Positions 1 to 31,030 of a stretch of 31,030 bases of DNA are shown piece after piece. The notes under the pieces were generated by a model. It ran no database searches. It was not told the DNA's origin and saw nothing but the letters and a program-made list of their open reading frames with translations. The stretch is from a virus, in IMG/VR virus record IMGVR_UViG_3300028175_000013, positions 1 through 31,030 of that record, one strand, 5' to 3'. The stretch's first letter is position 1. Every line of letters starts with the position of its first letter. The position numbers were made by a program, and so were the translations under genes.

Positions 1-128
1 GCAGATTGCAGTCCGCCAATATCGCCAGTGATTACCATGTAGGTGACACCAGCGGAGAACGCAACGACGATCATCACCAGTAACATTCTGACGATAGGGG
101 CCGCTTCATTGATCAGTTTTACTGGCAC
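1..128 (-). CDS. Small membrane protein, N-terminal part only (holin-like position)
   Basis: A GTG start at 128 is preceded by GGAG about 9 bases upstream and lies 12 bases after the preceding stop codon. The 42 visible residues begin MPVKLINEAAPIVR and continue into one hydrophobic segment (about residues 11-34) that looks like a transmembrane helix. The gene runs off the left edge, so its length and end are unknown. Its place directly after the tail fibre genes fits a holin or another lysis-cassette membrane protein, but nothing in the visible part proves this. The start codon and the membrane segment are seen; the lysis role is inferred. Confidence 0.5.
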   Translation of the reverse strand, partial: MPVKLINEAAPIVRMLLVMIVVAFSAGVTYMVITGDIGGLQS

Positions 129-140
129 AGGTTCGCTCCG

Positions 141-440
141 TTATTTTGGGTTAGCGGCTTTGACCGCAGCGATATGATCAACCCAAGTCGTCGTACCGTT
201 CAGAGCGTCTTTGTATTGCATATCAAGCTGATCACCGATTGATCCGTAGCCAGCGATGCGTAAGTCATCGACTGTTGGTACTATTGTCCGATCATCGTCA
301 GGCCCAAGCTCTGCTGTACCATCTGCGATCTGTTGCAGTAGCAAAGCCTCTTGCTCACTGTTGGGCGGGAATTGACCAACGTCAGCTTCAAGATAGCTGA
401 TAAGTTTGCCATCAATAATTATCTTGTTTACGGTTCTCAT
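141..440 (-). CDS. Small tail-fibre-associated protein with IGDQLDMQY motif
   Basis: This 99-residue protein starts at ATG 440, with GGAG 8 bases upstream and the stop of the tail fibre gene just before it (442-444). A longer reading from 476 would overlap the fibre gene and has no better ribosome site. The C-terminal third carries YGSIGDQLDMQYKDALNG, then WVDHIAAVKAANPK. From memory, this IGDQLDM(L/Q)Y...AAVKAANPK pattern recurs in small phage proteins encoded next to tail fibres or in structural blocks. Its function is not established; a fibre-assembly or virion-accessory role is an inference from position. No membrane segment or signal peptide is visible. Confidence 0.75.
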   Translation of the reverse strand: MRTVNKIIIDGKLISYLEADVGQFPPNSEQEALLLQQIADGTAELGPDDDRTIVPTVDDLRIAGYGSIGDQLDMQYKDALNGTTTWVDHIAAVKAANPK

Positions 441-441
441 T

Positions 442-2709
442 TTATAACTCCGCTGATGCTGTCCAGTAGAACTCAATGTTGGCTGACGACGCTGTTCCTG
501 CTACGCCATCCACCCTGAAACCCTTCTCATTAGAATAGTATATCGTGCTGGATACATGACCCGTAGGGACCGTAACTTTGTTTATTGTACCCACTTGATC
601 ATAGGTCGTTACAGTTGCGGCTGCTCTCATACGTGTGCCGTATAGAACAGGCAACCCAATGGTTCTTCCGCTAGATGTGATGCCGCTTAAATAAAACGAC
701 ATTTCTAAGGCTACGTTGTCGCCGGGGAACGAGCCTGTACTTAAGTACTGCTGATAATACCGTTCACATTTGCGAACAGTATCCCCATAACTCTCATGCT
801 CAAAGGCTGTGGCACTTGATGCGACTTCCAGTTTGACCTGTCCGATGTAGATGTTGTTGGCTGTGTTATCCATCAGGTTCTGTTGGTTACTTCCACCCCA
901 TAGTTGACCCGCCCCCCATGAGCCAGCAGTAGCGTAACGGCTAGACCCAAGGGCTAGGGGAAAGTCCACATACAGCCCTTGTCCCGTGTCATTATTGATT
1001 ACACCTGACGCATCACCGGGGATCGTCACTTCAAACTTCTCTGGAGTATTGGCAGAAGTGACAGTAAACTCAAAGGCGTATACACGGCTTGTATCGTCCT
1101 GTCGTAGTGCGCCTGTGTGAGTGCCGGATTTAGGTGATTGATACAAGAACGACAGTGTAACGTCTTGCGCTCCTGCGGCTCCATATTCCAGATGCTGCAA
1201 GTCCTGCGCTTCAATCACTTGGCTGACTGCATATAAATCTCCCGCAGCCATACTTGCGTCGGCTGTTGTTACGTCAACCTTCAAAGCGTAGTCGCTACCC
1301 CATGCAGCGAATATACCTGTTGCATCTTGTGTCACCGTCACTACGCCAGCACCAGAGAGCGCGTAAATCCAGCGATCCAACGTGTATTCACTATTAGCAG
1401 GGCCAGCAAACGATGTACCACGCTGGCTGACAGTCATGCCGCCGTTGATGATCAGGTTGGGGTTTGTACCTGTTGGCAAACCAGACCATGCAGCCAGTGT
1501 CTCTGGTGTAATGGACCTGAGTGTGTCGGTCCCTGCATCCACCTCGGCCTGTGTGGCGACCTCTACCGTGCCCTCTACCGTTGTCGAGGCAGAAGGAGAA
1601 GCGGCACCGGCATCGCCGGTGCGCGTCCAGGCGACATAGGCTTTATCGGCAGCGGTCCATGTCCCGTTGCTGTCGACATGTGTCACTGTCAGTTCAAGGT
1701 GTGTTGTGTTGTCTGTGACGGCTGCTGTGATCTTGAACGTGGCGAACGTGGCAGGTGTGCCAGATTTTTTGAACGTGATGTGCGCCTTGTCACCACTGTC
1801 AGACGCGCCCCATGTTGCAATGAAGTCAGACACATCAGGGTTGCCGGTGTCGGCACTATTGGCGTCCAGGGTGATCGCTGTTACTGAACCCACCGTAGCG
1901 TTGTTAAAGCGGAAATCGCCCGTGCCCGGATCAGCCATTGAAGTCGAGTTATCAAAGGTGAATGGGACTGCAACGGCACCGGCTGCGCTCTCTGCACTTA
2001 CAACGTCGGCTGCGGTCAAAACAACGTCAGCGGCGGTGTCAATCGTGTCTTGATTTGTCGCGACTAAATCGGCTGCGGTGTCAATCGTGTCTTGATTTGT
2101 TGCGACCAAATCTGCTGCGACTGTGACCACATCCGCTGCGGTCAGGACAGCATCTGCCGCCGCTGCGTTCTCCGACACAAGTGCCGCAGCCGCCGATGCC
2201 GCAGCATCAGTTGCCGATGAATCGACGTCATCAGTCGAGTTCTCGAGGGCTGTGCCGGCGCTGTTCCACTTCAGGGCCTTCTCGGCTTCTGGTGCCGGCA
2301 GATCCCAATCGGTAACCGCGGATTCAGATGTGGCAGACTTCAGGGAACGATCGATTCGTTCCGACAATTGCTGGGAAAAAATTGTCTGCTTGTCGAGATC
2401 CGCGTTGACTGCCGCCGCGGTAAAGTCACCGCCCGTCGTATAGTCAGATACCCGGGCGATGGGAACCGCAGAGATGATAGTCACAATGTCTGTCGTTAAT
2501 GGCGACGATGTCAGGGTGATCGAGCCGGTGCCGTTTGCGTTCAGAGACACAGTGTAATGTGTGGTGATCGTCTTGAGCGTTGAGTTCAGATAGACAGCCA
2601 GATCTGTGTCGGCCAGCACATTGAACGTGAAGCTATAAGGGCCGGTGTCTGTTCCACCGACTGTGTATTGAACGCGACGGGTGACCGCCGAGATAGGGAT
2701 ATCAGCCAT
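442..2709 (-). CDS. Tail fibre protein with T7-type N-terminal domain
   Basis: This 755-residue protein is the probable receptor-binding fibre. Residues 1 to about 130 (MADIPISAVTRRVQYTV ... SDYTTGGDFTAAAVNADLDKQ) match the pattern of the T7 gp17-type fibre N-terminus that attaches to the tail tube. Residues about 135-245 are alanine-rich and hydrophilic with heptad-like repeats (ATNQDTIDTAADLV) and probably form a trimeric coiled coil. The remainder, about residues 250-755, is rich in Thr, Ser, Gly and aromatic residues, as in beta-rich shaft and tip domains; part of it (from about 420, LPTGTNPNLIINGGMTVSQRG) resembles phage carbohydrate-binding tail modules. GGAG lies 9 bases before ATG 2709. 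The receptor specificity cannot be read from sequence. Confidence 0.88.
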   Translation of the reverse strand: MADIPISAVTRRVQYTVGGTDTGPYSFTFNVLADTDLAVYLNSTLKTITTHYTVSLNANGTGSITLTSSPLTTDIVTIISAVPIARVSDYTTGGDFTAAAVNADLDKQTIFSQQLSERIDRSLKSATSESAVTDWDLPAPEAEKALKWNSAGTALENSTDDVDSSATDAAASAAAALVSENAAAADAVLTAADVVTVAADLVATNQDTIDTAADLVATNQDTIDTAADVVLTAADVVSAESAAGAVAVPFTFDNSTSMADPGTGDFRFNNATVGSVTAITLDANSADTGNPDVSDFIATWGASDSGDKAHITFKKSGTPATFATFKITAAVTDNTTHLELTVTHVDSNGTWTAADKAYVAWTRTGDAGAASPSASTTVEGTVEVATQAEVDAGTDTLRSITPETLAAWSGLPTGTNPNLIINGGMTVSQRGTSFAGPANSEYTLDRWIYALSGAGVVTVTQDATGIFAAWGSDYALKVDVTTADASMAAGDLYAVSQVIEAQDLQHLEYGAAGAQDVTLSFLYQSPKSGTHTGALRQDDTSRVYAFEFTVTSANTPEKFEVTIPGDASGVINNDTGQGLYVDFPLALGSSRYATAGSWGAGQLWGGSNQQNLMDNTANNIYIGQVKLEVASSATAFEHESYGDTVRKCERYYQQYLSTGSFPGDNVALEMSFYLSGITSSGRTIGLPVLYGTRMRAAATVTTYDQVGTINKVTVPTGHVSSTIYYSNEKGFRVDGVAGTASSANIEFYWTASAEL
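2033..2116 (-). repeat. Two tandem 42-base repeats in the tail fibre coiled coil
   Basis: Units 2033-2074 and 2075-2116 differ at only about three of 42 positions. They encode two copies of a 14-residue unit read as DLVATNQDTIDTAA on the minus strand. Degenerate flanking copies (AADVVTVAADLV, AADVVLTAADVV) extend the pattern. The length, a multiple of 14 residues (two heptads), is compatible with insertion or loss of units without breaking the coiled-coil register. Confidence 0.85.
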
Positions 2710-2763
2710 TGTTCATCGCTCCTGTCGTACCATATAGCATGTGGACGCTCTTGATAAAAGAAA

Positions 2764-5706
2764 TCATTGTATTGGTGCCTTGCCGGTTACATCCCTGATT
2801 CCGTTGCGCTCATCAACCCGGGCCCTGAGATCCGGGTCCATCTCGAGGAGATATTTCCTTGCATTCGACCAGTACACTGAATCGATCGCCCTCAGTTCTG
2901 TAATGCGGAACCCGGGGAGCAAAGCCTGATACTCAGGTGACAGGACCATGTCCTTCAGATCCTCGAGCAAGTTGCCGCCGTCTGGTGGGTTGTTGGCCAG
3001 AATCACCAGCATGTTTTGTTGCTTGGCTGTCAGCTTGATGCCCTCGATCGACTTGGGCACTCTGCCCAGACCGAGGTTCAGATCTGATATCTCATCATCG
3101 ACCATGTGATACTCATCGATGCGAATCTTGATGGGCGATGCCAGTTCCCAAACTTGACCGTCGCCTTCCATCCGGGGAGTGCCCCAACGATCGAGCGCCG
3201 GCTCCATATCTTTCGAGAAAAACGGGCTGCGCGACCGAGCCTTTTGCAAGGCCTCATAGAAGCCCCGGACAAGTGGCGCGACATTGGTGTCTGTCGGCAG
3301 AGTGTTCTTCTTGGTCGGGTCAAAGTAGCGTTCGATCGACGCAGTGAAGGAGCCTGTAGGGAGTGGCAGCGCAGTGATGGCTGCACTTCCGACTTGCTTG
3401 CCCAACAGTTCCTGAAGCCGTTTGAACTTGGCCTCGCCGCCTTCGTACTCGGAGCCAAAGATCTCGGAGATCTCGAACATGCCCTGAAGCATCGGCAACT
3501 GCCCGACATACTTGTAGTTCGCAGCCGCGGCGGCAGCGGCCAGACCGCTGATCATGTCCTCATCGTCACTGTGCCTGGCATACCATGCGAAGTCGGCAGC
3601 GACTGCCATCATTCCTGACAGCGGATCGAACCGGCTGTATGTGATCGACTTGCGTGTGCCGTCTTCCATCTTGACCGAGAAGCTATACGGCTGGTGATGA
3701 CGCAACCATGCCTCTCTGGCCGCGGGATCTGTCGGACCGTGTCCGGTCATGATGACATCGTCGCCCTCGGCACCGTAAGAGTAGCCGGCGAACGCAGCCA
3801 TGATAGTCGAGCCCAGCGCCATCTTTGACAGCGCCATGTCAGCCTCGGGGCCACCGGCCTTGATGGCTTTATAGAACGATGGCAGCGCGAGGGCCAAAGG
3901 CCCCCGGGCGAGAACTTCTTTAACGATGTTGGTAGGCGTTTTGTAAAACGGGACAAAGATCTTCGCGGCAGGATGGCTGAAAAATCCCTGCAACTGGCCC
4001 AAGACACCCTCCAGATCTTTCTGGAAGGTCATTACCTGCCCGTAGTCTTTCATGCTTGTCAGAAGGGCCTCATCGGGCTCCTGAATAGCCTGGACGATAG
4101 AGGCCCGGACTGTCGCATCATCGGCGCCCTGTGCCTTGAGATCGAGGGCCCGTCTGACTGCGACTGTGTATTGCTGAGATCCCCGGGCCATGCCCTTGAA
4201 GAACTCGTCTTCAGTCAACAGGAACCGACCGGCGATGCGTGTGACCTTGCCGAGCAGATCGACTGCCCGACCGACTGTGGCTTCCGGGTCCAACTCAAGA
4301 TTCTCAGCCGTGATGGCCTTGCGTGTCCGGTAGTCAATCTTGGTCACCAGATCGCTGGGATCTTCAGTGACAAATGCTTTTGCCGCAGCCCTCATGCTAG
4401 CGTTGAACGACATCATGAATCCAGCCGGAATGGCGAGGGCCTCGGTCATGTAGACACGGCTTTGATTGGAGCCGGGGATACTTGTTCTGGCTGCACCGAT
4501 TGCGCCGGCAATGAACCGTTCAGGGATTGAGTAGATCTGAAATCCGGCATTGCCCAAGACGTTGACCATGTGTGTGGTGATGCCAGACAACAGTCCATTC
4601 ATGAAAGATTCCATGAAGACATCGACGCCCTTGTTGAACCACTTCGAGAATCCAGACGCGACCTGTGATTGCTGGTCCGGGCGCAACATCATGTAGGCTT
4701 GGCCCCGTGCCATGATCGTCTCGATGCCGCCCATGTTGGCGATGATGTCCTCGGGTGACATACCCTCGATGTTGGGCATCTGGCCGAACATGCCGGTGAC
4801 ATCATCGGCTGATGGCATCTGGTTGGCCTTCATGATCTTGCTGAAGTTGGTCAGGACAGCCATCGTTCTGGCTGCTTCAGTCTTGGCGCCGACCAGTGAC
4901 GTTGTCAGGGCACCCTGTAGATTGATGGCCAGCAAGAAATTGAGCGCGGATGCATCAGTCGGGTCAGCAATCATGTCATCATATGCCGACTTCGCTGTCA
5001 GCAATGACGATGCCTGTGTGACCAGAGCCTTGTACATTTCCTCGGCGTTAAAGACTTCCCCGGGCTGCTTGTTCAGCAACCGCATGGCCATGTCCTTCAG
5101 GCCGATCTTCTCCGCAGCGTGACCGATCTCCTCGATGGTCATCTTGCCGCGTTTCATCTGTTCGATGGCGACAGAGTTGGCTCCGACGATCTTCGCCTGA
5201 AATGCAGCCAGATTCCCGTTGAAGGCATCGGTCATCTGATCGAGATTCATCGGGAAATAGTTCAGGCCTGTGGCCCCGGGCTTGCCATCCATGCGGGGGA
5301 TCGCAGCCTCGAACATCATCATCTCGGCATCAGTAGCCTGTCGAACCAGAACAGCGCCATCGATGCTCTGGACCGCGGCGTTCTCATCGAGGGCCAAGTC
5401 ATCGCGGACTGTGGCCCCGGGTGGCATGACAGCATCGGGGGCTGTTTGTGTGGGCGCTGGTGGAACAGGGGCTGGTGCCGCTTGTGTGGGGGCAGGGACC
5501 GCCTGTGTGGGGGCAGGGACAGCGTTGTCTACCTGTGGGCTCAACATGCCCAGACCAGCCTTGATGGCGTCAGTGACGACACCAGCGGTCTGTTGACCAG
5601 CCGGTGCGTCCTGCGCGGGGATGTCTAGTTGGAGTGGCGCCTGTGCCGGATCTCGGAGTTCACCGGCTGCGGTGACTTCTTCAGGCGCAATGGTATCAGT
5701 AGCCAT
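2764..5706 (-). CDS. Large internal virion protein / polyvalent-type protein (980 aa)
   Basis: A 980-residue protein starts at ATG 5706, sharing one base with the preceding stop codon (TAATG), with GGGGAAG 6 bases upstream. The N-terminal 100 residues are low-complexity and proline-rich (repeats of QAVPAPTQA, residues about 65-85). The rest is mostly helical, with a hydrophobic alanine/glycine stretch around residues 640-660 (MALGSTIMAAFAGYSYGAEG). The region FVPFYKTPTNIVKEVL and the following hundred residues resemble large polyvalent or internal virion proteins of podoviruses, which I recall only as a general type. Its place between other internal virion genes and the fibre supports a role as an ejected inner-core protein. 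No transglycosylase motif was recognised. Confidence 0.7.
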   Translation of the reverse strand: MATDTIAPEEVTAAGELRDPAQAPLQLDIPAQDAPAGQQTAGVVTDAIKAGLGMLSPQVDNAVPAPTQAVPAPTQAAPAPVPPAPTQTAPDAVMPPGATVRDDLALDENAAVQSIDGAVLVRQATDAEMMMFEAAIPRMDGKPGATGLNYFPMNLDQMTDAFNGNLAAFQAKIVGANSVAIEQMKRGKMTIEEIGHAAEKIGLKDMAMRLLNKQPGEVFNAEEMYKALVTQASSLLTAKSAYDDMIADPTDASALNFLLAINLQGALTTSLVGAKTEAARTMAVLTNFSKIMKANQMPSADDVTGMFGQMPNIEGMSPEDIIANMGGIETIMARGQAYMMLRPDQQSQVASGFSKWFNKGVDVFMESFMNGLLSGITTHMVNVLGNAGFQIYSIPERFIAGAIGAARTSIPGSNQSRVYMTEALAIPAGFMMSFNASMRAAAKAFVTEDPSDLVTKIDYRTRKAITAENLELDPEATVGRAVDLLGKVTRIAGRFLLTEDEFFKGMARGSQQYTVAVRRALDLKAQGADDATVRASIVQAIQEPDEALLTSMKDYGQVMTFQKDLEGVLGQLQGFFSHPAAKIFVPFYKTPTNIVKEVLARGPLALALPSFYKAIKAGGPEADMALSKMALGSTIMAAFAGYSYGAEGDDVIMTGHGPTDPAAREAWLRHHQPYSFSVKMEDGTRKSITYSRFDPLSGMMAVAADFAWYARHSDDEDMISGLAAAAAAANYKYVGQLPMLQGMFEISEIFGSEYEGGEAKFKRLQELLGKQVGSAAITALPLPTGSFTASIERYFDPTKKNTLPTDTNVAPLVRGFYEALQKARSRSPFFSKDMEPALDRWGTPRMEGDGQVWELASPIKIRIDEYHMVDDEISDLNLGLGRVPKSIEGIKLTAKQQNMLVILANNPPDGGNLLEDLKDMVLSPEYQALLPGFRITELRAIDSVYWSNARKYLLEMDPDLRARVDERNGIRDVTGKAPIQ

Positions 5707-8700
5707 TATTCACTTCCCCCTTTTGGGGCAGTGGAGCCCTGTTTCTTTGCTAGTGCGTCTGCCCGTTTTTGCCACTTGGGGAGAAGTTTCTCGAACTTGG
5801 CATCGACGCCTTTGCCGATGTCATCGAAGGCCTTCTCTACCGAGGCGTGATCACTAAGTCGCTGCCGAAATCTTTTGCGAACTGTCGATGCTCTTCCTCG
5901 GACGCTAGATATTTCGACCCCATCAGGGAGCTTTGACTTTGTGACGGGGAGCTTGCTTGTTGCCCCGTTGAGCCAGACTTCGATTTGCTTGTCGGTGACT
6001 GAGTCGCCTGTGATGGCTTTGACTTGTTGTCTGACATCGGTTGTCCACTCCCTTAATGTAGCGTCAATGATCGCATTATACGCCGTTTGATCGCCCGGGT
6101 CTTCCACATAGTTCTTGCCGTACTCTGATTTGAATGCAGCCCTGAACGCTTTGGCGTTCTTTATATTGTGCTTTTTGGCCATAATGTCAACGGCGGCATC
6201 CAACTCTGCTGCTGTCGGGCCGACTGCATTTCCAGCGTCATCGAACTTGGGATTGATGTCAAAAACCAAGCTCCCCGGGTGTTTCGCGGCGGATACCTCG
6301 AACCCAGCCCCGAGGGCGTCAGCGAAGTCTCCGATCATATCTTTGGGCACTGCGCCCGAATGGTCGAACATCACAGAGGCGGTTTCAATGGCTCCAGCCG
6401 GCAGAGGATCTGTCTTGCCGATACGATGGATCTCTGCCGCAGCCATTGCCTTTTGTTTCAGGCCCTTGCCGGCGACAGCATTAAAGTAGGCTATCTGGTC
6501 AGGCGTCATGTCCTTGAGAGGGATTCGGATGTTCGCGCCGACAGCCCCCTCGAAGGTGCCAGAGAAGGCAAATGGATCCGCGCCACTGGCGGTATTGATC
6601 CGGGTCACCTTGTCTGAAGAATTAGTCGCAACCCTGACGGCCTTCTCCCAAGCAGTCGCGCCTTGGCCTGAATTGTACAGGGCACTGGCCAGTGCCCCTT
6701 CGTACTCTTCGACCGTCTTTGCGTTGCCGGATTCGACTGCCTGTGAATATGCCTTGTGTGCAGCCCTGCCGTTTGCCGTGAGCAAAGTACCGAACTCGAC
6801 TGTCGCCTTTGGCGCAGATCTAAATGCCGGCGTTGTCGGGCGCAGGGCGTCAGCGACTCGGGGGTCCATCAGGATCTTGTCTGTGATCTTTCCGCCCGGG
6901 ACACTGATGCCAGCATCCTCGAGCATTGCGACGATCTTGCTCCATTCCCCGGCGTAGTCTGATCCATCGATGTCGGACGCAGCTTTCGATGTGTCGATGC
7001 CGTCAGCGGCTGATCGTGCTTGTACCCAGCCCCGGGCCTGTAGTTGCCAGCTTTGATGCCTGACATCGCCCTTTTTTGCACCGACGTTTGTGAGGTCTCG
7101 AAGCTTGTTCATGTACTTGCCGAACACCTCATGAAGCGACTGGTTCGCCGTCATCAGTTTGCCGTCGATACCAAACATGTCACCGACCCAGACATCATTT
7201 ACGCTGATGGGGTATCGCGTCTGGACGCCGCCAACCATCGCGAGGGTGTCAGAGAACATCCCCGTCTTGTTGCCGAGGGCACTTGAGATCTCTGTGCCAT
7301 TTCTCATCAGGGCATCTTCGACAGACTTCTGAATCGTCAGGTCGACATCGACAGGGACGCCACGTTTGCGCTGGGAGAGAACGGCCAATGACCGTTGGAG
7401 ATTCTCGAGGGGCTTGGCCCGTGCAGATGTCGCGCCGATCAGGTCGACAAACATCATGAACTCATTGTGTGTCAGATCCGGCAGTAACTTCGCGAACTGT
7501 TCGCCAGACAACTCATACCAAAGCTGTGACCGGAGAGGCAGACGCAATGCCTTGTCCCAATCGTTTGCCTTGAACGCTGTCCATGTTGCGCCGGTTCTCT
7601 CGACTGCGTCCCGAGCCGCGGCACTGACCTCTGCCAGTGTTTCGTTCCAGATACGATCGAGATCTGTGTCCTTGAATGTTGCGCCCGGGCCGCGCTTGGC
7701 CAGTTCTTTTGGCGTCAGGGTTGACCACTCTTTGCCATTGGGCATCCCATGCCGGAAGACGCCGCCATCGACGCGCTCTGCCTGTGGAATAATTGTATCG
7801 AGGCGCTGGGCTACTGTGACGCCATCCTTGACTGTTTCAGCCCTTGCCGCCGTCAGTTCATCCGGTGTCGGGGCCTTGCCTGTTGGCTGCATATCCTGGC
7901 CCATTTTGACCCTGCCGCCGGCACCCATCCCCGGCAACTTCACTTCACCGCTTTCATCAGCCATCATTTTGACAAACTGCTTAATGAGGGCCTGACCGCC
8001 GGAGCTTTTTCTCGCCATCGATGCCAACTTGACAACGCCGTGTATCGCTGGCCCCGCGATAAGCCCCGGGACGCCGGCAATCAGTCGTGCCTTCAGCTCG
8101 TCGATGTCGCCGTTCTCATCCTTCATGAACTCTGTCAGGGCCGCAGCGCCTTCTTTAGACGCAACTGATCCGAATAATTTTACAAGTTTCTCCGCCTCGA
8201 CTTCCGATGACGTTGCCATGTCGCCAACAAACCCGCCGACGATGTCAGCGAGAACGGGGCCCATGCCGGCGACTTTTGCCAGCTTGATGGCTGGGATCAT
8301 TCCCGGCAATGCCTGGGCAACTCCACCGACAAGACCGCCGGTTATGCCAACGGGATCCGGGATGCGCTCAGATGTATTCAGCCCAGTAGCCTGATCGAAC
8401 ATGCCGCCGAGAACCTCGACAACCTCCGCGAGGTTTGTAACAGGGCGACCATCCGGGAATGACATCATGCCTTCAGGGATCGGCATCAGAGCGTTCATAT
8501 TCTCCGCACCCTTGGCAAACATTGCCAGACCGCGACCGATGTCCTCAACCAACCCGACCTCTTCTTTAATCGGCTGTTGGTTCTCGATGCCGACAGGATC
8601 GATGTCAGGGAACTGCGGCGTGTAGTAGACGGCGCCGTGTTCGTTTGTGTTCAATTGCAGGGGCAACTCCATGCCCCGGGCAACGCCCTTCGCTGTCTCA

Positions 8701-8855
8701 TCTTCCAACAGGATCTGATCGAGATCTGCGGCAGGGTCAACGCGGGGCTTGATGTCGATGACCAGAGGTGTGCCTTCAGGGCGCAGTGTGCCTTGAGGGG
8801 TTATCTCCTCGGGTGCCGTCTGGGCAGTGATCTGTTCTTGATCGAGGTCGCTCAT
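5706..8855 (-). CDS. Large internal virion protein (1049 aa)
   Basis: The start is placed at ATG 8855, which overlaps the preceding stop as ATGA; a GTG at 8870 is possible but less likely. The 1049-residue product has a short N-terminal stretch (APEEITPQGTLRPEG) that resembles the N-terminus of the neighbouring 980-residue protein. A glycine-rich hydrophobic segment, about residues 160-215 (ITGGLVGGVAQALPGM, then VLADIVGGFVGDMA), could insert into membrane. The rest is soluble and helical, ending in a Lys-rich, coiled-coil-prone tail. Size, position and hydrophobic patch fit the ejected core proteins that T7-like phages use to cross the cell envelope. This assignment rests on context, as no catalytic motif was recognised. 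Confidence 0.68.
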   Translation of the reverse strand: MSDLDQEQITAQTAPEEITPQGTLRPEGTPLVIDIKPRVDPAADLDQILLEDETAKGVARGMELPLQLNTNEHGAVYYTPQFPDIDPVGIENQQPIKEEVGLVEDIGRGLAMFAKGAENMNALMPIPEGMMSFPDGRPVTNLAEVVEVLGGMFDQATGLNTSERIPDPVGITGGLVGGVAQALPGMIPAIKLAKVAGMGPVLADIVGGFVGDMATSSEVEAEKLVKLFGSVASKEGAAALTEFMKDENGDIDELKARLIAGVPGLIAGPAIHGVVKLASMARKSSGGQALIKQFVKMMADESGEVKLPGMGAGGRVKMGQDMQPTGKAPTPDELTAARAETVKDGVTVAQRLDTIIPQAERVDGGVFRHGMPNGKEWSTLTPKELAKRGPGATFKDTDLDRIWNETLAEVSAAARDAVERTGATWTAFKANDWDKALRLPLRSQLWYELSGEQFAKLLPDLTHNEFMMFVDLIGATSARAKPLENLQRSLAVLSQRKRGVPVDVDLTIQKSVEDALMRNGTEISSALGNKTGMFSDTLAMVGGVQTRYPISVNDVWVGDMFGIDGKLMTANQSLHEVFGKYMNKLRDLTNVGAKKGDVRHQSWQLQARGWVQARSAADGIDTSKAASDIDGSDYAGEWSKIVAMLEDAGISVPGGKITDKILMDPRVADALRPTTPAFRSAPKATVEFGTLLTANGRAAHKAYSQAVESGNAKTVEEYEGALASALYNSGQGATAWEKAVRVATNSSDKVTRINTASGADPFAFSGTFEGAVGANIRIPLKDMTPDQIAYFNAVAGKGLKQKAMAAAEIHRIGKTDPLPAGAIETASVMFDHSGAVPKDMIGDFADALGAGFEVSAAKHPGSLVFDINPKFDDAGNAVGPTAAELDAAVDIMAKKHNIKNAKAFRAAFKSEYGKNYVEDPGDQTAYNAIIDATLREWTTDVRQQVKAITGDSVTDKQIEVWLNGATSKLPVTKSKLPDGVEISSVRGRASTVRKRFRQRLSDHASVEKAFDDIGKGVDAKFEKLLPKWQKRADALAKKQGSTAPKGGSE

Positions 8856-10594
8856 TTGGCCTTGCCCCACCTATTGATGATTTGAACATGACGATCAGCC
8901 GCGGCCCAATTGGTTTGAGCTTTCGAGTTCAGTGTTGACTTTGTCGCCCGAGCCTCTTCGACACGCTCAACAGTGTTATAGACAGGCCGCAATGCCAGAG
9001 CCTCTTGAGCCTCTACAACCAACGCTGCATGGACCTTGTCCTGTTCGTTGGCGACCTCGGTTTCGACAAGTGCAACCAAATTCATTTCAGGATCCGCAGA
9101 GGCGAGGTGCAGTTTCGACATCACCCTCTCATACAGGCGCAAGGCCGCACGATCTTCCGGCGTCGGGTTGATACTGTTCATTGCAACATTGTATCGGACC
9201 AGACTTCTCAACTCGGATTCTGCCGCCTTGAATACATGCGACCGGGAGGAAACCAGATTGTTGATGAGTTGCTTTGCCTTGGTTTCGGTGAGAGTGCCAT
9301 TGGTCATCGCAGTGACGATGTCGTATTTGATGTAGGTCCGCTGTTTCGGGTCTGTCTGGCCCTTTATTATTCTCAAGGTGAGATCCCGGACCACTTGAGC
9401 ATCATCAGTCCCGGCATCCCCTGCCTTACCTAAAAGTGGCAACAACAGTTTTGCCGTCTTGCCATCTGTGGCTGCTAACTGGGCCACAATCTGGCGCATG
9501 GCGGCAGAGTCGCCGTTCATCGAGGCAGTCAGGAAGTTGGACATGTGCATCTCGCTGACAGCCTCGAGGCTGTCATCGATGGCCGTCTGCCTGTCTTCCT
9601 CGATGTCTTCCAGCTTTTCATTCTCGGCGTAGATGTCGTTTCTCAGTTTTGTCTGCTTGTCTGTAGGCAGGGCGTCAAACGCATCCATAACGCCGGCTGG
9701 GGCAGTGCCCTTGGTCAGCTTATTCCAGGCATCCAAAGGCCCCCCGGCATCACTGCCCTGCGACCACTGGGTCACCGATGTGATGAGCGCATTGTCCAGG
9801 CGTTTCTGGAATGTGGTTTTGTAGGCTTCGATGGTCGACGTCGGGACGCCTTCAACAGTCATGTTTAAGACTTCACGCTCTAGCATACTGGTGGCATGTT
9901 CAGCGATGCCGACGCTTTGCCGCGTCTTTGAGTCTCCAACTACATATCCAGCGACCTCGGGCAGGATGTTGTGCGCTCTGGCAACCGCCTTGGCCCGACG
10001 CTGCTTGGTGTCTTTGCTGTGCCATTCACGGCTATAGGCGACCAGTTGATTGTTGAACTGATTGCGGAGATCGATGTCGAGTTTTGCGGCACCGGCCTGA
10101 GAGACACTGGCCAGAGATCCAGTGTAAGATTCCAGAACATCATTCAAGTTTTTTTGCAGCAAGTCCGGCTTGATCTCACCATCCGACATGAACGCCTTGG
10201 TAACCTCGCCCAGTGCAGCTTCCCGGGCCAGAGATCCATAACGTGCTTCTGTCAGTTTGAGCGATGACGCATACGCTGCCTGTTCCTGAATGTTGATCGA
10301 GCCAGCATCGCCGGGGAGCGTTACGCTCTGCCCGTGTTCCTTCGCCCACTTGATCTGTTTGATCGTTGGCGCGTTCTGGACGCCGGCTGCGGCACCCTTC
10401 GCCTCGGCCTGTGTGCCGGCGACCTTGAACATCGTTTGAGACATCTGGCCGATGCGCTGCGACAGGCTGTTGGCCATGTTCGCGGTCGCAGCCAGAAGGG
10501 GGTCTGGGCCGGTTGGCATCGAGACGCCGGGGAGCGAGATCGGCGCAACGCTGCCGAGCGAGGACTGTGGCTTGAGGAGATCCCGCGCTGCCAT
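8852..10594 (-). CDS. Internal virion protein (580 aa)
   Basis: This 580-residue protein begins MAARDLLKPQSSLG and shares one base with the upstream stop (TAATG at 10594). It is almost entirely alpha-helical and charged. About residues 35-75 are Ala/Gln-rich (MANSLSQRIGQMSQTMFKV), and the remainder looks like helical repeats with no cysteine cluster, membrane segment or enzyme motif. Its position, between a gp14-like small core protein and two giant virion proteins, matches the middle member of a podovirus inner-core set (gp15-like in T7). That equivalence is inferred from gene order and size, not from sequence similarity I can demonstrate. Confidence 0.65.
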   Translation of the reverse strand: MAARDLLKPQSSLGSVAPISLPGVSMPTGPDPLLAATANMANSLSQRIGQMSQTMFKVAGTQAEAKGAAAGVQNAPTIKQIKWAKEHGQSVTLPGDAGSINIQEQAAYASSLKLTEARYGSLAREAALGEVTKAFMSDGEIKPDLLQKNLNDVLESYTGSLASVSQAGAAKLDIDLRNQFNNQLVAYSREWHSKDTKQRRAKAVARAHNILPEVAGYVVGDSKTRQSVGIAEHATSMLEREVLNMTVEGVPTSTIEAYKTTFQKRLDNALITSVTQWSQGSDAGGPLDAWNKLTKGTAPAGVMDAFDALPTDKQTKLRNDIYAENEKLEDIEEDRQTAIDDSLEAVSEMHMSNFLTASMNGDSAAMRQIVAQLAATDGKTAKLLLPLLGKAGDAGTDDAQVVRDLTLRIIKGQTDPKQRTYIKYDIVTAMTNGTLTETKAKQLINNLVSSRSHVFKAAESELRSLVRYNVAMNSINPTPEDRAALRLYERVMSKLHLASADPEMNLVALVETEVANEQDKVHAALVVEAQEALALRPVYNTVERVEEARATKSTLNSKAQTNWAAADRHVQIINRWGKAK

Positions 10595-11136
10595 TATGCC
10601 GGCTTTCCGAGGACGTTGCCGGTTGCCGAGGTGCTAGACCCAAACGCTCCGACCTGTGCGCCTGACATCATGCCTTGGCCCATGACGGCCATTGCGTTGA
10701 ATACACCAGTGCGCCGTGCGACAGGGGCACCGGCTCGAAGCCGCGCGGCCTGATCATTTTGCAGGGTTGCCTGATATCCAGCCATGCCGCGGGTGATGGT
10801 TTCGTTTGCCGACGCTGTCGAGACATCTCGAACGCCGATCGAAAGGATCTCATTATTGATCGAGGAGATCGATCCGCTGTCGGCATCGATGTGCCCCGCA
10901 CCCGCACGGGCATTGTTCGAGGCCATCGCCCTCAAGACATTATCGAGAGAGGCAACCGCCTGTCGTTTATGCTGCAAGGCGTTCTGGCGCCCAGCCAACT
11001 TTGTGACCGATGACTGTGCATCGACCGCGTTGGCTTGGCCTTCCATCGATGCCGCCTGTGCCTTGCCGGCTTGGTACTGGCCGACAGCCGAGGCGGCTGT
11101 CATGGCTAGTGCAACATATGGGACCGCTGCGACCAT
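10594..11136 (-). CDS. Small internal virion protein, gp14-like (180 aa)
   Basis: This 180-residue protein has a hydrophobic N-terminus (MVAAVPYVALAMTAASAVG, about residues 1-20) followed by a long Ala/Gln-rich amphipathic helix region (QAGKAQAASMEGQANAVDA). This layout is typical of T7 gp14-like and P22-type ejection proteins: a membrane-active N-terminal helix with a helical body. It ends in a Gly/Ser-rich tail. It overlaps the previous gene by one base (TAATG at 11136) and the next in the same way, so all four core genes are probably translated by coupling. The membrane-insertion role after ejection is established for gp14-type proteins; here it is inferred. Confidence 0.72.
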   Translation of the reverse strand: MVAAVPYVALAMTAASAVGQYQAGKAQAASMEGQANAVDAQSSVTKLAGRQNALQHKRQAVASLDNVLRAMASNNARAGAGHIDADSGSISSINNEILSIGVRDVSTASANETITRGMAGYQATLQNDQAARLRAGAPVARRTGVFNAMAVMGQGMMSGAQVGAFGSSTSATGNVLGKPA

Positions 11137-13181
11137 TATTGACCTACCGATACTTTGTACTCGAGGGCGAGCAGCGTCATGAATAACGGCTCATCCTGAG
11201 TGACTTCAATTTGGCCCTCATAGTCGTATCCGAGAAAAGGGCCGGCGCGTTTTGTTCCTGTGAAAAATGCGATGCCGGAATCGAGTGACATGTCATCGAG
11301 GCGCCGGAACGGTACGGCCTCGCCATTGACAGTGATCGCTTGCGTGTCATCAAGAATGATCGATGCCTGGACGATCCGTTTCTTGAACCCGATGATCGGG
11401 CCAGACTTCAGGTGCGTCTCAACCGGCATGGTGCGAAGGAGCGGCGTTGTCTTTGTGGCCCCGTCCGCGAGTGCATCAGTAAATGTTGGGTATTCCAGAC
11501 CGGCTTCGATGTATGTTGTCGCGACACGGTCGGTGACGATTTCGCCGGAACCATCGACAAGCTCATCAGTCAGGATGGCATCGTCTGCGATGACTTTGAT
11601 CGTCTCAGCCTCGAGGTGCGTCAAGCCCGTCATCGTCGTTGTCCCGGGCAGAGATCCGCCCGAATACTGGACTGCGGAATCTGTTGTGTAATTGCTGTCG
11701 AACAGTTCGACATAATAAACCGTGGAACTGTTAATCTCACGCTCGACAACCATGTAAACCAGCGGCGTGTCCGCGTCCTCGACAGCGACATCGAGGTAGC
11801 TGCCCTCGGTAGACAGAAGGCTGGGAGCGATGACGTTTTGCGTCCGCAGAATCGTGAAAGCAGCCATCGTGCCATCGTCGCCATTAACGACCAGAAGCAG
11901 ATCGCCCTCATCCACGTTGGTGCCCCGGCGCATGGCCATGTTGGTGGGCCCCTGCAACAAGTGGGAAGACAACAGGCTGACATCGTTGGCGATGTAACTG
12001 CCTTGCGTATCGGTGAACAGGAACTCTCTGATCGCCTTGCCGCCGCGCTGGAGGAACAGCGTTCCGCCCTCGGTGGACTGGGGCCGGATTCCGACCTCGG
12101 ACCCGCGGCGGGTTGATGGCTTGGGAATAAAGTTGGACGGTGTTAGTGGGGCACCGTCCAACTGGGGCAAAATGAACTCAGTGCCCGTTGTGAATATCTG
12201 TAGATCACGGCCAGAGTGAATCGCTGTCACAGCGTTGACCAGATCTGTATCGATGGTTGCCTCGAGGCCCTCATCATCGAGAGACGCGGCCTTGTCGAAG
12301 TTGAAATATTCGCCGACCTTTGAGCCCCAGACCGTTGTCGGTAGCGACTTGGATCCGCCGACGATCAGGCGTCCTTCATGGAAGGTGGCCGTCCGCGGGT
12401 ATCCCTTGCTGGCAGACCACGCATCTTCCCAGCCACCCTCGAGAGTCCATGCCGCGGACGCGATAGCCGAGGTGTCGAAGAATGGAACCAGCGTCACACC
12501 AGTGACCACAGTCGTAGATGTGAACCCTGTTATCCTGACGCGCCCAAACCCGTTATCGACATAGATCTGATCTCCCACATCGCCGGCAACGAACACTCCA
12601 GCCGAGGCGGTGAGGGTTACGTTGCCCTCGGTCACATCAGGTGTCAGGGTTGCCGCAGGGGCTGTCTCAGAGGCCGTGAACAGGTACAGGGGAGTGAAGG
12701 CAAATGTAATGGCGCCAATCGTCCAGGCGGTGTGGGATACCCCTCGAACAATCTGTTGTGGAATCAGGTCTTCCTGAAACAGCAACAAGGTATCGGCGGA
12801 CTGTGTCCAATACAAAGATGATAGTGAAGCCGATCCGATGGTCGTTACCAGATAATCGTTGCCGGATCCGTTGATGTTGGTCTGGAGTTCGCCTTCCTTG
12901 TAGACATACATCCGGTTGTTAACGAATAACAGCATATATGTCTGTGTCGTTGAGAACGAGAAAGGCACAAGGCGAACGCCGGATTCAGGTGTAGCGGCAC
13001 TCGGGATGGTGTGTTCGTATCTCATACCCGGGCGCCGTTCAGCGATGCCCTGCGGCTTGATGATGACGTTCCGCGCACGTTCAAGTGCGGATTCATATTG
13101 CGCGATGTCGATCCTGCCCCGGAGTTCAGGGTTGATCTCACCGACTGCAAAGTTTGTTTGAACCTTGATCGATCTGGACAT
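11136..13181 (-). CDS. Tail tube protein B-like (nozzle / stabilisation protein)
   Basis: The 681-residue product begins with the diagnostic pattern QTNFAVGEINPELRGR, then ESALERARNVI and GIAERRPGMRYE. I recognise this as the N-terminus of phage tail proteins of the tail tubular protein B or stabilisation type, in which (F/N)xxGE(I/L)xP is followed by N...P.G...RRPG. The body is rich in beta-type, Thr/Ser/Gly segments, as expected for a beta-propeller tail nozzle. It directly follows the tail tube A-like gene (three bases between stop 13185 and start 13181), the usual order in podoviruses. It would form the distal part of the short tail to which the fibre attaches. Confidence 0.85.
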   Translation of the reverse strand: MSRSIKVQTNFAVGEINPELRGRIDIAQYESALERARNVIIKPQGIAERRPGMRYEHTIPSAATPESGVRLVPFSFSTTQTYMLLFVNNRMYVYKEGELQTNINGSGNDYLVTTIGSASLSSLYWTQSADTLLLFQEDLIPQQIVRGVSHTAWTIGAITFAFTPLYLFTASETAPAATLTPDVTEGNVTLTASAGVFVAGDVGDQIYVDNGFGRVRITGFTSTTVVTGVTLVPFFDTSAIASAAWTLEGGWEDAWSASKGYPRTATFHEGRLIVGGSKSLPTTVWGSKVGEYFNFDKAASLDDEGLEATIDTDLVNAVTAIHSGRDLQIFTTGTEFILPQLDGAPLTPSNFIPKPSTRRGSEVGIRPQSTEGGTLFLQRGGKAIREFLFTDTQGSYIANDVSLLSSHLLQGPTNMAMRRGTNVDEGDLLLVVNGDDGTMAAFTILRTQNVIAPSLLSTEGSYLDVAVEDADTPLVYMVVEREINSSTVYYVELFDSNYTTDSAVQYSGGSLPGTTTMTGLTHLEAETIKVIADDAILTDELVDGSGEIVTDRVATTYIEAGLEYPTFTDALADGATKTTPLLRTMPVETHLKSGPIIGFKKRIVQASIILDDTQAITVNGEAVPFRRLDDMSLDSGIAFFTGTKRAGPFLGYDYEGQIEVTQDEPLFMTLLALEYKVSVGQ

Positions 13182-13184
13182 TGA

Positions 13185-13814
13185 TTAGCTCAACGTCTGT
13201 CTGGCATCGATGAGCGGGTAGTCCTGAATAAATGATGAGGGCTGGCCCATGCCATCGATGGCTGCGGCCTGTCGGAATTGACCGCCTCGACCGCCCTCTG
13301 ATGGGTTGCCGATCGCGATGCGTTCCCAATGCTGGCCTTTAGAGATCTGGTCAGTGACGGGCTCGGCCAAGTGCATGGCCATCAGGTATTTTAGCAGCAA
13401 GACAAAGTGCGCCGGCATGTCGGCTTCATCAGTCTGGTACTGATAATCGATGACGATGATCGACTGATCTGTCAGGACCGCGGCCTCGTACAATTCCCAC
13501 CCTGATGTCAGGGGGGTGACGCCGGTTGATGTGGAATTGAAGACGGCCCGAGGCGCTAACGTCAGGCTGTCAGATGGCATCGGGTAAGCGTATGTCCATT
13601 CGTTGATCGGGGCAGTGACCGACTGGGCCAAGACCACTTTCTTCATCGAGAACGACCAAGGATACATCGACAAGGCTTGGGCCCTGATGTCCGAGTAGAT
13701 GGCATCACAGATACCTGCCCGGGCAGTGCCGTCGCTAAACGAAGAAATCTCGGCTTCTCCGAGGAGTAGCAGAGCATGAGCGCAGATTGATACGTCTGTG
13801 TCACCTAGAGCCAT
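13185..13814 (-). CDS. Tail tube protein A-like (head-tail adaptor)
   Basis: This 209-residue protein begins MALGDTDVSICAHALLLLGE and contains the pattern ARAGICDAIYSDIRAQALSM followed by YPWSFSMKKV. The (N/D)A...LLG and Y...R...L..YPW(S/N)FA..R patterns are characteristic of tail tubular protein A-type adaptors. GGAG lies 6 bases before ATG 13814. In T7-like virions this protein forms a dodecameric ring under the portal. Its position before the B-type tail gene and after the capsid and head genes supports the call. A strong terminator hairpin lies just upstream (13828-13853), so transcription into the tail genes may be reduced relative to capsid. Confidence 0.87.
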   Translation of the reverse strand: MALGDTDVSICAHALLLLGEAEISSFSDGTARAGICDAIYSDIRAQALSMYPWSFSMKKVVLAQSVTAPINEWTYAYPMPSDSLTLAPRAVFNSTSTGVTPLTSGWELYEAAVLTDQSIIVIDYQYQTDEADMPAHFVLLLKYLMAMHLAEPVTDQISKGQHWERIAIGNPSEGGRGGQFRQAAAIDGMGQPSSFIQDYPLIDARQTLS

Positions 13815-13827
13815 CGAGATCTCCGGT

Positions 13828-13853
13828 AAAAGGCTGGGGGGCCGAAGCCCCCC
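13828..13853 (-). terminator. UUCG-capped terminator hairpin after the capsid genes
   Basis: On the minus strand GGGGGGC pairs with GCCCCCC around a TTCG tetraloop, then AGCCTTTT follows. The stem is 13836-13842 and 13847-13853 with loop 13843-13846. UUCG-capped GC stems followed by U residues are classic intrinsic terminators. The U-run is short (four), so read-through into the tail genes is likely. Confidence 0.8.
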
Positions 13854-13865
13854 GACCAGTTTTAG

Positions 13866-14147
13866 TTAGTCACTGTCAACGACAGCCATTGCGTTGCCGT
13901 CAGCAACATCCACTACGCCGGAAGCGTTGGATACGACAACATGCCAAGAGGCTGTTGCTGTTCCGCTAGTGCTTGCGAATGAGTAGATCATGTCTCCGAC
14001 TGTGACATCGTCGGACACATCGTTAAAATAACCGGCGCCATCAACGTCTGTAAGTGCGTCAGTCGTTTTGTAGCTCCAGAGTGCGGGGGCATTGCCTCGT
14101 TTGGCCATGCCACCCAGTGGTTGCCAATTTGCTCTTGCGAAAGCCAT
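13866..14147 (-). CDS. Small head-associated protein (possible decoration protein)
   Basis: This 93-residue protein begins MAFARANWQPLGGMAKR and continues WSYKTTDALTDVDGAGYFND, then VGDMIYSFAS. AAAGGAG lies 6 bases before the ATG. It is acidic and beta-rich with alternating hydrophobic residues and no membrane segment. The pattern SYKTTDx(7)GYFND...VGD recurs in small genes directly downstream of capsid genes in phages and prophages, as far as I recall. A head decoration or head-fibre role is an inference from that position and from the expected strong co-expression with the capsid before the downstream terminator. Short GAACT repeats (three copies) precede the ribosome site. Confidence 0.72.
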   Translation of the reverse strand: MAFARANWQPLGGMAKRGNAPALWSYKTTDALTDVDGAGYFNDVSDDVTVGDMIYSFASTSGTATASWHVVVSNASGVVDVADGNAMAVVDSD

Positions 14148-14189
14148 TTTGAACTCCTTTGTTCAGTTCAGTTCAGGTTGGTCTGGCGA

Positions 14190-15029
14190 TTACTCGCGAG
14201 CCGTGATGATAACGATGCCTTCGTCGTCGATGGCGACGGCACCGGCAGACAACATGCTTGCGACCAGCCAAGAAGTCTTCTCGGGGATCCAATCGATGTT
14301 TGTCTTTTGGGCGATGCCCTCGGCGTAACCGAGTGCAGATTTGTGCCAGGCAAAGCATGTCCGGTCAGACGAACCATCGATTGCCAAACCACCTTCGTCG
14401 CGGTCACCAAGTGAGATGACGTTGAAGCCGAGGTAGTGAGACACTTCGCCAGAAACCAACGCCTTGACGTTGTTGTAATCGGCAGAACCGACTTCAGTTT
14501 CGGACAGAAGATTCGACAGGCCATCGGCACTGATTGCCATGTGGCGGTCAGCTTTCGGTACGTTGGCACCATCCATCAGGCGCTTGGCCTCACGCAGCTT
14601 GGCTACGTTGATGTTGGTGTCTGTACCGCCGATGTCGTTTGACACGGTCAGGGATGTGCCAGACGCAGCCAAAGCGTCGAGCTTCAGTTGATCTGCGCGG
14701 CGACCAATGGCGCTACCAACGGCCTGAACAAGTTCAGCGCGTTCTTGGTAGTTGACTTTGGCCTGATTGAAGATATCCGAATATTCGGGAGCGATGTAGT
14801 CGGACAGTGTCGCCGTCGCATTTGTGTGTACGAGGTTCAACGGTACGACATCAGTCTGAGGTGTGCGAACAGTCGCAACGCCTTTGCCGAGTTTCGGGAA
14901 TTGCACGGTGGATCCGATAACACCGGAACGTGCGCGACATGTGCCCATCAGGTCTTGACCGGCCTGATATGCTTGCTTCACTTCGCTGTCGAACAGCGTG
15001 ATGAAGTTGGTAGATAGGGATACAGACAT
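14190..15029 (-). CDS. Major capsid protein
   Basis: This 279-residue protein begins MSVSLSTNFITLFDSEVKQA and includes GSTVQFPKLGKGVATVRTPQ and YSDIFNQAKVNYQERAELV. The position directly after the scaffold gene, its size, the beta-rich hydrophobic composition with a long N-terminal helix region, and its small downstream partner are those of a podovirus HK97-fold capsid protein, smaller than T7 gp10A (345). GGAG lies 9 bases before ATG 15029. It has its own 214-base leader containing several dyads. The fold assignment is by family knowledge and context; no cross-link or protease site was identified. Confidence 0.88.
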   Translation of the reverse strand: MSVSLSTNFITLFDSEVKQAYQAGQDLMGTCRARSGVIGSTVQFPKLGKGVATVRTPQTDVVPLNLVHTNATATLSDYIAPEYSDIFNQAKVNYQERAELVQAVGSAIGRRADQLKLDALAASGTSLTVSNDIGGTDTNINVAKLREAKRLMDGANVPKADRHMAISADGLSNLLSETEVGSADYNNVKALVSGEVSHYLGFNVISLGDRDEGGLAIDGSSDRTCFAWHKSALGYAEGIAQKTNIDWIPEKTSWLVASMLSAGAVAIDDEGIVIITARE

Positions 15030-15243
15030 TACCTGTTTCTCCGTTCAAGTTTCAATTGAACGCGACAGGTGGGAGACAAATATCTCAGGCTGTTGCTTGC
15101 GGGTGAGATCCCCGCCGGGACCGGATGTTACATCCATCAGACCAGTTCAGGCAGAGCCTGAGTTAGGGTCAAACAGAGTAGGCCCAGAAAATTGCCTGTA
15201 TGTCAACAAGCAATTTCCCGGGACTAGCTATTGGACGGCTAGC
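15030..15243 (-). promoter_or_regulatory. Leader between scaffold and capsid genes with several inverted repeats
   Basis: No gene is seen in these 214 bases. They hold an inverted repeat of CGTTCAA with a 7-base loop (15042-15062) immediately before the capsid ribosome site, a palindrome GGATGTTACATCC (15123-15135), TCAGGC/GCCTGA with a 3-base loop (15147-15161), and AAATTGC/GCAATTT (15189-15195 and 15210-15216). A TTGACA hexamer sits on the minus strand at 15206-15201, but the best -10 match (TACTCT) is 20 bases further, so a promoter is only possible. These structures may stabilise or process the capsid message. Confidence 0.4.
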
Positions 15244-16047
15244 TCAAAATGGTGAGGAGCTAGATCCGCCAGTAGGATTCATCCGCTCGACCATCTTGTA
15301 GACCTTGTTGCGATAGGCCTCATCAGTCTGGTATCGAGGATCTGCGATGGCTGAATTGACATCATCCTGCGTCGGGATCTCGCCGCTGTTGGCATCGATG
15401 CGGACAGGGACAACTTGCTCCCCATACATCGATCGTAATTTGTTGAACACGCGGATCCCGGCTGCGGTCCCGCCCATGATCTTCATCTCTTCAAAATCAT
15501 CGGCTGAGATCTGGCCCTTCTCGGCAAGGCCCTGCATCCACTTGACTGTGCCGGTGACGATCTCGGCGCCGTTCTGCCCCAGCTTTGCCAGTTCAGCTTG
15601 TTGGTCGAATGGCTCATCGACTTCGCCCATCAGTTCGCCGCGGTTCTCGAGAAACATTCCAACGACTGCTTCGTAGTCGTCCTGCGACATGCCGCGGTCT
15701 TTTGCGAGGTCATTGAATTTTGTCAGCAATGGGTCATCGGCTGCGACCTGTTCGCCCATGAACTTGGCATCGTAGCCATCTTCAGGAACAATATGTTTGC
15801 CAGACCTCATCTTCTTGAAAAGTTCAGCCTGTGATTTTGCAAGGGCCTCGAAGTCAGCGCCGGATTCATCGCTATAGAATTGATCCGGGAGCCAATCAGG
15901 TTTCTCACCTGTGCTTGCCGGATCGATGTGGCTTATCTCGCTGGCCTCAGTATCGGCGGCAGCGACTGCTTCTTCTGTCTCAGGTTTGGCCCCGTCGAGA
16001 AGACCTTCGAGAGGTGCTTCCATTTGGGCATCCGCGACATCGGACAT
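15244..16047 (-). CDS. Capsid assembly scaffolding protein
   Basis: This 267-residue protein is strongly acidic and Ala/Glu-rich at its N-terminus (MSDVADAQMEAPLEGLLDGA), followed by DWLPDQFYSDESGADFEALA, which matches the WLP.KF.....(D)...LA.SY.EL pattern of T7 gp9-type scaffold proteins. The remainder is helical and charged, with the typical final charged and serine-rich tail (NPTGGSSSSPF). It lies immediately before the capsid gene and after the portal block, the standard order. Scaffold proteins guide capsid assembly and leave before packaging. No protease motif was recognised. Confidence 0.9.
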   Translation of the reverse strand: MSDVADAQMEAPLEGLLDGAKPETEEAVAAADTEASEISHIDPASTGEKPDWLPDQFYSDESGADFEALAKSQAELFKKMRSGKHIVPEDGYDAKFMGEQVAADDPLLTKFNDLAKDRGMSQDDYEAVVGMFLENRGELMGEVDEPFDQQAELAKLGQNGAEIVTGTVKWMQGLAEKGQISADDFEEMKIMGGTAAGIRVFNKLRSMYGEQVVPVRIDANSGEIPTQDDVNSAIADPRYQTDEAYRNKVYKMVERMNPTGGSSSSPF

Positions 16048-16057
16048 GTTGTTCTCC

Positions 16058-16156
16058 TTATTTGAGCATCAGGTTAGCGCGACGGGGTTTCGCCGGCTTC
16101 TTTGCGGGTTTCTTCGCTACGGGTTTTTTCTCGGGGGTCTTCTCTGGCTTCTTCAT
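16058..16156 (-). CDS. Very small Lys/Pro/Ala-rich basic protein (32 aa)
   Basis: This reading begins at ATG 16156, overlapping the stop of the Bbp19-like gene as ATGA, with AGGG 8 bases upstream. It encodes MKKPEKTPEKKPVAKKPAKK and 12 more residues ending RRANLMLK. Repeats of KKPx resemble the tail of histone H1-like proteins. Longer versions in the same frame (up to 75 residues) would run through the previous gene and are less likely. The protein would be positively charged, unstructured and DNA- or RNA-binding. Its role is unknown; its place before the scaffold suggests a minor head or DNA-associated part. Confidence 0.55.
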   Translation of the reverse strand: MKKPEKTPEKKPVAKKPAKKPAKPRRANLMLK

Positions 16157-16428
16157 AGTTTCGCCCTTTCGATTCGCGACTTTATTTCTCGAACGAGAGT
16201 ATTTTGGCCCTCTCGAAAATAGCCGTAAGAGTGATCGTATCCCGGCGCCCATGAAGGCTGGGCGAGGTATGTTGCTTCGAGCCATTCCATCAAGGCCCTT
16301 CCTTCATCAGTGGCAAATGCACGGGCGACAGTCTTGTCTTCCTCGGCCTGATCTGTGGCCAGATGGGGAAGGGGCTCGGCGGCTTGGGCCTCGAGGCCTT
16401 CCCAGCCGGGGGTGTTTATATCGCTCAT
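16153..16428 (-). CDS. Bbp19-like small head protein (91 aa)
   Basis: This 91-residue protein contains VARAFATDEGRALMEWLEAT, then APGYDHSYGYFREGQ and VREIKSRIERAKL. The order F.(T/S)xxG..(V/L)(M/L)..L....(P)....G......REG.R.(V/L)...I matches the Bbp19-like phage domain found close to portal genes. It starts at ATG 16428, overlapping the previous stop as ATGA. No catalytic residues are visible. The function of Bbp19-type proteins is not settled; a minor head or packaging role is inferred. Confidence 0.68.
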   Translation of the reverse strand: MSDINTPGWEGLEAQAAEPLPHLATDQAEEDKTVARAFATDEGRALMEWLEATYLAQPSWAPGYDHSYGYFREGQNTLVREIKSRIERAKL

Positions 16429-16646
16429 TTTTTGGATCTGTTCCTGTGTTTCGACATAACGCGAAGATTCCGCCGGCTGTTGTTCATGGTGTTGTGATCC
16501 TTGTGATCGACATCCTTGCCGTCACCCTTGTGGACCGCGCCAGCTTTCTCGAGTAATCGCCGGCCCTTGTTCCGACCTGCGCGGCGTTTCTTCTGTGCCG
16601 GCTTGCCGTGGAAATCGGCGTATTCCTTTTTGTAGTTACGCGCCAC
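16425..16646 (-). CDS. Small basic HNH-like protein (73 aa)
   Basis: The start is placed at GTG 16646, with GGAAGG 8 bases upstream, inside the last codons of the portal gene (11-base overlap). A longer ORF in the same frame extends into the portal gene but has no support. The 73 residues are very basic (KKRRAGRNKGRRLLEKAG) and contain the pattern KDVDHKDHNTMNNSRRNLRV, which places D47-H48, N52, N56 and N60-L61 as in compact HNH nuclease motifs. The fold is short for a full HNH enzyme. In several phages HNH proteins next to terminase or portal take part in packaging; that role here is inferred. Confidence 0.7.
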   Translation of the reverse strand: MARNYKKEYADFHGKPAQKKRRAGRNKGRRLLEKAGAVHKGDGKDVDHKDHNTMNNSRRNLRVMSKHRNRSKK

Positions 16647-18198
16647 CGACGCCACCTTCCGGTGCCGGTTGTCCAGCCTGTGTCGCGAGGTATTGGCCGA
16701 CCAGTTCCTCGGTTTCTGCGCGCTCATCATTTGTTGTACGCAACTCCTGTGGAACACCCAGCTTGTCGCCAATGAAGTCTGCGACAGCTTCCATGTTGAC
16801 AGTCGCAATGCCGGTTGGGCCCATCTGTGTGGTGATGCCCAGCCACTGCATAACGTCTTGGATCTCATCGAGGTTCTGGGCCTGTGCCAGAGGTGATACA
16901 GGCACGATGCCGACCTCGAGGCCGTTGACCTTGAGGGGCAGATTGATCAGGCCCTTCTCATCCATAATGAACAGGGAACGGCGCACAATCGGCACCATCG
17001 TCTCTGTGATCAGGCGACCAAATGCAGACCCGAGGTTTGTTGCCAGTTCGCGCATACGCTCCACGATCTCGGTCGCGGATCTCGCAGATGCCGAGTCAGG
17101 TGGAAGGCTGTCATCGAGCATCACCCGTTTGATGTTGAGGCGCAGATCCTGAATGATGATCTGCGACAACTGGACATCACCGGAGCGCGGCAGGGGCATT
17201 AGGGAAGGCCCCTGCGGCCCACCGTTGCGAGCGACAGGGAGGACAGCGCCCGGGACGATCCTTACAGTCTGGGTATTGAGAACGCCGTCATCGACAGCGG
17301 TATAGACGCCGGCAATGTTGATCGATGCGTTCTTGAGTAATAGCTCCAAGGTCTTGTTCAGGGTCTTGATGTCGGGCAGGGCTGAGATCAAAGGACCGCG
17401 GCCGTATGTCTCGCCGGCAACTTTCATGAATCGTGAAATCACCCAGGGCGACATCTTCAGTTTGCGATAGACCAAGACCTGCGCCTCGGAATCATCGCCG
17501 CCTTTCCATGTCACGTAGTAGCCATAGCCGCCATCCTCGACATCGATGACGGTTGCCTCTTCGAGGTTGACCATCTCGGACGGCTTGTCCTCGATCTGTT
17601 GGGCGAGGCTGTCAGGGATCTCGGCGTCTGACCATTGTCTTGTGATGGCGTCACCCATCAACCGCATCTTGCGGAATACATTTTCGACGTTGCCATTCGG
17701 GCCTTCTTCGAGGGCCAGCAAATAGATCGGCACGGCATCGAACCTGATCGGCTGGAGATCATCTCCCGGCTGGATCAGCATGGCACCCGTACCGACGCAC
17801 ATGTCCATGAGGAACTCGCCCATCGCCAAGTCAAACGATGTCTGGCGCAGGATGCTGAAGAACTTGTCGCCGTGTGTCTGGAGAGCGCCGGCAACTTCTG
17901 GTTTCTGTGGTGGCGGGATGTCAGTGCCCGGGGCCAGAACCATCCACTGCTTGTCAGGCGGGAACAGGCCAGACTGGATCCGGTTGGCGAATCTCTGGGT
18001 GGAGTGAATCGCCGTCGAATCAAAAACCTTCAAGCCCTTGGACCGACCGCCGAGGCCACCTTCCCAGTTGCCGTCAAACAGGTTGCGCTGTGGCAATGCG
18101 TATTCGTAGGCCTCTTCATACAGGCTGCGCCACTGATCCTTTTTTGCCCATGCGGCAGTTGACCGTTTCCGCAGAATATCGGCTTTGATCTCGGCCAT
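16636..18198 (-). CDS. Portal protein (head-tail connector)
   Basis: This 520-residue protein has the T7-type connector N-terminus (KKDQWRSLYEEAYEYALPQR, then FDSTAIHSTQRFANRIQSGL and FPPDKQWMVL). These match the W..L..e...(Y)..P.........(D/S)T......(L/F)A..........P....W pattern of the head-tail connector family. Near the C-terminus SARSATEIVERMRELATNLG is the expected RTATE-like helix (residues about 370-390). The protein ends in a glycine-rich tail (EGGVGGA) that overlaps the HNH-like gene. Twelve copies would form the DNA channel at the capsid vertex. GAAGAAGGG lies about 9 bases before ATG 18198. Confidence 0.92.
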   Translation of the reverse strand: MAEIKADILRKRSTAAWAKKDQWRSLYEEAYEYALPQRNLFDGNWEGGLGGRSKGLKVFDSTAIHSTQRFANRIQSGLFPPDKQWMVLAPGTDIPPPQKPEVAGALQTHGDKFFSILRQTSFDLAMGEFLMDMCVGTGAMLIQPGDDLQPIRFDAVPIYLLALEEGPNGNVENVFRKMRLMGDAITRQWSDAEIPDSLAQQIEDKPSEMVNLEEATVIDVEDGGYGYYVTWKGGDDSEAQVLVYRKLKMSPWVISRFMKVAGETYGRGPLISALPDIKTLNKTLELLLKNASINIAGVYTAVDDGVLNTQTVRIVPGAVLPVARNGGPQGPSLMPLPRSGDVQLSQIIIQDLRLNIKRVMLDDSLPPDSASARSATEIVERMRELATNLGSAFGRLITETMVPIVRRSLFIMDEKGLINLPLKVNGLEVGIVPVSPLAQAQNLDEIQDVMQWLGITTQMGPTGIATVNMEAVADFIGDKLGVPQELRTTNDERAETEELVGQYLATQAGQPAPEGGVGGA

Positions 18199-18241
18199 TA
18201 CTTGCCGCCCTTCTTCCGGTTTTTCGGATTACGTTGAAAGC

Positions 18242-18967
18242 TCAAAACGTGTTCTTCTTTCTGATGAATCCGGCACCCGGGCCGAGCGTTGATGCAGATC
18301 CAAGCGATGGGCCTGTCGGTGTCTGGGTCTGTCCAGTGTCAGATACGCCGCCGGCTGTTGTGCCGAGGAATCCGCCATTGATCAGGGGCCGTGATTTCTT
18401 CTTGCGCCGAGCCTGTACCGCTGCGGCCTGTTGTTCCGGAGAATCCGGGGCAGAGATTGTTTGCTGTGCCGGTGCGACTGGATCGGGAAGTGCGGACGCT
18501 GTCTGGGCTGCGGCAGGAATTTTTTTCTGGGATGCATTGTCGCTACCATAGCCGCCACCCTCAGACGCAGTGCCGGGAGTTCCGTCAGGGGCCATCTGGG
18601 CCATTGCGATGGCAAAATTTGCCAAGCCCATGCCGGGAAGAAGAGATGTTGGGTTGGAGAGTGTTCTCTTGGCAGCTATTGAAGTCGTATGGGCGAAACC
18701 AAGCTTGCCTTGCTGACCTGCGGAGTTTTCAGTGCCCTCGTTGCTGCCAAGGACGCCACCACCGCCCTTGCCGTCATGGGTGCCTGTTCCAAAAACACCA
18801 ACGCCACTACCATTCGGATCCTGCCCGAGGTAGCCGCCTCTACCGCCGAAATCAGCGTCGAACGCATTTCCTCGGTTGCCGCCAGAGTTAGCCCCATCTG
18901 CGCTGCCGACACCAGAATCAGGGCCCACGCCAATAAAACAGATATTCGGCTGAAGGGTTTTCCTCAT
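18242..18967 (-). CDS. Glycine-rich protein with basic SRPLIN motif (241 aa, unknown function)
   Basis: I do not recognise this 241-residue protein. Residues about 10-80 are glycine/asparagine/aspartate-rich with low complexity (GGRGGYLGQDPNGSGVGVFG). A short hydrophobic stretch LLPGMGLANFAIAMAQMAPD follows. The C-terminal part has QARRKKKSRPLINGGFLG and a Gly/Thr/Pro-rich end RKKNTF. The motif RRKKKSRPLIN is shared with the 83-residue gene upstream (ARRRRRPLIN). It overlaps that gene's stop as ATGA. Its place between terminase and portal suggests a minor head component, inferred only from position. Confidence 0.65.
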   Translation of the reverse strand: MRKTLQPNICFIGVGPDSGVGSADGANSGGNRGNAFDADFGGRGGYLGQDPNGSGVGVFGTGTHDGKGGGGVLGSNEGTENSAGQQGKLGFAHTTSIAAKRTLSNPTSLLPGMGLANFAIAMAQMAPDGTPGTASEGGGYGSDNASQKKIPAAAQTASALPDPVAPAQQTISAPDSPEQQAAAVQARRKKKSRPLINGGFLGTTAGGVSDTGQTQTPTGPSLGSASTLGPGAGFIRKKNTF

Positions 18968-19215
18968 GTGTTTGTCGGCCCGAACGTATTGCCATCAACA
19001 ACGCCGAGGGCGGGGATGGGTCTGTTCTGGTTGATCAATGGCCGGCGCCGGCGACGGGCCGTCACTTTCGACTTGATCTGGGCAAGTTTGGATTTTTTCT
19101 GGTTGTCGAGGGCTGCTTCCTGTTGTTCCGTCGCCTCAACGACTTCAGGTGCGGCTTCTTCGACCTTTGGCGCCGGGGGCGGCGCCTGAATCTTTGGAGC
19201 GAACATGCTTCCCAT
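18964..19215 (-). CDS. Small proline/basic protein with RRRRRPLIN motif (83 aa)
   Basis: The start chosen is ATG 19215, with GAGG 7 bases upstream; ATG 19230 has no ribosome site. The 83-residue protein has a proline/alanine/glutamate-rich N-terminus (APKIQAPPPAPKVEEAAPEV), a charged helix (EATEQQEAALDNQKKSKLAQ), then SKVTARRRRRPLINQNRPIP and ends GPTNT. It overlaps the previous gene by 71 bases in another frame. The short hydrophobic-basic layout is common for small proteins around the portal gene in podoviruses. No enzyme motif is visible. The shared RRPLIN element with its larger neighbour suggests a common origin or partner. Confidence 0.6.
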   Translation of the reverse strand: MGSMFAPKIQAPPPAPKVEEAAPEVVEATEQQEAALDNQKKSKLAQIKSKVTARRRRRPLINQNRPIPALGVVDGNTFGPTNT

Positions 19216-19714
19216 CGAATAACCTCGCATAAACTCTGTGGTCGGAGCCGTCTACGCCAAACTCGCGCAGGTAGCCTTCTTCCTCAAAGTATGCGGCCTT
19301 GATCCAACGGTCAGCCCTGACATTTTTTGTGTTCACGGTTGCCGAAACCCGTCGAAGCTGGAGTTCTGAGGCAATTACCTCAAAGGCGCGTAGTGCTGAC
19401 CTATGGAAGGTGTGGCGGAGGGACGATACTGCCTTCGATGGGACCAGCCACGCCTCACCGACGCCAGTCCAGTAGAGCATGATCCCGGCACAGGCAATCG
19501 GCTTGCCATCCCGGACCCACGCATAAGCCGGCCCCCGGGCTGCATTGTTCCGCAGGACAGCTTCGTAATCATTCAACAGCTTGTAATATTCAAGATCCCA
19601 CTCTTGCAGATCCATCAGACGCAACAAGACAGGGTCAAACGGCACCAGCTTATCCCGGACCCCATCGAGGCCAATCACCCGACCAAGCAGATCGCAGTCA
19701 TTCAGCAAAGACAT
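19145..19714 (-). CDS. GNAT-like phage protein (189 aa)
   Basis: The start used is ATG 19714, inside the last codons of the large terminase gene (17-base overlap). The protein begins MSLLNDCDLLGRVI, then PAYAWVRDGKPIACAGIMLY, GVGEAWLVP, and a helix HTFHRSALRAFEVIASELQ followed by RRVSATVNTKNVRADRWIKA and YFEEEGYLREFGVDG. This alternation of beta strands, amphipathic helix and the late A.RWI...GF.EEG.LR pattern resembles the GNAT acetyltransferase fold seen in phage genes between terminase and portal. The usual acetyl-CoA loop is not clearly seen, so activity is uncertain. A structural or modifier role is inferred. Confidence 0.65.
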   Translation of the reverse strand: MSLLNDCDLLGRVIGLDGVRDKLVPFDPVLLRLMDLQEWDLEYYKLLNDYEAVLRNNAARGPAYAWVRDGKPIACAGIMLYWTGVGEAWLVPSKAVSSLRHTFHRSALRAFEVIASELQLRRVSATVNTKNVRADRWIKAAYFEEEGYLREFGVDGSDHRVYARLFDGKHVRSKDSGAAPGAKGRRSRT

Positions 19715-21233
19715 CGAAATCCATCGCGGCAACAACAGGCCGTCCATTCCCCATCGGGCGACGGGTCATCCGCTTATGCTCTCCACCGCCCAGGACTAAA
19801 TACCCATACGCATCGCCAACGTGACTATGCTCATTTTTATTCGGTACATCGCGAAACCGCTCCTGCCCCGCACCCATCGCAACCCGGGAAAAGTGATATC
19901 CCCCACCAAGCGACTTCCGCGTCCGGTGACAAGTCTTCGCAATCAACAGCCCCGGTTTCTTATCGACAAACCTCAACATCGGTGCAGCCATCGCCTCGCG
20001 TCGAGACTTCCAGTCATTGGTCGCTGTCGGCCGAGCCATCAAGCCCAAAGTCTTCAGGTGATCAAACGCAGTCACCTCATAAATTGCATCACGCTGCATA
20101 CCCGCCGGATCCCCCCAGATCGATACCTCGGCGCCCGGGTACAGTGTTTCGATCTCAGCCTTCAACTGATTACCGAACCGCTCCAGACCCATGTCAAAAG
20201 TCACAAGCTCATGGATAATCCGCCACTGCCCGGATCCTGTCCGCTGCCCAAACACCGCTGCCGGCGTCAGACCAAAATCCAATCCGATCTGCAAGGGCAG
20301 GGCTGGGTCATACTGCAAACCATCGACGCACATCATCTCATCGTCGTACTCAGGCGTGATCGGCTTGCCTTCCTGCACATAGGTATATTCACCCCTGGCA
20401 TAACACCGGATCCAGTCAAGACTTTTCCCACCCACCAACTGGTCATAGTACCCAGCCGGTAAATTGTTCAGGTTCTCGGCATTGGGATTTGTCATCCACC
20501 ACTTACCTGCCGACAACGTGAATCCATTGAACTCAGGATCCGCCGGCAGATCCTCGGGCTCTACTTCGAAGACCCCCGATGGTTGCCGGAAGAACTTCCA
20601 CGAAAATGTGCCACCGGGGCTCTCGCCACCTTCAGCAAGGCGATGCCACCAATGATCATCATCCATAGGGTTAGTATCAGCCCAGATACCACGCCAAGTA
20701 GGACCGCCATCAGACTGAACAGGGTAACGACCCACGCGGTGTGTAAGGCCGTCGATGATCGCCTTTGGAAGTTCACGCGCCTCGTTGATCCATGCACCAG
20801 TAAGCTCCAATGATAAAAGTTTCCGAACGTCTTTCGGCTGATCCAACGCAAGGAATATAACCTCGCAGTCAATCCCCGCGGCACCTTCCCGAGATGGCAA
20901 CTTGATGTGATGCGTGATCGGTGGCGACCAATGCATAGGCCCCCAGATATTCTCTGGAAACAATTCCTGCCATGTCTTGATCGTCGTTGTCCGCAACATC
21001 GGGTAACTGTTCCGAATAATCGCAAACCGACTGTACCGGATCCCGTCGCGGGGGCTGGGTTGCTGCCTCACTGCCCTCAACATGATCTCAGCCGCCGAGC
21101 CATACGACTTGCCAGATCCAACCGGACCCATCAGGCCCCGGACAAACGAATCGTCCTGGAGAAACTCCCAGACCGTCCGGGCCTTCGAGAAATCAAGATT
21201 CAGACCAGCTAGATCATCAGGCTCAGTCGCCAT
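19698..21233 (-). CDS. terL: Large terminase subunit (DNA packaging ATPase-nuclease)
   Basis: This 511-residue protein has Walker A GPVGSGKS at residues 36-43, an arginine-rich adenine-motif stretch AIIRNSYPMLRTTT, a Walker B-like strand with the catalytic glutamate in GAWINEARE (146-153), and coupling motif ADTNP (about 185-189). The nuclease domain begins around 310 with LQIGLDFGLTPAAV (DFG at 319-321) and continues with WGDPAG near 400. GAGG lies 6 bases before ATG 21233. It would cut concatemers and pump DNA through the portal. Its start overlaps the nuclease-fold gene by 11 bases. Motifs are seen; the packaging strategy (cos or pac) is not determined. Confidence 0.95.
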   Translation of the reverse strand: MATEPDDLAGLNLDFSKARTVWEFLQDDSFVRGLMGPVGSGKSYGSAAEIMLRAVRQQPSPRDGIRYSRFAIIRNSYPMLRTTTIKTWQELFPENIWGPMHWSPPITHHIKLPSREGAAGIDCEVIFLALDQPKDVRKLLSLELTGAWINEARELPKAIIDGLTHRVGRYPVQSDGGPTWRGIWADTNPMDDDHWWHRLAEGGESPGGTFSWKFFRQPSGVFEVEPEDLPADPEFNGFTLSAGKWWMTNPNAENLNNLPAGYYDQLVGGKSLDWIRCYARGEYTYVQEGKPITPEYDDEMMCVDGLQYDPALPLQIGLDFGLTPAAVFGQRTGSGQWRIIHELVTFDMGLERFGNQLKAEIETLYPGAEVSIWGDPAGMQRDAIYEVTAFDHLKTLGLMARPTATNDWKSRREAMAAPMLRFVDKKPGLLIAKTCHRTRKSLGGGYHFSRVAMGAGQERFRDVPNKNEHSHVGDAYGYLVLGGGEHKRMTRRPMGNGRPVVAAMDFDVFAE

Positions 21234-21705
21234 TGTATTCCTCTATGATTCTCTCGATCGGGAACTGGTCGATGTTCCCATATTTCGTTTTGCCGGTGTG
21301 AGGTGTTCCCGGTGGGCCCAACGTCACAGACCCTCCTATCTCATGGCCAAACATCCATGCACCGATGCCAATGTCCCGGGCGACAAACACAGCAACGTCA
21401 AATTCACCGTGGACAATGTCTGTCGGGAAACTGTATTGCGCCAACTTGCTTCGAGCCCCCGGCTGCTTGACTGTCTCTGTCGCCTTGACCTGCACACGCA
21501 AAGGACGCTGCAACGGCATCACCCAGTAGAGATCCGACCGGCTATGCCCAAACGATGTCCTCACACAGGGGTAACCCGCCTCGATGAGTTTCAACTGCAC
21601 AAACACCTCACCCCAATCGCCCAGGGCAATAGCGCCGTCGAACCCCCTGATTTTGGCAGTAGGGGGAACAACCCGGGGAAGATCATCAGACTCAAACAGG
21701 CCCAT
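21223..21705 (-). CDS. PD-(D/E)XK nuclease-fold protein between the terminase genes (160 aa)
   Basis: ATG 21705 is chosen because GGAGG lies 6 bases upstream. The 160 residues include IALGDWGEVFVQLKLIEAGY (E33), then SRSDLYWV (D58) and LRVQVKATETVK (Q72-V-K74). The order GE...L...G...(V)......SD(L/V)......(R)VQVK is the PD-(D/E)XK nuclease core with Q replacing the usual E/D in the second half, as in several resolvase- and homing-type members. The protein may nick or resolve DNA during packaging or modify terminase specificity. Its tight packing between terS and terL (14- and 11-base overlaps) suggests co-translation. Catalysis is inferred from motif only. Confidence 0.72.
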   Translation of the reverse strand: MGLFESDDLPRVVPPTAKIRGFDGAIALGDWGEVFVQLKLIEAGYPCVRTSFGHSRSDLYWVMPLQRPLRVQVKATETVKQPGARSKLAQYSFPTDIVHGEFDVAVFVARDIGIGAWMFGHEIGGSVTLGPPGTPHTGKTKYGNIDQFPIERIIEEYNGD

Positions 21706-22138
21706 CATCACCCTCCATTTCGATATCAATTACATCCGGGCCCTTCATCGTAATCCCTACGACAGACGGCTTATTCGACTCGACTTCAGGCGCCTCTAAC
21801 AACCCAGCAGCCTTCGCCAAGACCTTCAATGACCCGATCTTGTCATGCATCTTCAGTTCCAGCGTCGATGTCTCGACGCCATCCCGGACAGTCTGCACCG
21901 TCTTGATCTCCTTGATCGCAGACAAAACATTCCGGGGGATATCAGCCGATGCCCTCACACGCACATTGCCCTGCGAATCCCACTCAATCACATCAGAAAT
22001 ATTCGCCGAACCAACTGCCATCAATTCATCAGCAATCGCTTCCTTATGCTGCGCGACATGGTCATTTCGACCTGACATCCGCCTGTTAAGGGCCTTGATG
22101 CCGCCAAACCGTTGCTGGGGGCTGTACGTTTTAGCCAT
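21692..22138 (-). CDS. terS: Small terminase subunit (probable)
   Basis: This 148-residue protein begins MAKTYSPQQRFGGIKALNRR and has a central helical region, then GVETSTLELKMHDKIGSLKV and LAKAAGLLE, a pattern common in small terminase subunits (the K..D...AL..L.K..GL element). It ends in an acidic tail (IEMEGDDGPV). It starts one base inside the upstream stop (TGATG). The small subunit recognises phage DNA and forms a ring that activates TerL. The DNA-binding helix-turn-helix is not obvious. The call rests on the C-terminal motif and on location two genes before terL. Confidence 0.72.
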   Translation of the reverse strand: MAKTYSPQQRFGGIKALNRRMSGRNDHVAQHKEAIADELMAVGSANISDVIEWDSQGNVRVRASADIPRNVLSAIKEIKTVQTVRDGVETSTLELKMHDKIGSLKVLAKAAGLLEAPEVESNKPSVVGITMKGPDVIDIEMEGDDGPV

Positions 22139-22410
22139 CAGTCGCCCTCAGTCGATAATTCACAGCCCAAGGCCGCATATCCACACAGATCAACCCAGTG
22201 ATCGGCAACCGACGCATCGCCAGTGATGATCCTGGCCTGTTTCAACTGTGTGAGCATCATCGCGACCTGTTCAGGATGGATCTCCAGACACAAAGTTACC
22301 GACCACAGATCAGCAATCACACCAAACGACTTGTCAGCCGCGCCGTGCGTCTCCTCTCGGTCATTACAGACCAGATCAGCCGCCGTATTCAGACATTTAT
22401 CCCGTTTCAT
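22138..22410 (-). CDS. DUF6378-like small phage protein (90 aa)
   Basis: This 90-residue protein reads CNDREETHGAADKSFGVIAD, then LWSVTLCLEIHPEQVAMMLT, LKQARIITGD and DHWVDLCGYAALGCEL. The pattern R...HG....F..IA.LWS..L...I...(Q/D)VA.M(M/L)..LK.AR.......D...D..GY(A)AL matches a widespread small phage domain that I recall as DUF6378. Family members occur in replication or packaging blocks and their function is not known. AAGGAG lies 11 bases before ATG 22410. It overlaps the terminase small subunit start by one base. Confidence 0.78.
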   Translation of the reverse strand: MKRDKCLNTAADLVCNDREETHGAADKSFGVIADLWSVTLCLEIHPEQVAMMLTQLKQARIITGDASVADHWVDLCGYAALGCELSTEGD

Positions 22411-22467
22411 CGTGCAATAAGCTCCTTAAGGCCTGTGGACAGTAAACTCAAATAAAAAATCACGCAA

Positions 22468-22569
22468 TCAAATCCCGAATACCCGGGGCTCCATGCTCTC
22501 TTCAGCCTCAATCGCCTCAAAATGCCGGGGCAATGCCTCATCACAGAACAATGAGGGTTGGTCAGTCAT
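22468..22569 (-). CDS. Possible very small acidic protein (33 aa)
   Basis: A 33-codon reading starts at ATG 22569 and encodes MTDQPSLFCDEALPRHFEAI, then EAEESMEPRVFGI. It is acidic and not low-complexity. The in-frame extension to 22752 would run through GC-rich DNA and is low-complexity, so it was not used. The ribosome site is poor. No family was recognised. It is kept because its composition is protein-like and it fills the space before the terminase block, but it may be spurious. Confidence 0.4.
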   Translation of the reverse strand: MTDQPSLFCDEALPRHFEAIEAEESMEPRVFGI

Positions 22570-22755
22570 AGCCAGAAACCGGGGAATATTTTTGTGAGAT
22601 CCCCCAATACGCATAGGGCGGGGCGTACCCCCCGAAGGGTGGGGTCGCGCCCGGGCGGTCACGCGATGAGAAGGGTGGGGGGTGGGTGCCTCATGCCTCG
22701 AGGACCGCGGAATCCTGCGGTTGTTGGGCTGGGTGTCCATGCTATTGACCACGGT
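22570..22755. other. GC-rich gene-poor stretch between replication and packaging blocks
   Basis: No convincing gene is seen here. The minus strand has runs of C and G including a dyad GGGCG...CGCCC around ACCCC...GGGGT (about 22615-22650) and scattered GGGTGGGG repeats, with no U-run typical of a terminator. It lies just upstream of the terminase genes, where a packaging recognition site (pac or cos) could lie, but no such site can be recognised from sequence alone. Confidence 0.35.
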
Positions 22756-23538
22756 CTAGCCTTTGGACACTGGCTTGGTTCCACGCATGAAACCGAGGTG
22801 ATGCGGGGCATCCGAGCCCTTGGCCTTGCCCTCTTCGAGGTAGGCATTGGCGCTGTACTTGATATCGGCCTCGGTCCAGCCGTCCTGTAACAGCCACTCA
22901 GCGCCGGTTACAGCCCTCTCGTTCACCAGCCTGAGCTGCCCGTTATGAGCCTGAACGGTACCCACATACCACTGTGCCAGCCGCCTGGCATCGCTCTTCA
23001 CACCACCCTCACCAACTAGCCCCTTATCGGTATTAACCGGAATGTGGTTATCCTTGTGAGTTTCGATGACTGGTGGATCCTCGCGTTCCTTGACTGGCGT
23101 CCTGTCCATCTCATCGATGACATCCTGATCACTGAGCCTGTCGTCGTACACCACACGGTAGACGTTTCCGAACACGCCTTTCCACTCGGACCTGAACTGG
23201 CTGATGATCGTGACATGACCGAGTGCTATCCATTTCTTGATTGCCTTGGAGACTGCCGCCTGTTCTGACCCGATGGCCTTTGCCATTCGCTTCTGTCCGA
23301 CAAAGCAGATCCCCTGATTGTTGACATAGGCACACATGACGTTGAGTACCTTGAGATCCACGAACGTGATCTTGTTTGGTTCCTTGCTATCCTTGATCGC
23401 CCATATCGCAGCCGTGGGCACCCTTGAGAACCACGATGGGGGTTTCCCTGCCGCAGCCCCGAACTTCCTCTCCTGCCCACCTTCAGGCTCTACTGAGGGC
23501 ACATTGGTCTTGCCTTTGGACTTAGAACGGGATGTCAT
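22756..23538 (-). CDS. Winged-helix replication-type protein (260 aa)
   Basis: ATG 23538 is used because AGGA lies 6 bases upstream; ATG 23553 has no ribosome site. After a basic, disordered N-terminus (MTSRSKSKGK), residues about 58-131 form a winged helix-turn-helix: ITFVDLKVLNVMCAYVNNQG, CFVGQKRMAKAIGSEQAAVS as the recognition part, then the wing VTIISQFRSEWKGVFGNVYR. The C-terminal third (about 185-255) is helical and may bind partners (LAQWYVGTVQAHNGQLRLV). Such two-part proteins in phages often serve as replication initiators or helicase loaders (lambda O-like or DnaD-like layouts). The repeat region at 24200-24470 lies a gene upstream and could be its target; this is inferred. Confidence 0.6.
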   Translation of the reverse strand: MTSRSKSKGKTNVPSVEPEGGQERKFGAAAGKPPSWFSRVPTAAIWAIKDSKEPNKITFVDLKVLNVMCAYVNNQGICFVGQKRMAKAIGSEQAAVSKAIKKWIALGHVTIISQFRSEWKGVFGNVYRVVYDDRLSDQDVIDEMDRTPVKEREDPPVIETHKDNHIPVNTDKGLVGEGGVKSDARRLAQWYVGTVQAHNGQLRLVNERAVTGAEWLLQDGWTEADIKYSANAYLEEGKAKGSDAPHHLGFMRGTKPVSKG

Positions 23539-24049
23539 CGCCGGTCCTTTCATCGAATTGAGGTGACTTGGTGATTCGTGTGACTTGAGACAGCTTGAAC
23601 TGTCGCTTGGTTTCCATTGTGAGTGAGCCTAGCTCATCGATGAGTAGGCCTATTTCCCTGAGTGTGAAGACGATGTCTGCGCCGTGTGCGACAGCGAGGC
23701 TTGCATCCACCTGGTCACGTACCAGACCGACGACATTGCCGTCACCGAGTTTGACTTCCCAGACTTCAGCCGGTCTTGGCTTGGTGAATGTTTCCCTGGC
23801 ATTCTGCTCGAGAGCATCCCATGCCCGTTCCATACCTGATGCAGTCTTGATCACTCGTTCTGGATCATCATCGACTATTGCTGAATCGAGTCTGGCCTTC
23901 TGGGAATTGAACTTGGTCAACAGATGGGTGTTAGCAGCCTGTTGTAACTTGCCGACCCCCCACTTGCGTTCGATCAGATGGACCTTGTTATCGAGAGCTT
24001 GGAGCGACGAAGTCATATCCTCACGATGTCGATGCGAAGCAGGTTTCAT
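23522..24049 (-). CDS. Unknown 175-residue protein ending in an SSB-like DDIPF tip
   Basis: This protein overlaps the upstream ORF stop as ATGA at 24046-24049. I do not recognise its body: a helical N-terminal part (LQALDNKVHLIERKWGVGKL), then ERAWDALEQNARE, a short beta region (EVWEVKLGDGNVVGLV) and a helix (REIGLLIDELGSL). It ends ERTGDDIPF. The last six residues copy the C-terminal tip of bacterial SSB (DDDIPF) that recruits DNA repair proteins. The body does not show an OB-fold that I can identify. It may be an SSB-mimic or a DNA-metabolism accessory. An internal ATG at 24016 is a possible alternative start. Confidence 0.7.
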   Translation of the reverse strand: MKPASHRHREDMTSSLQALDNKVHLIERKWGVGKLQQAANTHLLTKFNSQKARLDSAIVDDDPERVIKTASGMERAWDALEQNARETFTKPRPAEVWEVKLGDGNVVGLVRDQVDASLAVAHGADIVFTLREIGLLIDELGSLTMETKRQFKLSQVTRITKSPQFDERTGDDIPF

Positions 24050-24480
24050 GATAGTGCGACCTCATACCCTGGGGCCTTGTGGACAGGCCCGGGGGTAACT
24101 GGCGTGGTGGAATATTGGAAGGAGCGGAACAAGTTGGCCCGAGCCCCAAGCGAAGGGCCGAACGTAGTGAGCAGGGGGGGATCCTTAAGGGGGGGTCTGA
24201 CTGACTTTATTGACTGGTCGTAACCCATTGATGTTATTGAGGTATCTCGTTGAACTGACTGGGCAGTCGGTACACAGTCAGTTCGTTCTGATTTGTGTTT
24301 GTTATCAATGGGTTGAGTAGGTGTTTTGGGTGCTATTTTGACCCTTACTGACTGGTACTGACTTCTTACTGACTGGCTGTAACCCGCAGTAAACTGCCAA
24401 TGTGTGTTTTCTGACGCAAGATTGTTGCGCGGAGAAGTCAGTTCGTTGTGATTGTCTTGTGATATCAATATGTTAGTCAT
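24046..24480 (-). CDS. Uncertain ORF across the repeat region (144 aa)
   Basis: An open reading frame begins at ATG 24480, with AAGGA 8 bases upstream, directly after the methyltransferase gene, and ends at ATGA with the next gene. The translation is unlike a folded protein: repeats such as YSQSVRSQYQSVRV and AQSVQRD are direct readings of the underlying DNA repeats, codon third positions are AT-rich unlike the neighbours, and the last third (from LKDPPLLTTFGPSLG) is low-complexity. The frame may be open because of the repeats or because a small fast-evolving protein is made. I keep it as a candidate only. The same DNA more probably serves as a cis-acting site. Confidence 0.35.
   Translation of the reverse strand: MTNILISQDNHNELTSPRNNLASENTHWQFTAGYSQSVRSQYQSVRVKIAPKTPTQPIDNKHKSERTDCVPTAQSVQRDTSITSMGYDQSIKSVRPPLKDPPLLTTFGPSLGARANLFRSFQYSTTPVTPGPVHKAPGYEVALS
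24201..24469. repeat. Duplicated iteron-like repeat region (possible origin or operator)
   Basis: Two sets of elements recur with a spacing near 160 bases. Set one: a TGACT-rich element ending TAACCC (24201-24226) and a 34-base element (24276-24309) starting AGTCAGTTCGTT and ending ATCAAT. Set two: 24358-24385 and 24436-24469, about 27 of 34 bases identical for the second element. Further copies of TTACTGACTGG start at 24345 and 24366, 21 bases apart (two helix turns). GAACTGACTG (24252-24261) and CAGTCAGTTC (24275-24284) form a perfect 10-base inverted repeat. The region is AT-richer than its surroundings. Such iterons are typical of replication origins or of operator arrays. Confidence 0.7.
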
Positions 24481-24491
24481 GGTCAAATTCC

Positions 24492-25571
24492 TTAACGACC
24501 TTGATTCATGGCATGTATTGCGTTGGCAATCTCGGTGACGATCTGGGGTACGATGGCATTGCCTAGTCCTTTAAGTCGGTCCACCCTTGAGGGTATCCCA
24601 TGAGCCACTCGACCCACTGCGGGTTCAGTTGGCCACCATTCTTCTCTGGTTCCGGCCTGTACTTTTCCTTCTTCTTTTTCCCTGCCCTGTACGCCATCCC
24701 GCTGAACTCTTCCGGCGTCAGATCCATCTTCATCAGGGCATCGAGTGCCCCGTCGTTGTTGTATCCCCGCACTGTCGGCGTTGGCCACATCTTCACCGCC
24801 CTGTTCAGCGTGATCTGAACGTGCTTCCCCGTCTTTGGATTGTATGCCCTCTGCCCGGGTTCCGGGGGTTGCCCGTCCTTTGTCTCCAATGTATTCAGGA
24901 GCTCGCCCGTCCCTGCCTGTTGAGCCGCTGGTGTCGGCCACATCTTGGGTGTCCCGCTGGCCTGTATCTCCGGTGTCGGCCAGAACTTCACGAACCTGTC
25001 CAGACTGACTGACTTCCCCGTCAATGGGTTGACTGCCTCTGTGCTTGTTGACTTCCGCTCGATGTGGTCGCTGGCTGTTGATGTCGGCATCATTACGCGA
25101 GGCGATGATCCAGACCCTGTCTCTCCTGTGGCTGGCATCTTTGGCACAAGCTGGAATAACAACCGGCCATGCGGTGTAGTCTTCGTTTTCCAAGTCAGAT
25201 AGCACTTGGTCGAGGCCCAGCTTGATGTGACCAGCAACGTTCTCAGCAATGACCCAAGTTGGCCTTGTGGTAGCCACGATCCGATGCATTTCTGGCCAGA
25301 GGTGGCGGTCATCTGCCGTGCCTCTTTGCTTCCCGGCAACGCTGAATGGCTGGCAGGGGTATCCACCTGTGATGATATCAATTGTTCCAAGTCGATCTGC
25401 ATCGAGTGTCCTAACATCATGATAGACGGGCACATCAGGGAAGTTCTTGTTGAGTACCCGGGTTGCATACTTGTCGATCTCACAGAATCCTATGGTTTCG
25501 ACATCGAGGCGGCTGCGCTGTAGGCCGAGGGCAAAACCCCCGATGCCAGAGAAGAGATCCAGATGTCTCAT
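24492..25571 (-). CDS. DNA cytosine-5 methyltransferase
   Basis: The 359-residue protein has the ordered C5-methyltransferase motifs: I DLFSGIGG (residues 5-12), IV GGYPCQPFSVAG with catalytic Cys73, VI ENVAG (110-114), VIII RRDRVWIIA (149-157) and X GNAIVP (337-342). It would methylate C5 of cytosine in host or phage DNA with S-adenosylmethionine, probably for protection against restriction. The region from about 160 to 320, where a target-recognition domain is expected, is unusually hydrophilic and glycine/aspartate-rich, with LADTGDTG, VADTSGST and VANADSAG elements. These arise from TGGCC(G/A)AC repeats that in the +1 frame encode W-P-T-P. It begins as ATGA on the primase-helicase stop. 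The target sequence is unknown. Confidence 0.92.
   Translation of the reverse strand: MRHLDLFSGIGGFALGLQRSRLDVETIGFCEIDKYATRVLNKNFPDVPVYHDVRTLDADRLGTIDIITGGYPCQPFSVAGKQRGTADDRHLWPEMHRIVATTRPTWVIAENVAGHIKLGLDQVLSDLENEDYTAWPVVIPACAKDASHRRDRVWIIASRNDADINSQRPHRAEVNKHRGSQPIDGEVSQSGQVREVLADTGDTGQRDTQDVADTSGSTGRDGRAPEYIGDKGRATPGTRAEGIQSKDGEARSDHAEQGGEDVANADSAGIQQRRGTRCPDEDGSDAGRVQRDGVQGREKEEGKVQAGTREEWWPTEPAVGRVAHGIPSRVDRLKGLGNAIVPQIVTEIANAIHAMNQGR
24563..25312 (-). CDS. Candidate overlapping gene in the +1 frame of the methyltransferase (249 aa)
   Basis: Within the methyltransferase gene the +1 frame is open from 25483 to 24563. A plausible start is ATG 25312, with GAGG 8 bases upstream. The product contains YLTWKTKTTPHGRLLFQLVP (about residues 38-57), three W-P-T-P elements (111-114, 125-128, 176-179), two related segments NP(L/K)TGK(S/H)V...(D/N)R(F/A)VK(F/M)WPTP, and ends LNPQWVEWLMGYPQGWTD (229-246). 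I recall this combination as a separate phage protein family often found with C5-methyltransferases. Seen here: one DNA stretch reads as both patterns. Whether it is translated, or is a frameshift relic, is not known. If a protein, its role (target recognition or inhibitor) is unknown. Confidence 0.5.
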   Translation of the reverse strand: MTATSGQKCIGSWLPQGQLGSLLRTLLVTSSWASTKCYLTWKTKTTPHGRLLFQLVPKMPATGETGSGSSPRVMMPTSTASDHIERKSTSTEAVNPLTGKSVSLDRFVKFWPTPEIQASGTPKMWPTPAAQQAGTGELLNTLETKDGQPPEPGQRAYNPKTGKHVQITLNRAVKMWPTPTVRGYNNDGALDALMKMDLTPEEFSGMAYRAGKKKKEKYRPEPEKNGGQLNPQWVEWLMGYPQGWTDLKD

Positions 25572-27622
25572 GTCTTTTTTCCCAGCCTTGCCATCCCAGC
25601 GTCAGTTAATCGGTATCCTCTGATCGTTGTTGTGCCGGTGTTCTTTTTGTCCAGGACGATCAGTTCATCATCGATCAGTTCACGCATTACAGCGGCGATG
25701 ACCTTTCGGCTGTGGCCTTTCTTCGCCAGTTCTCTGGGGAGTGCGACTGTTAGTTTATGGCTCCTTCCGCCCGGGCCTTTTGCTCCCTTGAGGGGCATGC
25801 CGTCTTCCCAGTATTTGTCGATAGACAAGATCGTCTCCCTTTCGCATGTGTTCCTTTCTATGCGGCTGATGACGTTGCCAGATGCCTGGGCGACTTGTGT
25901 CAGTACACCAGCTTCCCAGATCAGGTTGATGTTCTCTTCATCACCGGCAGATGAGTAGTTACTCTTCTTGCGGGACAAGACCCTCTCTTCATCGAGGCCG
26001 GTGTCTGACTTTGTCAGGTAGAATCTTCCGCGGACTCCGTTGTTCCATGCTGTCGATCCAGACATGCCACTGCCTGATGCCATGCCGGCGACAGATGGAT
26101 GAGCCAAGACGATGATAGTCGCCTTGTACTGTACGCAGAGGGATCCGAGGTAGGTCTTCAGGAACATGTTGACTTCGCGCCGGGAGTTCTCGTTGCCGCC
26201 GTACATGTCGGCTGCGGTGTCCAGGAATATGACTGTGTCCTTGTCGGGTGTCTGGATCCGCTCGATCTCCGCCTTGATCAGGTCATAGAAGGCCTCGGCT
26301 GCATGTTCGCCTTCCTTGAATGATGCAAGGATGTTGTCGAAGCCAACCCGGGGCCAGAGGTACAGGTTATCGGGGCCTGTGGGCAGGTTGAGCCACTGGT
26401 TGATGTCATGTTGCCGGCGGTGCAGTTCCTCGGTGTCATCTTCACATGCAATGAACAGGACGTTGGCTGGCCTGACATGTGTATTCATGAAGCCGCGGCC
26501 CAGTGCCAGACAGTTGGCTAGTTGCTGTGCGATGAGGGTCTTTCCGACACCGCCATCACCGAATAATGCAGTGACTGTGCCTCGGGGGATCCAGTTGTCG
26601 AGAACCCACTGCCTTGCCGGTGGTTCACCAATGAACATGGATGCCGGCACTGGCTTGTTCTGTTCCTGTCGCCCTTCGACCTCGGGATCTGCGATGGCGC
26701 CGTCAGGTTCCTTGATGCCCCACTTGAGACGGGCTGAGTCGATCGCCTTTGTGACTTCCTTGGCTGTGTCATCAGCCGTGTACCCGGGCAGTGTCATCTG
26801 TTGTGTAAGCTGGTGGATCTCGAAGTCTGCGAGGCCCCTGTGTACCCATGACGCGACCATCTTGATGACGTTGTTGTGCCATGAGTCTGATGCCAGTGCC
26901 TGTTCCCATGCTGACTTGACATCGAGGGGTTTGGACAGGCCGAGGTTCAACTTGGATCCATTGATCGGGACTACATTGTCAGTGGCGGGCGTAGAGATTT
27001 TGCAGCCGTTGAGCTTCTTTCTGAGATCGATGATGCTGAAGGTCTGCTGGTTCTGGTCGCGATGCTGGATCTCTGTTGTCTCTTGGATCCGGCCATCTTT
27101 CTTTGGGTATGCGATGCTGCCTGGCATCCGCATCAGGCGGGACGGGTTCTGGACTGTTGTGTCGCCGCCCAGTACCGCGGCCAGTTGTTGCTGGACTTCC
27201 CGGAAGGCTGTCATGTTGGCCATCTCACCATCGAGGGGCCAATAGGCATGGCCTCTTATATGTGGGGTGCGGCCGGTGATCACTACCCAAGGCGGGGAGA
27301 TGTCGAGATCCTTCCAGATCTTCGATGCCCGTTGCAGATCCCCGTCGCCATCGAAGTCAGCAAACACACATGTCGCTGACTTGATGTCGCTGTCGGATGA
27401 CCTGCCCTTGGCGGATTCTTTAATGATGTTTGGAATGAAGTACTGGTTGCTGCCGGTGAGGGCGATGTCACTGGACACATCTTCTATGGTGTCGAAGTCA
27501 CCGACATCGATGTGCCGGCACTGAGTAGGTGCGCCGGAATCAACAGGTGTATAGGCGACCTCGATGCCGCCGACTGTGGCTTGGCCGTATAGGGCGTTGA
27601 AGAATTTGATGGTATCAGACAT
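25568..27622 (-). CDS. Primase-helicase fusion (AEP-type primase plus RepA-like RecA-fold helicase)
   Basis: ATG 27622 is preferred over GTG 27631. The 684-residue protein has an N-terminal primase-like half: CVFADFDGDGD (acidic metal site, about 85-95), RGHAYWPL (123-130) and NPSRLMRMPGS (159-169), as in archaeo-eukaryotic-type phage primases. The second half is a RecA-fold ATPase: Walker A GDGGVGKT (355-362), Walker B VIFLD (464-468), then ATIIVLAHPSVAG, the RepA/hexameric helicase pattern. A small helical winged region (LPRELAKKGHSRKVIAAVMR) closes the protein. It would unwind and prime phage DNA replication. No DNA polymerase is in the window, so it may rely on the host polymerase. Confidence 0.85.
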   Translation of the reverse strand: MSDTIKFFNALYGQATVGGIEVAYTPVDSGAPTQCRHIDVGDFDTIEDVSSDIALTGSNQYFIPNIIKESAKGRSSDSDIKSATCVFADFDGDGDLQRASKIWKDLDISPPWVVITGRTPHIRGHAYWPLDGEMANMTAFREVQQQLAAVLGGDTTVQNPSRLMRMPGSIAYPKKDGRIQETTEIQHRDQNQQTFSIIDLRKKLNGCKISTPATDNVVPINGSKLNLGLSKPLDVKSAWEQALASDSWHNNVIKMVASWVHRGLADFEIHQLTQQMTLPGYTADDTAKEVTKAIDSARLKWGIKEPDGAIADPEVEGRQEQNKPVPASMFIGEPPARQWVLDNWIPRGTVTALFGDGGVGKTLIAQQLANCLALGRGFMNTHVRPANVLFIACEDDTEELHRRQHDINQWLNLPTGPDNLYLWPRVGFDNILASFKEGEHAAEAFYDLIKAEIERIQTPDKDTVIFLDTAADMYGGNENSRREVNMFLKTYLGSLCVQYKATIIVLAHPSVAGMASGSGMSGSTAWNNGVRGRFYLTKSDTGLDEERVLSRKKSNYSSAGDEENINLIWEAGVLTQVAQASGNVISRIERNTCERETILSIDKYWEDGMPLKGAKGPGGRSHKLTVALPRELAKKGHSRKVIAAVMRELIDDELIVLDKKNTGTTTIRGYRLTDAGMARLGKKT

Positions 27623-27651
27623 TGGTTCCACACTGGTCTGGGAGAAAGGGG

Positions 27652-27683
27652 CCCGGGTGATCGAGGGAGGGCGACCACCCGGG
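27652..27683 (-). other. Inverted repeat upstream of the primase-helicase gene
   Basis: CCCGGGTG (27652-27659) and CACCCGGG (27676-27683) pair perfectly around a 16-base loop. On the minus strand the stem is followed by CCCCTTTCTCC, a weak U-tract. It lies in the 97-base gap between the SSB-like gene and the primase-helicase start and may attenuate transcription or stabilise the message. A second small dyad AGGGC/GCCCT lies just before it. Confidence 0.5.
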
Positions 27684-27719
27684 TATAGCGAGAGGGCAGA
27701 GCCCTAGAGGTGTGGCTCC

Positions 27720-28301
27720 TTAGAACTCTTCCTCATCGCCATCGCTGAGAGCCTGATTGTCGAGATCTTCGACTTGATCAGGTGTTGGTGCCGCGCCGGC
27801 TTGCCACTCTTCCGGGGTATCAACCCACTTGATGATAGACATCATCGGCTTGACGGTTGCTCCTTTGCCTAGGGCGATGTGTTCACCGCCATCGAACGAT
27901 ACGACAGGGCACTTGCCCGGGTTGGCGCCGGCTTCTGCTTCGTACTTATCGAACAGATCCTCGATGCCCATGAGCAAGCCCTTGGCTGATGCACAAAGCT
28001 CACGCTCTGGGCCGTCACCGAACTTCTTTCCGAACATGAACAAGACTTTGATGCCGCGGTTATGCTCGGGGGAAGGGCGGGGGGATTCCTGCTCGAGGTT
28101 GTAGTCGCCTTTCCAATCAGGGGCCTCGCCCTTTTCGACACGCAGCCAGCCGGTCATCAGACCCGGGAGATTGCAAATGGCTTGCGAGAACTCGAAGTCC
28201 ACCGGACCATCTTCGGCAGACTTCTGCCACTTGCCGCCCAGTTGAGCATTCCAACGAATATGCGGGACAAAGTCACCGCCGCCGCCTAGATTTAAACCCA
28301 T
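27720..28301 (-). CDS. Single-stranded DNA-binding-like protein with acidic tail (193 aa)
   Basis: The start is ATG 28301, with AAGGA 8 bases upstream; the longer frame to 28385 runs into the previous gene. The 193 residues begin MGLNLGGGGDFVPHIRWNAQ and contain DGPVDFEFSQAICNLPGLMT, RGIKVLFMFGKKFGDG and KPMMSIIKWVDTPEEW, a beta-rich core. The C-terminus is acidic, ending DLDNQALSDGDEEEF, like the tails of T7 gp2.5 and other phage SSBs. It lies between resolvase and primase-helicase, where an SSB belongs. It would coat single strands and recruit partners by its tail. Core homology is inferred; the tail is seen. Confidence 0.6.
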   Translation of the reverse strand: MGLNLGGGGDFVPHIRWNAQLGGKWQKSAEDGPVDFEFSQAICNLPGLMTGWLRVEKGEAPDWKGDYNLEQESPRPSPEHNRGIKVLFMFGKKFGDGPERELCASAKGLLMGIEDLFDKYEAEAGANPGKCPVVSFDGGEHIALGKGATVKPMMSIIKWVDTPEEWQAGAAPTPDQVEDLDNQALSDGDEEEF

Positions 28302-28305
28302 GATA

Positions 28306-28632
28306 TTATCCTTCTGAAGGTTGAGGGTTGATGAGGCCAACCAATTTGGCCATGTCGCCGAAAGTAGTGTCGTCGGCATCGACAAGCCGAGGCAGTGCCT
28401 GGGCTATGCTGAGTGTCTCTGTTCCGCCGGTATTGCCGTTATGGGCAGTGATGGTCCGGGTCATGAGTGCATCGCGAAGTTCACCGATGGCATGGTTGCG
28501 GCGTTTTGACGCATCCTTTAGCTGATCCCAGTACGGGTGTGTCGTACTGTGGAAGCCGCCTTCGTTCAGCAGGACTTCATGCCGCTGCCGCCAGATCTTC
28601 GCTTCGTTGTAGAGTTCAATTAGAGTTGCCAC
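28306..28632 (-). CDS. Small helical protein of unknown function (108 aa)
   Basis: The start is set at GTG 28632, with GGGGA about 7 bases upstream; it overlaps the RuvC-like gene by 17 bases. The 108 residues are MATLIELYNEAKIWRQRHEV, then a helical charged middle (DQLKDASKRRNHAIGELRDA) and a C-terminus with IAQALPRLVDADDTTFGDM. No domain was recognised. It stops four bases before the SSB-like start, so they are probably co-translated. A replication or recombination accessory role is inferred from neighbours. Confidence 0.7.
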   Translation of the reverse strand: MATLIELYNEAKIWRQRHEVLLNEGGFHSTTHPYWDQLKDASKRRNHAIGELRDALMTRTITAHNGNTGGTETLSIAQALPRLVDADDTTFGDMAKLVGLINPQPSEG

Positions 28633-29104
28633 ACTTAATTCCCCATGTTGCAATCAGGACCGCTTCAGCCCTGTTGTGGTCCTTTTTCCGTGCCCACATG
28701 TGGGCGAAGCGCGGATACAAATCTGAGGCCACATGTCTGGCCTGTTCTTTTTTCCATGTTGTCTGGGCTGACTTGGACAGATCCGATGGCGCTGGTGTCA
28801 GGGCCAGATCACGCTTCCACTTCATTGGTGTCGGATGTCTAACGGGGATCATGTGTGCAGCGATGACGCCGAGACACATGCCATAGGCTTTCATGAATTT
28901 CCCGCCACTCGAGATGCTTTGTCCCGGCATCAGGTGAACACGCTCTACAGCGGCCATCCCGATGTTGTGGGCCTTGATGATGTCGGACAGTTCATAGGCA
29001 TTGATTGTCTTGTCGTATGTCGGCAGATCTCCACATGCGACCTCGTTGCCGTCGATGATTGCCCAGCCACCTGAGATCCCGGGATCAATACCGAGGACGA
29101 TCAT
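28616..29104 (-). CDS. RuvC-like Holliday junction resolvase
   Basis: ATG 29104 overlaps the upstream stop as ATGA. The 162-residue protein starts MIVLGIDPGISGGWAIID, the RuvC signature with catalytic D7 and glycine-rich turn, followed by strand and helix AAVERVH with acidic E54, and a final acidic pair in KKDHNRAEAVLIATWG (D142, E147). These positions match the D-E-D-E/D centre of RuvC-family nucleases. Phage members cut branched replication intermediates before packaging. The gene is the second in the leftward operon. The PTPMKWKRDL segment is common in phage RuvC-type proteins. Confidence 0.87.
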   Translation of the reverse strand: MIVLGIDPGISGGWAIIDGNEVACGDLPTYDKTINAYELSDIIKAHNIGMAAVERVHLMPGQSISSGGKFMKAYGMCLGVIAAHMIPVRHPTPMKWKRDLALTPAPSDLSKSAQTTWKKEQARHVASDLYPRFAHMWARKKDHNRAEAVLIATWGIKCGNSN

Positions 29105-29280
29105 GAGCGGTCGCCCAGTAATTGATTGACACGATCCTCTGTGGATCCGGTGCCCTTTAATGCCTTCCAACAGAGCGCCTCGATTGCCGATGACATCGAC
29201 CGGCGTTCGACCGCAGCTTCGACCTTCAGCCGCTCATGCAGGGCCGGTGTGATCAGGATGCTGGTCTTCATTGTGTCCAT
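29101..29280 (-). CDS. Ribbon-helix-helix DNA-binding protein (59 aa)
   Basis: The start is uncertain among ATG 29292, 29280 and 29271; 29280 is used. The core MKTSILITPALHERLKVEAA and then VERRSMSSAIEALCWKAL matches the CopG/Arc ribbon-helix-helix fold: a short strand (TSILIT), a helix, then S-S-A-I-E as the second helix start. It is the first gene of the leftward operon, facing the rightward genes, so it may repress one or both divergent promoters. This regulatory role is inferred from fold and position. Confidence 0.75.
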   Translation of the reverse strand: MDTMKTSILITPALHERLKVEAAVERRSMSSAIEALCWKALKGTGSTEDRVNQLLGDRS

Positions 29281-29415
29281 GATAGTGTCCATGTGCAGAG
29301 GGTCAGGGGCATGTCGTTTCGTATTGCCTATTGACATACAGCACATGAATCCTTATTTCTACCCGTACAGACACTGAACTTTGATCAATTACGGAACTTT
29401 TAGGGAGAAAACGAC
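29281..29415. promoter_or_regulatory. Divergent control region
   Basis: The leftward and rightward gene sets face away from each other here. On the plus strand TTGACA (29331-29336) is followed after 17 bases by TATTTC (29354-29359), a weak -10 match, ahead of the gene at 29416. ATGTC (29312-29316) and GACAT (29333-29337) are inverted arms, and TTGATCAA lies near 29381. On the minus strand no confident promoter was found. This stretch may hold the operators for the RHH protein. Confidence 0.45.
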
Positions 29416-29703
29416 ATGAGTACCTTCAAACGCGAGACACGGTTCGCCATCTCTGCCAGCCCAGCCTTCGATAGCACGGGCAGGGTGGCCTTCAAGGTGT
29501 TCGACAAAAAGACCGGCACCGTCTTGGCCAAGGCCATGACAAAGGAGAGGGCGACTGTTTACCTGAAGGAAGCCAAGTCAGTTGAGCGCCAGCCGTTTCA
29601 GGCTCTCAAGAACATGATTATGGCCCTGAACATCCATCCTTGGGAGAACTCGAACCTCGATGACATCCGCCTGGCAGCGGCAGAACTTGTTCGTGGGAAG
29701 TAA
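29416..29703 (+). CDS. Unknown 95-residue protein, first rightward gene
   Basis: The ATG at 29416 is preceded by AGGGAG 9 bases upstream. The product begins MSTFKRETRFAISASPAFDS, continues with strands RVAFKVFDKKTGTVLAKAM, and has helices TKERATVYLKEAK and LKNMIMALNIHP; it ends DIRLAAAELVRGK. It is soluble, basic and of mixed alpha/beta type. No family was recognised. As the first rightward gene in the divergent control region it may be an early regulator or host-takeover protein; that is speculation from position. Confidence 0.78.
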   Translation: MSTFKRETRFAISASPAFDSTGRVAFKVFDKKTGTVLAKAMTKERATVYLKEAKSVERQPFQALKNMIMALNIHPWENSNLDDIRLAAAELVRGK

Positions 29704-29708
29704 GTCCA

Positions 29709-29751
29709 CATGCAATAGGGGTCATGGCTTTGGCTGTGCCCCTATCGCATG
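29709..29751 (+). other. Hairpin after the first rightward gene (possible terminator or regulatory structure)
   Basis: CATGC (29709-29713) and ATAGGGG (29715-29721) pair with CCCCTAT (29739-29745) and GCATG (29747-29751) across one A-C mismatch, leaving a 17-base loop. No U-run follows (GTTACCC), so it is not a canonical intrinsic terminator. Its ATAGGGG/CCCCTAT arms repeat the palindrome over the recombinase promoter. Confidence 0.6.
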
Positions 29752-29767
29752 TTACCCGTCAAGACAG

Positions 29768-29796
29768 TTGACGTAGAGTAACGTAACCCCTATATA
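29768..29796 (+). promoter_or_regulatory. Sigma-70-type promoter for the recombinase gene
   Basis: TTGACG (29768-29773) is followed by a 17-base spacer and TATATA (29791-29796); TATAAG at 29793 is an alternative -10. A start near 29803 would give a leader of about 35 bases before the ATG at 29838. This is the clearest promoter in the window. Confidence 0.7.
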
Positions 29797-29802
29797 AGGG
29801 GT
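29786..29802. promoter_or_regulatory. Palindromic operator over the -10 box of the recombinase promoter
   Basis: ACCCCT (29786-29791) and AGGGGT (29797-29802) form a perfect 6-base inverted repeat around ATATA. It covers the -10 element, so a bound protein would block RNA polymerase. The same half-site appears in the hairpin 29709-29751. The protein that binds it is unknown. Confidence 0.55.
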
Positions 29803-29837
29803 GCAACTAGAAACTCAGAACATCAGGACATCAGACA

Positions 29838-30515
29838 ATGACATTGCATACCGGGAAGTTCGTGGCTTACTACCGCGTCTCGACAGCAAGGCAAGGCCGT
29901 TCAGGTCTGGGGTTGGAAGCCCAACAGAAAGCAGTTCTCGATTACCTCAACGGTGGATCTTGGGAACTGATCGGAGAGTTCACTGAAGTGGAGTCAGGCA
30001 AACGTGCAGACCGTAAGGAACTCGCCGCAGCCCTCAAGGCCTGTAAGAAATCAGGTGCAACTCTGGTTGTCGCCAAGCTCGATCGTCTGGCCCGTAACCT
30101 CGGGTTCGTTGTCGCTCTCATGGAGTCTGGCGTCGAGTTCATTTGCTGCGACATGCCACAGGCAAACAAGTTCACCATTCAGATCCTCGCAGCCGTTGCC
30201 GAGAACGAGCGCGACAATATCTCTGTCCGCACCAAGGCAGGTCTGGCCGCAGCGAAGGCCCGTGGAGTTGTCCTGGGCAACCCTGACATCGCCAACATCC
30301 AGAAGCTGGGCGGTGCCGCGACCAAAGCCAAGGCCGTGCAGCATGCCGAGAACATCATGCCTGTGATCAACCAGATCATGGAAGCCGGCATCGTGTCCTA
30401 CAGGGGCATCGCGAAGGCGCTTGAGGCTCGGGGCCTGAAGACTGCCAAGGGTGGCGATTGGGGGCCACAGCAAGTCAAGAACATCATCGCGAGGGCAGGT
30501 AATGACAAAACCTAG
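29838..30515 (+). CDS. Small serine recombinase (resolvase/invertase family)
   Basis: The 225-residue protein begins MTLHTGKFVAYYRVSTARQG with catalytic Ser15 in YRVST, then GLGLEAQQ, the central KLDRLARN (80-87) and later AENERDNISVRTKAGLAAAK, which is the long helix E of serine recombinases. The C-terminal end SYRGIAKALEARGLKTAKGG is the helix-turn-helix of the DNA-binding part. It lacks the large extra domains of integrase-type serine recombinases, so it is of the resolvase or invertase size, but could mediate integration or gene inversion. It has its own promoter and operator. No attachment or crossover site was recognised in the window. Confidence 0.9.
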   Translation: MTLHTGKFVAYYRVSTARQGRSGLGLEAQQKAVLDYLNGGSWELIGEFTEVESGKRADRKELAAALKACKKSGATLVVAKLDRLARNLGFVVALMESGVEFICCDMPQANKFTIQILAAVAENERDNISVRTKAGLAAAKARGVVLGNPDIANIQKLGGAATKAKAVQHAENIMPVINQIMEAGIVSYRGIAKALEARGLKTAKGGDWGPQQVKNIIARAGNDKT

Positions 30516-30639
30516 TACATTACCACAGTTGGTCTGCGACAAGTTGTCGCATCACCGGAACGTGCATGGACAGTTGCCTTCCGCTGTGTTTACATCTTCC
30601 TCGCCGACAATAACAACTAACGGGAGTAAAGTTGTATGA
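30502..30639 (+). CDS. Very small overlapping ORF (45 aa)
   Basis: A 45-codon reading starts at ATG 30502, with GAGGG 6 bases upstream, inside the end of the recombinase gene, and stops at ATGA with the following gene at 30636. It encodes MTKPSTLPQLVCDKLSHHRN, then a Ser/Thr-rich C-terminus. No family was recognised. Two coupling junctions in a row support a real gene; the composition is not informative. It may serve as a leader that couples translation of the next gene. Confidence 0.55.
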   Translation: MTKPSTLPQLVCDKLSHHRNVHGQLPSAVFTSSSPTITTNGSKVV

Positions 30640-30923
30640 GAAATGTGGTACAGTGGATCGAGCAAGACCGTATGCACGGGGGGCCTGTAGATAGAATGAT
30701 CACCGGCACAGTTCGTCGGATCGACATTCCGATACACTCGGATCTTCAGATTCGTAGAGCGGGAGAACTACTTGAAGACCTTGGCCGGGAGTTACAGGCC
30801 ATGAGCCGGTTTCATTGGGGAGAACGGCGAATACTTCTGGCCGCGGGGAACAAGATTTCGGCCACCCGGGGGGCGTTAAATGCCAAAAGTGCAAACGCAA
30901 AAGGTAAATCTATATCTAGATAA
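30636..30923 (+). CDS. Unknown basic protein (95 aa)
   Basis: This 95-residue protein starts at ATG 30636 (ATGA junction), with GGGAG about 10 bases upstream. It begins MRNVVQWIEQDRMHGGPVDR, with a helical middle (IRRAGELLEDLGRELQAMSR) and a basic C-terminus (ALNAKSANAKGKSISR). No family was recognised. The composition suggests a small DNA- or RNA-interacting protein. It belongs to the rightward operon after the recombinase. Confidence 0.65.
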   Translation: MRNVVQWIEQDRMHGGPVDRMITGTVRRIDIPIHSDLQIRRAGELLEDLGRELQAMSRFHWGERRILLAAGNKISATRGALNAKSANAKGKSISR

Positions 30924-30991
30924 ATGACCATCTGACGGGGATCCGGGTGAAAGGCCCGGAAACCTTATAAAACCTGAAGGGGAGTAAGAGT

Positions 30992-31030
30992 ATGCGGCAT
31001 AATGTGTATTCCAAGTCATCGGGGGGTCTG
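30992..31030 (+). CDS. Start of another rightward gene (13 codons visible)
   Basis: ATG 30992 is preceded by GGGGAG 8 bases upstream and encodes MRHNVYSKSSGGL before the window ends. The strong ribosome site makes a real start likely. Nothing can be said about its function. A CCGGG/CCCGG hairpin (about 30945-30961) lies in the gap before it but has no U-run. Confidence 0.5.
   Translation, partial: MRHNVYSKSSGGL

Follow-up and report, generated by a model that had tools for sequence, protein, structure and literature searches.

The analysed stretch of DNA (the window, a virus record of 31,030 bases) carries a locus that very probably encodes a two-subunit DNA cytosine-C5 methyltransferase (C5-MTase) similar to M.EcoHK31I and M.AquI, with a catalytic subunit, alpha, and, nested in the +1 frame of the same gene, an exchangeable specificity subunit, beta. 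According to the mechanism we propose, this one stretch would encode both subunits: alpha would supply the AdoMet-binding and catalytic domain (motifs I-VIII, then a long disordered linker and motif X), while beta, begun at its own internal ribosome-binding site, would supply the target-recognition half, composed of one or more exchangeable modules of ~40 aa that begin with WPTP and are followed by motif IX. The VADT-rich stretch of alpha would be mainly the out-of-frame reading of the beta modules and would need only to stay open for the ribosome to reach motif X. The two chains would join into one enzyme protecting the phage DNA against host restriction. Sequence comparison shows the two frames and how they are conserved, the pattern of selection on them, the signal at the start of beta, the order of the motifs and the exchange of cassettes; we infer in addition that beta is translated, that it assembles with alpha, that its modules recognize the target, and that the enzyme has an anti-restriction role, the last on the basis of the protection against host restriction conferred by phage methyltransferases.

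Both frames lie at the positions given in the preliminary description, and they are on the minus strand (Table 1), in a window of podovirus-like genes (T7-like capsid assembly protein, head-tail adaptor, terminase, primase/helicase, and integrase or invertase). The +1 open reading frame (ORF) occupies 24563-25483, i.e. 306 aa from a GTG at 25483; the start of beta is most probably the ATG at 25402, giving 279 aa. The three WPTP elements in the +1 frame correspond exactly to VADT-type readings in frame 0 (LADT, VADT and VANAD), and the correspondence between WVEWLMGYPQGWTD and VGRVAHGIPSRVDRL is likewise exact. That the two patterns represent separate phage families was also borne out: alpha matches PHROG_363 (3.7e-77) and the +1 product matches PHROG_1008 (2.7e-35; for beta, E=8e-35 over residues 5-277, nearly the whole length). 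However, the statement that frame 0 has all C5-MTase motifs must be corrected, as motif IX is absent from frame 0 and sits in the +1 frame, in the form of LNPQWVEWLMGYPQGW. No near copy of the locus was found in phage records by megablast. Elsewhere in the window, an integrase or invertase-like gene (29838-30515, plus strand; PHROG_125/PHROG_95) lies next to the T7-like podovirus module, which suggests a temperate or invertase-carrying podovirus.

Table 1. Features of the alpha/beta locus in the window
Feature	Position	Strand	Evidence or remark
Alpha: putative C5-MTase catalytic subunit, 359 aa, motifs I-VIII and X, without motif IX	24492..25571	-	PF00145, PHROG_363, AF2, Foldseek
Alpha motif I, DLFSGIGG	25536..25559	-	
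Alpha motif IV, GYPCQPFS, catalytic Cys	25341..25364	-	PCQP invariant in alignment
Alpha motif VI, ENVAG	25230..25244	-	
Alpha motif VIII, HRRDRVWII	25104..25130	-	
Alpha motif X, GLGNAIVP	24546..24569	-	
Shine-Dalgarno-like AGGA, 6 nt ahead of the beta ATG (25402-25400)	25409..25412	-	start and SD enriched among relatives
Beta: putative +1-frame subunit nested in alpha, 279 aa and stop	24563..25402	-	PHROG_1008, codon-position and start-site tests
Beta N-terminal region overprinted on alpha motifs IV-VIII, contains TSSWASTKCYLTWKTKTTPHGRLLFQLVP	25110..25402	-	conserved among beta relatives; alpha wobble weakened
Region of cassette exchange, coding for TRD-like WPTP modules in beta and for a disordered, VADT-rich linker in alpha	24636..25109	-	replaced in L171; module clustering
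WPTP element 1, LADT in alpha	24971..24982	-	
WPTP element 2, VADT in alpha	24929..24940	-	
WPTP element 3, VANAD in alpha	24776..24787	-	
Beta motif IX-like LNPQWVEWLMGYPQGWTDLKD, frame 0 reads TEPAVGRVAHGIPSRVDRLKGL	24566..24628	-	lies directly before motif X within one chain in L186, L196, L251, L260

Alpha has the catalytic PCQ, ENV and motif I in the order found in PF00145 C5-MTases, and its match to this family (E=3.1e-45) is confined to residues 1-199. It lacks the target-recognition domain (TRD) and motif IX that a single-chain C5-MTase has in the same chain before motif X, because motif IX lies in the +1 chain and residues 167-324 of alpha are predicted to be disordered in the AF2 model, in which the core (1-165) and the motif X helix region (329-358) are confident. 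With this model, Foldseek matched ~169 columns of M.HhaI, in the large domain only. Alpha on its own would then amount to the large domain only and, in view of the predicted disorder and the extent of the match, its VADT-rich segment looks like a linker imposed by the overlap.

The identity of the missing half is indicated by relatives with another architecture. In at least 21 of them (e.g. L186 and L196, and the viral loci L251, L256, L260 and L302) alpha ends shortly past motif VIII, and a single +1 chain carries the WPTP modules, then motif IX, then motif X, which is the canonical order of the C-terminal half of a C5-MTase. Therefore, beta corresponds to the C-terminal half of the enzyme, and the motif order in these split-form relatives identifies LNPxWVExLMGxP as motif IX. 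In a tree built from alpha N-termini with a quick method and containing long branches, the split form, with 21 rows, and the nested form, with 229, change into each other 8 times, and at least 3 of these changes are forced by well-supported branches. None of the 80 loci fetched by a query containing IX and X has a single-chain fusion, in which one frame would hold motifs I-VIII, the modules and motifs IX and X. L324, a candidate for motif IX in the frame of the alpha N-terminus, was rejected owing to an extra shift between motifs; L290, L298 and L301 show such a shift too, and all four were treated as broken or misassembled copies.

The modules of beta are exchanged as cassettes. L171 is a contig from an alphaproteobacterial MAG and is closely related to the phage of the window (94-98% nucleotide identity elsewhere, 98% in the flanks). 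In it, unrelated WPTP modules stand in place of 24636-25109, with both frames still open and with the junctions directly past motif VIII and directly before motif IX. The same pattern was found in 73 other pairs. Altogether, 638 modules were detected across 228 betas. Their median length is 39 aa, and most betas have 1-5 of them, with a maximum of 9. The same module types, defined by single-linkage clustering in which the largest cluster is probably over-merged, recur among betas in differing combinations. To judge by the module sequences, beta has the several exchangeable recognition modules of a multispecific phage C5-MTase, and such exchange and reshuffling is the behaviour of target-recognition domains. 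Three very large pairs (L027, L028 and L029) have betas of ~580-620 aa, with 8-9 WPTP modules in one overlapping gene, across which alpha is open for 660-730 aa.

The +1 frame is retained far beyond what the coding of alpha would produce by chance. In the window it is open for 308 codons, compared to a mean of 134 in synonymous-codon shuffles of alpha, all 300 of which gave a shorter stretch (p = 1/301); among 11 other long genes checked in the window, the longest +1 or +2 stretch has 170 codons. In order to avoid selection for beta, we collected 80 viral loci with no more of alpha than residues 1-158 as the query. A long +1 ORF (134-419 aa) is kept in every one of them, and the search for relatives with a broken +1 frame and an intact frame 0, proposed in the preliminary description, revealed no clear case among them. 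With the window included, the mean length of the +1 ORF is 245 aa, versus 44 in the +2 frame and 105 in the synonymous shuffles, and it exceeds the shuffles at p<0.05 in 79 of the 81 genes. Motif IX in the +1 frame, motif X in frame 0 and an open alpha between them are found together in 71 of the 80 loci, and 5 more differ only by missing the motif IX search pattern. Among loci found with beta as the query, beta lies at +1 of alpha in 90/90 viral or phage loci and in 80/80 loci from bacterial genomes, whose record titles name Bacillota, Pseudomonadota, Bacteroidota, Acidobacteria, Chloroflexi, Planctomycetes and Treponema; part of the latter are probably prophages or viral contigs in MAGs. We conclude that dual coding at this locus is real, old and widespread, and the same arrangement of frames is conserved in hundreds of phage and bacterial genes.

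With beta at +1, the third codon base of alpha is the second of beta, and the first base of alpha is the third of beta. Substitution rates were calculated for the alignable parts of 62 disjoint pairs of relatives. At alpha positions 1/2/3 they are.106/.052/.314 before the overlap and.063/.037/.294 past the beta stop, with position 3 to position 1 ratios of 2.97 (95% CI 2.52-3.55) and 4.64 (3.35-6.74), respectively; outside the overlap the pattern is thus normal for alpha. In the C-terminal half of the overlap (motif VIII to the beta stop) the rates are.223/.082/.101 and the ratio falls to 0.45 (0.40-0.53), i.e. the fast-evolving base is the wobble base of beta. This switch is seen in 39 of 40 informative pairs, and the opposite in none. 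The N-terminal half of the overlap is intermediate (.141/.083/.202; ratio 1.43, 1.32-1.55), as expected for constraint on both frames.

In 75 of 94 relatives beta is headed by a start codon with a Shine-Dalgarno-like sequence (SD) of at least 4 nt, compared to 30.7 +/- 4.2 in alpha-synonymous shuffles; for an SD of at least 5 nt the count is 58/94 against 12.9 +/- 3.1 expected. In Paenibacillus larvae phage Diva, DIVA_50, annotated by its depositors as 'g49 internal gene', is the same gene as beta. Given this enrichment and the annotation in Diva, independent initiation at an internal ribosome-binding site is the preferred route by which beta would be made. The retention of the +1 ORF, the codon-position switch and the start-site enrichment give strong support to the long-term conserved dual coding suggested initially. 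The other origin then considered, a frame-shifted relic, is not supported, since purifying selection acts on the +1 frame and a ribosome-binding site of its own precedes it.

It is barely conceivable that only alpha is functional, the +1 ORF being a by-product of codon bias and of the conserved frame-0 protein sequence. Synonymous shuffles already give fairly long +1 stretches (mean 105 codons), but the observed ORFs exceed these more than twofold in length; in the C-terminal half of the overlap the frame-0 wobble positions evolve more slowly than the first positions, which is unexpected under selection on alpha only; internal ribosome-binding sites are enriched; and in some relatives alpha is closed past motif VIII, so that just the +1 frame runs on to motif X. 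Barring an alignment artefact, the codon-position switch contradicts this explanation. We also consider it quite unlikely that the +1 sequence is produced by a programmed frameshift near motif VIII and fused to the N-terminal domain of alpha, even if the required shift is in every case +1 and in every case falls between motif VIII and the modules, and the fusion would show the canonical motif order. Both the open frame of beta and its codon constraint begin near alpha codon 57, a long way upstream of motif VIII; most relatives have a start codon with an SD ahead of beta; and the nested form would require a second shift to reach motif X.

Finally, beta could be real but function outside the methyltransferase, e.g. 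as an anti-restriction protein or a regulator in its own right that is overprinted on the gene. In favour of this, the fold of beta is unrecognised, and single-chain C5-MTases have nothing that corresponds to its 90 N-terminal residues. AF2 modelled beta poorly (pLDDT 62, pTM 0.31), perhaps because it needs the partner chain, and Foldseek with this low-confidence model found no match better than E=1; these matches are meaningless, and a fold assignment from them was dropped. Searches of solved structures with beta alone and with the beta profile gave nothing relevant, and the profile found none of the solved C5-MTases by sequence. However, the 21 or more relatives in which one +1 chain unites the modules with motifs IX and X and alpha ends at motif VIII, as well as the lack of motif IX and of a folded TRD in alpha, make a role outside the methyltransferase very unlikely.

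Several relatives are unusual. Three of 256 alpha genes (L208, L244 and L285) have a 6-nt in-frame insertion, TGA[C/T][C/T]G, in motif IV, which places a UGA two codons ahead of the catalytic Cys (GGFP*xCQPFS), with the +1 beta frame still open; recoding, a homing-site scar or dead copies are possible. In L244 and L285 an HNH-endonuclease-like insertion (HHPDYN...LCQKCH..WH) is found in frame inside alpha, before motif IV and just upstream of the UGA hexamer, while L208 has the hexamer without it. L194 and L239 are near-identical methyltransferase genes in two unrelated MAGs, and L239 has an internal stretch in which alpha and beta have exchanged frames, as though through compensating indels. 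L177-L181 are five copies with the same match values at separate places on one Roseovarius MAG chromosome (OX638333.1), representing either a repeated prophage or an assembly artefact.

Returning to the two-subunit reading, the chances seem evenly balanced that for most phage genes of this type, annotated as a single C5-MTase, just half has been described, and that they contain a nested +1 specificity subunit with up to nine exchangeable cassettes (multispecific), an N-terminal domain overprinted on the catalytic core, and a motif X repeatedly moved between the chains by small indels. Long same-strand overlapping genes are usually thought to be rare and young; the alpha/beta pair, present in phages and in bacteria of many phyla, is a textbook case of dual-frame selection. 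Automatic annotation overlooks the half that would determine the sequence to be methylated. Cassette exchange would be a natural system for altering methyltransferase specificity, and the existence of two interconverting architectures makes the origin of overlapping genes testable.

Bacillus phages SPR, phi3T and rho11s encode multispecific single-chain C5-MTases with exchangeable recognition modules of ~40 aa between motifs VIII and IX. The window resembles them in having several exchangeable putative recognition modules of this size, and differs from them in that the modules are in a separate overlapping frame. PHROG_363 (the alpha kind) and PHROG_1008 (the beta kind) are listed as separate families with no functional link stated, and the alpha/beta pair unites them; the overlap is visible in the deposited annotation of Diva. 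ShiLan-type phage methylases with an out-of-frame HNH (PMC11855218) likewise have a hidden gene within a phage methylase, but it is a homing endonuclease insertion and not a methyltransferase subunit. No description of a phage-wide nested MTase subunit was found in the literature searched, whose coverage excluded subscription papers and REBASE; the principle of overlapping genes has precedent, while none of these papers was found to describe its breadth, the cassette array in a hidden frame or the two interconverting architectures.

M.AquI (CYCGRG) is an alpha/beta C5-MTase split past motif VIII, with motifs IX-X in the small chain (PMC3404938). Relatives of the L186/L196/L251 type share its layout, with motifs IX and X together in beta. 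The window differs in keeping motif X in alpha and in having beta wholly inside alpha, whereas M.AquI divides the variable region between the chains.

The small chain of M.EcoHK31I, the subject of a 1995 paper, is reportedly nested in the large gene in another frame, and the beta gene of the window lies inside the alpha gene in the same manner. Although the preliminary description knew of no mechanism for such a locus, M.EcoHK31I (YGGCCR; Lee, Kam and Shaw 1995, cited in PMC3404938) is a described two-polypeptide C5-MTase with motifs I-VIII and X in the large chain and motif IX in the small one, the distribution also seen in the window. By this motif layout the window would work like M.EcoHK31I. 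However, the TRD of M.EcoHK31I is predicted in the large chain (PMC3404938), while the TRD-like modules of the window are in beta and the matching stretch of alpha is predicted to be disordered; therefore, we liken the window to this enzyme but stop short of counting it as a proven member of its type. The assignment of the M.EcoHK31I TRD to the large chain may itself deserve re-examination.
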